This document shows, piece by piece, positions 1 through 64,000 of a DNA stretch of 64,000 nt. The stretch is taken from positions 1,340,001 through 1,404,000 of the forward strand of contig NZ_CP042467.1 of NCBI RefSeq assembly GCF_007993755.1, given 5' to 3'. The notes under the pieces are model-generated. The model was not told the DNA's origin. It was given only the letters and a program-made list of their open reading frames with translations, and searched no databases. Origin of the DNA: Microvenator marinus (GTDB taxonomy: Bacteria; Myxococcota_A; Bradymonadia; Bradymonadales; Bradymonadaceae). The position numbers were made by a program, and so were the translations under genes. Positions within the stretch are counted from its first letter, which is position 1. Each line of letters starts with the position of its first letter.

Positions 1-701
1 CCGTCCCCCGCATTGCCTGCGGGCGAAGGCTCCGCCGACGCCGGTCCGGGTGACTCCTCTGAACCGGCGGACGACGCCTCGTCAGAATGTGGAGGCTCAC
101 CTGCGACTTCCTCTGAGCCCGGCTCGCTTCCTCGCTCGGGAGGATGTTCGTGCCCCGTGTGGCTAGGGGGCTGCGCGCCGTGGTCGTGGACCTCGGCCTC
201 GGCCTCCTGATCGACATGCGCGTGGTCATGACCATCGGAGTGGGGGGGCGTCTCTCCGGCCACTCCGATCCCGTAGCGGAAAACCAGCTCGGCCCCGCGA
301 TCGGCGCCGATCGTCATCACGCCAAGCAGGAGCAGCGATCCCACCATCAACCCAACTCGCCAACGCCGAGATGCGTCACCGCGCCACCAAGCCAGGGCCG
401 TGACCACCAATGCGATGCCCGTTGCAACGAGCATGAGGTCGCGGTGAACGTGGACGAGATCGTGCCCCGGGGTGTCGTGCCCCATCTCCTCGGTCGCCCA
501 GAATCCGAACCCGACGGCTACCGCCGCCCCGAGCAGCCCCAGCAGGTGAAGCCATCGGCCGAATCGCCAGGCGTCATCTCGCTTCCGGGCCAGAGCCAAC
601 GACCACGCACCCGTGGCAGCAATCCAGAAGGCGATGGGGAAATGCACCACCATGGGGTGCAGGTTGGGGGCCGATGTTAGGCCGGGAAGAAGTTGTTCCA
701 T
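1..701 (-). CDS. DUF2231 membrane protein with His-rich acidic tail (partial)
   Basis: Reading the minus strand from the ATG at 701 gives an open frame that runs off the left edge (233 codons visible). The N-terminus has the DUF2231 hallmark NLHPMVVHFPIAFW, followed by three or four hydrophobic segments separated by short charged loops. After about residue 150 the protein changes to a hydrophilic tail rich in His, Asp, Glu and Pro (for example HSDGHDHAHVDQ and HTGHEHPPE), which could bind metal. An AGAGGA ribosome site sits 6 nt before the ATG, and the gene starts 20 nt after the CopB stop, so it is the last visible member of the copper operon. DUF2231 proteins are poorly characterised inner-membrane proteins. 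A copper role is inferred from the operon and the His tail. The C-terminus is outside the window. Confidence 0.85.
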   Translation of the reverse strand, partial: MEQLLPGLTSAPNLHPMVVHFPIAFWIAATGAWSLALARKRDDAWRFGRWLHLLGLLGAAVAVGFGFWATEEMGHDTPGHDLVHVHRDLMLVATGIALVVTALAWWRGDASRRWRVGLMVGSLLLLGVMTIGADRGAELVFRYGIGVAGETPPHSDGHDHAHVDQEAEAEVHDHGAQPPSHTGHEHPPERGSEPGSEEVAGEPPHSDEASSAGSEESPGPASAEPSPAGNAGD

Positions 702-720
702 GATGTCCTCTGAATCCGGG

Positions 721-1473
721 TTAAAACCAAAATCTCAGGCCCGCCACGCCTTGAAGATCGCTCGCGGTGCGGCCTGCAGCTCGTCTGAGGTCGGCGGTCT
801 CCGCGAAGGCCTGATTCCACGAAACGCCGATATAGGGCGCGAACTCGCGGGCGATCTGGTAGCCGAGGCGAAGGCCGAGATCGATGTCGTTGAAGCCAGC
901 ACCCACACCGAACTCCGGCACCGTCTGAACAGCGATGTTCGTCTCGAAGCTCGGGTGCGCGATGAGGCGCTGAGTGATGTACAGGTCGTAGGTTGCGCGC
1001 AGCCGAAACGAGACGTCGCCGCGGTGACTGATGAACACTGCCGGCTCGACTTCGAACCAGTACGGCGCCAGACCTTCGACCCCAAAAACCAGGTGCCCCC
1101 GACCTTCGGTCGACTGGCCCTCCGCGGCGACCAGATCGCCTCGGACGCCAACCTGGAACTCCCAGAAGGGCGCGATCAGGCGGCTGTATAGCAGCTGCGC
1201 TTCGCCCTCGACCTCGGGGTCAACCGTCGCCGCTTCTCCCTCGACCTTCAACCAGACCCGGTTCCAATCCCCGCCGAACCAGGCGGTCGAATCCCAGCTC
1301 AGCGGATTGTCGCGGTCGTTGAACCCGTACTCCAGCTCCTCGAACTGCATGAAGTGGTTGAACGGCGGCTCGCCCATCTGTGCGAATGCGGGGGCGCTCC
1401 AGAAGGTGCACACCAACGCGAGGAGCCAAGCTCCTGCGGTGGATGCCAAGAATGCGTGTGGTGGAAGTCTCAT
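721..1473 (-). CDS. pcoB: Copper resistance protein B (outer membrane, CopB/PcoB family)
   Basis: The protein has a cleavable signal peptide ([11 protein letters not shown]... to SAPAFAQ) and then a beta-strand-rich body with alternating aromatic residues ending in RFWF, as expected for an outer-membrane barrel. The segments HFMQFEELEYGFND, NRVWLKVEGEA and GVRGDLVAAEG match the CopB/PcoB family. That family works with the periplasmic multicopper oxidase PcoA/CopA to sequester or export copper. The start was set at 1473 because this ATG overlaps the oxidase stop as ATGA and leads directly into the signal peptide; the open frame extends upstream to 1542 but adds no domain. It lacks the long Met/His-rich N-terminal region of some Pseudomonas CopB proteins, because the preceding oxidase carries the Met-rich insert. 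Confidence 0.92.
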   Translation of the reverse strand: MRLPPHAFLASTAGAWLLALVCTFWSAPAFAQMGEPPFNHFMQFEELEYGFNDRDNPLSWDSTAWFGGDWNRVWLKVEGEAATVDPEVEGEAQLLYSRLIAPFWEFQVGVRGDLVAAEGQSTEGRGHLVFGVEGLAPYWFEVEPAVFISHRGDVSFRLRATYDLYITQRLIAHPSFETNIAVQTVPEFGVGAGFNDIDLGLRLGYQIAREFAPYIGVSWNQAFAETADLRRAAGRTASDLQGVAGLRFWF

Positions 1474-3295
1474 ACCCGCACCTCCACGACACGGAACATG
1501 CCTGCCTCCATGTGATAGAGGATGTGACAGTGGAAGGCCCACCGGCCGACCTCCTGCGCGGTCACCACAAAGGAAGTGCGCTCAGCAGGCTGGACGTTGA
1601 CGGTGTGTTTGAGCGGGTTGCGCTCGCACGCGCCCACGTCGAGTTCGAAGAACATGCCGTGCAGGTGAATCGGGTGCGCCATCATGGTGTCATTGATGAG
1701 CACGAACCTCACGCGTTCCCCATAGTGAAGGACGATGTCGGGCATGTCGCGGTGATACTGCTCCCCGTCAAACGACCACATGTAGCGCTCCATGTTACCG
1801 GTCAGGTGGAGCTCGATCGTCCTGGTCACCGGCTGGCTGTCTTCGCCAGGCGTGGCACGTCGCAGCTGCGAATAGGTGAGAACACGCCACCCGTCCTGGC
1901 CGAGTCCAACCCCGGGTTCGCTGATGCGCGAGCGTGCGGTCTCGGCGACCATCGCGTTGCCGGCGCCGTGACCGTCGCCGTCATGGCGCGCGACGACGTC
2001 GAGATTCTCGCTGCATGCTGCAGCCATCTCGTCCATTCCCGACGCGTGGCTGTGGTCCATGCCGGACATGCCCGAATGTTCCTCGCTTGGCGTGTTTTGG
2101 TGCGCCGGGCCATGGTCCCCACCGGCAGCGCCGCCGTTATCCATGCCCTGCATGTTGCTGTGGTCCATGCCCATGTCCGCCATCGTGAGCAGCGGCCGAG
2201 GCCGCCTTCCGGGCACTGGTGCTGTGGCGTGTGGATCGGTGGCCAGCGTCCCTCGGGCGTGCCCGCTGCGGTCCATGGCCTCGGCGAAGATGGTGTGCGC
2301 AGCACCGGTGGGTTCAACGAGGACGTCCAGCGTCTCTGCGATAGCCAATCGAAACTCATCCGTCTCGACCGGCACGACAGGCATGCCGTCGGCCTGGATG
2401 ACTTGCATCGGTAGTCCCGGGATTCTGACGTCGAAGTAGGTCGCCGCCGACGCATTGATGAAGCGCAGCCTGAGGCGCTCACCGGGCTCGAACACGCCGC
2501 GCCAATTTTCGTCAGGCGACAGACCGTTCATCAGGAAGGTGTAGGTGGCACCGGTGACGTCCGCGATGTCGGTGGCGTCCATGCGCATTCGCGCCCAGCT
2601 GAACCGATTGGCGAGCGCGCCAGGCGGCTCGTCCGCAAGATTTGCCAGGGTCCTGCGCTGGAAATTGTAGTACCCGCCGTACCGCTTCAGGTTTGCCAGC
2701 ACGCGATGCGGGTTCTCGAAAGTCCAGTCCGACAGCACGATCGTGAACTCTCGCTGGTAATTGTACGGCTCCGGCTCTCGAGGCTCGATGACAATGGGCC
2801 CGTAGATCCCGGTCTGCTCCTGAAACCCGCTGTGGCTGTGGTACCAGTAGGTCCCGCTCTGGCGGACTGGGAAGCGATACTCGAAGGTCGTGGCCGGAGG
2901 GATCCCTGGAAAGCTCACTCCTGGCACTCCGTCCATCCCCGGCGGGACGAGGAGACCATGCCAGTGGATGGAGGTGTCCTCGTCCAGCGCGTTCGAGACT
3001 CTGAGTGTGACGTCCTGTCCTTCGCGGAGGCGGATCTCAGGGCCTGGAATGCCGCCGTTGATCGTCGTGGCGACCGCAGACTGACCGGCGACAGCGAGCC
3101 GTGTCTCGGCGATGTGCAGATCGATGGTTCGGCCATCGACGACGCTGAGCCTCCGACGCGGGGCTGCCAGCACACCCGTTGTCGCGCAACCCGTTACGAA
3201 ACGCCCCAGAAGGACGGCAGCTGTGGCCCTGCCCGTGTTGGCCAGGAATCCCCTGCGGGTGAGGCCTCGTCGGTCGTGATTGTCGTGACTTCGGC

Positions 3296-3299
<4 letters not shown>
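1470..3299 (-). CDS. pcoA: Copper-resistance multicopper oxidase (PcoA/CopA family)
   Basis: This 609-residue periplasmic oxidase starts with a Tat signal ([12 protein letters not shown]) ending near a Cys (VTGCATTG). All copper ligand motifs are visible: HWHG and YWYHSHSG in the first cupredoxin domain, and HPIHLHG plus [13 protein letters not shown] in the last one, giving the T1 and T2/T3 centres. Between them is a Met/His-rich insert ([36 protein letters not shown]) typical of copper-resistance oxidases that bind and oxidise Cu(I) in the periplasm. The start overlaps the stop of the upstream ATPase (ATGA at 3296-3299), and the stop overlaps the pcoB start in the same way, so the three genes are translationally coupled. 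Confidence 0.96.
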
Positions 3300-5749
<2,450 letters not shown>

Positions 5750-5759
5750 GAGGTCCTCG

Positions 5760-6041
5760 TCAGCAGTTGCAGTTCTTTTCGAAGACCCGAACGAGCTCCG
5801 CGATCTTCGCTGTCCGGTCGTCCTCGTCGTCGCTCTCGAACGCGCCGGTGACGCAGGTCTGGATGTGGGACTCGAGCAGCATCTTGCTGACCTTCGCCAG
5901 GGCGGCGCGGGCCGCAGAGATCTGCATCAGCACGTCGATGCAGTAGCGGTCGTCCTCGACCATCTTCTGGATGCCGGACACCTGCCCGGCGACCCGCTTG
6001 AGGCGGGCTTCGATCTTCTCTTTCGTGTCAGGGCTCATCAT
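5760..6041 (-). CDS. csoR: CsoR-family copper-sensing repressor
   Basis: This 93-residue all-helical regulator shows the Cu(I)-binding Cys-His-Cys triad of the family: Cys in [13 protein letters not shown], and His and Cys in [10 protein letters not shown]. The N-terminus ([21 protein letters not shown]) is the conserved DNA-contact helix region. The tail ends CNC, two further Cys residues that may tune metal binding. CsoR represses without copper bound and releases on Cu(I) binding. It is the first gene of the copper operon, and a perfect inverted repeat lies 31 nt upstream. Start chosen at the first of two adjacent ATG codons (6041, 6038). The open frame continues upstream into non-coding sequence and was not used. 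Confidence 0.95.
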
Positions 6042-6071
6042 GGGGCGTTTCCTCGGCAGCGCATAGTACTC

Positions 6072-6089
6072 ATACCCGGGCATGGGTAT
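6072..6089 (-). promoter_or_regulatory. CsoR-type operator
   Basis: Perfect 6-nt inverted repeat ATACCC / GGGTAT with a 6-nt centre (GGGCAT). G/C tracts flanked by A/T in such a palindrome are the known shape of CsoR sites. It lies 31-48 nt upstream of the csoR start and overlaps the proposed -10 element, so the operon would be autoregulated by copper. Confidence 0.85.
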
Positions 6090-6116
6090 ATTGGACGCAA
6101 AGGATGTCCGCGTCAA
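6087..6116 (-). promoter_or_regulatory. Candidate sigma-70 promoter of the copper operon
   Basis: On the minus strand TTGACG (6116-6111) is followed after 18 nt by AATATA (6092-6087). This is a plausible -35/-10 pair whose -10 runs into the CsoR palindrome, which fits repression by occlusion. It was assigned by eye; the true start point is not visible. Confidence 0.5.
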
Positions 6117-6390
<274 letters not shown>

Positions 6391-6412
6391 GCCCAAGCAT
6401 TTCTGCTTGGGC
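6391..6412 (-). terminator. Bidirectional hairpin terminator after tRNA-Asn
   Basis: Perfect 9-bp stem GCCCAAGCA / TGCTTGGGC with a TTTC loop. It is followed by TTTTT on the plus strand and by CTTTCTC on the minus strand. It sits 10 nt beyond the 3' end of the tRNA, so its main use is probably ending the tRNA transcript. Confidence 0.8.
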
Positions 6413-6421
6413 TTTTTGAAG

Positions 6422-6493
6422 CTCCGGCTGCTAGATTCGAACTAGCGACCAATCGGTTAACAGCCGATTGCTCTACCACTGAGCTAAGCCGGA
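6422..6493 (-). tRNA. tRNA-Asn (GTT)
   Basis: The minus strand folds as a full 72-nt tRNA without encoded CCA. The acceptor stem is TCCGGCT / AGCCGGA, the D-arm region TTAGCTCAGTGGTAGAGC, the anticodon loop CTGTTAACC with anticodon GTT, and the T-arm GTTCGAATC. The 3' end faces the GC-rich copper block. tRNA 3' ends are frequent integration sites for tyrosine-recombinase islands, and this one lies right at the composition boundary. Confidence 0.97.
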
Positions 6494-6590
6494 AGACCGT
6501 CAAGTGACGGGGTAGGAATGCTAGTGTTTTCGCGCAGCCTGTCAACCTCTTTTTTGCACTTTTGACCAAATTTTCTTTGAGGAGTGTCGC

Positions 6591-7565
6591 ATGTTGAACT
6601 GGCCCGAGGAAGAATGGGAGCGCCAAGCGCCACTCATCGAACTCACGCCCCTAGAAGTTCAGAATCTAATGACCGAAGCTGGACTTGGTGAAGTGCGCCA
6701 CTATCGAGGCATGGATGGTGGAAAGTTCAACACGAATTTCGAGGTCTTAGGGTATGATTATCATGTGGTGATTCGCATCTACGAACGCGATCCGTTGGGA
6801 CTCGCTCGGGACGAGGCACTAGAAAAAATACTCCCCTCCGAGCTTCCCCGTCCAAAGCTGATACACGCCGTTCATGGCGAAAGGCCCATCGGCGTGTTTG
6901 AGTTCAAACACGGCGTCAAACCTCATGAGCTTGAGTGCCCCACGCCTCAAGACATAGAAACTGTGGCGTTTTACATCGGCGAGTTGATAAGTGGTTACGC
7001 GGGAGCCAAGAGCTTTGAAGAGCACGGATTGCTCGATGGCAATCTGGAGCTCAGCAAACGATTTGGAACGCTCGAATCCTCCTTTGAAGACTTCATCGAA
7101 TGGTCCCTTTCCAAAGGTCGTGCAGGCGGCCGTATGGGGCCTGCAAGAGCTGCGAAGCTTGAATCCCTAGCCCAACGCCACGCACAACTCCTAAGGGCCC
7201 TAGACGGCCAATACGGACTTCTTCATGGCGATCTGAAATTCTCGAACATCTTGGTGGACGCCGAGACGCTCAAAGTCAGTGCTCTACTCGATTGGGAGTT
7301 CGTCTATTCTGGGGCTCCGTTGCTCGATCTGGCGATCTTCCTGCGGCACAGCTCGAAGCTATCGCCTCTAAGCAAAGGCGCCATCGCCGGCTTTGAGTCT
7401 TCTGGAGCGACTGTCACGAATGAGTGGTGGGAGACGCTTCGACTCTGGGATCTGATGAACCTCTGTGGGTTCTTGAACGGCTCACAGCATCGCCAAAAGA
7501 CCTTTGACCATGTGCTCCAACTCCTCGATCGAAATCTCGCGGAAATCGAGGAGCTATCGGGTTAG
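6591..7565 (+). CDS. Aminoglycoside-phosphotransferase-fold kinase family protein
   Basis: 324 residues with the APH/choline-kinase signature: catalytic loop LLHGDLKFSNIL (His-Gly-Asp...Asn) and the metal-binding Asp in SALLDWEFVYSGAP about 20 residues later. The N-terminal lobe has YRGMDGGKFNTNFEV, likely the glycine-rich ATP loop. Members phosphorylate small molecules such as homoserine, choline, aminoglycosides or sugars; the substrate here cannot be told from sequence, and drug resistance should not be assumed. A GAGGAG ribosome site precedes the ATG. The 3' end overlaps the convergent membrane protein gene by 12 nt. Confidence 0.85.
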   Translation: MLNWPEEEWERQAPLIELTPLEVQNLMTEAGLGEVRHYRGMDGGKFNTNFEVLGYDYHVVIRIYERDPLGLARDEALEKILPSELPRPKLIHAVHGERPIGVFEFKHGVKPHELECPTPQDIETVAFYIGELISGYAGAKSFEEHGLLDGNLELSKRFGTLESSFEDFIEWSLSKGRAGGRMGPARAAKLESLAQRHAQLLRALDGQYGLLHGDLKFSNILVDAETLKVSALLDWEFVYSGAPLLDLAIFLRHSSKLSPLSKGAIAGFESSGATVTNEWWETLRLWDLMNLCGFLNGSQHRQKTFDHVLQLLDRNLAEIEELSG

Positions 7566-7883
7566 AATCATCACGCCCATCATGGTCCAGAGCAGCGCGA
7601 AGAAAATGATCAGAATGACAGTGATACTGGTGAAAATGGACCTGGGTGTCCCCGTAATATTCGCCTTATCCGCCGCTCGACCGACGATATTGAACGCCAC
7701 AAAAGCCATGAAGATGTTGATGGCAAGCGTGGCCACTGGAGTGGCTTCCCAGGCATAGCGAGGCCAATCCAAGGCGATGGCGCGGATGGCGTAGGTCAGG
7801 CCTACGCACACCGAGGTCTGGATGAGCAGTGCCAATCCTCCGCCAAGCCAGGCTACCAGCGGCTTCGGTCTTTTTTCACTCAT
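7554..7883 (-). CDS. Small membrane protein of unknown function
   Basis: 109 residues with about three hydrophobic segments (LVAWLGGGLALLIQTSVCVGL, ATLAINIFMAFVAFNIVG, ITVILIIFFALLWTMMGVMIL). No family was recognised. Its start overlaps the end of the DUF2288 gene by 8 nt (ATGAGTGA), so the two are likely co-transcribed and translationally coupled. Its 3' end overlaps the convergent kinase gene. Confidence 0.75.
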   Translation of the reverse strand: MSEKRPKPLVAWLGGGLALLIQTSVCVGLTYAIRAIALDWPRYAWEATPVATLAINIFMAFVAFNIVGRAADKANITGTPRSIFTSITVILIIFFALLWTMMGVMILTR

Positions 7884-8637
7884 TCGAGTACCCCAATGCT
7901 TTCCAATCGAGCTGGACCTGGTCTACCCGGCGTCCACCGGCGAGTTTCCTGAGTAACAAGTCGTGGTTGAAGTCCTCGGAGTTTGGCGCCTTGACCCAGA
8001 AGATTGGGTGACCTTCACCACTTCGGACTTCAATAGGCCCGAACTCAATGAGCAACTCTGGGATCCCGTCTGATTCAACACTTCTTTCGAGCGCCAAACA
8101 CACCTCAGCTACACTCACCTCCCCTCCCTTCACCTTTGGACTTCCCCAAGTAGAAAACTCCAATACCAGCGCCTCGATCATGGTGTGCAGCTCGCCCTCC
8201 CACTTTGCGTCCGAGTCCGAAAAATCCTTAAAGCCCGCGGCTTCGAAACACTGATCGTGGTCGACTGGTGCGGGCCAAATCGCTGTGGTGACAAAATCCA
8301 AGTCCCCCTCGACCATTCCCCAACAAAGTCGCTCAACTCCGCCTTTCTTCACTGCCTCCTCTTGAACCAAGACGAACGGGCTTACGATCAAGGTCGCAAA
8401 CCGAGTGTCTTCGTCTCTCCACCTCTCAAGTGTCGCGCGGTCGGGACGAGTCAAGGCACCAGACTGCACCCAATTCCCCACGCGCGCACCGTCATCGGAT
8501 GCGATCGCCTCCGCCACATCCAAGAGAGGTAAGCCTACAACCAGGAAAACAGCCTCACGCACCACATGCGGTTTAACGGCCTCCCATGCTACGTCTCGAA
8601 GGAGTTCACCTGCTAGTTTTTGTCTCAATTCACTCAT
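7876..8637 (-). CDS. DUF2288-containing protein with an unknown C-terminal half
   Basis: Residues 1-95 match the DUF2288 pattern as I know it: a helical start (LRQKLAGELLRDVAWEAVKPHV), then LLDVAEAIASDDGARVGNWVQSG, and the closing IVSPFVLVQEEAV. DUF2288 proteins are usually only about 100 residues. This one continues to 253 with a segment (FEAAGFKDFSDSDAKWEGEL ... IPELLIEFGPIEV) that I do not recognise. It looks like a soluble cytoplasmic protein. The function of DUF2288 is not established. It lies in a two-gene operon with the downstream membrane protein. Confidence 0.7.
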   Translation of the reverse strand: MSELRQKLAGELLRDVAWEAVKPHVVREAVFLVVGLPLLDVAEAIASDDGARVGNWVQSGALTRPDRATLERWRDEDTRFATLIVSPFVLVQEEAVKKGGVERLCWGMVEGDLDFVTTAIWPAPVDHDQCFEAAGFKDFSDSDAKWEGELHTMIEALVLEFSTWGSPKVKGGEVSVAEVCLALERSVESDGIPELLIEFGPIEVRSGEGHPIFWVKAPNSEDFNHDLLLRKLAGGRRVDQVQLDWKALGYSNE

Positions 8638-8729
8638 TCTAAGCTCTTCAAACCGTCTGAAACACTGGAATAAACGCGCCTTGCCCGCTATGGTGGCTCG
8701 CGTTTTAGAACCCCAAAGTCCAAAGCCTT

Positions 8730-9353
8730 ATGCCTCAGGAAGACCCGATTCTCTACTCTTTTCGACGCTGCCCTTACGCCATGCGCGCAAGACTCGCGCT
8801 GACCGCCTCCGAGCAAAAGGTGGAACATCGCGAAGTGGTCCTTCGAAACAAGCCTCAAGCCCTTCTCGATGCGTCTCCCAAAGGCACGGTTCCCGTGCTG
8901 GTTCTACCCGATGGGCCGGTGTTGGATGAAAGTCTCGACATTATGCTCTGGGCGCTCAATCAAAATGACCCGGAATCATGGCTGCCTGACGCTCAGAAAC
9001 ACGAGAGCGCAATGGCCTTGATTCGGCAGAATGATGGCCCGTTTAAAGCTGCACTCGACCGCTACAAATATCCAGACCGCTACGCAGCGGCATCAAGCGA
9101 GGAGGCCCGCGAACAAGCGTGCAGAATCATTGAAGGGCTGGACGAGAAACTCTCGCAGCACGCGTGGCTCTTGGGCGAAAGTGCGGGACTTGCAGATATG
9201 GCCATCCTACCGTTCGTCCGGCAATTTGCGCACGTGGATCGCGACTGGTTCTATGCACAACCCTGGCAGGCAACCATCAGTTGGCTGGACCGATTCAAGG
9301 CTTCTGAAATCTTCAAAACCATCATGAAAAAACACGAGGCGTGGACTCCATGA
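8730..9353 (+). CDS. Glutathione S-transferase family protein
   Basis: 207 residues. An N-terminal thioredoxin-like domain has the motif RRCPYAMRARLAL, with a Cys of the glutaredoxin/omega-like GST type, and the cis-Pro segment KGTVPVLVLPDGPVLDESLDIMLW. It is followed by an all-helical GST C-terminal domain (LLGESAGLADMAILPFVRQFAHVD). Such enzymes conjugate or reduce with glutathione in the cytoplasm. The substrate is unknown. The stop overlaps the ATG of the following lipoprotein gene (ATGA, 9350-9353). Confidence 0.9.
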   Translation: MPQEDPILYSFRRCPYAMRARLALTASEQKVEHREVVLRNKPQALLDASPKGTVPVLVLPDGPVLDESLDIMLWALNQNDPESWLPDAQKHESAMALIRQNDGPFKAALDRYKYPDRYAAASSEEAREQACRIIEGLDEKLSQHAWLLGESAGLADMAILPFVRQFAHVDRDWFYAQPWQATISWLDRFKASEIFKTIMKKHEAWTP

Positions 9354-11959
9354 AAAAGGCAATACTCACCTTGTGCGTGCTGGCGACTTTTGGGTGCGAG
9401 GACGACCCCGCGGACCCAAAGCCAGACCTCGGAGAAAGCGATATGACCTCTATGGATCAATCCGATGACGGGCCCGCGATGACCGATTGCGAACCAATTC
9501 CTTCCGGTTTTGATTCATGGGAGCACAAAGGGTCCGAAGCGCGTGTTGACGTAGCCCTAGGTTCAGACTGTGAGCGCACCTATACCTTGACCTCAAATGC
9601 ACCGCGGCGAGACAATCTGCCCGAGTCACCGCGACGTATCACCGAAGACCCAAATGCGGCGCACTTGAGGACCGCAAGTCCCATGTTTGATGCGCTCTAC
9701 GCCCTGGCCCTAGAAGAAGTCAGAGAGCTTTCAGTGGACCAGATCCGAGATGGAGCCTTCAACAACGGAGACCCCGTTGATTGTGGTGGTTGTTTTGAGA
9801 CGGGCGCCAAATGGAACTACGTCTGGACGCGTGACACTGCCTATGCGGTGGACCTCGCCCTCGGTGCAGTAGAGCCGCAACGCTCCAAGAACTCTTTGGC
9901 CTTCAAGACTGCCCTTCGAAGGGATACAGGCGAGCGGCAAATCGTTCAGGATACGGGTACCGGCGGGTCCTATCCGATTTCCACGGACCGAGTCTCGTGG
10001 GCGTTGGGCGCACGGTCTGTGCTCTACTCCTTGAGCGAGGCCGAACGAGGCGAGTTTGAGGATTTAATCTGGGAGTCCCTGACCAACACCATCGAACACG
10101 ACCGCGAGGTTGTTTGGGACCCGACGGACGGTCTCTACAGAGGTGAAACCTCCTTCTTAGACTGGCGCGAACAGACCTATCCAGGGTGGACCGCACAAGA
10201 CACGGTTCAGATAGGCATGTCCAAGTCGCTGAGCACCAACATCTTGCATGCGAACGCACTTAGACTCGCGGCGGAGCTAGCCATTCAGCGCGAAGAACCC
10301 GATTTGGCTACGAAGTATTACGAGTGGGCGAGCCTCCTAGACACCGCAATCATCAACACATTTTGGAAGGAAGACGAAGGCCTTTTTCACGCCTACACAC
10401 ACAACGACCTCGCCCCATCTTCGGTGGCGACTTACGATTTGCTAGGCTTATCGCTGGCCATACTGAGCGATGACTTCCCCGGATATTTTTCGACACTGAT
10501 ACTCAACAACTTTCCTCATTATGGGGCAGGCGCGCCGGTTGTTGCACCGCAACAACAGTTCACCCCCATCTACCATAACCGGGGAGAATGGCCCTTTGTG
10601 AGTTCTTATTGGTTACTCGCAGCAGCCAAGGAGAAGCATGCACCCGTGTTCGACAGAATGTTCAATGCGCTCGTCCGAGGTGCGGCGATGAACCTCTCCA
10701 ACATGGAGAATTTCGAGGCTCAAACGGGACTTCCATGGGTTGACGATGGCGAGTATTCCGGACCGGTGGTCAATTCACAGCGCCAACTCTGGAGCGTTGC
10801 AGGGTACCTCGGTATGGTCAACCGTGGGATCTTCGGAATCCAAACCACGGAATTGGGCATAGAATTCAAACCATTCATCAGCAAAGCTGTCGCGGATAAA
10901 TTGTTCGGTGAAAATAGGTCAATTACACTTAATAACTATCCCTTCCGCAACAAAACAATAAATATAACGCTAGAGCTTCCTGACACCATCGATCCGTTAA
11001 TCGAAGACACCCATAACGGCTTTGAGCTTGGTGGCCTGTTTCTCGGGAACGCACTCCTCGGAGGAGGCATTCTCACCCACGAAGGACTTGAGGATGGAAG
11101 TGATGTGCTCATAATTTTACAAGCACATAACCCGGAAGAGCCACAAACAATTAATGTTATTGACCAAGAGAACTGGCGAGCAGTTTTTAAACCACGGCCG
11201 CCAGAAATAGTTTCAGTGAATGAAGACCAGACCTCACTAACCTTGAGCTTCAACGCCTCCGAAGAACTCGTCGAAGACATCTCCTTTACGGTGTATCGAG
11301 ACGGCGTGATGGTCGCTTCAGAAATTGAGGGAGACGCGACAACGTGGGTCGATCCGGCGTTTGACCCTGCTTCCGACCAGACACCTTGTTACACCGTGAG
11401 CACAACGTATCAGGACTCAGGAAATGAGTCACACCCTTCAAAACCTGTGTGTTGGTGGGGTTCAGAATTTGAGCGAGTGAGATCATTCAGCGCTCAAGAG
11501 TTTGAAGTCACCGGAGGCACCCCGGTCACGAATCACGGCCGCTTTCACTATGAAGGCTGGGGAAGCCCTGACCACACCATTTCAGTGCTTGAATTCAGTC
11601 CCAATAAGACGGGCAAGCACCTCCTTCAAGTGGTCTATGGCAACGGTGCCGGCCCGATTAACACAGGAATCACCTGCGGCGTAAAGCGCATCGACGTTAT
11701 CGACACAACCACACAAGAAGCGGTCGGCGCGGGCTACCTGGTGATGCCTCATTTAGGAGATTGGGGTCGGTGGGCTGAATCGAACTTCGTAGCGGTTGAA
11801 CTCAATGAATCGAACACATACGAGATTCGGATTAGTGGTGAGGGGCGCGCTCAAAACATGTCCATCTTGGAGCATTTTGATGCCTACACGGGTGGACTTG
11901 GAGGAGAACAGCCCTTCAACGATGTCAACATCGCCGAGCTGAAAATCCTATCCCTCTAG
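9350..11959 (+). CDS. Secreted lipoprotein, (alpha/alpha)6 glycosidase-like
   Basis: The start at 9350 overlaps the GST stop and gives a lipoprotein signal MKKAILTLCVLATFGC with Cys 16 as the lipidation site, then an Asp-rich linker. Residues about 150-520 look like a six-hairpin glycoside hydrolase: NYVWTRDTAYAVDLALG, SFLDWREQTYPGWTAQD, ALRLAAELAIQREEPDLATKY and WPFVSSYWLLAAAKEKH are typical of glucoamylase/GH63/debranching-type barrels. The C-terminal third has FN3-like and carbohydrate-module-like beta regions (SFTVYRDGVMVASEIEG; GKHLLQVVYGNGAG). It would act on polysaccharide at the outer membrane. The exact GH family is uncertain. It ends overlapping the convergent kinase gene by 12 nt. 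Confidence 0.8.
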   Translation: MKKAILTLCVLATFGCEDDPADPKPDLGESDMTSMDQSDDGPAMTDCEPIPSGFDSWEHKGSEARVDVALGSDCERTYTLTSNAPRRDNLPESPRRITEDPNAAHLRTASPMFDALYALALEEVRELSVDQIRDGAFNNGDPVDCGGCFETGAKWNYVWTRDTAYAVDLALGAVEPQRSKNSLAFKTALRRDTGERQIVQDTGTGGSYPISTDRVSWALGARSVLYSLSEAERGEFEDLIWESLTNTIEHDREVVWDPTDGLYRGETSFLDWREQTYPGWTAQDTVQIGMSKSLSTNILHANALRLAAELAIQREEPDLATKYYEWASLLDTAIINTFWKEDEGLFHAYTHNDLAPSSVATYDLLGLSLAILSDDFPGYFSTLILNNFPHYGAGAPVVAPQQQFTPIYHNRGEWPFVSSYWLLAAAKEKHAPVFDRMFNALVRGAAMNLSNMENFEAQTGLPWVDDGEYSGPVVNSQRQLWSVAGYLGMVNRGIFGIQTTELGIEFKPFISKAVADKLFGENRSITLNNYPFRNKTINITLELPDTIDPLIEDTHNGFELGGLFLGNALLGGGILTHEGLEDGSDVLIILQAHNPEEPQTINVIDQENWRAVFKPRPPEIVSVNEDQTSLTLSFNASEELVEDISFTVYRDGVMVASEIEGDATTWVDPAFDPASDQTPCYTVSTTYQDSGNESHPSKPVCWWGSEFERVRSFSAQEFEVTGGTPVTNHGRFHYEGWGSPDHTISVLEFSPNKTGKHLLQVVYGNGAGPINTGITCGVKRIDVIDTTTQEAVGAGYLVMPHLGDWGRWAESNFVAVELNESNTYEIRISGEGRAQNMSILEHFDAYTGGLGGEQPFNDVNIAELKILSL

Positions 11960-14900
11960 GACTCGGCGAATCGTGGTGAGTAGGGTCTCGGCGGTGTAAG
12001 GCTTCGGCACAAAATCCTTGACCCCGGCGTCAACTGCCTTTGCCACGTTACCATTGGCATCAAGACCACTTGACCCCACAATTTTGACGTCTGGATCTAT
12101 GGATCGAAGCGCCACAATGGTGGCCGGGCCGTCCATGACGGGCATGGCCATATCCGTGATGACGAGCGCTATTTCGTTTCGCTGCTGTGCATAGAGCGAG
12201 ACCGCCTCAGCCCCGTTTTTAGCTAGGATTACCCGATGACCAAATCGCTCTAAAGTGCGCTCGGAGACGTTTCGAATGGTGTCCTCGTCGTCAACTACAA
12301 GAATAAGTTCACCTCGTCCTCGTGGAAGCTGCGTCTGTGCAAGCGCGACCTCTTCGGAGTCCGCACTCGACGCGATTGCGGGGAGGTAGACCTTGAACTT
12401 CGTCCCCTTGCCCTCTTCACTGTAGACATGAATAAAGCCACCGTGCTGAAGAATAATCGAGTGAACCGTTGAGAGCCCAAGACCAGTTCCCTGGCCCACC
12501 TCCTTCGTCGTGAAGAACGGCTCGAACATTCGATCGAGAACCTCAGGAGGCATGCCAGTGCCAGTATCTTCGACCACGATATGCACGTAGGGGCCAGGCG
12601 CCGCCTCGGGATTCATATCCGAATACACTTCATCCAAAACGACGTGCGTAAGGCTCAAGGAGAGCACACCACCGCCTGGCATGGCATCGCGCGCGTTGAT
12701 ACAGAGATTCACCAGAACTTGATGTAGCTGTGTCGGGTCCGCCTGTACTTTCCAGAGGTTCTCTGGGCCTTCGAACCTGAAATCAATGTTCTTTGGGAAG
12801 GTGTCCCTCGCGATCTTTTGAACGTCTTTTGCGACTAACCCAATGTCCACGGGCATATGCCCACCGTCAGCCCCCCGCGCAAACGTGAGCAATTGCCTCA
12901 CCATCGCGGCACCGCGCGCAGCACTCATCTCAATGTTGCTGAGATCGCGAAGTCGGCTCTCGTCGTCTTCGTCTTCCTTGAGCAGCGTTACTGACATCAT
13001 GATTGGCGTCAGCATATTGTTCAGGTCGTGAGCAACGCCGCCGGCGAGCGTTCCTACAGTCTCCATTCGTTGGGCGCGGAGGAACTTCTTCTCCAGGCGC
13101 TTTTTCTCAGAGATGTCGGTATTGATGGCGAGGATTGACTTGGGTGTCCCATCGTCTTCGCGCACAAGAGACCAATGCCCCTCTATCGTCACTGTGGATC
13201 CGTCGCGAGTCTCTTGTTCTAGCTCACCGACCCATTCCCCATTTTTGAGCGTCTCGCCGACGGCCTGATAGAATTGGGCTGGATCTTTGAAAAGCAAACG
13301 GTCCAGCCGCTGCCCCTCCGCCTCTTCCGCTGACCAGCCGTAGAGCCGCTCAGCGCTTTTGTTCCAAAATTGCACACGGTGGTCTAGGTCCCTCACGATA
13401 ATCGCATCCTGAGCTTTATCAAGGAGCGTGGCGAGCTCTTCGAGCCGAGCCTGAGCTCTGCGGGCCCGTGTTATGTCGCTCATGCCTCCGACCATTCTAA
13501 GCGCCCGTCCATCAGCATCGCGAATAATGAAGCCACGGTCAGACACGATGAGCTCGGAGCCATCTTTGTGGATGTAGCGATACTCGTCCGACCATGTGTC
13601 TTTTCCATTTTCGATCGCGTCAAAAATCGCGTTTACGACACGTTCGCGGTCCTCTTCATGGATGTGATCGGTCCATGAAGCCACACCTTCCTCAAGTGTG
13701 TAGCCGAAGAGCCTGACGTAGCCGTCATTCCACCAAACGGCTTCTGTGGTGAGGTCCCAATCCCAGATGGCGTCGTTTGTTGCGTTCGAGAGAATACGGA
13801 ACTTCTCTTCACTGCTCGCGAGCTTCTCCTGATACTCTTTGGATTCGGTGATATCCTGGATGGCACCGTATAGCTCGACAACCTGACCCTGCGTGTTTTT
13901 GCGAGCCTCGGCGATTGTTCGAACCCATTTGATAGTCCCGAGTCGGGAAACAAAACGGACCTCAATTTCGAACGGCTCCGCAGAGCCCATACAGGCAACA
14001 AATGCAGCCTCAACACGCTGGCGATCGCTTGGGTGATAGAAATCCAGAAGGGACTCCAACTTCGGCAGTACGTCCTTTGGTCCAAGATCATGGATTCGGC
14101 GAACCTCGTCAGACCACCAATAGGTCCGCCGCTCCAGGTCCACTCGCCAGGCCCCCAGCTTGGAGACCCTTGAGGCAATGCTCAATACCGTTTCAGACTC
14201 TCGAAGCTCTTCCTCACCTGAAATCTTCTGACAACCAACCTCTAGGATCTGAGCGAAGCGTTCCAAAAGCCTAAGCTCAATCGCCTCGGGTTCGTGCTCG
14301 TAGTGAGGCTCAACTACCAGTACAAAATGAGCTCCCTCGTGTTCGAAGAGATAGTGACACCAGGGAATAGACACGGTGCTCGTTCTCGCCCGAGCGACCG
14401 CCGTTGCCAAACGCGCAAACTCGGTGCATTCGCCTCCTAAGCAACTTATCAGGACGGCCTCGTTGTGGACGACGTAGACCGATGAACGCTTGGTAGGAAG
14501 AAACTCTCGCGTGTCACCGAGCATTTGGTCTACCAACTCCTTTAAGCTTGCGCCGCTGATGATCGAGTGCAGCGAATTGGCCTCCCACTTCAGGAAGGCT
14601 TCGTGAAGATGCTGTTCGGTGACATCCACAACAACGCCCGAAAATCGAAGCTTTCCTTCGGCGTCCATCTCCTCAAGTTCGCCTTGTTCCCGCACCCAGC
14701 GCATAGATCCGTCTTCTAGAATGATTCGGTGCACAATATCGAGTTGGATCTCGCCTCGAATCGCGAGATCATTGAGCTGCTCAAATGGCTCCAAATCGTC
14801 GGGATGCACTCGTACCTTGAAATGCCCATAAGTTACGGGGGTACCTACTTCGTAGCCAAAGATTCGGTACGTCTCATCGGACCAATAGAGATCCCGACTC

Positions 14901-15007
14901 GTAAGGTCCAGCTCCCAACTCCCCATGCGGGCCATGCGTTGAGCCAACCTCAAGTTGCGGGTTATCGAGCGCAGATTTGCGCCCTCTTCGTTCTCGTTTT
15001 GGCCCAT
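11948..15007 (-). CDS. Hybrid sensor histidine kinase (PAS-rich, C-terminal receiver)
   Basis: 1019 residues, soluble. Order: PAS (about 25-135), a GAF-like region (140-255), three further PAS/PAC units (275-385, 395-515, 520-640), HisKA with phospho-acceptor His in GGVAHDLNNMLTP, HATPase (NLCINARDAM, DTGTGMPPE, FEPFFTTKEVGQGTGLGLSTVHS), and a receiver (ILVVDDEDTIRN, phospho-Asp in VITDMAMPVMDGP, Lys in FVPKPYT). No transmembrane segment is seen, so the signal is probably cytoplasmic (redox, gas or small ligand). No separate output regulator lies next to it. It is a close paralogue of the kinase at 15917-19525 from the last PAS onward. Start supported by AGGAGGG 5 nt upstream. Confidence 0.95.
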   Translation of the reverse strand: MGQNENEEGANLRSITRNLRLAQRMARMGSWELDLTSRDLYWSDETYRIFGYEVGTPVTYGHFKVRVHPDDLEPFEQLNDLAIRGEIQLDIVHRIILEDGSMRWVREQGELEEMDAEGKLRFSGVVVDVTEQHLHEAFLKWEANSLHSIISGASLKELVDQMLGDTREFLPTKRSSVYVVHNEAVLISCLGGECTEFARLATAVARARTSTVSIPWCHYLFEHEGAHFVLVVEPHYEHEPEAIELRLLERFAQILEVGCQKISGEEELRESETVLSIASRVSKLGAWRVDLERRTYWWSDEVRRIHDLGPKDVLPKLESLLDFYHPSDRQRVEAAFVACMGSAEPFEIEVRFVSRLGTIKWVRTIAEARKNTQGQVVELYGAIQDITESKEYQEKLASSEEKFRILSNATNDAIWDWDLTTEAVWWNDGYVRLFGYTLEEGVASWTDHIHEEDRERVVNAIFDAIENGKDTWSDEYRYIHKDGSELIVSDRGFIIRDADGRALRMVGGMSDITRARRAQARLEELATLLDKAQDAIIVRDLDHRVQFWNKSAERLYGWSAEEAEGQRLDRLLFKDPAQFYQAVGETLKNGEWVGELEQETRDGSTVTIEGHWSLVREDDGTPKSILAINTDISEKKRLEKKFLRAQRMETVGTLAGGVAHDLNNMLTPIMMSVTLLKEDEDDESRLRDLSNIEMSAARGAAMVRQLLTFARGADGGHMPVDIGLVAKDVQKIARDTFPKNIDFRFEGPENLWKVQADPTQLHQVLVNLCINARDAMPGGGVLSLSLTHVVLDEVYSDMNPEAAPGPYVHIVVEDTGTGMPPEVLDRMFEPFFTTKEVGQGTGLGLSTVHSIILQHGGFIHVYSEEGKGTKFKVYLPAIASSADSEEVALAQTQLPRGRGELILVVDDEDTIRNVSERTLERFGHRVILAKNGAEAVSLYAQQRNEIALVITDMAMPVMDGPATIVALRSIDPDVKIVGSSGLDANGNVAKAVDAGVKDFVPKPYTAETLLTTIRRVLEG

Positions 15008-15201
15008 GAATCCCTCCTAAGGCACAAGGACGCTACTGAATACCTCTAGTCCTTAAGTCTGCGATTCTGAGTGATAAAGTCAATCCGGCTTTCGCGCATG
15101 TTCTGCGCAAACATGGTGCAGTCCAACAGCTTTAGGTAGAAAAAACCACGCGACCTGAGATAGAAGGCCAGCGCTTTGCAAGATTTTGAAAGGATTACCG
15201 C

Positions 15202-15840
15202 ATGAACTCCAGATATGAACAGGTATTTGAAAACAACAAGAAATGGGTAGAAAAAAAGAAGGCGGGCGACGCGGATTTTTTCGTCAAACTCGCTGCGGAG
15301 CAGAACCCGGACTTTCTTTTCATCGGATGTTCGGACTCTCGAGTACCTGCCAACGAAATCATGGGACTTGAGCCAGGTGAAGTCTTCGTCCACCGTAACA
15401 TCGCAAATCTCGTGGTGAATACCGATGTAAACTGCCAATCCGTGATCCAGTATGCGGTCGATGTTCTCAATGTGGACCATATCGTCGTGTGCGGACACTA
15501 CGGCTGCGGAGGCGTTTTGGCCGCCATGCAATCCGCCGACCTCGGGCTCTTAAACGGATGGCTTCGCGAAGTGCGTGACGTCTACAGACTGCACGCGGAG
15601 GAGCTAGACGCCATTGAAGACGTGGACCAGAGGTACCGAAGGCTTGTGGAGCTCAACGTTCGTGAGCAGTGCGCCAATGTCATCAAGACTGCGCAGGTAC
15701 AAAGACAGTTCATGAGTCGCGGCAACCCCAGAGTCCACGGCTGGGTCTACGACCTTGGAGAAGGTCTACTGGTGGATCTCAATATCCCATTCGAGGAAAC
15801 TCTCGAACACGTCCGTAAAATCTATCGGCTTGACCCCTAA
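15202..15840 (+). CDS. Beta-class carbonic anhydrase (cytoplasmic)
   Basis: 212 residues without a signal peptide. Zinc-site motifs are CSDSRVP (Cys, with the Asp-Arg dyad) and VVCGHYGCGGV (His and Cys). The segment GEVFVHRNIANLVVNTD is typical of bacterial beta-CAs. It interconverts CO2 and bicarbonate in the cytoplasm. A second, periplasmic lipoprotein form is present at 56336-57079. AAAGGA lies 7 nt before the ATG. The gene is divergent from the kinase at 11948-15007 and convergent with the one at 15917-19525. Confidence 0.96.
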   Translation: MNSRYEQVFENNKKWVEKKKAGDADFFVKLAAEQNPDFLFIGCSDSRVPANEIMGLEPGEVFVHRNIANLVVNTDVNCQSVIQYAVDVLNVDHIVVCGHYGCGGVLAAMQSADLGLLNGWLREVRDVYRLHAEELDAIEDVDQRYRRLVELNVREQCANVIKTAQVQRQFMSRGNPRVHGWVYDLGEGLLVDLNIPFEETLEHVRKIYRLDP

Positions 15841-15857
15841 TCTATTCAGGAACACTG

Positions 15858-15908
15858 CGTACCGCAAAACGAAAACCAAGACTTTTCGGTACGAATCGTT
15901 CCGTACCG
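15858..15908. repeat. Three-copy CGTACCG palindrome cluster in a convergent intergenic gap
   Basis: CGTACCG occurs at 15858-15864 and 15902-15908, and its reverse complement CGGTACG at 15887-15893. The last two form a 7-bp stem with an 8-nt loop. The cluster fills the gap between the convergent carbonic anhydrase and kinase genes. It has no T-run, so a classic intrinsic terminator is doubtful, but a shared 3'-end RNA structure is possible. Confidence 0.5.
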
Positions 15909-15916
15909 CAAAGCAC

Positions 15917-18900
15917 CTATGACATTTCCAAAACCTGGCGGATCATAACCAGTAGATTATCTGCAGTATAAGGCTTGGCCAGGAAATGCCGAACGCCGGC
16001 CTCAAAAGCAATCGAACGGCTATTGCCCGAATCAAGGCCGGACGAACAAATCACCCGAACGTCAGGATTGATGGATTTTAGTGCCACCACCGTGGTTGGG
16101 CCGTCCATGATGGGCATGGCCATATCCGTGAGGACGAGTGAGATATCCTTTCCGCTGACGGCGTAAATGGAAACAGCCTCAGCTCCGTTCGAAGCGCAGA
16201 GAACGTTGTAGCCGTAATGCTCCAACGTATTCTTCGCCACGTTGCGGATTGGGGCTTCGTCGTCCACAACCAGGATGGTCTCGCCACGGCCACGCGGAAG
16301 CTCCGGCTTTGTGTCCTTTGTGCCAGCGGAGCTCGATTCGAGGGCTGGGAGGAACACCTTAAACGTAGTCCCGCGCTTGACCTCGCTATAGACTCGCAAG
16401 AAGCCACGGTGATTTCGAACGATGGCGTGAACGGTCGAGAGTCCAAGGCCCGTACCCTTCCCGAGTGCTTTGGTGGTGAAGAACGGCTCGAACACACGAT
16501 CCATCGTCTCTTGGGACATGCCAACGCCGGTATCTTCGACCTCCAAAATCACATAGGCACCAATACCCGCGTCGGGATTCATGCCAACGTAGACATCGTC
16601 CAGAACCGCTTGTTTGGCCCGGACGGTCAAGGTACCGCCATTCGTCATGGCATCTCGGGCGTTGACGCAAAGATTCGTCATGAGTTGATGAATCTGGGTT
16701 GGGTCGGCCTCGATATCCCAGAGATTCTCTTCGATATCCAAAACAAGGTCGATATTCTTAGGGAAAGACTCCTTCATCATCAGCATGATTTCGTCGATAA
16801 CTTCCACAGGTTGGACCGTTCGTTTTTCCCCGTCCACACCGCGCGCAAAAGCCAAGAGCTGGCGCACCATATCTGCACCACGCTGAGCACTGGTGCGTAT
16901 CACACCTAGATTGGTAGCTCGCGATGGGTCAGCCTCATCTTCCTCAAGCATGGAGATCGACATCAGAATGGGGGTCAACACGTTGTTCAAGTCGTGCGCA
17001 ATACCACCGGCGAGCGTACCAACGGTTTCGAGACGTTGGGCGCGCATGAATTGCTTCTCGAGGCGTTTCCGGTCCGTGATATTCGTGTTGATCGCCAAGA
17101 TCGCCTTGGGTTTTCCCTCGTCATCTCGGACAAGATTCCACCGCCCTTCTATATCGATCTTATTTCCATCTTTATCGACTTGTTCTAGTTCACCCACCCA
17201 TTCCCCACGGCTCAGCACCGAAGCGGTTGCCTCAAAGAACGGTGCCGGATCCGCATAAATCGCGTTGAAGATCTTCTGCGTAGCAATTTCCTCGGCTGTC
17301 CAACCGTAGAGTAGCTCCGCGCTCCGATTCCAATAGGTGACGTTATGCTCCAGATCGCGGACCAGGATGGCATCTTGAGCACGGTCCAGAAGTTCGGCTT
17401 GCTCACGAAGACGCTCACGCTGCGCACGACTCTCGGTCACGTCTCGGAAATATACCGCGACACCTTCAGCCGAAGGATGAGCCGAGATCTCGAGCCATTT
17501 ATCGATAGCTCCCAGGTACTCTTCGAATCTCTCAGCCTTGTTCGTATCCAAGACGCGTTGATACGCGTTGTAGGACGGGCCGCCAACGGCTTCTGGAAAC
17601 TCAGCCCATACGCTTTTCCCAAGTAGCTCGTCTCGTGTTTTTTGCAGGAGACGCTCCGCCTCGGAGTTCATAAACGTGACTTTCCACTCGGAGTCGAGCG
17701 TCAGGAAAGCATCTGATATCGACTCAAGGGTGCGTGACAATCGCTCAGCCAGAGTTTGCGCCTCGGTCACATCGGCGAAAGCACCGTTGATCTTAATGAT
17801 TTTACCGTCGCCGTCCCGAACTGCCTCACCCAACACTCTGGCGTGCATCCAACGCCCGTCCCATGCCTGCGCACGAAGCTCAAGATCGAAAGGATCACCT
17901 CCCTCCAAACAACGCACCATGGCGTTTTTCAGGGGAGCCTGATCCGATGGATGGTACCTCTTGAGCACGTCGCGTAACTTCGGAGGTTCGCCTGAATATC
18001 CGACCAGTGAGTGTATTGATTCGGACCAGAAGAGCGCTTCGGTCGCAGGGTCGTAGGCCCATCCACCCACACGAGCAAGAGTACCCGCAATTCGCATCAA
18101 AGATGCCTGATCCTCAAGCAATGCAGCCGCTTTACGCTCAGGTGTGATGTTCTGCACGACCGCCACAAGGCTCTTTGGCTTCTGGTCGTAGTCTCTCAAA
18201 CACGACACGCTCACGCGCGCCCAAACTGAAGTACCATCACGATTCACAAATCGCTTTTCGATGGTGTAGTTTTCGCGGTTTCCAGCGACCAAGTCCTTCA
18301 TCCCCTCGTCGCTCATCGAGCGGTCCTCAGGGTGAGTCAGTTCAAGGACACTCATCTTGGAGAGTTCTTCGACCTCGTAGCCAACCATCTCACAATAGGC
18401 TCGGTTCGCTTCCAGATACATCCCCTCCAGGCTCGCTACCGCCATCGGGGAGGCTGCGTCCCTGAAGGTGCTCCGGAATTTTTCTTCGGACTCCTTAATC
18501 TGGCGCTCTCGGAGGTGTCTTTGGAGCGTGATGCGAACGAGGTCAGAGGCACGGTCGATCAACGTTTGGATTTCACGGGTTGGTTCACATTCGTGACTCC
18601 AATAGAGCGCAAATGTAGCCACAACGTCCCCTGACTCGCCGAAAATCGGACGAGACCAACATGCACGGAGGTCAAACTGCTCCACGACAAATCTGAAGTT
18701 GTTCCATAACGGATCGGTTGCAATGGACTTCACAACCACCGGCTCTTTTCGCCACGCCGCCGTTCCACACGAGCCCACATCAGGGCCAATCTCTAGGCCA
18801 TGAACGAGCGCGTTGTATTCGGCAGGTAGGTTGGTTGCCGCCCCGTGCCATAGACGCCCTTCACGCACGAGAAGGATCGAAGACCTGGCCCCGCCGGAAA

Positions 18901-19525
18901 GCTTGTCCACTCCATTTGTAATATCCTCTAGAATGCAATTGAGCGAATGACCCTCGGCGACCTTGGCCAGCATGGACGCTTCCCAATCGAGCCTCTCTAG
19001 TGCCGAATCACGGGCCGTGAGCGTGACCTCTAGCTCCTCCCGCGCGAGGCGCAGTTCCAGCGCTGCCACAACTTTATTGGCTAACATAGCCAATGCATCG
19101 CGCTGCCGAGTAGTGAGAGTCCGCGGTACGTAATCGATGACGCAGAGCGTACCAATCGCCACTCCCTCCGGAGTGCGAAGGAGCGCACCGGCATAGAACC
19201 GGATACCACCATCACGCGTCACATTCTCAAGGCCTTGAACCCTTGGGTCATCTTTAGCGTCAGGAATCTCGAGAAAGGCATCCTGATCGATCGCAAATTT
19301 ACAAAACGATACTGATAACGGAGTTTCTCTGCAGCCTAGACCTTTTTCTGCCTTAAACCATTGCCGCTCTTTTTCAACGATTGAAATGAGCGCAACCGGG
19401 GTCTCACAGATTTGAGCCGCCAACTCGGTAAAATCGTCGAACTCCGCCTCTTTGGGCGTATCGAGCACGCTGTACCGGTAGATGGCGTTAAGCCGTGCCC
19501 CTTCTTGTCCTAAGAAATGTCCCAT
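15917..19525 (-). CDS. Hybrid sensor histidine kinase (GAF/PAS-rich, C-terminal receiver)
   Basis: About 1202 residues, soluble. Order: N-terminal GAF domain (RYSVLDTPKEAEFDDFTELAA, VEKERQWFKAEKGLG), a second GAF-like region, four PAS/PAC units, HisKA with His in GGIAHDLNNVLTP, HATPase (NLCVNARDAM, DTGVGMSQE, FEPFFTTKALGKGTGLGLSTVHA), and a receiver with Asp in VLTDMAMPIMDGP and Lys in FLAKPYT. The start at 19525 was chosen because MGHFLGQEGARLNAI leads straight into the GAF domain and AGAAGGG lies just upstream. A GTG at 19576 would add 17 residues. It is paralogous to the kinase at 11948. Confidence 0.94.
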   Translation of the reverse strand: MGHFLGQEGARLNAIYRYSVLDTPKEAEFDDFTELAAQICETPVALISIVEKERQWFKAEKGLGCRETPLSVSFCKFAIDQDAFLEIPDAKDDPRVQGLENVTRDGGIRFYAGALLRTPEGVAIGTLCVIDYVPRTLTTRQRDALAMLANKVVAALELRLAREELEVTLTARDSALERLDWEASMLAKVAEGHSLNCILEDITNGVDKLSGGARSSILLVREGRLWHGAATNLPAEYNALVHGLEIGPDVGSCGTAAWRKEPVVVKSIATDPLWNNFRFVVEQFDLRACWSRPIFGESGDVVATFALYWSHECEPTREIQTLIDRASDLVRITLQRHLRERQIKESEEKFRSTFRDAASPMAVASLEGMYLEANRAYCEMVGYEVEELSKMSVLELTHPEDRSMSDEGMKDLVAGNRENYTIEKRFVNRDGTSVWARVSVSCLRDYDQKPKSLVAVVQNITPERKAAALLEDQASLMRIAGTLARVGGWAYDPATEALFWSESIHSLVGYSGEPPKLRDVLKRYHPSDQAPLKNAMVRCLEGGDPFDLELRAQAWDGRWMHARVLGEAVRDGDGKIIKINGAFADVTEAQTLAERLSRTLESISDAFLTLDSEWKVTFMNSEAERLLQKTRDELLGKSVWAEFPEAVGGPSYNAYQRVLDTNKAERFEEYLGAIDKWLEISAHPSAEGVAVYFRDVTESRAQRERLREQAELLDRAQDAILVRDLEHNVTYWNRSAELLYGWTAEEIATQKIFNAIYADPAPFFEATASVLSRGEWVGELEQVDKDGNKIDIEGRWNLVRDDEGKPKAILAINTNITDRKRLEKQFMRAQRLETVGTLAGGIAHDLNNVLTPILMSISMLEEDEADPSRATNLGVIRTSAQRGADMVRQLLAFARGVDGEKRTVQPVEVIDEIMLMMKESFPKNIDLVLDIEENLWDIEADPTQIHQLMTNLCVNARDAMTNGGTLTVRAKQAVLDDVYVGMNPDAGIGAYVILEVEDTGVGMSQETMDRVFEPFFTTKALGKGTGLGLSTVHAIVRNHRGFLRVYSEVKRGTTFKVFLPALESSSAGTKDTKPELPRGRGETILVVDDEAPIRNVAKNTLEHYGYNVLCASNGAEAVSIYAVSGKDISLVLTDMAMPIMDGPTTVVALKSINPDVRVICSSGLDSGNSRSIAFEAGVRHFLAKPYTADNLLVMIRQVLEMS

Positions 19526-19845
19526 GGGTGATGCCCTTCTACACGGAAGGGTGCAAATTTTCCGCTCAACACTCACGTTACGCTTGCCCTGCTACGTGTC
19601 AACCGTAGTTTGAAAATTGTGCTGGTTTTGCACACTTTTCGGACAAGTGGACGACTCCATTTGAACACTACAGCTTCCTACATCTCCTCATACTTCCAGA
19701 GTTTTAATTTCTGCCGGACACTTTCCGGAGCCAAAAGAGGAATTCGCAGATGTAATTTATAAAATATTTATTACTTCTGTAACTATTCCACGCTGGCGAA
19801 TTCGCACATCCTTAGACCAAAGGCTTGCGCAAAAATTGCAGACCA
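19526..19845. other. AT-rich intergenic region upstream of the GAF kinase
   Basis: About 320 nt with no recognisable gene. Visible elements: an inverted repeat TGTGC-TGGTTTT-GCACA, an inverted repeat CCGGA-CACTT-TCCGG, and a near-perfect 13-nt direct repeat GAATTCGCAGATG (19740) / GAATTCGCACATC (19798) flanking a very AT-rich stretch. It should contain the promoter of the kinase gene, but no box can be assigned with confidence. Confidence 0.4.
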
Positions 19846-20019
19846 TCACGGGTCAAATCGATTCAGTATCAGGAGCGTCGCGAAAGTGAGAACGAATCCA
19901 ACAACTATACTCAGGCCCAAAGCACCCAGAGTTCCAAAGCCCTGCCACTTCAACACGAAAAAAGTTACACCGATTGAACAAAACCAGACCAGATTTGCGA
20001 CTAACCGAGACAAGGGCAT
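19846..20019 (-). CDS. Small two-helix membrane protein
   Basis: 57 residues with two hydrophobic helices (VANLVWFCSIGVTFFVL and LGLSIVVGFVLTFATLLIL). The start at 20019 was chosen because GGAGGA lies 5 nt upstream; the frame could extend to 20040. No family recognised. It is divergent from the secreted protein gene at 20061. Confidence 0.6.
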   Translation of the reverse strand: MPLSRLVANLVWFCSIGVTFFVLKWQGFGTLGALGLSIVVGFVLTFATLLILNRFDP

Positions 20020-20060
20020 AGTGTCCTCCGTTGAATTCAATCTATCGCATTAGACGAACC

Positions 20061-20693
20061 ATGACCCAAGATTTTCGATTTCAGTACTTCTTTTTGATTT
20101 TTGCGTTGTTGTCCCTTCCCGTAAGAGCCTACGCGGAGCCACACCCAGAGGAGTCGCCCACAATTTGGACCCTTGGTGGCTACACGGATTTGGGAATCGT
20201 TGCCAAAAACCGGATCCCCGGCAAAGCCAACATGCTCCTCAATATGGGCCTTGGAGTCGCCTTTGACGTTGATGTTTCCAAGCGTTGGAGAGTCGGCGCT
20301 GGGGCAGGCTTGGCCGTCCCCGCAGAGACCTTCAGTCTCGCCCTGCCACTGAGTGCACGTTTCTTTCCATTCGGAGCCAAAAAGAGTGGGGTCTACATCC
20401 CGCTTCAGCTCACGCCAGCCTACACCATCGGCACGCCGTGTGCCTTCGCGAGGGAGTGCGACATTCCTTATCCCAACGAGGACGGCAACGGCCTCTATCG
20501 GGCGCTCGCGCTCTATGCCAAGGTGGGTGTTGGCTTCCAAATCAACTTCTCCGCGGTGTGGCTCTTTTTAGATGGTTCCATTTCATCCGCCGCTGTCTAC
20601 GGAATCGAAACCAAGGCCGGCTACAAAGTGAGTGACGGGATCTACTTAGGGGGCGAGATGGCGCTCGGAGTCAGGGTTCCTCTGGACCCGTAG
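20061..20693 (+). CDS. Secreted beta-rich protein, probable outer-membrane barrel
   Basis: About 210 residues with a signal peptide (FRFQYFFLIFALLSLPVRAYAEP). The body is rich in alternating hydrophobic/aromatic strands and glycine (MGLGVAFDVDVSKRWRVGAGAGLAVP, GYKVSDGIYLGGEMALGVRVPLDP), as in small outer-membrane barrels. No specific family was recognised. The start is the ATG at 20061; an upstream TTG at 20031 is less likely. There is one Cys pair (PCAFARECD) in a probable loop. Confidence 0.65.
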   Translation: MTQDFRFQYFFLIFALLSLPVRAYAEPHPEESPTIWTLGGYTDLGIVAKNRIPGKANMLLNMGLGVAFDVDVSKRWRVGAGAGLAVPAETFSLALPLSARFFPFGAKKSGVYIPLQLTPAYTIGTPCAFARECDIPYPNEDGNGLYRALALYAKVGVGFQINFSAVWLFLDGSISSAAVYGIETKAGYKVSDGIYLGGEMALGVRVPLDP

Positions 20694-20749
20694 TCCGAAT
20701 CTCTCTAGAGTGCACGCGCGCTTCCTCTGCTGTTCTAAAGGAGTCATGT

Positions 20750-23179
20750 GTGCGCGAACTCATTATCTTGCTTGTAATTCTTCTGGTGGGTTGTTCCGAA
20801 GACTCCCCGACCAATCCTAACGTTGATATGGGAAGCCCCGATGCCACGGATTTGGCACAGGATCAGGCCCCGGATTTAGGCCCAGATCTTCCTCAGTCTG
20901 ATGCCGATATGACGCCAGACCAAGGGCCTCTGGTCCAACCCGAGCACGTACGCGAACTCAAAGCGGCGGCAAGTGGCCAACTTCTGGCGGGAATCGGGCG
21001 TATCGCGCTCGACCCTCCAGTCGGCATTTCACAGGGTGGATATGGGGGAAGAACAGGCCCCACGTCTTCGCCTTGGGCCGGCAATTTTAAGGCTTCGATC
21101 GGCACCCACGGCGCACTCTGGGTCAAGGCCCTTGCCCTTCAGGTCGAAGACGAAACGCTCGTCTTGGTCAAAATTCCACTTGTCTTCTCTGACGACACGC
21201 TGACCGCCGAAACAACTCGAATCCTAAAAGAAGACCACAATCTCGACCTTGAGGGCCGAATCATCTTTGGCGCCACGCACACCCACCACGGGCCGGCGCG
21301 GTTCTGGAGAATTCCAAAGGAACTTGGTTTTGCCGGCATCGACACCTACGACCATGAGGTGATTTCAATCCTCTCGCGGCGATTCGCGAGCGCGATTGCC
21401 GCAGCTGTAGAAGACCTAGAGCCGGCTGAGTTTGGATATGAAGAACTCGAAGACTGGGACCCAGAAGACCGCGTGTACTCCGACCGCCGCTCGGTCAACA
21501 ACGACCTCTGGGGAAAGGACCCAAGGCTCAGCGTACTCGCTGTTCGTCGCGACGGCCTACCCTACGCGGTACTCACCAATTTCGGGATGCACGGCACCAT
21601 TCTCGGCACCAGCAACTCCTTGCTTTCGGATGATTCCGCGGGTGGTTGGGAAGAAGTGCTCGAGCAAAAACTCTTTCAAAAATACGGGTTTCACGTCACA
21701 GGAATGTTCATGCAGGCGGGCGGTGGAGATGCCGCACCTCGCGGTGGACACCTCGGACATCAAGACGAACAGCGCATGCGCATGGTCGGTGAGCTTGGAG
21801 CACCGGTCGCCATCTCCGCCCTTGATGACATGACTTTCGAGTCCAACACGGAACTCGCCGTTCGAACGCGACTCATCTCCCTCAGGCATCAATTCATCTA
21901 CGGCGAGTCCGGCGAGTTCAGCAAGAACGAAGAGGACATCTATGAATTCGGAACCTTGAATTGCAGTATCGACCCCGAGAATGGCAAGAGCCAGGAGGGC
22001 GAAACCAAGAGCTGTATTGACCTTGCGCCACTTTTCACATCGCTCGACCAACCCACGCCACATCACGAAATCAATCAGACTTTCCTCAGTGTGGCACGAA
22101 TCGGACCGCTCTTCTTGATGAGCCTGCCCGGTGAGTCAACCCACTCTATCGTGGACTACGCCCGCAAAAGTGTGGCCGAAATCGCGCCGGAAAATCGACT
22201 CATGGTGATTGGCTATTCGCAGGACCATTTCCTTTACCTCACTCATCCTGATGACTGGTATCGGGGAGAATATGAGGCTGAGTTTAGCATCTGGGGACCC
22301 TGGGGTGGAAAGTACTTCGTGGACCGGCAGATCGAGCTGGTTGAAGACATGCTCGATGGTTTTAACGGCCCAACCTACTACCAAGAGATTCCGAACCTCC
22401 AAGGCCCTGTGGACTTCAGCAAACGCCCCACAGAAAGGAGCCTAAATCCGGGCACCGTGCTCCAGAACCCCGCAAGCACTCTTAACCGCCAAGAAGTGCT
22501 AAAGTTCAGGGTAGCAGGTGGGGACCCGGCTCTCGGCACCCCAAAGTTTACGATCGAAAAAGAGCACCCAACCATTGAAGAAGCTTTCATTCCTATGGCC
22601 GACCCCGCTGGACTCGAGGCGAGCGCGTTAGGAAGCCATACCCTGGCCACCACAACACTTTACGTGCCTGTTCCAGCCACGACCTCGGAGATCTTGCCGG
22701 AGCGCGAGCATGGTTGGGAGTTCAGCTGGCAAGTCCCTGCAGATTGGCCTACCGGCAACTATCGAATCGTGGCCCGCGGCCGTGCTCTCACGGATGTACC
22801 CGGTACCTGGACAGCGCCGAGCTCAATGTTCTCTGTGGTCAATCCTTCCACCGCAAATCTGGACGTATCAACGGGCACCAACGCCCTGAATATCGCGCTC
22901 ACCTACCCTCCAGTGAACTACAGCTCTGACGCCGGCGCACCGCAGAGTGGCTGGTGGGAGTTCGACCCGCAAGGCCAGGCCACTGAGCGCGTTCGTTGGC
23001 GAGCCCCACTTCAAGTCGCGATCGATGGGCACCCTGAATTGTCTGGAGTTCTGAATTTTGATGCTCAGACGGGCTTCCACGTCCTAACAACTACCGGTCA
23101 AAATCTGAGCGGAAAGACCATCCGAGTCGGGCACCCTGACGACCGAATTCCAGCCGAAATCACAGCGACGATCCCCTGA
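20750..23179 (+). CDS. Neutral/alkaline ceramidase lipoprotein
   Basis: 809 residues. GTG start with AAAGGAG upstream, then a lipoprotein signal MRELIILLVILLVGC and a long Asp/Pro linker (about residues 17-62). The neutral ceramidase signatures follow: AGIGRIALDPPVGI at the start of the catalytic domain, the metal-binding GATHTHHGP, and the LTNFGMHGT segment. The C-terminal part (from about 560) is a beta-sandwich-like domain (WEFSWQVPADWPTGNYRIVARG). These enzymes hydrolyse the amide bond of ceramides. As a surface lipoprotein it would act on external or membrane sphingolipids. There are no sphingolipid synthesis genes nearby. Confidence 0.85.
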   Translation: MRELIILLVILLVGCSEDSPTNPNVDMGSPDATDLAQDQAPDLGPDLPQSDADMTPDQGPLVQPEHVRELKAAASGQLLAGIGRIALDPPVGISQGGYGGRTGPTSSPWAGNFKASIGTHGALWVKALALQVEDETLVLVKIPLVFSDDTLTAETTRILKEDHNLDLEGRIIFGATHTHHGPARFWRIPKELGFAGIDTYDHEVISILSRRFASAIAAAVEDLEPAEFGYEELEDWDPEDRVYSDRRSVNNDLWGKDPRLSVLAVRRDGLPYAVLTNFGMHGTILGTSNSLLSDDSAGGWEEVLEQKLFQKYGFHVTGMFMQAGGGDAAPRGGHLGHQDEQRMRMVGELGAPVAISALDDMTFESNTELAVRTRLISLRHQFIYGESGEFSKNEEDIYEFGTLNCSIDPENGKSQEGETKSCIDLAPLFTSLDQPTPHHEINQTFLSVARIGPLFLMSLPGESTHSIVDYARKSVAEIAPENRLMVIGYSQDHFLYLTHPDDWYRGEYEAEFSIWGPWGGKYFVDRQIELVEDMLDGFNGPTYYQEIPNLQGPVDFSKRPTERSLNPGTVLQNPASTLNRQEVLKFRVAGGDPALGTPKFTIEKEHPTIEEAFIPMADPAGLEASALGSHTLATTTLYVPVPATTSEILPEREHGWEFSWQVPADWPTGNYRIVARGRALTDVPGTWTAPSSMFSVVNPSTANLDVSTGTNALNIALTYPPVNYSSDAGAPQSGWWEFDPQGQATERVRWRAPLQVAIDGHPELSGVLNFDAQTGFHVLTTTGQNLSGKTIRVGHPDDRIPAEITATIP

Positions 23180-23180
23180 A

Positions 23181-23642
23181 CTAATGGCTATTGATCGTGG
23201 CTAAATCCGCCTGAAGAGCCTCGCGCGAAGCCTTGTCTGGGACCAGATTGGCGAGCTCTTCAGCTGTTCGAAGCGCGGCGTCTAAGAGCTCGGTATCTCC
23301 CACCAAATCACACGCACGTGCCAGCGCCTCGAAGCCGTAGCCTAAGAAAAACGGGTCACTCCCCTTCTCGGCTTCTTCCACACTCCGCCTGGCCCAACGT
23401 ACGGCCTCGTTGCCATTGCCGAGCACTGCATAAACCCGGGAGATCTGCCAGGTCGCGATAGACACTTTCTCAGGATTGACGTCCGGACGTTGCGTCCAGT
23501 GATAATACGACGCAAACGCCGTAAGCATCATCATTTCCTCGTCCTCTTGCGTGCGCTCGGTCTTATCCAGGTACTCCCACGTCTGGTTGAACAACGTGGC
23601 AGAAAAATGCCGATGCGCCGCGTTCTCGTCTTCAAAACTCAC
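23181..23642 (-). CDS. Conserved-looking alpha-helical hypothetical protein
   Basis: 153 residues, all-helical, with repeat-like segments resembling TPR (TFASYYHWTQ-type helices, ISRVYAVLGNGNEAVRWARRSVEEAEKG, GYGFEALARACDLVGDTELLDAALRTAEEL). GTG start with AAGGAG upstream. No name can be given. It is probably a cytoplasmic helper protein. It ends head-to-head with the ceramidase gene, with no room for a terminator. Confidence 0.65.
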   Translation of the reverse strand: MSFEDENAAHRHFSATLFNQTWEYLDKTERTQEDEEMMMLTAFASYYHWTQRPDVNPEKVSIATWQISRVYAVLGNGNEAVRWARRSVEEAEKGSDPFFLGYGFEALARACDLVGDTELLDAALRTAEELANLVPDKASREALQADLATINSH

Positions 23643-23742
23643 AATAACTCCTTAAAAAAACCGGAATTTATTAGGTGCCAAAGAATCTTCTGGGTTCTAT
23701 CTTACTCTAAGACGTACGTTCAAACACACGAATGGAGATACA

Positions 23743-24225
23743 ATGGGTTCTATCGAATTTTCTACGGAAATCACGACTCTGGGCGGCAAAAGCAAAACCC
23801 TTGAAGACTATAAGGGTTCCGTGATTTTGGTCGTCAATACGGCCTCAAAATGTGGGTTTACGCCGCAGTACAAGGGGCTCGAGGCTCTCTATCAGAAGTA
23901 CAAGGACCAAGGGCTCGTCGTGCTCGGATTTCCTTGCAATCAATTCGGAAAACAAGAGCCTGGCTCCGAGTCTGAAATTCAAGAGTTTTGCCAAATCAAC
24001 TACGGTGTGAGCTTTCCGATGCACGCCAAGGTCGATGTGAACGGCTCCGACACTCACCCACTCTTTAAGCAGCTCAAATCGGCAGCTCCAGGCTTACTCG
24101 GCACGGAAGCCATCAAGTGGAATTTCACCAAGTTTCTCATCGACCGCCAGGGAAATGTTGTGGAGCGATACGGCTCAAACACTGACCCTGCCGATATCGC
24201 CCCAAAGATCGAGTCCTTGCTCTAG
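23743..24225 (+). CDS. Glutathione peroxidase family protein (thioredoxin-dependent type)
   Basis: 160 residues with the peroxidatic Cys in NTASKCGFTPQY, the GFPCNQFGKQEPG motif (Gln and possible resolving Cys) and WNFTKFLID (Trp/Asn of the catalytic tetrad). It has Cys, not selenocysteine, so the ordinary bacterial BtuE-like type is expected, reducing hydroperoxides in the cytoplasm. TGGAGAT precedes the ATG. It is a single-gene unit. Confidence 0.95.
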   Translation: MGSIEFSTEITTLGGKSKTLEDYKGSVILVVNTASKCGFTPQYKGLEALYQKYKDQGLVVLGFPCNQFGKQEPGSESEIQEFCQINYGVSFPMHAKVDVNGSDTHPLFKQLKSAAPGLLGTEAIKWNFTKFLIDRQGNVVERYGSNTDPADIAPKIESLL

Positions 24226-24379
24226 GCCTCGGCTCCGACCATCTATCGATTTTCGCAGAGATCTGTTTCTGAGCTCGTGGCTAAGAATCGGTGATTGTCA
24301 TCGGACGGATTCCATCGTAAATTCTGGCCGCTTGTTATAGTTCGCGCTCATCGCTCAAATTAGCTTGAAGGGAGCTGAA

Positions 24380-25081
24380 GTGAATCATCAAATCACTCAC
24401 GACCCGTCCTTTTCCATGCTTCGCGTGGATTTGCAGCCGGGAGAAATTCTTGTGACGGAGGCCGGCGCTATGGCCGCCAAATCCGATCACGTTCAAATGG
24501 AAGCCAAACTCACGGTCCGTCCGGACGCGGGCCTTGGAACCACAGTCGGGGCCCTCTTCGCAGCGGTCATCCGAAGGTTCTTGGGCGGTGAGAGTTTCTT
24601 CGTTACCCACTATTCCACGAGCCAGCCAGGTACGGTTTGGGTCACGCCAACCATGAGCGGATCCATCGTCCACAGACGACTCGAAGCCGGCCAGACCATC
24701 ATGCTTTCCGCGGGTGCCTATGTGGCGTCCACCGGAGATCTCGACGTGATGGTCCAATACGGCGGCATCCGTGGAATCCTCGCCAAAGAAGGCGCCTTTT
24801 TCCTCAAAGTTGTCGGCAACGGTGGAGACCTCTGGTTCAATAGTTTCGGCGGAATCGAAGCTATCGACGTCAACGGCTCATACATGGTCGACAACGGCCA
24901 TATCGTGGGCTGGGAAGGTAATCTGCAGTTTGACATCAAGTCCGCGGGCGGCGGATTGATGGGCATGATGGCCTCCGGCGAAGGACTCGTTTGCGAGTTC
25001 AACGGCCAAGGACGCGTCTACATCCAAACACGAAATATGGGTTCAATCATTAGCTGGTTGCTCCCAATGATGCCGAGTTAG
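24380..25081 (+). CDS. AIM24/TIGR00266 family protein, first of three
   Basis: About 233 residues, beta-helix-like. Recognisable family segments: DPSFSMLRVDLQPGEILVTEAGAMAAKS at the N-terminus, LGGESFFVTHYSTSQPGTVWVTP in the middle, and SGEGLVCEFNGQGRVYIQTRN at the end. GTG start at 24380 preceded by AAGGGAG; a TTG at 24365 is the alternative. The molecular role of bacterial AIM24 proteins is not established; the yeast namesake is a mitochondrial inner-membrane organisation factor. It is followed by the second copy after 4 nt. Confidence 0.88.
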   Translation: MNHQITHDPSFSMLRVDLQPGEILVTEAGAMAAKSDHVQMEAKLTVRPDAGLGTTVGALFAAVIRRFLGGESFFVTHYSTSQPGTVWVTPTMSGSIVHRRLEAGQTIMLSAGAYVASTGDLDVMVQYGGIRGILAKEGAFFLKVVGNGGDLWFNSFGGIEAIDVNGSYMVDNGHIVGWEGNLQFDIKSAGGGLMGMMASGEGLVCEFNGQGRVYIQTRNMGSIISWLLPMMPS

Positions 25082-25085
25082 ACCC

Positions 25086-25793
25086 ATGAAATGTGAATTA
25101 TTATATCAACCCGTCAGCACCATGGCGCGGGTCACTTTGGACCCGAACGAGTCGTTCCTCGTGGAACCTGGCGCGATGGTCGGAATGTCTCCAAACCTCA
25201 ACATGACCACGGGCATGGCCTCGTCGAACTCCGGCGGTGGACTGCTCGGAAAAATCGCGAGTGCAGCTGGTCGGCTCCTCACCGGTGAGTCTTTTTTCCA
25301 GAACACCTACACCGCTCAAGGTGGCCCAGGTGAACTTCTCCTCGCGCACACGCTGCCTGGAGATATGGTGAAGATTCCGGTTCCTCAACAAGGCCTCAAG
25401 ATGCAGTCCGCGGGCTTCATCGCCAGTACGACGGGTGTCAACCTTCAGGCTGAGTTCGGTGGTGCACGCTCTTTCTTTGGTGGCGAGGGCCTCTTCCTCA
25501 TCAACGTCACCGCCAATGGGCCAAACCAAGAGATTTTGGTCGGCTCCTTCGGAGGCATCCAAGAACTCCAATGTGACGGCAATCTCGTCATCGATACCGG
25601 TCACCTTGTGGCGTGGGATGCTTCACTAAACTTCAATGTGACCAAAGCAGCAGGCGGCTGGATCGCCTCGTATCTCTCGGGCGAAGGCCTCGTTTGTAGG
25701 TTCCAAGGTCAGGGGCGTATCTGGATTCAAACCAGAAACCCCAACGAATTTGGCACCACGCTTGGCAAAATGCTCCCACCTCGAACCAACTAA
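25086..25793 (+). CDS. AIM24/TIGR00266 family protein, second of three
   Basis: 235 residues with the same plan: PNESFLVEPGAMVGMSPNL, LLTGESFFQNTYTAQGGPGELLLAHTLPGDMV, FFGGEGLFLINVTANGP and SGEGLVCRFQGQGRIWIQTRN. It differs clearly from copy one, with extra Gly/Ser in MASSNSGGGLLGKIAS, so the triplet is an old duplication and not a recent one. It is 4 nt after copy one and 9 nt before copy three, so almost surely one operon. Confidence 0.88.
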   Translation: MKCELLYQPVSTMARVTLDPNESFLVEPGAMVGMSPNLNMTTGMASSNSGGGLLGKIASAAGRLLTGESFFQNTYTAQGGPGELLLAHTLPGDMVKIPVPQQGLKMQSAGFIASTTGVNLQAEFGGARSFFGGEGLFLINVTANGPNQEILVGSFGGIQELQCDGNLVIDTGHLVAWDASLNFNVTKAAGGWIASYLSGEGLVCRFQGQGRIWIQTRNPNEFGTTLGKMLPPRTN

Positions 25794-25802
25794 AGGCAAA
25801 CC

Positions 25803-26486
25803 ATGCAATACGAAATACGTCAAAGACCCAATTTCAGCATCGCCAAAGTCGTGTTCGACACCCCAGGCGAGCAGCTCGTAGTCGAGGCAGCAGCAATGGT
25901 TGCAAAGGACTCGAGCATTCAGATGCAGACCAATATGCGCGGCGGTCTTATGGGTGCAGCCAAGCGCAAGTTACTAGGTGGTGAAAGCCTCTTTCAGAAC
26001 ACCTTCACGTCCACCCGACCCGGCGAAACCATTTGGGTAGCGCCTGCCGCTGAAGGCGACCTCTTGCCCTTTGATATGGACGGCCAACGCTCCGTCTTCA
26101 TGTCTTCCGGAAACTACGTCGCGTCTGGCCCAGGAATCACGCTTGATACCGCATTCCAAGGCGCCAAAGGCTTCTTTAGTGGCACGAGCCTCTTCATGAT
26201 CGAGGCCAAAGGCCAAGGTCCACTAATCCTTGGAAGCTATGGCGCGATTCACCCAGTCAAAGTGGGTCCGCAGGGATACCTGGTAGATAATAACCATATC
26301 GTGGCGTTCACTCAGGGATTGAACTACAGCATCCGAAAAGTCGGTGGCTTGCGTTCGCTCTTCAAAGGTGGCGAAGGTCTAATCTGCGAGTTCAAAGGGG
26401 AAGGCACCGTGTGGGTTGCCACACGCTCTTCTTCAGCGCTCGCCGCATTTGTACATCCTTTCCGTACCGTACAATCAAAGTCCTAG
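25803..26486 (+). CDS. AIM24/TIGR00266 family protein, third of three
   Basis: 227 residues. Family segments RPNFSIAKVVFDTPGEQLVVEAAAMVAKD, LLGGESLFQNTFTSTRPGETIWVAP, GFFSGTSLFMIEAKGQGP and GGEGLICEFKGEGTVWVATRS. AAAGG precedes the ATG. With the two preceding genes it makes an uninterrupted set of paralogues, which suggests a hetero-oligomeric beta-sandwich assembly. The following DUF808 gene starts 28 nt later and may share the transcript. Confidence 0.88.
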   Translation: MQYEIRQRPNFSIAKVVFDTPGEQLVVEAAAMVAKDSSIQMQTNMRGGLMGAAKRKLLGGESLFQNTFTSTRPGETIWVAPAAEGDLLPFDMDGQRSVFMSSGNYVASGPGITLDTAFQGAKGFFSGTSLFMIEAKGQGPLILGSYGAIHPVKVGPQGYLVDNNHIVAFTQGLNYSIRKVGGLRSLFKGGEGLICEFKGEGTVWVATRSSSALAAFVHPFRTVQSKS

Positions 26487-26514
26487 AGATTAGGCCAAAA
26501 CTCGGGAGTTTCGC

Positions 26515-27435
26515 ATGGCTGGCGCGAATCTGCTCACTCTTATCGACGACATCGCCACAATGCTGGACGATGTCGCCATCTTGACCAAAGTCGCGGCAAA
26601 GAAGACCGCAGGTGTGCTCGGTGATGACCTTGCGCTCAACGCACAACAGGTCTCAGGGGTTGTCACCGACCGAGAATTGCCCGTGGTTTGGGCTGTGGCT
26701 AAAGGGTCCGCGCTAAACAAGGCGATACTTGTCCCGGCCGCACTCGGAATCAATTTCATCGCCCCATGGGCTGTGACCCCCTTGCTCATGCTCGGTGGCG
26801 CATTCCTTTGCTACGAGGGCTTTGAAAAGGTCGTCCATAAATTCTTCCATAAGGAAGAGCAACCCGAAGAGGGTGAAACACTGCAACACCTCATGAATTC
26901 TAGCCCCGAAGAGGTTGCAGAGTTTGAAAAGAACAAAGTCAAAGGCGCCATCCGCACAGACTTTATTCTTTCCGCCGAGATCATCGTGATCTCGCTCGGC
27001 ACGGTTCAGGCCTCGCCGTTCATGACCCAACTTGGTGTACTGACGACCATCTCGGTGCTCATGACCGTGGGCGTGTACGGGCTCGTGGCTGGTATCGTTA
27101 AACTAGACGACGTGGGCCTCCACCTCACCCAGAAGCCGAGCGCGGCTCTTGCTGCGTTTGGGCGCGGCATTGTGCGTTTCTCCCCAATCCTGATGAAGCT
27201 CCTCGGAATCGCCGGTACAGTAGCTATGTTCTTGGTGGGTGGAGATATCATGGCGCACGGTATCCCTGGCGCGATGGACCTTTCAGCTACCATCGCTGCG
27301 GCTTCTGGCCCGCTAGCCTTCATCACCCCTACCTTATTCTCTGGGCTCATCGGTGTACTGACCGGAGCCGTAGTCTTGGGTTTGGTGACATTCGTCAAGA
27401 GGTTGAAGCCGACCGCAAAGGCTCCTTCAACATAA
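26515..27435 (+). CDS. DUF808 inner-membrane protein (YedI-like)
   Basis: 306 residues with the DUF808 N-terminus (AGANLLTLIDDIATMLDDVAILTKVAAKKTAGVLGDDLALNA) and several membrane segments (LVPAALGINFIAPWAVTPLLMLGGAFLCYEG, DFILSAEIIVISLGTV, LGVLTTISVLMTVGVYGLVAGIV, LLGIAGTVAMFLVGGDIMAHG). A charged loop between the first two hydrophobic blocks contains HKFFHKEEQPEEGE. The function of this family is unknown. It is probably co-transcribed with the AIM24 triplet. Confidence 0.88.
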   Translation: MAGANLLTLIDDIATMLDDVAILTKVAAKKTAGVLGDDLALNAQQVSGVVTDRELPVVWAVAKGSALNKAILVPAALGINFIAPWAVTPLLMLGGAFLCYEGFEKVVHKFFHKEEQPEEGETLQHLMNSSPEEVAEFEKNKVKGAIRTDFILSAEIIVISLGTVQASPFMTQLGVLTTISVLMTVGVYGLVAGIVKLDDVGLHLTQKPSAALAAFGRGIVRFSPILMKLLGIAGTVAMFLVGGDIMAHGIPGAMDLSATIAAASGPLAFITPTLFSGLIGVLTGAVVLGLVTFVKRLKPTAKAPST

Positions 27436-27438
27436 GAC

Positions 27439-27486
27439 TTTCAGGTTCTTTCAGATCGATTTCAGGGGGTTTCATTAGGTTTTCAG
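27439..27486 (+). promoter_or_regulatory. Five phased TTTCA direct repeats (OmpR/PhoB-like operator array)
   Basis: TTTCAG/T begins at 27439, 27449, 27460, 27470 and 27481, with spacings 10, 11, 10 and 11 nt, so all copies face the same side of the helix. Direct repeats at about 10.5-11 bp are how OmpR/PhoB-type response regulators bind as head-to-tail dimers; the pho box is built of CTGTCA units at 11 bp. The array lies directly after the DUF808 stop and 51 nt before the lipoprotein start at 27537. A weak -10 (GTTAAT, 27515-27520) follows. Confidence 0.55.
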
Positions 27487-27536
27487 GGACCTGAACCCCT
27501 AGGTTCGCTTTGTTGTTAATTCAGACGAGGTGAACA

Positions 27537-29507
27537 ATGGTTAAATCAATTCGAAATCTTCTCCCAATTCTTCTACTTGGCGCGTGTGCTCCAATCGACG
27601 ACGCAAATGAAGGTGTTGACCCAGTCGATGAATGTGTCTTCTGCGACGACAAGGCCGACGCCTTCGGCATCTCCAGAAACTCCTACCTCGCCTACGGGAT
27701 CGTACACCTCGCGAACAACGCGAGCTTGAGTGTCCTCGATGACGATGTCCCACTTGATGCTCGTGCTGCGCAGGGAATCGTAAACCAACGTCCATTCGAG
27801 TTTATCGAAGAGGTAGACACAGTCCCCTATGTTGGGAAGGTCGCCTTCAACAACATGGCTTCATACGTTCAAGACAACGGACTCGTCCCCTTCTGCGGGG
27901 ATGGTCAGGTGCAAAACCTGCTCGAAGCATGTGATGACGGCAATCAGGCAGATGGCGATGGTTGCTCATCAACGTGCGAGGTCGAGTCAGGGTCTACAAA
28001 CACTTTCTTTGCTGAGCAGCCTGAACTGATAAAAGGTGATGCCATTGGAGTCGCCCTTGTGGACGCAAACGGCTTTTACTTCAGAACTCGGACCCTGGAG
28101 AGCCTGAGGGTCGACGGCGAGCTCTTGGAGCTACTGGAGCGCGCTGACGGTATTATTGCGAACCGTGAAGAAGACGAGAGCATCGACTGGGACGAGCTTA
28201 AGATTCTCTCTCAAGAGCCATTTTACAGCTCGCTCTTTGCGGACGAAAAGGCGGCACTTGCACAAGCCTGGGAGCTGCTTCGCATCAATACTGCGCCAAC
28301 GGCCGTCGTCGAATACTACGGGGATGTTCATACCACCTATCCGTACGACGTGAAGATCGAGCGACCTGGTCCTGTTGAAGTCTACACGGTGGTCGATATC
28401 TCAAGCGCAGACTCAAATGCAGCTGTACGTCGCCTCCAGCAGCTTCCTGGATTGAATCGAGACGGCGACCCGAACACGGTCGAACTCTACGACCTCGAAA
28501 AGGGCATCGAAGACTTCTATCAGGTCTTCACTCAATCTGAACTCGACAGCTTCGAGCGCAGCATCCAACGAATGTTCGACACTGCGCTTCCATCCTCTGG
28601 AGGTGAGTTTGTCATCGAGTATGACTTCTTGCCCGAGCCTTCGACTCAGCGCGAAATCGTCACCGAATTCGATGGTTGGGAGTTTTCATTCACCGCATCT
28701 CGAGAGCTTCACTACGACGCAATCGACGGCGGCAGTGGATACTACGACACATCTTTTGACGGAAACCTGCAAGTCAAAGCAAGCCTCAAAACCATGCTCA
28801 AGTACAACGGAAAGTCAGCGTGGTTTTGCGGCGGTTGGAACATGTGTTCGAGCCGGCCATTCCGATTTGAGGGCGTCAGATGGCAACGCCTAAACGGCAC
28901 ACAAACGTACCCGAACGAGCGCGGACTTATGCTCATGGAGTACTGGAAAGACGGTGAGCGCATCTACAACCGACTCGTGGAGTTCAAGCAATCTTTCATG
29001 GAGTGGGAGAGAACATCCTACATGAACGAGTACATGGGCGCTCGACCACAACTGAAGACCGGGCAGCCGCTCTCGTTCCGAAAGATCGGGACTCATCGCT
29101 ACAATGGCGACTACTACAATCGCTACCGTCTCAACGAAGTCAGCACGGTCTTTCATCGAAACCTAACCCGCTTCTTCCCAGAAAGTGCCGACATGATTCG
29201 TACACGGTTGCCGATGGGGCGTTACCAGGAGTTCGAAGGGGTCTCGCTTGACATACATTCCTCGGGCAACGCGATCGCCTACTTCGATGGCTGCACATTG
29301 CCCTTCAAGTTCCAAGACGGGCACTTGGAGACCGACAAGTGCAATAACGGCAGAAAGGCTAAGATCTACTTCTCCAACGGAGGCGCCGAACTCTTGGTGA
29401 TGGGTTCAAACACCAAGCGAATTCATATCACCACACCCTATTCGCAGTACGAAACTCTTGAGCTCGACCGTTCCGACTACGTGATTCGAAATACCTTGGC
29501 TCCGTGA
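27537..29507 (+). CDS. DUF4215 Cys-rich repeat lipoprotein of unknown function
   Basis: 656 residues. Lipoprotein signal MVKSIRNLLPILLLGAC, then a Cys pair (CVFCDDKADAFG). Residues about 75-115 resemble a helix-hairpin-helix-like unit (FEFIEEVDTVPYVGKVAFNNMASYV). At about 118-145 there is one DUF4215 repeat (CGDGQVQNLLEACDDGNQADGDGCSSTCEVE), typical of secreted proteins of myxobacteria and relatives. The rest has a large alpha/beta region and aromatic-rich strands with no family I recognise. It is probably anchored in the outer membrane. The phased repeat array upstream suggests response-regulator control. Confidence 0.75.
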   Translation: MVKSIRNLLPILLLGACAPIDDANEGVDPVDECVFCDDKADAFGISRNSYLAYGIVHLANNASLSVLDDDVPLDARAAQGIVNQRPFEFIEEVDTVPYVGKVAFNNMASYVQDNGLVPFCGDGQVQNLLEACDDGNQADGDGCSSTCEVESGSTNTFFAEQPELIKGDAIGVALVDANGFYFRTRTLESLRVDGELLELLERADGIIANREEDESIDWDELKILSQEPFYSSLFADEKAALAQAWELLRINTAPTAVVEYYGDVHTTYPYDVKIERPGPVEVYTVVDISSADSNAAVRRLQQLPGLNRDGDPNTVELYDLEKGIEDFYQVFTQSELDSFERSIQRMFDTALPSSGGEFVIEYDFLPEPSTQREIVTEFDGWEFSFTASRELHYDAIDGGSGYYDTSFDGNLQVKASLKTMLKYNGKSAWFCGGWNMCSSRPFRFEGVRWQRLNGTQTYPNERGLMLMEYWKDGERIYNRLVEFKQSFMEWERTSYMNEYMGARPQLKTGQPLSFRKIGTHRYNGDYYNRYRLNEVSTVFHRNLTRFFPESADMIRTRLPMGRYQEFEGVSLDIHSSGNAIAYFDGCTLPFKFQDGHLETDKCNNGRKAKIYFSNGGAELLVMGSNTKRIHITTPYSQYETLELDRSDYVIRNTLAP

Positions 29508-29538
29508 TGTGTTAGCATAGCAAGAGGAGACTCGAGCT

Positions 29539-30108
29539 ATGCCAAAACCACGAACTCTTTTGGCACGCGTTGGCGTGCCATTTTTATTGCTCTTGAGTGC
29601 CGACGTAGCGGCAGAAGAGACCGAAGCCAGCCGCAGCGCCGACCTTAGAGGTGTACTTATCGGTGGCGTTGAAGGCGCGCCTTTCGCCTCCTACATCTGC
29701 GGCGATTTTGCGCTCAGCACTTCTCTTAGTTTTGTAGGATGTGGAACTGCCTCAGAGACCTTCCTGACGCCACAATTGGGCGCGGAACTCTCCCACTACC
29801 GCCTTGAATACGGCTGGCAGCTCAACCCGCTGATGAACTTTTCTTTGGGAGCAGGAATGGCCGAGGCCCAGCTGGGCCAAGATGCGGCGGGCTTCTTCTT
29901 TAATCCAGAGAGCGACCTCTCCACAATTGAAGCAGCAGGCGGGGAGCTCGCATTGGGGCTGGATGTATTTGTTCCCACAGCTCTGAAAACTCAGATGCGA
30001 ATCCGACTCGATCTCGGAATGGCGTGGCTCCCCGGTTGGAAAGAAGTAGGTGGAAACTCAGAAGACGTGGTGCCTTTTGGGCTGATAACGACAAACGCCG
30101 AATTCTGA
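29539..30108 (+). CDS. Secreted hypothetical protein, outer-membrane-like
   Basis: 189 residues with a signal peptide (RTLLARVGVPFLLLLSADVAAEE). The body has Gly-rich and alternating hydrophobic strands (LRGVLIGGVEGAPFASYICGDFALSTSLSFVGCG, LNPLMNFSLGAGMAEAQLG) and one Cys pair. It resembles other small envelope beta-proteins of this genome, for example that at 20061, in style but not in sequence. Function unknown. It lies 31 nt after the DUF4215 gene and may be co-transcribed. Confidence 0.6.
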   Translation: MPKPRTLLARVGVPFLLLLSADVAAEETEASRSADLRGVLIGGVEGAPFASYICGDFALSTSLSFVGCGTASETFLTPQLGAELSHYRLEYGWQLNPLMNFSLGAGMAEAQLGQDAAGFFFNPESDLSTIEAAGGELALGLDVFVPTALKTQMRIRLDLGMAWLPGWKEVGGNSEDVVPFGLITTNAEF

Positions 30109-30109
30109 A

Positions 30110-31063
30110 CTAGGCCATGCGCTCGACTTTATCGGCCGGGAAAAGGCCAGCCACTGAAAGATATCGCTCACCGCTATCGCAGATGATCGAACATATCTTT
30201 TTGCCGGCGTTCTCCGGTTTGGCCGCGAGCTCTTTCGCCACCCAAAGGGAGGCACCGGCTGTCACGCCGGCCATGATTCCTTCTCGCAGCGCCAGCTCTT
30301 TGGTCATCGCGAAAGCGGCCTCGTCTGTCACATGATAGAGCTCGTCAAGCCTTGAGCGGCCTCGCTCAAAATTCTCGGTCACAAAACCAGGACCAATTCC
30401 AACCAATTTGTGTTTCCCCATCTGACCACCTGCATAGACAGGACTTGCAGCGGGCTCAAAACCAACGATTTTGACATCACGATCGCGGCTCTTGAAGAAT
30501 CGGGACAGCCCTTCGAACGTGCCCGAAGTGCCAAGCCCAATCACCATGATATCCAGTTCGCCGTTGAGTTGCTCCCAAATCTCTGGGCCAGTCGTAGCTT
30601 CGTGGGCGTCGCCATTGTTGGGGTTAGAGTGCTGATTGACGAAGAACCGCTCACCCGGCTTCTCTTCACAATAGGCGATGGCACGTTCCCTAGACCCTTT
30701 GGTGTGTTCAACGCCAGGCGTCAAAACGACCGTTGCGCCAAAGGTGTTGAGGATCTTGAAACGCTCTTCGCTACAAAGCTCGCTCATGAAGATTTTGACA
30801 GGAAAGCCGTGCGCGGCGCCTACCATGGCGAGCGCAATTGCGGTGTTTCCGCTGCTCGCCTCAACCAACTCAGCGCCTGGCTTGATACGGCCCTCAGCGA
30901 TGGCGCGATCAATGATGAACTTCACCGGACGGTCTTTGACCGACATCGGATTGAAGAGCTCAAGCTTTCCATAGATTTCGGCCGGGGAATCTCGGAAAAG
31001 TTTATTCAATCGGATCATGGGCGTGTTGCCCACCATCTCGCTAATATCGTTGATAACTCTCAC
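30110..31063 (-). CDS. PLP-dependent cysteine synthase family protein
   Basis: 317 residues of fold-type II PLP enzyme: MVGNTPMIRLNKL, the Schiff-base Lys in NPMSVKDRPVKFI, EASSGNTAIALA (substrate loop), GTSGTFEGLSRFF (phosphate-binding glycine loop) and ICDSGERYLS near the end. It would make cysteine from O-acetylserine (or O-phosphoserine) and sulfide in the cytoplasm. CysK- and CysM-type cannot be separated with confidence; cystathionine beta-synthase-like activity is also possible. GTG start 3 nt after the OsmC stop, so coupled to it. Confidence 0.92.
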   Translation of the reverse strand: MRVINDISEMVGNTPMIRLNKLFRDSPAEIYGKLELFNPMSVKDRPVKFIIDRAIAEGRIKPGAELVEASSGNTAIALAMVGAAHGFPVKIFMSELCSEERFKILNTFGATVVLTPGVEHTKGSRERAIAYCEEKPGERFFVNQHSNPNNGDAHEATTGPEIWEQLNGELDIMVIGLGTSGTFEGLSRFFKSRDRDVKIVGFEPAASPVYAGGQMGKHKLVGIGPGFVTENFERGRSRLDELYHVTDEAAFAMTKELALREGIMAGVTAGASLWVAKELAAKPENAGKKICSIICDSGERYLSVAGLFPADKVERMA

Positions 31064-31066
31064 TAT

Positions 31067-31489
31067 CTACTCGATTTCAATAACTTCAAAAGAATGCGTA
31101 ATCTTCACACCGCCGCGGGAGAGCATGATGGATGCCGAACAATATTTTTCGGCGGAAAGGGCCACGGCACGCTCTACCTTGGAGGAGGTTAGGTTGCGGC
31201 CAGAGACCACAAAATGCATGTTCAGATGCTCAAAGACCCTCGGAGGTTCCGCAACGCGTTCAGCTTGAATCTCGCACACGCACCCTTGCACGTCTTCTCG
31301 CCCCTTCTTTAGAATCGAAACCACATCGTAGGAAGAACACGCACCTACGCCAACAAGCACGAGCTCCATGGGCCTAGGGCCAAGGTTCTGGCCTCCAGAC
31401 TCCTCTGGACCATCCGTAATGATGGTATGTCCCGAACCCGTCTCAATTTTGAAAGATACGCCATCTTGCCAAGAGATTTTCGCTTTCAC
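31067..31489 (-). CDS. OsmC/YhfA family protein
   Basis: 140 residues. The two conserved redox Cys are visible in GVGACSSYDVVSIL and AEKYCSASIML. The N-terminal beta-meander (KISWQDGVSFKIETGSGHTII) and GPRPMELVLVG fit the YhfA-like branch of OsmC. OsmC proteins reduce organic hydroperoxides; YhfA-type members are less clear. GTG start with GAGGTG close upstream. It is the first gene of a pair with cysteine synthase, which suggests a thiol or peroxide context. Confidence 0.88.
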   Translation of the reverse strand: MKAKISWQDGVSFKIETGSGHTIITDGPEESGGQNLGPRPMELVLVGVGACSSYDVVSILKKGREDVQGCVCEIQAERVAEPPRVFEHLNMHFVVSGRNLTSSKVERAVALSAEKYCSASIMLSRGGVKITHSFEVIEIE

Positions 31490-31594
31490 ACTGCACCTCA
31501 GGTGATCAACACCGTGGCAGCATAAACCTTGAACGCCGTCCTGAATAGCTACAATTCATACTAACTTGGTTGGATATATGGACGGACGCCTCAT

Positions 31595-31799
31595 CTACTC
31601 TTGGTACTTCATGAATCTGCGTAGTACGGCCTTCTCACCATTACTCATTTGAAGGACCACATCGATGGAGAGTTGGTCCTCTTCAAAAACCACTTCGCCG
31701 ATCACGATCCCGTTCTCAACGAGCGACCGCTTTCTTATTCGACAAATCGTCACCACAACCCAAACTCAAAAATAAACTCAGCAACAAAAATCTATTCAT
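31595..31799 (-). pseudogene. Small lipoprotein gene broken by a one-base frameshift
   Basis: From the ATG at 31799 the minus strand reads MNRFLLLSLFLSLGCGDD, a textbook lipoprotein signal with lipobox LSLGC, then stops after 27 codons (TGA at 31718-31716). In the +1 frame the next bases read straight on through LVENGIVIGEVVFEEDQLS and end in LRRFMKYQE with TAG at 31597-31595. Removing one base near the AAGAAAGCGG run (about 31731-31737) would join the two into a 67-residue lipoprotein. It could be a real pseudogene, a sequencing error in the A-run, or programmed frameshifting. Product function unknown. Confidence 0.6.
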
Positions 31800-31919
31800 A
31801 TCTTCCCTCAAGTTTAGAAGTGTTCCCTTCACGCCTGAGCATGCCAATCTTTGCCCCCAAGATCAACCCTTAGTAGCCAGCGCAACCATCGTTTTAGCGC
31901 CCGCAAGTACGAGAAAATC

Positions 31920-34502
31920 TCAGTTTTCAAGCACCCTAAATATCGTCGACTTAAGGTCGTTGACAGTAAATGGTTTGTACATAGCTGCCACCCCTTTTCC
32001 CACATAGGACCTCAAGCTCTCCGGCAACTTATGGTCTCCTGTCGTGAAGATGAACTTCAGATCTGGCCTTTTTTCGCGCACTGCCTCGAAGAGTTCAGCC
32101 CCGTTAAGTTGCGGAAGATGAATATCGGAAATCACCACATCAAACTCACCGGAGTCGATTTCCTCAAGCGCTGCTTGACCGTTCTTGACCCAGGTAACTT
32201 TGTGTCCCGCCTTCCTCAACGTCTGCGAAGTCAACTCACCCAAAATGAGTTCATCCTCAACAACCAGAATCTTGCGAGAACGTGTCATCACATCGAGTTC
32301 ATCGGACGAAATCCGCGAAGGAAGGGTATTCAAATCCCCTGGTGTTTCTCGCAAACTTTCATCGATCAATTCCCGAATATTGGCCAAGAGGAGCTGAGAA
32401 GAGAAGGGCTTGTTGAGGAATCGATGACACTCTTCTGGGCGAGTTTCGTCGTCCCTGAGTCCTGTCACGCCAATCACCTTGACGTCCGCCTTCAGAGCCT
32501 TAATGGCGCGAATCATCGCCGGTCCATTCATCACGGGCATGTTCATATCCGAGACAACCAGAGCTAGAGCGTCACGATTCATCGCAAACTTCGACACGCC
32601 TTCCGCACCATTCTTCGCCGTGATGACCCGATATCCAAACTCTTCGAGAACCCCTTTGGTCACGGTCACAATCTGTTCGTCATCGTCGACCAAGAGTATG
32701 AGTTCGCCGCGGCCCCGCAAGCCTGTGTGCAGGTCGTCACTCGACGTGAGCGCTAGTTCACGTGTCGCAGGAAAACGCACGGAGAATAAGGCCCCTTCAC
32801 CCGGTTTAGATTTCAATTCGATTTCCCCCCCCATCTGTCTAACAATTGAATATGTCGTTGAGAGCCCTAGGCCGGTGCCTTTACCAACGCCCTTCGTTGA
32901 GAAGAACGGCTCAAAAATCTTCTCATGCAAATCTTCTGGAATTCCATGGCCGTCGTCTTTGACATGGAGCTCCACAAAGTCTCCGCCCGCCTCGCGAGCG
33001 TTTCGCATCGTGAGCTGAATCGTCCCTTTTCCAGAGACCGCATCACGCGCGTTCACAAGGAAGTTCATCACGATCTGTTGAAGATGAACCTCATCGCCCA
33101 TCACATTCCAAACATCGCCCTGCACGTCCCAGACGAGTTCGACATCGCGAGGAAAAGTCTCCTGCACGATCTTTCGCACATCATCCACAACCTTGGCCGG
33201 AGAAATTGAGACCTTCGCGCCGCTCGCGCCCTTTCCGAGTCCGAGAATTTGACGAATGAGTCCTGCTCCTCTTTTGGCGCTGCTCTCAAGGGCAGCAAGA
33301 GTTCCCTTGAGCTCCGGGTCTTTGACTCTGCTCTTCAGCACATCGACGGACATCAAAATCGGCGAGAGCACGTTGTTCAGGTCGTGCGCGATGCCGCTCG
33401 CAAGGTTTCCGATACTCTCCAAACGTTGAGTTTTGAAGAGTTCTTCCTGGAGATGCTTTTGCTCCGTGAACTCTCGCATCGTTCCCACAACACGAACCAA
33501 CTCATCCGCTTCCATGACCGGATATCCGCGATCCCTAACCCAAACTGCGTTGTTGCCAGCCCCAATTCTGAACTCGAGCTCGTTGGAGTGCCCACGCTTG
33601 CGCTCTTCGAGCCCCAGTCCGACCCGCTCAGCATCCTCGGGATGAATCAGGCGCATCAGGTCTTCCCAAGACCCTATCTTGGAAAACTCCTGGCCCCAGA
33701 GCGTGCTGAACAAGGGGCTCGCGTAGACCAGACCACCCGTCTTAGCGTCTTGGATATAGAAGACCTCCTGAATATTTCTGGCGATCTGCGAGAATCTCCG
33801 CTCGCTTTCTTCGGCATCATCCAAAGCGCGTTGTTCCGAGAGCCAAGCCTTTTCAAGGGTGTTGATCACAGCTCCAATCGCAATGACAATCAACGAGTTG
33901 ATGATCATATAGTTGGCTGTGATGACCACCCACTCCACTGTAGGTGGGACCAACCCATTCCCAAGAGGCATGCGGCCCATCGCCACCCAAGCACCGACTG
34001 CCATCATCCCCAAGAAATTAAAGAAAATCGCGACATAACCGGCTTTGCGCCCCATAAGGAGCGTCGCAAAAACCGAATACCCCATCATGAAGACCCCGGA
34101 CACCGGCAGGACCCAGACCAACATGCCAATCGTGAGCGCATACAAAACTAGCAAGAAGCCAAATGCGCGAATTCTGAACGCGAGCCTACGAAACACGAAG
34201 AGCGAGGCGACGAGCATCATCGCTACTGTATCGAGCCAAACAACGCCCCACATCTCGTGCTTATACGCGAGCACCACACTCGGAATGTAGACTAGGATGC
34301 CGCTGTAAAACGCATACTGGACACAAAGGCTAAGAAGCCCTTCTCGCCACCTTCTCGGATCCCACCGTAAAGACCAACTATCCCCGCTCATCTCGGATTG
34401 CTCTTCCCCGTTCTTCAAATCACCTCCGCTACGACGAAGATTAGACGCTAAGGCGCAGAAAGACAACCCGGAACAAAGTGCACCAAAGGGAACTCGAGCC
34501 AT
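31920..34502 (-). CDS. Membrane hybrid histidine kinase with two receivers
   Basis: 860 residues. Five or six hydrophobic helices (about 50-225), one PAS/PAC unit (240-360), HisKA with His in SGIAHDLNNVLSP, HATPase (NFLVNARDAVSG, DDGHGIPED, FEPFFSTKGVGKGTGLGLSTTYS), then two receivers. The first has LVDDDEQIV and Asp in VVSDMNMPVMNGP; the second has VVEDELILGE and Asp in VISDIHLPQLNGA. The kinase core is related to the two large kinases at 11948 and 15917. ATG 34502 has no clear ribosome site; ATG 34391 (MSGDSWSLRW) after GGGGAAGAG is a good alternative and loses no domain. Divergent from the RCC1-like gene. Confidence 0.93.
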   Translation of the reverse strand: MARVPFGALCSGLSFCALASNLRRSGGDLKNGEEQSEMSGDSWSLRWDPRRWREGLLSLCVQYAFYSGILVYIPSVVLAYKHEMWGVVWLDTVAMMLVASLFVFRRLAFRIRAFGFLLVLYALTIGMLVWVLPVSGVFMMGYSVFATLLMGRKAGYVAIFFNFLGMMAVGAWVAMGRMPLGNGLVPPTVEWVVITANYMIINSLIVIAIGAVINTLEKAWLSEQRALDDAEESERRFSQIARNIQEVFYIQDAKTGGLVYASPLFSTLWGQEFSKIGSWEDLMRLIHPEDAERVGLGLEERKRGHSNELEFRIGAGNNAVWVRDRGYPVMEADELVRVVGTMREFTEQKHLQEELFKTQRLESIGNLASGIAHDLNNVLSPILMSVDVLKSRVKDPELKGTLAALESSAKRGAGLIRQILGLGKGASGAKVSISPAKVVDDVRKIVQETFPRDVELVWDVQGDVWNVMGDEVHLQQIVMNFLVNARDAVSGKGTIQLTMRNAREAGGDFVELHVKDDGHGIPEDLHEKIFEPFFSTKGVGKGTGLGLSTTYSIVRQMGGEIELKSKPGEGALFSVRFPATRELALTSSDDLHTGLRGRGELILLVDDDEQIVTVTKGVLEEFGYRVITAKNGAEGVSKFAMNRDALALVVSDMNMPVMNGPAMIRAIKALKADVKVIGVTGLRDDETRPEECHRFLNKPFSSQLLLANIRELIDESLRETPGDLNTLPSRISSDELDVMTRSRKILVVEDELILGELTSQTLRKAGHKVTWVKNGQAALEEIDSGEFDVVISDIHLPQLNGAELFEAVREKRPDLKFIFTTGDHKLPESLRSYVGKGVAAMYKPFTVNDLKSTIFRVLEN

Positions 34503-34561
34503 TTTGACGCCGTCTTTGTCGTTATCGGGAACATTTTGAGCTCGATGTTGTCAATTCAATT

Positions 34562-36046
34562 ATGACGAAACACCCTCCCCATATTTTCGGTCTTCTACTC
34601 GCGTTGACGCTGGCAATACTCGTTAACACGTTCACCAAAGCAGCCGAAATGCCCGCGCTCTTGGGACTTGAGGTCCCCGACTTCATGCTCTTGGAGGCCC
34701 AAGGATATCCTGGCTTTCGAAAAATATCGGTGAGTCGACACAACGCCTGTGGAATCAACGACATAGACCAAACAATCACGTGTTGGGGGTGGAATTGGAC
34801 CGGCCAGTCACAACCACCAGCGCAAGCAAAATTCCTCGAAGTGAGCACTGGTCCAAAATTCTCGTGCGGCATCTTGGTAGATAACACCCTAAAATGTTGG
34901 GGCCTTGATGATGCCGGCAGAACCTCCCCTCCCAAGGGTAAATTCAAAGCCGTCACGGTAGGGGTGGACCATGCCTGCGCGTTGAACAATCAAGGAAAAC
35001 CAAGATGTTGGGGAGAGTCCACTTTCTACCAACTCTACGAGGTACCCGAAGAGACACGATTCAAATCCATTAGTGCTGGACTAAAGCATACATGTGGAAT
35101 TCGGCTTGAGGATGACACCGTGCAGTGCTGGCAGGCAGACCTTTACTCTGGAGCAGACCCTCCCAAAGATGTGAGGTTTCGCACCATTCGCGCAGGCACT
35201 CAATCCACATGCGGAACACGATTGGACGATGGAGTCTTGACCTGTTGGGGGAGGCCAGTCAGGGCATCAAGAAAGCTTCCTAACCTCTTCGACAAGAGCC
35301 CCATCGACGTACCGCTACAAAGCATTAGCGACGGTTGTGGGCTCACGTCGGCCGGCACAATTCGTTGTTGGCTGCCTCGAAAACACCTTGAAGCTTCGCC
35401 ACCTCTATTCGAAAAACTCGACGGCTCATGTGGTATCGCCTCCGGTTCAAAAGCACTCTATTGTTACCGCAACGACTCGACCTCCAGTTGGAAACGCGTC
35501 TCAAAGCGAAAATTCAAGGAGGTTTCTGGAGGGTCCGCGAGGTGCGGTATCCGCGCCGACGACTCGGTGATCTGCTTTAACTTGTTGGGCCGAGGGAGTC
35601 TTGAAGTCACCGACGATGCCTACAGGAATATTGTGGCCGCCAGGCGCTTCGCCTGTGCCATTCGGAAATCGGATTCACGAGTCAAATGTTGGGGTAACAC
35701 CGAGCTCCCAGAGACTCAACCACCAGACACAGCATTCGATAGCATCAGTGCGGGTGAGAGAAGAGTCTGTGGCATTCGTTCATCAGATTCGCAGATCGAG
35801 TGCTGGGGCCGTAGCGGAATACAGATACCCACGGGAAAATACAGCAAGGTATTAAGTTGGTTCGGTGTTTGCGCGATTCGAGAGGATAAGACGGTTGCAT
35901 GCTGGGGACACCAGAGGCTAGCAAACGTGCCCAAGGGGGAGTTTAAAGACTTGAGTATGGGTTTAAGCCAGGCTTGCGCATTGACCTTGGAAGGTGAACT
36001 GATTTGCTGGGGAGAAGTTGTTCGAAACTTCAAACCGGGTCCTTGA
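34562..36046 (+). CDS. Secreted RCC1-like repeat protein with paired Cys
   Basis: 494 residues with an N-terminal hydrophobic signal or anchor (FGLLLALTLAILVNTFTKA). The rest is about 12 repeats of 35-40 residues, each with the pattern C-[GA]-[ILT]-x(6-9)-C-[WYF], for example CGILVDNTLKCWG, CGIRSSDSQIECWG and CALTLEGELICWG. This is the bacterial RCC1-like beta-propeller repeat in which each blade carries two Cys that can form a disulfide in the periplasm or outside. Ligand unknown. The last 17 nt overlap the convergent Ada-like gene. No good ribosome site precedes the ATG. Confidence 0.8.
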   Translation: MTKHPPHIFGLLLALTLAILVNTFTKAAEMPALLGLEVPDFMLLEAQGYPGFRKISVSRHNACGINDIDQTITCWGWNWTGQSQPPAQAKFLEVSTGPKFSCGILVDNTLKCWGLDDAGRTSPPKGKFKAVTVGVDHACALNNQGKPRCWGESTFYQLYEVPEETRFKSISAGLKHTCGIRLEDDTVQCWQADLYSGADPPKDVRFRTIRAGTQSTCGTRLDDGVLTCWGRPVRASRKLPNLFDKSPIDVPLQSISDGCGLTSAGTIRCWLPRKHLEASPPLFEKLDGSCGIASGSKALYCYRNDSTSSWKRVSKRKFKEVSGGSARCGIRADDSVICFNLLGRGSLEVTDDAYRNIVAARRFACAIRKSDSRVKCWGNTELPETQPPDTAFDSISAGERRVCGIRSSDSQIECWGRSGIQIPTGKYSKVLSWFGVCAIREDKTVACWGHQRLANVPKGEFKDLSMGLSQACALTLEGELICWGEVVRNFKPGP

Positions 36047-36857
36047 GTTCGAGGGCCAGCAAGATTCTCTTTCTTTCAAGCCCCCAATGGTAGCCGCCAA
36101 GGTCCCCATTTGAGCGCAGGACTCGGTGACACGGTATCAAGACCGCCACAGGGTTCGCCCCGACGGCTCCGCCCACAGCGCGGCTCGCCCGGGGGCTCTG
36201 AACTTTCTCGGCGATTTCCCCGTACGATGAAATCTCACCGCTAGGAATCTCTAGAAGTGCACGCCAGACGCGAATCTGAAAGTTTGTACCTTGCACATAA
36301 ACGTGGATAGGGTCAGCGATTTCGCCACGGAATCCGGAAAAGATGAGGGCTGAAAGTTCCTCGGCCCGGGTGTCGTCCCTGTACAATGTTGCACTGCACC
36401 ATTCCTTCTTCAGGCGCGCAAGAGGCCCCTCATCTGACTCATTATCGAGGAAACTCAACGCGCAGATTCCACGGGGCGTGGCTGCAATTAGCGCAAGACC
36501 GAGGGGCGATTCAGCATAACCCCACGTAATGGTCAGATCAGCCCCAAGTGTTCGAATCTCGCCGGGCGTTGCTCCGTAGACATTCACCGTCAAATCATGA
36601 AGTCGACCCGGCCCAGAAAGTCCCACATCGAGGCTTGTTTGAAGTACGTTCTCTTGGCTCAGGAGCTTCAGTCGAGCCTTTTCCGCTACAATAGCTTGCG
36701 TAAATCGTTTGGGAGAAATTCCGGCCCAACGCGCAAAGAGTCTCTGCGTCTGAAACACGCTCAAGCCTAGGAATGTGGCGAGCTCTTCGAGCCCCGGAGG
36801 CGTGTGCCTCGAGTCTAAGAACTCAATGGCGCGCTTGATGGTTTCATAATCTGACAT
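36030..36857 (-). CDS. Ada-like AraC/O6-methylguanine-DNA methyltransferase
   Basis: 275 residues: an AraC-type double HTH (FLGLSVFQTQRLFARWAGISPKRF, about 25-85), a linker domain, and a methylguanine transferase domain with NFQIRVWRALLEIPSGEISSYGEIA, the Arg finger region SPRASRAVGGAVGANP, and the acceptor Cys in VLIPCHRVLRSNGDLGGY. It lacks the N-terminal four-Cys Ada phosphotriester domain, so it repairs O6-alkylguanine and may act as a regulator without methyl-phosphotriester sensing. Family assignment is firm; the gene it regulates is not visible. Confidence 0.95.
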   Translation of the reverse strand: MSDYETIKRAIEFLDSRHTPPGLEELATFLGLSVFQTQRLFARWAGISPKRFTQAIVAEKARLKLLSQENVLQTSLDVGLSGPGRLHDLTVNVYGATPGEIRTLGADLTITWGYAESPLGLALIAATPRGICALSFLDNESDEGPLARLKKEWCSATLYRDDTRAEELSALIFSGFRGEIADPIHVYVQGTNFQIRVWRALLEIPSGEISSYGEIAEKVQSPRASRAVGGAVGANPVAVLIPCHRVLRSNGDLGGYHWGLERKRILLALELKDPV

Positions 36858-37003
36858 GACTGACTCGTGGTACCGACTTCTCGAAGACTACTACTCAGCC
36901 CAAACATAACCACCCGATTCTTGCACTTGAACAAAATCGATGTCGATTCGTCCTTACACGAGTACACGGCCTCATTGGGCTCTGAAATTACTAAGGTCTT
37001 GAA

Positions 37004-38122
37004 ATGAAATTTTTGATCGCAATTGCTCTCCTATCGCTTTCCAGCTGTGCGGTTCATCACCACCATCACTACCCCGATGCACCTCAAACATCGGCAGAGC
37101 CTGAGTACGGAAACACCGACGAACTCTATGCCGACGAACAAGATTACGTTGACGACGACGAGGAACCCGATTCACCCGCGGTGGCCTATCCGGAAGACAT
37201 GCCGGAAGAGGAAGCTGAACCTACGACACACCAACCAGAGTATCCGCAATATGAGCCGGAAGAGACTCGGACTGCGAACCAACCGAAAGTGCCTTCGGTT
37301 CTACAAAATTGTGATGTCGAGAACTTTGAGACCGGTTGGATAGTGGCCAAATGTGGTTCAGCTGAACTCTTCGTTCAGACAGGTCCAGCGGCCCGCGGAA
37401 GCTACTATGAACTCTCAAACTTTGCGGCCACGTACGCGACGATGGTCACTAACCAAGAGACAGCCTACTGGGGAAAACGCAGCGCTATCAGCGTGAATGG
37501 GGCTCGTGGAGAATCCACCGAATACCAATTCCGAGCCATGAAACCGGGGCTCTTCGGAGGGGGCACGGTTGATAAGGATGGCGAAATCATTGCTCACGGC
37601 ATATTCACCACCGCCAAGACCCAACACGGGAAGGCGGGAATGCTCTGTTTAACCTACGGTTCTGCGGATAAGGCTTCGTGTCAGCGATACTTCAATGCGT
37701 TGGGCAAAGACCTCAAGGAGCTCGGACGCAAGAACGGCCCCGTAATGGTCGGCGGCGTAGCCCTTCGAAGTGAGGGCAAGTGCCACTTCCTGCGTCCTCG
37801 CGAACTTGCGTGCTCCAATGGTTCTCTGACGTGGCAAGGCGGGTCGCGCCAAGCACTAGAGAACCTGGTAGAAACCACCATCGCAAAGTGGACTGATGAC
37901 CACGGCATTGCTGGGTTTTACAACCCGCATCTTGTCACAAAATGCACAATTGCCGGCCAAACAAGCACCTGCCATGAGGTTCGATTCCAAGGCGTCATGA
38001 GTACACCTGCCGAGATCCGGCATGCGACGTTGCTCGAACACCAGAGTCTTGCGGTGATGTGTACCTACTCTACTCAGGAGTCTGCTCCTCCACCGTGTAC
38101 AAAATTCTTCGGCAAGTCCTGA
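37004..38122 (+). CDS. Lipoprotein with His run and acidic linker
   Basis: 372 residues. Signal MKFLIAIALLSLSSC with lipobox Cys 15, followed at once by AVHHHHHYP and about 80 residues rich in Glu, Asp, Pro and Tyr. From about residue 100 a folded domain has several Cys (QNCDVENF, VAKCGSAELF, GMLCLTYG, TKCTIAGQTSTCHEV, MCTYSTQ) that could form disulfides. No family recognised. The five-His run next to the lipidated Cys could bind Ni, Zn or Cu, but this is inference only. Confidence 0.7.
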   Translation: MKFLIAIALLSLSSCAVHHHHHYPDAPQTSAEPEYGNTDELYADEQDYVDDDEEPDSPAVAYPEDMPEEEAEPTTHQPEYPQYEPEETRTANQPKVPSVLQNCDVENFETGWIVAKCGSAELFVQTGPAARGSYYELSNFAATYATMVTNQETAYWGKRSAISVNGARGESTEYQFRAMKPGLFGGGTVDKDGEIIAHGIFTTAKTQHGKAGMLCLTYGSADKASCQRYFNALGKDLKELGRKNGPVMVGGVALRSEGKCHFLRPRELACSNGSLTWQGGSRQALENLVETTIAKWTDDHGIAGFYNPHLVTKCTIAGQTSTCHEVRFQGVMSTPAEIRHATLLEHQSLAVMCTYSTQESAPPPCTKFFGKS

Positions 38123-38213
38123 GGGCATGATTCAGATCACAATAGGTGAAACCAGACTTGGCTAGGCTCCGCGCCGTGGCACCACGCCACTAATATCATT
38201 GAGGAGTCCAGAT

Positions 38214-38885
38214 ATGCTGAGCAAACGAGCAACCGTCAACGAAATTGCCGCTGAATACCCAGTCAGTACCCGAATCTTTCAGCGCCACAAGATTAACTTC
38301 TGCTGCGGAGGCAGTGTTCCACTCGCAGAAGCATGTGCAAACAAGGGTATCGAAGTTCAAACGGTGGTGGCTGAAATCGAGCGTGAAATAGAACTCGCAA
38401 GCCCCGAGGAGCTTGAGACATGGCTGAACAGGCCCACGGGTGAGTTGATTGAGCATATTCTGACGAAGTACCATCGCCCTCTCGACGACGCTCTGCCGCA
38501 CTTGGAGTTCCTTGCGACCAAAGTGGCTCGTGTTCATGGCGAACTCGACCCTACCCTTCTGGATTTGGCCTACAATGTGGTGCAACTCAAGGAAGAGCTT
38601 GAGTCACATTTCATCAAGGAAGAACAAGTCCTCTTTCCCGCGATTTTGGCCGGGGAGGCCGAAAAGCTGGCGTGCCCAATCGCCGTGATGCTGCGCGATC
38701 ACGAAGACGCAGAGCGACATCTCGAAGCGATTCGAGAGCTCACCCACGATTATCAAAAACCACCGCACGCCTGTGGTTCATGGCGAGCCTTGTGGGATGG
38801 ACTCTATGAGCTCGAACGGTCACTTCAGGAACACATTCACTTGGAAAATACCGTACTTTTTCCTCGGGTTGGTCCACCGGCTTAA
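38214..38885 (+). CDS. ric: Iron-sulfur cluster repair di-iron protein (RIC/YtfE/ScdA)
   Basis: About 223 residues. The N-terminal DUF542 domain has RATVNEIAAEYPVSTRIFQRHKINFCCGG, with the CCGG signature. The hemerythrin-like four-helix domain supplies the di-iron His/Glu ligands (HILTKYHRPL, ESHFIKEEQVLFP, MLRDHEDAERHL, LQEHIHLENTVLFP). RIC proteins repair Fe-S clusters after nitrosative or oxidative damage. The start at 38214 follows TGAGGAG; a TTG at 38199 is less likely. No obvious FNR or NsrR box was found upstream. Confidence 0.95.
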   Translation: MLSKRATVNEIAAEYPVSTRIFQRHKINFCCGGSVPLAEACANKGIEVQTVVAEIEREIELASPEELETWLNRPTGELIEHILTKYHRPLDDALPHLEFLATKVARVHGELDPTLLDLAYNVVQLKEELESHFIKEEQVLFPAILAGEAEKLACPIAVMLRDHEDAERHLEAIRELTHDYQKPPHACGSWRALWDGLYELERSLQEHIHLENTVLFPRVGPPA

Positions 38886-38891
38886 GTGCAT

Positions 38892-40634
38892 CTACGGGCT
38901 TGGTTCTCCAACCCGCAGGAAGGAACCAAGCCTCTTGGCACCCAAGTCTTCTGAGAATTGGCCGCGCTCATACACAACGTGGCCCGAGATGAGTGTCGCG
39001 ACTACAGCGTCGTCGTTGCGACGAACCATTCGTTCCAAGCCCCCCATCATCTCCATCGGTGCCTCATGGTACCCGCCGAGCGAGTCGTCTAACCCGTCTG
39101 GGTTCACAATGACAAGGTCCGCGCGATCGTCCGGACAGATATAGCCCGCATCAATTTGGTACCAATCGGCGAGTTCTCCAGTCACTTTACGAATCGCCTT
39201 TTCGATAGGGATGACGGGCGTTTTTGCACGTTCCGCATCCCAAACGGACTTGAGGTAGTAGAGGGCAAAATTGTAGAATGCCATATTGCGAACATGCGCA
39301 CCCGCATCGGAAAAACTCACGTGGACACTCTTATCGCTGGCGAGTTTCACGAGCTTTTCAGACCGGTGATTTGCGATGGTGGTCTTCCACCGAAGCTTAG
39401 TTCCGTGCTCCACTACGAGGTCCAAAAACGCATCTACCGGATGTAGTTTTTGTTCATCTGCAACTTCGCCAAAGGTCTTTCCAACCCAAGTTTCATCGGG
39501 GCATTCCACAATAGTGGCATCGTAGAAATCGCGATGCCAAACTCTGGGAGACCACCGCTTTTCATAGTCTCGACGGAACTCTCTCCGATAGTCCTCGTCT
39601 TTGAGCAGCTCGTTTCTCTCCAGCTCATCGGCGAGGTGCAGTGCGGCCTCACCTGCCCCAAACTCTTCGAAGACCACAAGGTCCATTCCGTCCGCATACA
39701 CTTCAAAAGGCATGGGTACCGTCTGCCACTTCAGGTCCGCGCCCAGAAGCTTGTTCCACCAACCCGTGGTGGTCGTCACAAGTGTGGACAGCCACGGATC
39801 GGCCTTGGTATCAGCTGCCGAGATGAGGGTCACCTTGAGTGGGCGCCGAACCCAAAAACTGGCCGTTTCAGCTAGAAACGCAAAAACATTGTACTTCGTC
39901 GTGATATTGGGCGCGCTTTGAAGGATTCGCCCACGCTTCCTCAGTATCTTGTGGAAATGCCGATATTCAGCCCAGGTCGCATAGGTCGAGGGCAATTTGC
40001 TGGACGTAAACCGCTCGCCGCCAACCTTGTCCCAGGGGTTGGTCATGGTGGACATCCCCAGATATCCCGCGTCGAGCGCCTCGTTAAGCCAGGCCTCCAT
40101 TTGCGCCAATTCCTCTTTGCTCGGCCGAACACTTGCGTCCACCGACCTTCCAAGCCCCATCGCAGCGCAACGCATATCCGAGTGACCCAGGAAACACGCC
40201 ACGTTTGGTCCAAGCGGCCTACTCTCAAGTCCCTCGATATACTCCTTTGGAGACGTCCACGTTTTGTACTTCTCCAAGGCTGGGAGCACGTGTTCACGCG
40301 GGAGCGCTTCGACCCTCGTGAAGAAATCCGCGCAATCTTCGGGCGGGCTCAAAATGGTACTCAAGGAACAAGACCCGATGCACACCGTGGTCACGCCATG
40401 CCTGACGGACTCGTGCAGTCCCGGGCCAGCCAAAATCTCAGCGTCATAGTGCGTATGGGTATCCAGAAACCCTGGCATTACCCAACACCCTTTGGCATCA
40501 ATCACCTTGTCGAATTGCGCTTCATCAACCTCGTCTGCAAACTCATGAATCCGGCCCGCCTTGATGATGATATTGGTCCTGAAACCGGGTTCACCCGTTC
40601 CGTCGAAAACTAAACCATCCTTGACGAGAATCAT
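38892..40634 (-). CDS. N-acyl-D-amino-acid deacylase family amidohydrolase
   Basis: 580 residues, amidohydrolase-3 type: GLVFDGTGEPGFRTNIIIKAGRI at the N-terminus, metal-binding WVMPGFLDTHTHYDAE, GVTTVCIGSCSLS (the GNCG-like loop of D-aminoacylases), and SDAGAHVRNMAFYNFALYYL near the C-terminus. It would hydrolyse N-acyl-D-amino acids or related amides in the cytoplasm. Substrate uncertain. Start at 40634 after AGAGGAAT; the frame extends to 40667. It ends 6 nt from the convergent ric gene. Confidence 0.9.
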   Translation of the reverse strand: MILVKDGLVFDGTGEPGFRTNIIIKAGRIHEFADEVDEAQFDKVIDAKGCWVMPGFLDTHTHYDAEILAGPGLHESVRHGVTTVCIGSCSLSTILSPPEDCADFFTRVEALPREHVLPALEKYKTWTSPKEYIEGLESRPLGPNVACFLGHSDMRCAAMGLGRSVDASVRPSKEELAQMEAWLNEALDAGYLGMSTMTNPWDKVGGERFTSSKLPSTYATWAEYRHFHKILRKRGRILQSAPNITTKYNVFAFLAETASFWVRRPLKVTLISAADTKADPWLSTLVTTTTGWWNKLLGADLKWQTVPMPFEVYADGMDLVVFEEFGAGEAALHLADELERNELLKDEDYRREFRRDYEKRWSPRVWHRDFYDATIVECPDETWVGKTFGEVADEQKLHPVDAFLDLVVEHGTKLRWKTTIANHRSEKLVKLASDKSVHVSFSDAGAHVRNMAFYNFALYYLKSVWDAERAKTPVIPIEKAIRKVTGELADWYQIDAGYICPDDRADLVIVNPDGLDDSLGGYHEAPMEMMGGLERMVRRNDDAVVATLISGHVVYERGQFSEDLGAKRLGSFLRVGEPSP

Positions 40635-40726
40635 GATTCCTCTGTGCGACTCGGGCTCTGAAAACATTCGATTTACACAAGTATAAGGAATCGCGCCTCT
40701 TTAGCCAATTGTCAGCTTTATTTGGG

Positions 40727-43700
40727 TCATGTCAAAGAGGGGCTCTTCCTAAGAATCTCACTTAGACGATCAAGGAAGGTATACACCACGGGAATTACGA
40801 TGAGGGTTAGGAACGTGGACGTTACGAGGCCCCCAATCACAGCAACGGCCATGGGCGCTCGAACCTCACCGCCAGAAGACATTGCGAGCGCTACTGGCAT
40901 CATTCCTCCAATCATGGCCGCGGTCGTCATGAGGATTGGTCTAAGGCGGACGGTACCGGCTTTGACCAAAGCCTCGAACCTATCAAGTCCCTCAGCCCTC
41001 AACACGTTGGTATAGTCCACCATCAAGACGGCATTCTTCGTCACCAGACCCATCAACATGATGAAGCCAATCATAGTGAAAATACTCATTGGCATGCCAA
41101 AAATGACCAGCGCTCCGAACGCACCGATGAGCGAAAGCGGAAGAGAAACCATGATAGTTAACGGATGTATCCAACTCTCAAACTGCGCGGCTAGAATCAG
41201 ATAGATCAGAACAATCGCTAGAATCAACGCCTCGATCATGTAGCCAAGGGTCTCCTCGAGGTTCTTTGATGTACCCGAAAGCGCACCCGAGACCCCATCG
41301 GGACTGACTTCTTCTACTATTGTCCCGACCTCCTGCATGGCAGCACCTAGCGCAATGCCATCCAAGTTGGCGAAGATTGTGATTTGGCGCTGACGGTTCA
41401 TTCGCTCGATCTGGGCAGGCCCCAGTGTATCTTTGACTTCCACGAAATTCGAGAGTGGGACGAGCTGACCTGTCTTTCGCGACCTGACCTTCAACCCCAA
41501 AATTTGGCCTGGATCGTGCCGCAATGACTCATCCATTCTTACCTTAACCTCGAATCGCTCTCCATCAGTCGCAATTTCGGTAGCCTTGTCTCCTGCGTAG
41601 AGCATCCGAATCGCCAGTGCGATATCTGCCACAGGCACACCGAGGTCTGCGGCACGTACGCGGTCGATAGCAACGCTTAGCTCCGGCTTTCCAGGTCGAG
41701 AAGACTTGTCTACATCTACATAGACTCCGGCCTCTAGCATTCGGTCGATGACTCTATCAGCCGTCGCATCAAGGCTTTCCATATCATTTCCCTGCAGCAC
41801 GTATTGCAGAGTGGCCTGACGTCCGGAACCGCTAGAGACGTTTGCCAACGGTTCAATGGCGTATGTCCCTGGAAACCCACTTATCCTCTCTCGAAAGTAC
41901 CGAATAGCTTCCTCCTGAGAGAATTCGCGCGATTTCGAGTCGAGGATCTCCACGTGAATCGTCCCCTTGTTGACCTGCCCCTGAACCCCGCCTCCAATGG
42001 TAGCAAGCGTAAGTTCAACGCCAGGAGACTCCCGGATAGTAGACGCGACATCTTCCATGATCTGAATCGTGTCCTCCAATCGCGTCCCTGGAGGATATTC
42101 GGCAAACACGATGAACTCACCTCTGTCTTCGGCAGGCGTGAATTCCACGGGCAGTTTCGTGAAGAGTCCAAGGGAGAAGACAAATGCGCCTAGCGCCAGC
42201 GCCAACACCACAAAAGGATGAGAAAGAGATTTGCGAGCAAGCGCCTCGTAGCCTCGATCCAACGCCTCAAGAATACGTTCCAAAAATGCACCTATTCTTC
42301 CGGGTTTGTGATGGGCTTCTTTGAGGACACGGGCAGAGAGCATTGGAGTTAGAGTCAATGCCACAAAGAGAGACATCGCCACGGCAAACGCTACCGTGAG
42401 TCCGAACTGAAAGAAGAATCTGCCGATGATGCCTTTCATCATGGCAACCGGAACGAACACAGCCACGATCGAAAGCGTGATGGCGAGCACAGCAAGCGCA
42501 ATCTCTTTGGTGCCCTCCTGTGCCGCCTCCCAAGCAGACTTTCCCATCTCCATATGGCGGTGGATGTTTTCAATGACCACGATCGCGTCATCGATGAGAA
42601 TTCCGATGGAGAGCGTGAGAGCCAACATCGTCAAGGTGTTGAAAGTAAAGCCCATGACATAGATGAAGAAGACTGTGGCGATGACCGATGTTGGCAGAGC
42701 AAGCGCCGAAACGAGCGTTGCTCGCCAATCTCTCAGGAAGAAGAGGATGATAAGAATGGCCAAGATCGCGCCGAAAACCAGGTCAAACTGAACGTCACCG
42801 ATGGTTCGCTCGATGAAAACCGAGTTATCGACCGGCATGTCCAAAGTCCAACCCTCAGGCAGCGCCCTGGTAATCTCCTCGACCTCGGAGCGCGCATTCC
42901 GCGCCACTTCGACTGTGTTGGCGCCGGACTGCTTGGTGACCGTGATGGTCACGGCTGATGTTCCATTTAGCGAAGCGTGCGAGCGCTTCTCCTCAGATGT
43001 ATCGAGGACTTTCGCCACGTCGCTGATCCTCACCGCACGCCCGTCTTGGGAAGCGATGATAAGCTGCCCGATTGCCTGGGCTGAGTGAACTTCACCCACG
43101 GTCTTCAGGCCAAACTCGGTGGTCGCAGTGATGATACGTCCACCCGGCAACTCCACGTTTTGAGCCTGCAGAGTGCTGGCAACGTCAGTCACGCTCAATC
43201 CGAAAGATTCGAGCGCAATTGGATTGATATCGACGTGAAACTCCCTTTCACTTCCACCCACAATATCAATATTACCGACTCCCTGGATCTTCTGGAGTCT
43301 CGCTTTCACCTCATCTTCCGCGAAGTTCGTGAGTTCTCGGGTCTCGACAGGTGCGGAGAGCACGAGAGAAATGATGGGCTGAGCCCCGAGGTCAAGCTTT
43401 TGGATAACCGGGGCTTCTACACCTTCTGGAAGCTGAGCAAGAATTGACGCGACCTTGTCGCGAACATCCTGAGCTGCCTGGTCACCGTTGACCTCTAGCG
43501 CGAACTGAGCAACGACCACGGCCACGTTTTCCGAGCTCGTTGAACGCAATTCTTCGAGACCACTTACCCCGTTGATCGCCTCTTCAAGCGGTTCAACAAC
43601 GCGAGATTCAATCGTTAAAGGGTCAGCTCCAGGATAAACAGCCGTGACCGTTACCACCGGAACATCCACATCGGGGTAGAGATCGACACCAACTTTGTTG

Positions 43701-43786
43701 TAAGCCCAGCCACCAAAGACAACGAGCATCAACATCAAGACGCTTGTGAATACGGGTCGGCGAATCGTTAAGTCAATGAGGTTCAT
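40727..43786 (-). CDS. RND efflux permease (HAE1/AcrB type)
   Basis: 1019 residues, the normal size. N-terminus [29 protein letters not shown] with the first helix, two large periplasmic loops, 12 expected helices, and the proton-relay Asp pair in [21 protein letters not shown]. The C-terminal block ([28 protein letters not shown] and [15 protein letters not shown]) is typical of AcrB/MexB. It exports hydrophobic compounds or drugs across both membranes with the adaptor and TolC genes upstream. The start overlaps the adaptor stop by ATGA. Confidence 0.97.
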
Positions 43787-44652
43787 CGCTGGCCTCCGAT
43801 TGTAGCTTCAACGAACATTCCCGGTCTGAGTTCTAGGTCTGTATTTTCGAGTTCCATTAGTGCTGCAAAGGACCGGGTTCCCGGCTTGATTAAGGGGTTG
43901 ATGCTCTCCACTTTCGCGTTCAGGGACTTTCCTGCAGACGGCACTCTGAGCGTGATATCTTGTCCAATGGTCACCCGGGCAAGGTATGACTCCGGAACTT
44001 CTATCCTGGCGCGAAGTCTCGAGATTTCGGCGAGCTCAATCAGTGCCGTTGGACCTGCAGCGGCAAAGTCGCCTTCCGAGACGGCCACCCGTGTGACCAC
44101 CGCATCGTACGGCGCCGAGACTTTGGAGTCTGACAACATGTTTCGTGCCATTTGCACTCCAACTTCTGCCTCGGCGACCCCGGCGCGAGCAACCTCAAGT
44201 TGACCAGAAATCATGTCAAAATCCGCCTGTGTTGCCGCGTTTCGGTCGAGGAGTTGTTTGGCACGATTAAACTGTTTTTCAAGCATTGCGACTTGCGCTT
44301 CGCCACGTCGCCGCGCTGCTTCAGCTTGCCGAACTCTGAGTCGATAGGTCGCCGGGTCAATTTCAACCAGCACATCGCCTGCTTTGACGACTTGGCCCTC
44401 CTCAACCAAGACCTTTTCAACAACACCACTGACCCCCGCAGCAACTTTGGCGTCCCGATAGGTCTCGACTGTACCGGCGAGCGTGAGGTTTGTGTTGATA
44501 TCACCAGTACCGTTGGCAATTTTACCAATGTTGGGTGTCTGTACTTTCGGTTTGGCAGGTTCGACGTCAACAGGAAGAGACACCTTTTCGCCTTCACCTC
44601 CGCATCCCCAAAGCACAAGAGCCGCTAATATTATCATGGTTCGAATATTCAT
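43783..44652 (-). CDS. RND periplasmic adaptor lipoprotein (MFP)
   Basis: 289 residues. Signal MNIRTMIILAALVLWGC with lipobox Cys, followed by a linker, a split biotinyl-lipoyl domain (GVVEKVLVEEGQVVKAGDVLVEID ... SAPYDAVVTRVAVSEGDFA), a short coiled-coil hairpin (AEAARRRGEAQVAMLEKQFNRAKQLLDRN) and a beta-barrel (IGQDITLRVPSAGKSLNAKVESINP). It bridges the permease and the outer-membrane channel. It is somewhat short, with a short C-terminal region. ATGA overlaps at both ends. Confidence 0.95.
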   Translation of the reverse strand: MNIRTMIILAALVLWGCGGEGEKVSLPVDVEPAKPKVQTPNIGKIANGTGDINTNLTLAGTVETYRDAKVAAGVSGVVEKVLVEEGQVVKAGDVLVEIDPATYRLRVRQAEAARRRGEAQVAMLEKQFNRAKQLLDRNAATQADFDMISGQLEVARAGVAEAEVGVQMARNMLSDSKVSAPYDAVVTRVAVSEGDFAAAGPTALIELAEISRLRARIEVPESYLARVTIGQDITLRVPSAGKSLNAKVESINPLIKPGTRSFAALMELENTDLELRPGMFVEATIGGQR

Positions 44653-46032
44653 CTTAAACTTCCTTCAACTAAGTTCTTGCGAGTCAACGGTCGACCCAAT
44701 GCCCAAATCAATTCACTTCGATGGACAAGAGCCTGATAAAAAGCTGCGTCACGGTTATTGCGTGCTTCCGTAAGGGCGGTTTGCGCAGATAGCAGGTCGG
44801 TTGCCGCAGTCTGACCTGCTTCAAATCGCTCGGTCTCTACGCGATAAGCTTCTTCAGCTTGCGTAGCAGCGACGCCGGCAACCTCGTAGCCTTTCTGCGC
44901 GGCAACATAGTCGAACCACGCTTTTCGAATCTGCAGCCCAATCTGATGTTGCGCCTGAGTTCTTGCTGCCTTGACTTTGATCGAAGTAGCCTCTGCGGCA
45001 TCCACCGCTCGTGAAGTCCTACCCCACTCGAAGAAGGTCCACTCCATGGCAGCCCCTACAAAGAACGTGTTTTCTCCCGCTAGCCCCTGGCCCTGAGCAT
45101 GTTTTGCCTGCGCCAACGCCACTACGTCTGGATAGTAGTTGGCACGCTCCAAGCCCACACCTAAGTCGGCCTGTTGAATGTTTTGTTCCAGGCTCTTGAG
45201 CTCTTCCCTATTCCTCAGTGCCTCGTCGACCAAGGTGTTGATGTCTGTTTCTGGAGCAAGCATCTCCGATGGCTCTATCGCTGCAACATCAAGCCCGGGC
45301 ATGGAAGCGCGTCCCATCGCCACGGAAAGCGCAGATAGAGAAAGAGAAACATTAGCCTCCGCCTCAAAAACACTCTTCTTAGCCGCAGCCAGCGCCACAT
45401 CGAGTCTCAATTTGTCCACATTCTGGGCCGCGCCAAGCTCCACCAAAGTCTGAAGTCGCGATGCCTGGGATTCGAGCTCGGCGACCGAAGCTTCAGCGAC
45501 CTCCAAACTCTTCTTTGCCTGTACCACTCGCCAGTAGGCCACCACAGCGTCTTTCTGGATGCGCCGAGTTAGTGCGTCATTTTGTGTTTTGGCTATCGAC
45601 TCATCCAGCTCCCTAACCTGAGCAGCAAGATAGACGTCCCATAGCGGAGACAGCGGCTGAGTTATGGTAAGAGACGCGTCCCATGTAACCTGGTCGCGAA
45701 TACTCACTGTTCCAGAATTCAAGAAGCCTGAGATAAGGGCTTCATACTCGTTCGATGGCTCAGGAAGCGGTGGTATACCCTCGGCAAGATTCATTTCTAT
45801 GGCATCATTCCAAACCTGTACGCTAGCCGCTGCTTTCAAACTCGGTCCATAGCTGGCGCGAGTTCTTGCACGGTTGGCCCTGGCGATAGCTACGTCGGCA
45901 TCGGCGCCTTCAAGTTCAGGATGCGACTCCACGGAAAGCCGAAGAACGTCCTCTAGATTCAGAGATTGGGCAAATGAAGGGGAAGAAAAAAGTGCCAGGA
46001 AGAGGACTAAGAATCCTTTTGCCGCGCGCCAT
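44649..46032 (-). CDS. TolC-family outer-membrane efflux protein (start disrupted)
   Basis: The body is clearly TolC: LNLEDVLRLSVESHPELEGADADVAIARANRARTRASY and two long helical hairpin repeats (QAELESQASRLQTLVELGA-type and RTQAQHQIGLQIRKAWFDYVAAQKGYEVA). The frame holds the core of a signal peptide (FLVLFLALFSSPSFAQ) but no ATG, GTG or TTG anywhere near it. The ATG at 46032 lies one frame off; dropping one A from the AAAA at 46017-46020 gives MARGKGFLVLFLALFSSPSF, an ideal signal. Either one base is wrong or the start is unusual. The 5' end overlaps the TetR gene. Confidence 0.9.
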
Positions 46033-46606
46033 TCATAAAGATATCCAGTGCTTGTTCGCCGATCGGTTCGGGTGCAGGAGTCTGATTTCGACCCCAGCGC
46101 GTCCCGAGTGCATCTAGAATCCCCGTAAAGACGAGAGCAAGACTCTCCGCCGTGTGGGTCGGACTCAGAACTTCTTCGTCGATCCCCTGCTGCATCACGC
46201 GAGTAAAGTAGCTGATGTGTTGATTCAGGAGTTCGTCTTGATCCGGCGGTCCGACACTTCTGAGCCCCGGAGACGCCGAGTGAACCGCAAAAAAGAAATC
46301 TGGATCCTCCAGAACAAAATTCGTCAGGCGACTCATCACCCAACGAAGTCGATCCTCGAATCGCAATGGTATTGGAGGCTCCTCGGTATAGACCTGCTTC
46401 ATTCGAGACCGGACCTCTACGGCTAGAGCCTGAAGTATGGCGTCCCGATTGGCAAAGTGTTTGTAAAGGGCCGAGGTCGAGTATCCAGCCTCCGTCGAGA
46501 TTTGGTCCACCGTAGCCCCCAATCCATGTTGTCGAAAGGCACGCGCTGCGGCTTCCAGTATACGCGCCCGAGCCTCGGGACCGGACAAGCGTTTCTTCGT
46601 ACTCAC
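46007..46606 (-). CDS. TetR-family regulator of the efflux operon
   Basis: 199 residues. N-terminal HTH: ARARILEAAARAFRQHGLGATVDQISTEAGYSTSALYKHFANRDAIL. The C-terminal ligand domain is AcrR-like in size. GTG start at 46606; an upstream ATG in another frame at 46661 begins a basic stretch but does not join this frame. It is the first gene of the set TetR-TolC-adaptor-permease, all on the minus strand and overlapping, so it probably represses its own operon until an exported compound binds. Confidence 0.93.
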   Translation of the reverse strand: MSTKKRLSGPEARARILEAAARAFRQHGLGATVDQISTEAGYSTSALYKHFANRDAILQALAVEVRSRMKQVYTEEPPIPLRFEDRLRWVMSRLTNFVLEDPDFFFAVHSASPGLRSVGPPDQDELLNQHISYFTRVMQQGIDEEVLSPTHTAESLALVFTGILDALGTRWGRNQTPAPEPIGEQALDIFMNGARQKDS

Positions 46607-46800
46607 GTTCTTGACTCTTCGGTTTGGATTCAGTGTCTGAACCTAGTTTGCGCTTAGACATGTGACAAGCTCTTCTAGTGTAAAAAAGGCAAGGGTATTC
46701 AACTACACATTAAGCGAATCCTTCTTCGCCTAAAGAGAACACATACACACCAACCAAACACTTCGCAAGAGCCAAGTAAATATTTTTTCACCTCGCTTCG

Positions 46801-47841
46801 TTATTTTTCTTCGATGAGGCGTAGCACCAACGGGTCCATCACCTTCCTCCAAACTGGAGGCAAAAAGGCCATGAGGAGCATGGTCGGATAGCCATACGGA
46901 AGTTGCGGACCTTCTTCCGTGGTTCTCAACAAGTGGTACGGCCGGCTAGCCCATGCGTGATGGTCTGCGTGGCGCTGTAGATTGAAGAGCCAATAGTTGC
47001 TGACTCGGTGGTTTGCGTTCCACGAATGGTGCGGTTGAACGCGCTCATACTTGCCCGGAGACTTCTCCTTGCGCATCAATCCGTAGTGTTCCACGTAGTT
47101 AATGGTCTCAAGCAACAAGATCGCAACGGCACTTTGAACCACAAAGAACAAGACACCTTTCGGTCCAAAGAAGAACATAACTCCGCCGTAAATCACTGCC
47201 GTCAAAAGCGTGTAACGGAGCAGTCGATTCTTCAGACTGAACACAGAGATCCCAGCTCTGGCGATCCGCTTCTTTTCGAGCTCTACCGCACTGGTCAAAC
47301 TATCAACGAGGACCCGTGGTAAAAACGCATAAAGGCTTTCGCCAAGCCTTGAGGTGGCCGCATCCAAAGGTGTGGCCACGTGTTTGTGGTGACCAAAAAC
47401 GTGCTCGATACAGAAATGTGGATAGGTGACGCTCAGCATTAGGACTTCGGCCAACCCACGTTCGTGCCACGGTTTGCGGTGCATGAGCTCGTGCGCAATG
47501 GTGATACCTATTCCGCCCGTGAACAGTCCGACCGAGAGCGCAAGTCCAAGCCAATTCAAGCCTTGGCGTCCACCTGCCTCTGACATCGCCCATACCAAGA
47601 CGAAGATCTGCAGCGGCACCCATAGATAAAGGGGCAAGCCGAAGGTGAAGTCGCGGACTGGATTCTTCTTTTCGTGTTCTTCACCAGGGTTCCAGAGGTT
47701 GTGTTCGGTCATCGCATCCGCAACCGGGACGAGCAGGAAGGCGACGAGTGCCGGTAAGATGTTTGCCCAACCGCCAAAATAAATCCCGGCAAATAGTGCA
47801 GGTGCGGTAGCGTAAACGATGAAAAAAGGTGCGAGTTTCAA
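46801..47841 (-). CDS. alkB: Alkane 1-monooxygenase (AlkB family)
   Basis: 346 residues with several membrane helices and all AlkB His motifs: HELMHRKPW, EHVFGHHKHVATPLDAATSRLGESLY, LETINYVEHYGL and LQRHADHHAWASRPYHLL. These bind the di-iron centre that hydroxylates medium-chain alkanes at the terminal carbon using O2 and rubredoxin. No rubredoxin gene lies next to it. The start is TTG at 47841, whose second and third bases lie in the TetR stop (TTGA), with GAGGAGG just upstream inside tetR. Translation is therefore coupled to the regulator. Confidence 0.95.
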   Translation of the reverse strand: MKLAPFFIVYATAPALFAGIYFGGWANILPALVAFLLVPVADAMTEHNLWNPGEEHEKKNPVRDFTFGLPLYLWVPLQIFVLVWAMSEAGGRQGLNWLGLALSVGLFTGGIGITIAHELMHRKPWHERGLAEVLMLSVTYPHFCIEHVFGHHKHVATPLDAATSRLGESLYAFLPRVLVDSLTSAVELEKKRIARAGISVFSLKNRLLRYTLLTAVIYGGVMFFFGPKGVLFFVVQSAVAILLLETINYVEHYGLMRKEKSPGKYERVQPHHSWNANHRVSNYWLFNLQRHADHHAWASRPYHLLRTTEEGPQLPYGYPTMLLMAFLPPVWRKVMDPLVLRLIEEK

Positions 47842-48425
47842 CTTTCCTCCTCAAACAATGTGTAGATGAGTGAGTGATAGTCAGGACTTTTTGGGCCCCA
47901 TAAATCGTGGGCGAGCGCTGCGTTGGAGCCGCGCATGAGTGCGCTTGTCACAACTTGCATCATCACATCGCGCACCGAGACATCCGTCCGGAGCCCCGGA
48001 ATCGAGCGAATCCAAGCTTCTACGGAATCCAACAAGACCGGGGCGTGCTCGCGTATTTTTTCCTGGCCCGGACCACGCGGCGCGAGAATCTCACGCACGA
48101 TCAGTGAAGATGTAGCCGAATGATCCCGAAAGAATGCGGTAATCGCCGCCGCCAATTCGACCACGCTCGCCCTGCTCTCCTCACCAGCCACCAATCCGTG
48201 GCGAACTTTTTCGGCAATCCGCTCGAAAATTCGTTCGATCACCGCCTCGTACAAACCTTCTTTGGACTTGAAGTGGTAAAGCAGCGAAGGCCTCGTGATT
48301 CCAGCTTCAGAAGCGATCTCGGCCAAGTTTGCGGCCATAAAGCCGTCCCTCGCAAAATTGGCTTCCGCCGCATCGAGAAGCGTTTCAACAGTGAGTTCGG
48401 ATTGTTTTTTCTTTGGTCTACCCAT
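47838..48425 (-). CDS. TetR-family regulator of alkB
   Basis: 195 residues from ATG 48425 (MGRPKKKQSELTVETLLDAAEANFARDGFMAANLAEIASEAGITRPSLLYHFKSKEGLYEAV is the HTH region, key parts GRPKKK, AGITRPSLLYHFKSKE). The C-terminal domain is of usual TetR size. There is no Shine-Dalgarno before this ATG because the palindromic operator lies there, so the mRNA may be leaderless. A TTG at 48461 would add 12 residues encoded by the palindrome itself. Likely senses an alkane or fatty-acid derivative and controls itself and alkB. Confidence 0.92.
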   Translation of the reverse strand: MGRPKKKQSELTVETLLDAAEANFARDGFMAANLAEIASEAGITRPSLLYHFKSKEGLYEAVIERIFERIAEKVRHGLVAGEESRASVVELAAAITAFFRDHSATSSLIVREILAPRGPGQEKIREHAPVLLDSVEAWIRSIPGLRTDVSVRDVMMQVVTSALMRGSNAALAHDLWGPKSPDYHSLIYTLFEEES

Positions 48426-48427
48426 GA

Positions 48428-48458
48428 GTAGATAATTATCTACTTGCAAGTAGATAAT
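48428..48458 (-). promoter_or_regulatory. Compound TetR operator, three half-sites, overlapping the start region
   Basis: Two interlocked perfect palindromes: 16 nt GTAGATAATTATCTAC (48428-48443) and 24 nt ATTATCTACTTGCAAGTAGATAAT (48435-48458). They share the middle arm, so half-site GTAGATAAT/ATTATCTAC occurs three times. The site begins 3 nt upstream of the tetR ATG. A candidate promoter TTGATT (48461-48456) and GATAAT lies inside it, which would put the transcript start close to the ATG. A repressor dimer here would block the promoter directly. Confidence 0.8.
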
Positions 48459-48560
48459 CAAGCGTTTTTTTCATCACTCGGCTTTTGACCCAAAAATCCT
48501 AATGACCTCGCAAGCCTAGTGTCCTACACTCGCGCCTTCGACATCACCCGAGGAGATTGA

Positions 48561-49841
48561 ATGGCAAAGCAAGAACTTGAGAGCCTTGAAAGTCTATTGA
48601 AGAAACTACCCGCGGAGGACCAGGCTGAAGCCTTCCGTATTCTTTACGGAAACCTTCCAGAAGAGATCCCACTTACCGAAGACGCAAAAATGCTCGCTGA
48701 GAAATTCGATTTCGACGTGGCTGCATGGCGTTTCGCGGTAACACGAGAACAGCGCCGCGCGCCAAGAATCGTGCGCGTTGGAGTCATTCAGACACAAATC
48801 GTGGAATCGACCAGCGCCCCGGTAGACGTTCAATTTCAGGCCATTTGCGATCGAACTGAGAAGCTCATTCATGCTGCGGGAGCCATGGGTGTCAACGTTC
48901 TCTGTCTCCAAGAAGCATGGACGATGCCTTTTGCATTTTGCACCCGCGAGAAGCAGCCTTGGCTGGAGTTTGCGGAGCCGGTTGATGGGCCGTCGACTCG
49001 ATTCCTTGCTGAGCTCGCGCGTCGCTACAACATGGTCATCGTCTCGCCGATTCTCGAGCGCGATGAGACCCACGGTGGAACCATTCACAACACTGCTGTA
49101 GTGATCGGAAATCGCGGCAATATTATTGGCAAACACCGCAAGAACCACATTCCACGAGTGGGCGACTTCAACGAGTCGACGTACTACATGGAAGGCGACA
49201 CCGGCCACCCCGTCTTTGCGACTCAGTTCGGCAAGGTCGGCATCAATATCTGCTACGGCCGCCACCATCCTTTGAATTGGTTGATGTTTGGTATCAACGG
49301 GGCGGAGATTGTCTTCAACCCATCGGCAACCGTGGGCGCGCTCTCCGAGCCGCTCTGGCCGATTGAGGCGCGTTGTGCGTCCATCGCCAACAACTACTTC
49401 TCGGCGGGCATCAACCGAATCGGCACCGAGTCTTTCCCCAATGAGTTCACCTCGGGAGATGGAAAGCCCGCGCACAAAGACTTTGGACATTTCTACGGTT
49501 CGAGCTACGTGACGGCCCCAGACGGCAGCCGCACGCCAGGGCTATCCAGAACGCGTGACGGTGTATTGGTGAGCGAGATAGACCTCAACCAATGCCAGCA
49601 AGTGCGCGATAAATGGGGTTTCCAGATGACGCAGCGGCTTCGAGAGTATGCAAAATGGCTCAAAAAGGCGGCTGAGCATGACTTCCAGCCTCAGATCATC
49701 GCGGATTCGGGTGTGGAATTTGGCGCAAATCACTCGCTTCCAGCCAGAGCGAACGTGAAACAAACTCCGCACCAATTGCCTCCTGCACAGCATCCTCAAC
49801 TCTCCTATTCATCGAGCGAAGAGCGCGAAAAGAAGGAGTAA
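48561..49841 (+). CDS. Beta-ureidopropionase-like carbon-nitrogen hydrolase
   Basis: 426 residues of nitrilase superfamily with a long N-terminal helical extension (about 70 residues, as in eukaryotic UPB1). Catalytic triad regions: Glu in the segment before [13 protein letters not shown], Lys in [22 protein letters not shown], and Cys in [15 protein letters not shown]. The [14 protein letters not shown] signature is characteristic of beta-ureidopropionase. It would convert N-carbamoyl-beta-alanine to beta-alanine, CO2 and ammonia, but other carbamoyl amides are possible. Starts after AGGAGA and is followed after 3 nt by a flavin oxidoreductase gene. Confidence 0.9.
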
Positions 49842-49844
49842 AGG

Positions 49845-50888
49845 ATGCGGTTTCCAAACGGCCGTGCTGCCCCAAATCGAGTCTGGCTTGCCCCCATGAC
49901 GAATCTTCAAAGCCATGACGACGGCTCGATCTCTGAAGCCGAGATCGCGTGGCTCAAGGCTCGATCACGCGGGGGATTCGGAGTCATCGAGTCTTGCGCC
50001 ACCCATGTGCACCTGGACGGTCATGCATGGAAGGGACAACTCGGGTGTTTTGATGACGCACTGATGCCAGGCTGGGCGCGACTCGCCGACACCATTCACG
50101 AAGACGGTGCGTTGCTCCTTGCCCAACTCTTTCACGGGGGCGAACGCGCGAGTCTTTCGGCCGACCCGTGGTCCTGCACGTCGAGTGATAATGGGCGCGT
50201 TCGAGCAGGAAGTGAGCAGAATATCGAGCGCGTGATCGAAGATTTTGGCCAAGCTGCCCTTCGTTTGGAGAAAGCCGGGGTGGACGGCGTTGAGTTGCAC
50301 GGCGCTCATGGCTATCTTCTCTGCCAGTTTCTGAGTTCGCACAACCAGCGCGATGACCAGTGGGGTGGCTCTCTTGAGAATCGAGCGCGATTGCTCCTGA
50401 GGGTTTTTGAACGGGTCAAAGAGCTAGTGTCGCCAAAGTTCATTGTCGGTGTGAGACTTTCACCGGAAGACTTTAAGGCAACGAAAGGGCTCGATATAGA
50501 CGAGAGCATACAAACCGCACTCTGGCTTTCTGAGCGGGACGTAGACTTCATCCATATCTCTCTCTGGGATGCACAAGCCAATTCGCAAAAGTATCCTGAA
50601 GAACATCCATGTAGCCGCTTTAGAAAGGCCCTCCCCCCTGAGGTCCCTTTGATCAGCGCCGGAAATATCTGGACGGCCGCCGACTTCGAAGGCCAACTCG
50701 CACTCGGGGCTGATGCTGTGGCTCTGGGGCGCTCGGCTATCGCAAACGCTGACTGGCCGAGTCGAGTCCTGGAGAAGGCTAAAGAGCCGAGACGTCCTCC
50801 GATGAGCCCATTGGACTTGGAGGAGCAGGCGCTTTCCAAGCCGTTCATCGAGTATATGAAGCGGTGGCCCGGATTTGTCCAAGATTGA
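49845..50888 (+). CDS. NADH:flavin oxidoreductase (old yellow enzyme family)
   Basis: 347 residues, FMN TIM barrel: NRVWLAPMTNLQSHDDGSIS, LLLAQLFHGGERAS, the active-site GVELHGAHGYLLCQFLSSHNQRDDQWGGSLENRARLL, and the C-terminal phosphate-binding LISAGNIWTAADFEGQLALGADAVALGRSAIANADW. Such enzymes reduce activated C=C bonds using NAD(P)H. It is coupled to the ureidopropionase (AAGGAG in the gap), which hints at a pathway for N-heterocycle or amide breakdown; the substrate is not known. Confidence 0.93.
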   Translation: MRFPNGRAAPNRVWLAPMTNLQSHDDGSISEAEIAWLKARSRGGFGVIESCATHVHLDGHAWKGQLGCFDDALMPGWARLADTIHEDGALLLAQLFHGGERASLSADPWSCTSSDNGRVRAGSEQNIERVIEDFGQAALRLEKAGVDGVELHGAHGYLLCQFLSSHNQRDDQWGGSLENRARLLLRVFERVKELVSPKFIVGVRLSPEDFKATKGLDIDESIQTALWLSERDVDFIHISLWDAQANSQKYPEEHPCSRFRKALPPEVPLISAGNIWTAADFEGQLALGADAVALGRSAIANADWPSRVLEKAKEPRRPPMSPLDLEEQALSKPFIEYMKRWPGFVQD

Positions 50889-50979
50889 ATGCTTGCCAGC
50901 CCCGGTACGAGACTCCGCAAATTGTCTAATTCCAAAGAGTTTGATAGCATCCAACTAATCATTCCTTGGAGGAAAATTT

Positions 50980-53493
50980 ATGTTTAGACAATGGTTGACG
51001 GGCGCAGCGCTCGTAATGGTTTCGCTACCACTAAGTGCAGCAACTCTTTCGGGATCAATTCTGGATCCAAATGGTGCAGGTATCACGGGAATGGAGGTCC
51101 GACTTTGGGAGGAAGGACCTAAGGGATATTCGATTCAAAGCACTACAGCTTCTGCGGCGGGCGCCTATGAATTCTCCAATGTTCCGGCGGGAAATTATAA
51201 GATCGACGTCCGCATGCCGGACGGTGATTCACGGCATTTTGGCGACACATGGTACGACGTAGCCGCACCTATTTCAGACGGACTCATCGCGGCTGACGCG
51301 GACGTCCTGACCGTTGCCGATGCGGATGCGTTGACCGGGCTCGACATCACGATGCCGCTCACCGGGAGACTGGAGTCCACCGTCTTTGACGTAAATATGA
51401 GGGTACGAGTCGAGTCCACCACGGACCACCGCTATCACCACACCGATATATCGAAGAACCTGCGCAACACAAAGTTTGGTGGGTTCGTGATGGCCGGCCT
51501 CTTGAGCAACCATTCTTATCGAATCATCGGGTACGACCCGACTGGTAACAGGGGCATGGCGTTTGGAGGCCCACATCAAGTCACGGCGGGCGGAATCAAC
51601 GTGGTGGGCGGAATCAACCTGCCACCTTTCCCCGCAGACCCAGGCGAGCCCAGCAACGATGTAGCGAGCGCAGTCCAAGTGACTACTCTGCCCCATGTTC
51701 AAGACGCGATACTCAGCGGAGGCCCAGATGTGGACTGGTACTGCACTACCGTTCAAGACGGTGACCGCCTGATGGTCGACGTCTCAAACCAGATCGAAAT
51801 CGACGGCATTACCCGTGAGCACCCATGGTTCGACCCCATCCTCGGCTTCTTCGACGCCACAGGTACCACCGAGCTCGGCTATAACGACGACCATGGCGGA
51901 ACCCGCGCTTCACATATCGACACCGGCATCTTGAGCGCCGGGACGTACTGTTTTGTGGTTAGCGCATTTGGCGACCCGAACTTTGGTGGCGTTGGAAAAC
52001 AAAGTGTGGGGCCCTACACATTTGGCGTGAGCATGGGCAACCGAGTCCCGGACTTGAGCGTGACTCAAAATGGTGCGCCGGTTCCTGATGCTGCGATGAT
52101 TGGACTCGACGAGGCTGAAACCATTACGTTTGATCTCGAGTATACCGACCCTGACAACGACGCGTTGACGGTCACGGTTACGCAGACCAACGCTGCGGGC
52201 GACGACGTTACCGATGGCGCTCTGACCCTGAACGAAAACGACGGAACCTACTCTTGGACCCCGTCGCAAACCGCGGCCCCCGACGGCCCTTATACCATCG
52301 AGATCACAATCACCGATGGCGAGTTCACCGAAACCGTAGTTGTGGTTATCAACGTCAACGCTGTGAATCTTGCGCCTCCGATGCCCGTTCTCCTTTCCCC
52401 CATCGACCAGGTGCGCGTGATCATCCCGACACCCACACTGGTTGTGGGCAATGTGGTTGATCCCGACGAGGATCCACTTCAATACGAATTCCAGCTCCGC
52501 GAAGGCTCACCTACTGGTGAACCTGACCAGACAAATCTCTTAGCCCAAGGCCCCGATACGACCACCGAGTGGCAAGTTGATACGCTCACAGAGAACGCGT
52601 TTGTCTTCTGGCGAGCGCGTGCTTTTGATGGGGATGTCACGACTGGGTATAGCCCGTGGACTACGTGGCAGAGTTTCCGTGTGGATGCCGTCAACGACCC
52701 ACCTGGCGTTCCAGAAATCCTGAAGCCGACAAATGGCGAAACCGTGATGGTGCTTACTCCTCGTGTTTCGGCGTCGGTTCCAACAGACCCTGAGGAAGAG
52801 GCAGTCTCGGTCGTCATCGAGCTCGCCGCTGACGATGCATTTGAGAATGTGCTTCAAACCAGTGAAGCCCTTGAGCCTGAGCCGCTCGCGGCGAGTGTTG
52901 AATGGACACCAACTGAATTGGAGTTGGGGCGCTATTTCCTCCGTGCAAAAGCGGTGGACGAGCGAGGGGCTGAGAGCGATTGGTCGGTCGTCACCGACTT
53001 CGAGATTTACATCGAGCCAGACACTTTGAATCCTCCGTCCTTCGGAGATGCCTTTGGCGAATATTGCGGTGCCGGACGCGAGCACGAGGCACTACCTGAA
53101 TTTGTGGAAGTTCAGAACGTGAACGAGGACCCAACCACTACGTTTGAAGTCGCGATCTACCTCAACGGTGGAGCGGCTCCGGTCTACACAAACTCCGTCG
53201 CTCAGAACGTTGGTGCGGCGACGACCGAAATCCCGATTGAGCAAGCACTCGTGGAGCCTGGCGCCTATCTCTTCCAAGTACGTGTGGTTGCAGGAGATGT
53301 GTCGTCCAATTGGACCGATTGCGAGATGCGACTTGTGGGAGATACCGATGTGGTTGAGCAACCGTCCCCTACGCCGACTGGTGCTGACGAGGGTTGCGGT
53401 TGTGCATCTACGAATGGTGCCGGAAACACAGGCATGCTCCTCATGCTTCTCGGATTCTTGGCTGTACGTAGAAGAGGGCTGAGGCTATTTTGA
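50980..53493 (+). CDS. MYXO-CTERM surface protein with cadherin-like domains
   Basis: 837 residues. Signal peptide MFRQWLTGAALVMVSLPLSAATL; carboxypeptidase-regulatory-like domain (SGSILDPNGAGITGMEVRLWEEG); a pre-peptidase-C-like region (SNDVASAVQVTTLP ... DWYCTTVQDGDRLMVDVS); cadherin/Big-like domain (TDPDNDALTVTVTQ); FN3-like repeats (PPMPVLLSPIDQ, PPGVPEILKPTNGE). The C-terminus is a MYXO-CTERM sorting tail: GCGCASTNGAG, a hydrophobic helix and RRRG. These tails are processed and lipidated on a Cys for surface display in myxobacteria-like lineages. It has no enzyme domain. It overlaps the next gene (TTGA). Confidence 0.85.
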   Translation: MFRQWLTGAALVMVSLPLSAATLSGSILDPNGAGITGMEVRLWEEGPKGYSIQSTTASAAGAYEFSNVPAGNYKIDVRMPDGDSRHFGDTWYDVAAPISDGLIAADADVLTVADADALTGLDITMPLTGRLESTVFDVNMRVRVESTTDHRYHHTDISKNLRNTKFGGFVMAGLLSNHSYRIIGYDPTGNRGMAFGGPHQVTAGGINVVGGINLPPFPADPGEPSNDVASAVQVTTLPHVQDAILSGGPDVDWYCTTVQDGDRLMVDVSNQIEIDGITREHPWFDPILGFFDATGTTELGYNDDHGGTRASHIDTGILSAGTYCFVVSAFGDPNFGGVGKQSVGPYTFGVSMGNRVPDLSVTQNGAPVPDAAMIGLDEAETITFDLEYTDPDNDALTVTVTQTNAAGDDVTDGALTLNENDGTYSWTPSQTAAPDGPYTIEITITDGEFTETVVVVINVNAVNLAPPMPVLLSPIDQVRVIIPTPTLVVGNVVDPDEDPLQYEFQLREGSPTGEPDQTNLLAQGPDTTTEWQVDTLTENAFVFWRARAFDGDVTTGYSPWTTWQSFRVDAVNDPPGVPEILKPTNGETVMVLTPRVSASVPTDPEEEAVSVVIELAADDAFENVLQTSEALEPEPLAASVEWTPTELELGRYFLRAKAVDERGAESDWSVVTDFEIYIEPDTLNPPSFGDAFGEYCGAGREHEALPEFVEVQNVNEDPTTTFEVAIYLNGGAAPVYTNSVAQNVGAATTEIPIEQALVEPGAYLFQVRVVAGDVSSNWTDCEMRLVGDTDVVEQPSPTPTGADEGCGCASTNGAGNTGMLLMLLGFLAVRRRGLRLF

Positions 53494-54653
53494 TTTCTCC
53501 GTTCAACTCACACGGCTACAAGCCGCTTGTACTTGGGGTACTCCTTACACTCGCTTGTTCTGAAGACGCAGTGGACTCGGAGCCGTCCGAAGTTCAAGAG
53601 AGGCCACAGAACCCAGAAACTCAGCCACCTGAGCAAGAGATCCCGGCTCCTCAAGACCCCCAGATTCAAGACCCTCAACCACAGGATCCAGAACCACCAG
53701 GTTGCGATTCAGACCCCACCTGTATCTCTACATTCCCGTCCAGAATCAGCGCTGATACCACCACAGGTACGCGGGAGTGGGATAGCTACGAGTGCGCGCC
53801 CGAGACAAACGAGTCGGGGCCTGAGTTGGTCTACCGAGTTGTGATCCAAGAGCCGGGATTCTTCAGCGCCCAACTCTCGGGAGAGCCGGAAGGTGTGGAT
53901 GTGGATGTTCATCTGCTTCTGGAGCGGAACCCAGCATCCTGCATGGACCGAGGAAACTTCCGAGCGGGCTCTTGGCTTGAAGCGGGCGAGTATTGGTTGG
54001 TGGCTGACACCTGGGTCAATGATGAGGGCGTAGAGTTTGCTGGCACATTCGACCTTGATGTCAATGTGACCACCAGTCAGACTTTCACCACGCACGGGAT
54101 CAATGAGGAGCTCGCCAACGACGCGCTCCGCGCGTTTTCGCTCGCCTGGCAGCGCGACGAGACCCGACGTTTCGAATACACGCTCACGGACTTCTCGATG
54201 CACTCAAGCCAGAAACGGCAATGGGTGTTCGACCTAAACTCGGGAGAGTTGCTCTTCAACCTCCACACCGCCCACGGAGAGGGGTCCATTGAAGGCGAGG
54301 ATCTCGGGATGGCTTCTAAATTCTCGAATGTTTTGGGAAGTCACCAATCAAGCCTCGGCCTGATGCGCACGGATGAGACCTACGTAGGAGACTATGGCTA
54401 TTCCGTGCTTCTGGACGGCCTAGAAGCCGGATTTAATGACCGTGTGCGCGAAAGAGAGATCGTGGTCCACCCTTGGTTTGGAAACGCACAGGACATCATT
54501 GAGCGAGACGGCTGGGTCACCCCGAGCTGGGGCTGTGCGACGCTCGAAGAGTCCATCTCAGACCAAGTCATCGACACCATCTCGTTTGGAACCCTGATGT
54601 TCTTTTGGTACCCAGATCCGACCTGGCGCTCAGAATCTGAGTACCTCAACTGA
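53490..54653 (+). CDS. Lipoprotein with Pro/Gln-rich linker, unknown function
   Basis: 387 residues. TTG start overlapping the previous stop (TTGA, 53490-53493). Signal PLVLGVLLTLAC with lipobox Cys, then a Pro/Gln/Asp/Glu linker (QDPQIQDPQPQDPEPPG). A PPC-like beta domain follows (YRVVIQEPGFFSAQLSG ... DVDVHLLLERNPAS), and the C-terminal half resembles an L,D-transpeptidase-like or YkuD-type domain in style: MHSSQKRQWVFDLNSGELLFNLHTAHGEG and the tail EIVVHPWFGNAQDI ... TPSWGCATLEESI, with a Gly-Cys that could be catalytic. This last point is a tentative reading. Coupled to the MYXO-CTERM gene. Confidence 0.75.
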   Translation: MISPFNSHGYKPLVLGVLLTLACSEDAVDSEPSEVQERPQNPETQPPEQEIPAPQDPQIQDPQPQDPEPPGCDSDPTCISTFPSRISADTTTGTREWDSYECAPETNESGPELVYRVVIQEPGFFSAQLSGEPEGVDVDVHLLLERNPASCMDRGNFRAGSWLEAGEYWLVADTWVNDEGVEFAGTFDLDVNVTTSQTFTTHGINEELANDALRAFSLAWQRDETRRFEYTLTDFSMHSSQKRQWVFDLNSGELLFNLHTAHGEGSIEGEDLGMASKFSNVLGSHQSSLGLMRTDETYVGDYGYSVLLDGLEAGFNDRVREREIVVHPWFGNAQDIIERDGWVTPSWGCATLEESISDQVIDTISFGTLMFFWYPDPTWRSESEYLN

Positions 54654-56261
54654 TCATTTCAATTGCTGGAAGAAATCGTTGCCCTTGTCATCCACGAGGA
54701 TGAACGCCGGGAAATCTTCCACATCAATGCTCCAGATGGCCTCCATTCCAAGGTCCTCGAAATCCTGAACCTCTACTTTCTTAATGCTCTCGGCTGCGAG
54801 GATCGCGGCTGGGCCACCGATGCTACCGAGGTAGAAGCCACCGTGTTTATGGCAAGCGTCAGTGACTTGTTTGGAGCGATTCCCCTTAGCCAGCATCACG
54901 AGCGAGCCACCGAGTGATTGGAAGAAGTCTACATAAGCGTCCATGCGTTGGGCTGTGGTTGGCCCGAACGACCCGGAAGGCATTCCTGGAGGCGTTTTAG
55001 CAGGACCCGCATAGTAGACCGGATGATCCTTAAACCATTGAGGCATAGGCTCCCCGCGGTCAATCATGTCTTTGAGTCGGGCGTGCGCCATGTCTCGCGC
55101 GACGATCAACCTTCCGCTTAAGAGCACGCGGGTCTTCACTGGATATTTGGAAAGTTCTGCCCGTATCTCATCCATTGGCTGATTCAGGTTGATACGAACA
55201 CCGGCATCTTCGTCGTTCTCTGCCTCGAGCAGGAAGCGCTCTGGATGTTGCTCCATCTCCTCGAGCCAGATTCCGCTCTCATCGATCTTCGCCTTGATAT
55301 TCCTATCGGCAGAACACGACACCCCCATGCCCACGGGACATGAGGCCCCGTGCCTTGGGAGCCTTATTACGCGCACATCATGGGCAAAGTACTTTCCTCC
55401 AAACTGTGCGCCGAGGCCCGTTCCCCACGCAGCCTTTAGAAGCCGCTCCTCGAGTTCGACATCACGAAACGCACGCCCACCGTCTGATCCAGTCGTAGGG
55501 AGGTGGTCGAGCTCCTTGGCACTGGCGAGTTTCACGGTCTTGAGTGTGGACTCGGCGCTGGTGCCCCCAATGACAAAGGCTACGTGATATGGAGGACAGG
55601 CGGCGGTGCCAAGCGTCTTCATCTTCTCAACGAGGAATTTCTCAAGGCTTTCGGGATTCAGGAGCGCCTTGGTCTCCTGGAAAAGGTAGGTCTTGTTCGC
55701 AGAGCCGCCCCCTTTAGCCAAGAAGAGAAACTCGTAGCTCGCCCCTTTCGAAGCGTAGATATCGATCTGGGCGGGAAGGTTATTGCCCGAGTTCTTCTCC
55801 TTGTACATGGTCAGCGGAACTACCTGAGAGTACCGAAGGTTGTCGGTCTGGTAGGTTTGCCAGATTCCCTTCGAGAGGTGCTTAGGATCTTCGCCATCGG
55901 TAAGGACGCGATGACCCTTTTTCCCGACGACAATCGCTGTTCCGGTATCTTGGCAAATCGGCAATTGCCCATTGGCTGCTATCACCGAGTTCTTCAAGAG
56001 AGTCCGTGCAACAAAACGATCATTATCGCTAGCCTCGGGGTCCTTGAGGATTGCTGCAACTCGCTCTTGGTGTGCTGTCCGCAGGTAGAACGACGTGTCG
56101 TGAAGCGCTTGACGAGCCAACTCAGCAAAGACCTCGGGTTCGATCTTCACGAATGTCTCTCCCCCGATGGTCTGGGTGCTGACGCCGTCGCTACCGAGAT
56201 ATCGGTAGCGCGTTGGATCTTCAGAAAACTGGAAGGGTTTCTCGTATTGGAATTCGCTCAT
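54654..56261 (-). CDS. fumA: Class I fumarate hydratase (FumA/FumB type, Fe-S)
   Basis: 535 residues, both class I domains in one chain. Fe-S ligands and active-site motifs: [59 protein letters not shown], and the C-terminal [16 protein letters not shown]. It catalyses fumarate to malate in the TCA cycle; the oxygen-labile cluster type. No class II fumarase is seen in the window. The ribosome site TCTGGAG lies 5 nt before the ATG but inside a perfect hairpin (see 56267-56289). Upstream on the same strand is a carbonic anhydrase gene. Confidence 0.96.
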
Positions 56262-56266
56262 GTATG

Positions 56267-56289
56267 CTCCAGAACTCAGGGTTCTGGAG
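56267..56289 (-). promoter_or_regulatory. 5' UTR hairpin hiding the fumarase Shine-Dalgarno
   Basis: In RNA sense: CTCCAGAAC-CCTGA-GTTCTGGAG, a perfect 9-bp stem with a 5-nt loop, then CAUAC and AUG. The 3' arm holds the fumarase ribosome site (CTGGAG), so the fold would block translation. On the opposite strand it is followed by TTTT, but no plus-strand gene runs into it, so a terminator role is unlikely. It could be an RNA thermometer, a protein-binding site or a coupling element. Confidence 0.6.
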
Positions 56290-56335
56290 TTTTGTAGCTG
56301 AGCGAGACCTCTGTCAAGCCAAGTCTAGCCTTCCC

Positions 56336-57079
56336 TTACATGAAGGTGACTCTACCGCTAGAGATATCGTACATGGCGCCAACGATCTTGATCTTACCCT
56401 GGCTCTCAAGGTCGGCCATGATTGCCGACTGTTTGCGAATCTCTTCAATGGTGCGCTCCACGTTATGAGATGCGACCTTGTCCACCGTGGACGAATCGGA
56501 AGACGCGCAGGATTGGCCTGCGACCGCCTCAACGCTTGGGCGGATATTGGTCACGAGCGACGTTACGTTTCCGAGGTCAACGTTGTCGCAAGCTCCCATG
56601 ACCGCGCCACACTTGGTATGGCCCATGACCACGACAAGCTTCGCACCAGCCACCGCGGTAGCGAACTCCATTGAGCCGAGAATCTCGGCGTTCACGATAT
56701 TCCCAGCGACACGCGCATTGAACACGTCACCGATCCCCTGGTCGAGCACGACTTCGGTCGGAATTCGTGAGTCGATGCAGCTCAAAATGACAGCCGAAGG
56801 GAACTGCCCAGCGCTGGTATCAGCGATCTGGTCTGCATAGTCTCGGTAGAGCGGTGTGCGGTTGAGAAAACGCTCATTGCCTGCCTTGAGGCCGTTGAGA
56901 ACGGCGTCAGGCGTCATTGCATCTCTTACTCCCTGGGTAAGGGCCGGAGTTGGATCCTGTGCGGAAGCAGCCTTAACCACCGTGTCCGTACCGGCAGTCT
57001 GGACTTGTTGTTGCTCTTTCGCACCACAAGCAACAAGGAAAGCGGAAACAGCAAGCGCACTAAAAATTCTCATGGACAT
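56336..57079 (-). CDS. Lipoprotein beta-class carbonic anhydrase
   Basis: About 247 residues. Signal MSMRIFSALAVSAFLVAC with lipobox Cys, a linker, then a beta-CA domain: LSCIDSRIPTE (Cys, Asp-Arg) and VVMGHTKCGAV (His, Cys), plus the HNVERTIEEIRKQSAIM helix. It is therefore a periplasmic or outer-membrane-anchored CO2/bicarbonate enzyme, unlike the cytoplasmic one at 15202. The ATG at 57079 has AGGAG at 6 nt; the ATG at 57085 sits directly on the ribosome site. Divergent from the winged-helix regulator at 57277. Confidence 0.93.
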   Translation of the reverse strand: MSMRIFSALAVSAFLVACGAKEQQQVQTAGTDTVVKAASAQDPTPALTQGVRDAMTPDAVLNGLKAGNERFLNRTPLYRDYADQIADTSAGQFPSAVILSCIDSRIPTEVVLDQGIGDVFNARVAGNIVNAEILGSMEFATAVAGAKLVVVMGHTKCGAVMGACDNVDLGNVTSLVTNIRPSVEAVAGQSCASSDSSTVDKVASHNVERTIEEIRKQSAIMADLESQGKIKIVGAMYDISSGRVTFM

Positions 57080-57130
57080 ACTCATCTCCTAATTGAAGCC
57101 AAAAGCGGCACTAGACATATGATGCCAAAT

Positions 57131-57204
57131 ACACGAAAAAGATTTCATGTTTTTTCTTTCGTGTAAACGATTTCTTAAAACATCGTTACTAATTCGTAAG
57201 AATT
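57131..57204. promoter_or_regulatory. Inverted repeats in the carbonic anhydrase/regulator divergent region
   Basis: An 8-nt inverted repeat ACACGAAA (57131-57138) / TTTCGTGT (57157-57164) with an 18-nt AT-rich centre, and a second one AATTC-GTAA-GAATT (57191-57204). Both lie between the two divergent genes, which suggests that the winged-helix protein controls its neighbour and itself here. The assignment of either site to that protein is inference. Confidence 0.5.
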
Positions 57205-57276
57205 GCTGCGCCACTTGACGATTAGTCGTAGTCTCGACCAATATCGACCGTTTGGTGGACACCAAGGGCTCCAACC

Positions 57277-57558
57277 ATGGCTGTAGAAAACACTTGGACC
57301 TTTCTGACAAATCACGCGCACGTACTCCTCTGTCTTGTAGAGAATCCAGATTCACGCACCCGTGACCTCTCGGAACGTGTAGGCATCACCGAGCGCGCCG
57401 TACAGCGCATCGTCTCGGAGCTCGAAGATGAAGGCTATGTGATCAAGACACGCGTGGGACGTCGCAACCATTACGAAGTCATTCTAGACAAATACTTGAG
57501 GCATCCCGTCGAATCCCACCGCTCTGTTCAATGCTTGGTTGATCTGATCAAAGAATAA
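57277..57558 (+). CDS. Winged-helix transcriptional regulator
   Basis: 93 residues: NHAHVLLCLVENPDSRTRDLSERVGITERAVQRIVSELEDEGYVIKTRVGRRNHYEV is a MarR/ArsR-like winged helix, with the recognition helix in ITERAVQRIV and the wing in TRVGRRNHYE. It has no added ligand domain and no metal-binding Cys cluster. One Cys near the start and one near the end (QCLVDLIKE) may be redox sensitive. Divergent from the lipoprotein carbonic anhydrase and 74 nt before a peroxiredoxin gene, so either may be a target. Confidence 0.85.
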   Translation: MAVENTWTFLTNHAHVLLCLVENPDSRTRDLSERVGITERAVQRIVSELEDEGYVIKTRVGRRNHYEVILDKYLRHPVESHRSVQCLVDLIKE

Positions 57559-57632
57559 TTGAACCCGAGCACGAAACCTTGGCTTGAGTTCGATCATCCG
57601 AGCTTTGGAATGTCTCAACCAAGGAGAAAACA

Positions 57633-58283
57633 ATGGGACTCAGAATCAACGATATCGCACCTAACTTCACTGCCGACTCGACCTCCGGAAAGCTAGACTT
57701 TCACGATTGGATCGGAGACGGATATGCGATTCTCTTTTCTCACCCAAAGGATTTCACGCCGATTTGCACCACAGAGTTTGGAGCTGTGGCGCAGCTTGCG
57801 GGGGAGTTTGAAAAGCGGAACACCAAGGTCATGGGCGTTTCTGTAGACAGTGTTGAGGAGCACCACAAATGGAAACGAGATATTGAGGCTTTTGCGGGTG
57901 CTCCTGCAAACTTTCCAATCATCGATGACAGCTCTTTGACGGTCGCCAAGCTCTACGACATGTTACCAGCCGAGGCCATTCTTCCCGACGGACGTACACC
58001 TGCCGATAGCGCAACCGTGCGAACCGTTTTCATCATCGGCCCCGACAAGAAAGTTCGGCTTACAATGACATATCCAATGAGTGTTGGACGTAATTTCGCT
58101 GAAATTTTGCGGGCTCTAGACGCCGTTCAAATCACCGACGGCGCGCCGCTGGCTACTCCAGCAAACTGGGTCCCCGGACAAGATGTGGTAGTTTCCACCT
58201 CTCTAAACAACGAGGATGCTGCAGCGCGATTTGGAGAGCTCGATATCAAGCTTCCGTACTTGCGTTTCGCTAAGTCGAAGTAA
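57633..58283 (+). CDS. 1-Cys peroxiredoxin (Prx6/AhpC-like)
   Basis: 216 residues. Peroxidatic Cys in FSHPKDFTPICTTEF, Arg and Thr nearby, GVSVDSVEEHHKWKRDI, and the long C-terminal arm (YPMSVGRNFAEILRALDAVQ ... PANWVPGQDVVV) typical of Prx6. No resolving Cys is seen. It reduces hydroperoxides. AAGGAGA precedes the ATG. The last 14 nt overlap the convergent GST gene. Confidence 0.95.
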   Translation: MGLRINDIAPNFTADSTSGKLDFHDWIGDGYAILFSHPKDFTPICTTEFGAVAQLAGEFEKRNTKVMGVSVDSVEEHHKWKRDIEAFAGAPANFPIIDDSSLTVAKLYDMLPAEAILPDGRTPADSATVRTVFIIGPDKKVRLTMTYPMSVGRNFAEILRALDAVQITDGAPLATPANWVPGQDVVVSTSLNNEDAAARFGELDIKLPYLRFAKSK

Positions 58284-59121
58284 GAACTGCGTCGATATCG
58301 CTCGCAGAATGGCGCTCAGCCAGTTGGGCCTCATCACCCCACGAACGGTTCACCACAACGCCTCGCTTGACCGCGGGGCGTTCTGCTATCTGGTCGGCCC
58401 ACCGCACCACGTGTTCGTAGGTGTGGACCTCTAAGAATTCGGCAGCCTTGTAGACATTCTCTCTCACGAGCGCGCCATACCAGGGCCAAATGCCCATATC
58501 CGCGATGGTGTACTCATTGCCTGCAATAAACTCGGACTCGGCCAAACGCCGATTCAACACATCGAGTTGCCTCTTGGCCTCCATGGCGAACCTGTTGATA
58601 GGATACTCCATTTTCGAAGGCGCGTAGGCGTAGAAATGTCCGAATCCACCTCCAAGGTAAGGAGCTGCGCCCATTTGCCAAAATAGCCAGTTCAGGGTCT
58701 CAGCTCTTGCGGCTCGGTCGGTGGGCAAGAACTTTCCGAACTTTTCGGCCAGATAGACCAAGATCGAACCCGACTCAAAGACCCGCACAGCAGGGTCCTC
58801 GGACCTATCGAGGAGTGCCGGGATTTTGGAATTTGGATTGATATCGACAAAGCCGCTCGAGAATTGGTCGCCTTCCAGAATGTTGATCAGGTAGGCGTCG
58901 TACTCGGCGTCGTTGATTCCAAGAGCCAAGAGCTCCTCAAGCATGACTGTCACTTTGACACCATTCGGAGTCGCCAGCGAATAGAGCTGCAGCGGATGCT
59001 CGCCTACCGGCAGCTCCTTCTCATGCGTTGGACCAGCTTCGGGACGGTTGATGTTGGCAAAATTGCCACCACTTTGTTTTTCCCACTTCCATACTTTTGG
59101 GGGGACGTATTCTTCTGACAT
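58270..59121 (-). CDS. yghU: YghU-type glutathione-dependent disulfide reductase
   Basis: 283 residues, close to YghU length (288). Segments VWKWEKQSGGNFANINRPEAGPTHEKELPVGEHPLQLYSLATPNGVKVTVMLEELL and NPNSKIPALLDRS (cis-Pro) define the nu-class GST fold, with the helical domain IADMGIWPWYGALVR. It would reduce organic disulfides or peroxides with glutathione. AGGAA precedes the ATG. It lies 14 nt after the pirin gene on the same strand, so likely one operon. Confidence 0.93.
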   Translation of the reverse strand: MSEEYVPPKVWKWEKQSGGNFANINRPEAGPTHEKELPVGEHPLQLYSLATPNGVKVTVMLEELLALGINDAEYDAYLINILEGDQFSSGFVDINPNSKIPALLDRSEDPAVRVFESGSILVYLAEKFGKFLPTDRAARAETLNWLFWQMGAAPYLGGGFGHFYAYAPSKMEYPINRFAMEAKRQLDVLNRRLAESEFIAGNEYTIADMGIWPWYGALVRENVYKAAEFLEVHTYEHVVRWADQIAERPAVKRGVVVNRSWGDEAQLAERHSASDIDAVLTST

Positions 59122-59135
59122 GTTTTTCCTATGGT

Positions 59136-60740
59136 TTAGACGGGTTCTTCGCGCCGCCCGTCTGGATGAATTGCGAATCTACCTTCGGTGCGCTGGTGAA
59201 CAGGGCCATTTCCTTGCCACGGCCAGCCCCCGAACTGCGTTTGCTGATAGTCTCTATAAGCCTGTTGGATCTCGTCATGAGTGTTCATCACGAACGGACC
59301 ACGCTTGGCCACTGGCTCACCAATTGGACGTCCCTGAAGGACGAGAATCTCAGTTTCCGCGCCAAGCGCCTCAAGGCTTATAGGCCCTGACTCCTCGAAC
59401 TCCACGCGCTGGAGATTACCAACGGAGATGCCCGAAACTTTGGCTCCGACACCACGATGCAGATACAACGAGCGCCATGTTCCCGGGTTTACGGCCGGCA
59501 GTTCAACCTGCGCGCCGGCCTCCATTCGAACGGTGAAAATTGCGACATCCGAGCCGGGCTGTGAGGCCCAGGAGTCGGGTGGCGGAGTGGGCGGGCGATG
59601 ACCCTGGAATTCACCGGCAGCCAGGGTGATTTCGCTAAGTCGCCCCTTTGAGTCCTGTACAGGGATGCGAGGAATCTTCTCGGACCAGAGCATTTTGAAG
59701 TGAGCGTTCACCATCTTGTTTGAGCGCGGCAAATTCATCCAAATCTGAAAGAGCTCCAGAGGATTCGGTGAATCAGACCGCAAAAGCGGAAACATTTCGG
59801 CATGTTGGATGCCGCCGCCGGCGGTCAGCCATTGAACGTCCCCTGCTCCGTATCGCGCGGTAGCCCCCAGAGAATCAGCGTGATCGAGCATTCCTGAGCG
59901 AACGACCGTTACGGTTTCAAAGCCTCGATGTGGGTGCCTCGGAAACCCGGGAACGTCACGTCCATGGTACATCCGCCAGTTGTCTTTGCCTTCGAAATCT
60001 CGCCCGATATGGCGGCCATCAAGGCTCGCCGCCGGCCCCATATTCTCATTTCCGGTCGGGTAATCATCCTGATGGTAGGCGCAAAAGAGGAATGGATCGC
60101 TTGTCGGCCAGTTCATGCCTTGAATCTGACTCACACGTTTGGCCTTCGCCCCTTCCAGGCGCGTCTTCTCCACTTTGGCCGCGCTCGCCTCGGCAACGGG
60201 TTTCGAGTCGGCTTCGATTTTAGAACAGGCCGCAGCCGGCATCACGCTTGAGGCGAGGAGGAGTTTGAGCGCGGTTCGCCGCTCTATCACTCGCCCCCCT
60301 ACCCTACCCGGCGATGGGTCTGGCACGATGAGTCGTCCGTCTAGACGGTCGTCTTCGAGCTGCAGGCTTTGGCCACACTCGTCGTGCAGAAGCCAGGCTT
60401 CGAAAACAATCTGTTCGACACGCTTTCCAAAAGCCTCGGCGCTGAGCCTTGAGTGCTCACCCCGTAACTTTTCGAGGTCAGCTACAATACGTTTATTCTT
60501 CGGAGCTCGGGGCAAGGCGGCCAAAATCCGGAACAACGAGCCTGGCGCGGGGACCTCGCCTTTCGGAGCCAGAGTCAGTGTTTCTGCGGGATGCGGATGA
60601 AAGGCGTTGAGGATGGAGGCCACGCCAGCCCATACTTCTTCAAAAGCCCAGTCGAACTCTTCAAAAGTTATGTTTTCCGTGGCCTCATCGAGTAGGCTTC
60701 TACCATGTTCGAGTGCCTCTATCCGTCTATTGTTGCTCAT
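59136..60740 (-). CDS. Pirin family protein with internal Tat/lipoprotein signal and N-terminal extension
   Basis: 534 residues from ATG 60740. The C-terminal half is a pirin bicupin: HPHRGFETVTVVRSGMLDHADSLG, GAGDVQWLTAGGGIQHAEMF and NPLELFQIWMNLPRSNKM, with the His/Glu metal site. At about residues 155-175 there is ERRTALKLLLASSVMPAAAC, which is a twin-arginine plus lipobox signal placed inside the frame. A GTG at 60290 with AGGGGGG before it would start a 384-residue Tat-exported pirin lipoprotein. The first 150 residues (helical, DEATENITFEEFDWAFEEVW) match no family I know. Either a fusion or two overlapping products. Confidence 0.8.
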   Translation of the reverse strand: MSNNRRIEALEHGRSLLDEATENITFEEFDWAFEEVWAGVASILNAFHPHPAETLTLAPKGEVPAPGSLFRILAALPRAPKNKRIVADLEKLRGEHSRLSAEAFGKRVEQIVFEAWLLHDECGQSLQLEDDRLDGRLIVPDPSPGRVGGRVIERRTALKLLLASSVMPAAACSKIEADSKPVAEASAAKVEKTRLEGAKAKRVSQIQGMNWPTSDPFLFCAYHQDDYPTGNENMGPAASLDGRHIGRDFEGKDNWRMYHGRDVPGFPRHPHRGFETVTVVRSGMLDHADSLGATARYGAGDVQWLTAGGGIQHAEMFPLLRSDSPNPLELFQIWMNLPRSNKMVNAHFKMLWSEKIPRIPVQDSKGRLSEITLAAGEFQGHRPPTPPPDSWASQPGSDVAIFTVRMEAGAQVELPAVNPGTWRSLYLHRGVGAKVSGISVGNLQRVEFEESGPISLEALGAETEILVLQGRPIGEPVAKRGPFVMNTHDEIQQAYRDYQQTQFGGWPWQGNGPVHQRTEGRFAIHPDGRREEPV

Positions 60741-60891
60741 CTCTTCACCATCACTCACGTTGCGCGTGCTGCCCCATGTGTCTAAAAGATGCCAGAATGG
60801 TGCAACACGGTTCCAAAACACAACTTGGAGATTGGAATCTTTTTGTTTCTGAGAGGAATCAGAGAGACGCGACTTGGCTTAGGAACTGACT

Positions 60892-63339
60892 ATGAGTGAG
60901 ACAAATAGAACGGCATTACAAATCGAAGGTATGACCTGCGCGTCCTGCGTAGGTCGCGTTGAGAAAGCGCTCCAAAACCTCCCTGGCGTGACGCGCGTCT
61001 CGGTAAATCTTGCCACCGAGCGAGCCGATATCGAACACGACTCTTCTCTCGATAGACACAAGATGATCGAGACCATTGAGAACGCGGGCTACGACGTGCC
61101 GGAGCAAACCTATGAGCTCGAGATAGAGGGGATGACCTGTGCCTCATGTGTAGGACGTGCCGAGAAGGCGCTCCTAGCCGTACCCGGCGTCTCGGAGGCG
61201 AGCGTGAATCTGGCTACTGAACGGGCTACGATTAAGGCTCGTGCAAGTGTTGAATCACTGATCGAAGCCGTTGAGAACGCTGGTTATGATGCCAAGGAGC
61301 GCCAAGGGTCCGCGCCAAGCCAAGACATGACAGAAAAGCGCGAAGAAGAGGCTCGTGGGCTCAAACGCGAGCTCATCATCGCAGCAGCACTTGCCCTGCC
61401 GGTCTTCGTGCTCGAGATGGGCTCACATATGATTCCGGGGGTTCACGAGCTGATCATGAATACCATTGGGATGCGAACGAGCTGGATTATTCAGTTCGTC
61501 TTGACCACCTTGGTTTTGGTTGGTCCGGGCAGAACATTCTACATCAAGGGTTTCCCGGCCTTGTTCAAGGGTGCTCCAGACATGAACAGTCTGGTCGCGC
61601 TGGGAACAGCCGCAGCCTACGGGTTCTCGGTCGTAGCCACCTTCTTTTCCGGACTTCTTCCGGAGGGGACCGTCAATGTCTATTACGAAGCAGCCGCAGT
61701 AATTGTAGGCCTCATCCTTCTGGGCCGATATCTCGAAGCGCGAGCCAAGGGGCGAACTTCTGAAGCCATTCAACGACTCATCAAACTTCAGCCCAAAACC
61801 GCCACCGTGCTCCGAGACGGTAGTGAGGTTGAGGTCGAGATCGCAGACCTGAGTTTGGGAGACCTGATTTTGGTCAAGCCGGGAAGTCGCGTGCCCGTGG
61901 ATGGTCTCGTGGAGTCAGGCCAAAGTTGGGTGGATGAGAGCATGCTCACTGGCGAGCCCGTTCCTGTACAAAAGGAATCAGGCTCGGAGGTTTTTGGAGG
62001 GACCGTCAATCAAAAGGGCGCGCTCCGAATCAAGGCCAGCGCGCTTGGCTCCGACACGGTACTTTCACAGATCATCCGGATGGTGGAAGAGGCGCAGGGC
62101 TCCAAACTCCCGATTCAAGCCACGGTGGACAAGGTCACGATGTGGTTTGTGCCCGCCGTCATGAGCGTCGCGTTGATCACCTTTTTGGTCTGGTTTTTCT
62201 TTGGACCAGAACCAGCCCTGACCTTCGGTTTAGTGAACGCCGTGGCGGTCCTGATCATCGCGTGTCCATGCGCGATGGGGCTTGCCACACCGACTTCTAT
62301 CATGGTCGGTACCGGACGAGGCGCAGAGATGGGTGTCTTGTTCCGTCGGTCCGATGCCCTTCAACGCCTGAAGGAAGTGAAGGTCGTGGCGTTCGACAAG
62401 ACTGGAACTCTCACTGAGGGTAAGCCTCAAGTTGTGGACGTGGTCGGGCCGGATTCCGAGTCATGGCTTCGCCTCGCGGCATCACTCGAGGCGAGCTCCG
62501 AACACCCGATCGCGGGGGCCGTAGTGACTCATGCGAAGAATAAGGGGCTTGAGCTCCAGGAAATTGGCGAGTTCGAAAGCCTCACCGGCCTCGGAATCAA
62601 AGGTGTGGTGGACACGAAGAGCGTGCTGGTGGGCGCTGAACGGTTGATGACTCAATCTGAGATTGACGTTGCTCAGTTTAAAGATCGCGCACAATCACTG
62701 AGTGACGAGGCCAAGACAGTTCTTTTTGTAGCCGTAGAGGGAGAGCTCGTTGGACTGGTTGCGGTGGCAGATAAAATCAAGGAGTCCGCGCGTGACACCG
62801 TGAAAGTACTTCACGACATGGGCATAAAAGTCGCAATGATTACGGGTGACAACGCAGGCACGGCAAATGCCGTGGCAAAAGCACTTGATATCGATGATGT
62901 GGTGGCTGGCGTGATGCCCAACGGCAAAGTGGACGCTGTGAAGTCTCTCCAGGAAGCTCATGGTGTGCTCGCGTTTGTTGGGGACGGCATCAACGATGCT
63001 CCAGCGCTTGCTCAGTCAGATATCGGCGTTGCGATTGGAACGGGCACCGATGTGGCCATTGAGGCGGCTGACGTGGTTTTGATGACCTCGTCCCTTCAAG
63101 GGGTGGCGAACGCCATCCATATCTCGACGTCGACGATCAGGAACATCCATCAGAACCTCTTTTGGGCTTTTGCGTATAACACGGCCCTTATTCCGGTTGC
63201 GGCTGGAGTACTTTATCCGATCTCTGGAACGCTCCTCTCTCCCCTCTTTGCGGCGGGCGCAATGGCCCTTTCTTCGGTTTTTGTGCTCTCGAACGCCCTA
63301 CGGTTGAAAAAAATTCAGCCGCTCGGTGCGCAGGCTTAA
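60892..63339 (+). CDS. copA: Copper-exporting P1B-type ATPase with two HMA domains
   Basis: 815 residues. Two N-terminal heavy-metal domains, each with [10 protein letters not shown] (Cys pairs about 16/19 and 81/84), then eight expected membrane helices with the Cu site CPC in [12 protein letters not shown] (about 458-460), DKTGTLTEG (about 502), the HP motif [10 protein letters not shown] and [14 protein letters not shown]. This is the standard Cu(I) exporter of Gram-negative bacteria. It is unrelated in domain plan to the island ATPase at 3296, and its base composition fits its neighbours, so it is taken as the native copper pump. No CueR-type box was recognised upstream. Confidence 0.96.
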
Positions 63340-63822
63340 TTCTTCACACCTTGGCGCCTGCGTCACCAAATGACGCAAGTGTTCCATATCACTCTCCCGA
63401 TGCGTCTCATTCCACAACGCAGACGAATTATTCGGAGGGGGATCGAAAACGCGCGCCAACGCAAACCCGTAACCACTTGAAAGCAAACACCTTTCAACAC
63501 CCGAACCCCTTCGGATAGCGCATTTTTTAAACATCAATCCCGCACCACACCAAGGCTTATGATAGCCACAAAACGCCGCCTTTCGTCACAGGTTTGACGA
63601 CCTGCGTCAACAGATACGCAGACCACAGACACCTACACAACCAAAACCTAAAAGCAAAGCAAAGTCATAACCTTAGAAGGTAGCCGCCCGAAGAAAATCC
63701 TGCACGTAATTTGCACAAAAAGCCTCATTACTGCACGATTATTGCGTGAATTTTTAGTGGACATCGCGAATCACGGGGGCATACTAAAAGAAGCTCAGAC
63801 AGCGACACAAAAGGAGGTGCGC
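63340..63822. other. Intergenic region with spaced palindromes and tandem sigma-54-like motifs
   Basis: No gene was recognised. Two inverted repeats share the core CGTCA/TGACG: GCGTCA-5-TGACGC (63360-63376) and TTGACG-5-CGTCAA (63594-63610), with a further CGTCA at 63584. Two direct copies of CTGCACG-N4-TTGC lie at 63700-63715 and 63731-63746; they fit the -24/-12 spacing but lack the GG of a good sigma-54 promoter. The region should hold the promoter of the gene at 63823. Confidence 0.45.
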
Positions 63823-64000
63823 ATGGGAAGCACGTATGTTGATGCGACGCACACTAGTGCGTCCGAGGGTCGAGTTGCGCGAACTCGCTCTTGGAAATGG
63901 CTCGCGCAAGGACTCGTGGGAATTGCGTTTGGATTCGCGGCTCTAGCCGCGACGAGCTCTCAAGCTCACGCCCAGACGGTCTCCCAACTTGGGTGTGCGG
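63823..64000 (+). CDS. Secreted protein, N-terminal fragment
   Basis: ATG at 63823 after a strong AAGGAGG. The visible 59 residues are a long signal peptide: a hydrophilic start (GSTYVDATHTSASEGRVARTRSWKW), a hydrophobic core (LVGIAFGFAALAA) and a likely cleavage after SSQAHA, then QTVSQLGCA. The gene runs off the right edge, so the product is unknown. The extended n-region of about 28 residues before the core is longer than usual. Confidence 0.75.
   Translation, partial: MGSTYVDATHTSASEGRVARTRSWKWLAQGLVGIAFGFAALAATSSQAHAQTVSQLGCA

Follow-up and report, generated by a model that had tools for sequence, protein, structure and literature searches.

The window that we analysed is a stretch of 64,000 nucleotides from the genome of Microvenator marinus, which is genome G000 in our comparisons. 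(The genus has been renamed Allomicrovenator, according to an excerpt of PMC12872784.) Three AIM24-like genes in series (24383-26486) are followed by a DUF808 gene (26515-27435), which directly precedes a lipoprotein gene on the same strand (27537-29507, forward strand). (Two of the AIM24-like genes match PF01987, and the first was assigned by similar sequence.) The lipoprotein gene is an open reading frame for a protein of 656 amino acids, with a lipobox-like LLLGAC and a short stretch of DUF4215. The Pfam match to DUF4215 is weak (29.2 bits versus a cut-off of 27). Homologues of the protein are found in genomes G004 (50%) and G001 (46%). (Its predicted structure has a mean pLDDT of 43.3 and was left unused.)

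The 101-nt gap between the DUF808 gene and the lipoprotein gene contains five copies of TTTCA. They start at positions 27439, 27449, 27460, 27470, and 27481, which gives steps of 10, 11, 10, and 11 nt. The copies span 27439-27485, or 27439-27486 if the final G of copy 5 is included; copies 1, 2, 3, and 5 read TTTCAG and copy 4 reads TTTCAT. The original prediction, of five TTTCA copies at 10-11-10-11 spacing upstream of a DUF4215 lipoprotein and lying as direct repeats on one face of the helix, agrees with these coordinates and steps. No chain of TTTCA at 10 or 11 nt in the window is longer than these five. Of 200 windows resampled with a second-order Markov model, 125 had a longest chain of 1 and 75 a longest chain of 2; a chain of five never arose. 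Across the whole genome (5,847,748 bases), the array is the only place with at least three exact TTTCA copies in a row at 10 or 11 nt, and the backward control for such chains gave 0 matches. We ruled out a plain tandem repeat because the spacers differ; also, Tandem Repeats Finder (score 30) reported no repeat in 27300-27700.

Pairs of TTTCA alone at 10 or 11 nt occur 34 times, versus 15 in the backward control, and many of them lie within genes. We dropped TTTCA as the unit because TTTCAG at exactly 10 nt was sharper. There are 46 TTTCAG pairs in the genome with gaps of 0 to 30 nt. Eleven of these have a gap of 4 nt (N4), and the other 30 gaps share 35 pairs, or about 1.2 each. The only pair at N5 (an 11-nt step) in the genome is the one in the window. 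Therefore, the recurring and probably functional box is TTTCAG-N4-TTTCAG, with its half-sites one helical turn apart. Sites for OmpR/PhoB-type regulators are direct repeats of two half-sites 10-11 bp apart, and the box has this form, with TTTCAG enriched only at N4. The original prediction had proposed a genome scan for further phased copies of TTTCAG, and the 11 exact N4 pairs are such copies. (A different repeat that contains TTTCAG lies at G000:C1:2565464-2565538, in loci L079-L081. It is a 23-nt tandem repeat with the unit TTTCAGTAGTGAAATTGTAACGC, and its spacing is unrelated to the box.)

We scanned 95 genomes for the exact box. The highest counts (with the backward control in parentheses) are 11 (0) in G000, 22 (1) in G004, 7 (0) in G016, and 6 (0) in G018. 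All the other genomes have at most 5 exact boxes; G049 has 5, three of them at one place. The 48 exact sites that we analysed are those of the four genomes above and 2 from G010. In 45 of the 48, C or G directly precedes the second half-site. If up to one mismatch is allowed, then among the 21 genomes of the family, there are 57 sites in G000 versus 30 for the control, and 56 versus 21 in G004. The corresponding counts are 22 versus 12 in G016 and 16 versus 6 in G018. G003 has 18 sites versus 6 for the control, yet no exact box. In G013, which belongs to the genus of G016 and G018, the motif is absent (8 sites with up to one mismatch versus 8 for the control). A caveat is that some sites of G018 and G016 are likely shared and not independent (L186/L191, L187/L192, L188/L193, and L190/L195). 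We conclude, at the level of sequence, that the motif is real and that it recurs.

Arrays of at least three half-sites (with up to one mismatch allowed per half-site) are found at nine places in 469 kb and at none in five shuffles. Because these loci were preselected for pairs, we estimate that about two such places would be a fairer expectation. The array in the window is the longest of the nine; four copies are found at each of L275 (an endonuclease I lipoprotein of G004) and L109 (a lipoprotein of G000). The original prediction held that such a long array is uncommon, which is overstated. ArcA of E. coli, a member of the OmpR/PhoB family, also binds direct repeats at about one helical turn, and 92 of its 158 sites contain three to five of them (according to an excerpt of PMC3798270). 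Array length alone is therefore not unusual for this kind of site.

We then examined the genes next to the sites. Most of the sites lie 30-150 bp before start codons, often those of lipoprotein genes. None of the 11 exact sites in G000 is inside a called gene; the other four genomes together have 5 of 37 inside. (Both the gene caller and the lipobox rule by which we recognised lipoproteins were home-made.) We considered a gene to be a target if it has an exact box 20-150 nt before its start. In G000, 7 of 12 targets are lipoprotein-like, versus 28 of 185 other genes of the same loci (P = 0.0013). The bias is stronger in G004 (15 of 24 versus 15 of 134, P = 2e-7). In G016 and G018 together, the difference is not significant (5 of 9 versus 13 of 53, P = 0.07). 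A caveat is that our first lipobox rule (24 of 49 versus 50 of 276 over all loci) missed evident lipoproteins and was then loosened; the new rule was used for targets and background alike. We conclude from these gene calls that the targets are biased toward predicted lipoproteins.

The targets in G000 with lipoprotein-like starts include EGF-domain, PKD/beta-helix, endonuclease I, and receptor-L-domain proteins. Another target in G000 has a BRCT domain and no lipoprotein-like start. Homologous genes of G000 and G004 can both be boxed (with up to one mismatch). Examples are the window gene and L173 (47%), L118 and L172, L119 and L171 (65%), L120 and L176 (57%), L121 and L185 (in the BRCT region), L122 and L275 (53% over 180 residues), L127 and L180, and L130 and L166. 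In the pairs of the window gene with L173 and of L118 with L172, the box points one way in G000 and the other way in G004. For the G001 homologue of the window gene, visual inspection of the 280 nt before the start revealed no box. The first AIM24 gene has a homologue in G004 (L168) whose start lies 72 nt after an exact box; before the first AIM24 gene of the window, none was seen by eye in 24180-24420. Overall, the box belongs to a regulon, and the original prediction was wrong in describing the array as serving a single envelope gene. We also noticed that some of the boxed lipoproteins share an N-terminal module (similar to DxRAA..I...R....GADG). These are encoded at L122 3532-4530, L126 3353-5221, L133 2064-3419, and 27537-29507 of the window. 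The C-terminal parts that are joined to this module differ (for example, endonuclease I or a receptor L domain).

The distance from the box to the promoter depends on orientation. The 48 exact sites give 28 gene-site pairs with the box in the orientation of the gene and 20 pairs with the box reversed. We looked for TA, as the start of a -10 hexamer, downstream of the box, and the background for the P values came from all other offsets in these sequences. Among 27 usable pairs in the same orientation, TA follows the box at 22-24 nt in 17 (the other bins have a mean of 0.11, P = 1.7e-10). Of the 20 reversed pairs, 11 have TA 37-39 nt after the box (mean 0.105, P = 1.1e-6). The peak of one group is missing in the other (4 of 26 and 3 of 20). 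The hexamers at these distances are of the kind TACGTT, TAGGTT, or TACATT. Because the offset bins were picked after viewing the exact sites, we used sites with one mismatch as an independent set and excluded those near exact sites. (We examined 45 of 46 one-mismatch sites in G000 and 33 of 34 in G004.) In this set, 11 of 20 pairs in the same orientation have TA at 22-24 nt (P = 1.1e-5), which confirms the forward spacing. Only 4 of 14 reversed pairs have TA at 37-39 nt (P = 0.07), so the reverse spacing, which appears in one set only, is only suggested. Sites within called genes have no forward peak (3 of 37 at 22-24 nt). When these sites are read in reverse, 7 of 37 have TA at 37-39 nt (P = 0.008), which is unexplained unless some of the genes were wrongly called. 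Since the distance between box and promoter is fixed, these results suggest that the boxed genes are turned on together by one putative activator.

The array in the window can be read in these terms. Copies 1-2 (TTTCAGGTTCTTTCAG, 27439-27454, forward strand) are an exact box, one of the 11 in the genome, and would be the upstream dimer site. Copies 3-4 (TTTCAGGGGGTTTCAT, 27460-27475, forward strand) are a box with one mismatch and would be the promoter-proximal dimer site. They lie 24 nt before TAGGTT (27500-27505, forward strand), which fits the spacing of 22-24 nt and is our proposed -10 element. With this element, transcription is predicted to start near 27512. TAGGTT also occurs at 23-24 nt from the box in L177 and L168. 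A second TAGGTT (27476-27481), 21 nt after copies 1-2, is an alternative promoter. Copies 1-2 sit 21 nt upstream of copies 3-4, which is one dimer length. Copy 5 (TTTCAG, 27481-27486, forward strand) is a lone extra half-site that overlaps the expected -35 region and may also be bound. The inverted repeat TTCAGG-GA-CCTGAA (27482-27495) shares positions with copy 5 and with the spacer of the proposed promoter. It is the only such match in the window (0.23 expected by chance) and is possibly a site for a second protein.

How would the box act? Identical half-sites one helical turn apart suggest that two identical DNA-binding domains would bind TTTCAG-N4-TTTCAG head to tail. In the forward orientation, the dimer would immediately precede the -35 region, at a distance of 23 nt from the -10 element; in the reversed orientation, this distance would be 38 nt. 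The bound dimer would then aid a sigma70-type RNA polymerase. At the window gene, two dimers (on copies 1-2 and 3-4), perhaps with the fifth half-site, would bind side by side and probably cooperatively. The half-sites are identical, and the distance to the -10 element is fixed to about one base and is 15 nt longer if the box is reversed. We read this combination as the need of a putative head-to-tail dimer to touch RNA polymerase.

These distances resemble those of PhoP from Salmonella, which belongs to the OmpR/PhoB family. According to an excerpt of PMC3335776, PhoP boxes also have two direct half-sites one turn apart. Direct PhoP boxes lie 21-23 nt before the -10 element (architecture III; IV is similar) and reversed boxes lie at 30 to 58 nt, 37 among them. 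Activity was measured at 23 nt for direct boxes and at 27, 37, and 48 nt for reversed boxes (PMC3335776). A fixed and orientation-dependent distance to the -10 element, as measured for PhoP, is what we found, with the reverse part at 4 of 14 in the second set. The array is also similar in that many PhoP promoters have two boxes. On the other hand, the excerpt gives the half-site of PhoP as (T/G)GTTTA, instead of TTTCAG; PhoP has an 11-12 nt class, which gives no peak here; and the targets and regulator may differ. ArcA, unlike the proposed activator, is mostly a repressor. Its direct repeats are bound cooperatively by adjacent dimers, and they have steps of 11 nt, unlike the 10 nt within each pair here, as well as a different sequence (PMC3798270). 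Overall, the array probably serves as the operator for an activator that binds as head-to-tail dimers, is probably OmpR/PhoB-like, and controls a regulon made up largely of surface lipoproteins in Microvenator and some of its relatives.

We then considered which regulator might be responsible. G000 encodes six proteins with an OmpR-type domain. Their best models, all below the curated cut-offs, include PhoB-like for L211, CreB-like for L223, CseB-like for L229, and a metal type for L219; L203 adjoins a CusA-type efflux gene, and L227 adjoins a gene with weak similarity to Spy/CpxP. Near OmpR-type regulator genes, no box with up to one mismatch was found at the 18 loci scanned, which include all six of G000, so we rejected autoregulation of these regulators. 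(A box with two mismatches at L202 2238-2253, 57 nt before a gene for an OmpR-type regulator in G004 and with TA at 25 nt, is a weak lead to an autoregulated regulator.) Among the eight genomes searched, the group of L229 is found in G000 and G004 only. G016 and G018 also carry the motif, so they would need another protein. In G016 and G018, we found only two OmpR-type regulators. Both are kept in G013, where they are 93% and 97-98% identical and have unchanged recognition helices, and G013 lacks the motif. Judging from these comparisons, their persistence argues against the simplest version of an OmpR/PhoB-type regulator. So, of the original prediction that PhoB/OmpR-type proteins bind as tandem dimers, the promoter spacing fits the family, but the two regulators found in G016 and G018 do not follow the motif.

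The protein might therefore be of another type that acts on the same regulon with the same geometry, such as an AraC/MarA-like or a ribbon-helix-helix protein on repeated boxes. Ribbon-helix-helix proteins bind arrays of repeated boxes, and, as described above, neither of the two OmpR-type regulators that we found in G016 and G018 follows the motif. Moreover, the marboxes of MarA, SoxS, and Rob (of the AraC family) also link orientation to distance: according to an excerpt of PMC6900184, MarA boxes of class II are forward and overlap the -35 element, and those of class I, at about -50 to -70, are usually reversed. However, MarA binds as a monomer to a box that is described there as having no direct repeat (PMC6900184). 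Instead of such an asymmetric site, we have half-sites that are identical (by definition of the enriched pair), which suggests identical domains arranged head to tail. Also, the distances match those of PhoP closely. We consider a protein from outside the OmpR/PhoB family to be possible but unlikely. That the box is instead the operator of a repressor seems improbable. The sites border on the core promoter or reach into it (as copy 5 does with the expected -35 region), and the boxes are free in orientation, which a repressor would tolerate. But a repressor has no need for a distance to the -10 element that is fixed to about one base and depends on orientation.

Specific control by PhoB under phosphate limitation, which the original prediction had raised, is very unlikely. 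The PhoB boxes of the Pho regulon consist of direct TGTCA half-sites, which contain a TCA core and are repeated about once per helical turn. The array shares the core and the spacing, and TTTCA resembles TGTCA but is not the same. There is also a PhoB-like regulator, L211, which scores 263.9 bits against a PhoB cut-off of 296.2. In G000 and G004, no protein passed the TIGR00972 cut-off for PstB; 13 of 14 control genomes have such a protein. (Both G000 and G004 may therefore lack the high-affinity phosphate transporter.) No box with up to two mismatches was found upstream of L211 in the roughly 3.2 kb read, and one box with two mismatches lies downstream of its kinase gene. Thus, neither Pst genes preceded by a box nor a box before the phoB-like gene was found, and no phosphate gene was recognised among the Pfam-named targets. 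Furthermore, the PhoB-like group is present in motif-free genomes such as G013 and G005, and the one in G013 is a close relative of L211. For lack of PstB, of a box at L211, and of a PhoB-level score for L211, we rejected phosphate control. Chance, DNA bent by phased runs of T, or an element that acts in the RNA is the least credible explanation. The T-runs are phased, and the predicted transcript fold of 27430-27545 has a z of -1.95 (10 of 200 shuffles are at least as stable). But chance is excluded by the Markov windows, the genome-wide scan for chains, and the enrichment at N4. The exact spacing of 10 and the C or G before the second half-site go beyond runs of T. We rejected an RNA element because boxes occur in both orientations relative to the genes, even between homologous pairs.

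In the literature covered, which leaves out most subscription journals, we found nothing relevant on this motif or on regulons of Bradymonadales, Bradymonadia, or Myxococcota. As an operator of direct repeats for an activator, the box is of a known kind; it defines a lineage-restricted, lipoprotein-rich regulon with a rule for promoter spacing. A more speculative idea, which we think is rather doubtful, is that a dedicated activator, possibly from outside the OmpR/PhoB family, co-activates the secreted surface lipoproteins of a predatory lineage, with arrays that grade the response gene by gene. If a protein from outside that family is responsible, then the rule of 23 nt forward and 38 nt reversed would have been reached independently by unrelated activators.

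The agreement between a spacing derived from sequence and the measurements for Salmonella PhoP suggests that this approach may be useful for locating promoters and the operators of activators in bacteria without genetics. For the Bradymonadia, which are facultative predators, it gives a regulon that is open to testing. Since its targets are largely surface lipoproteins, they could take part in contact with prey.
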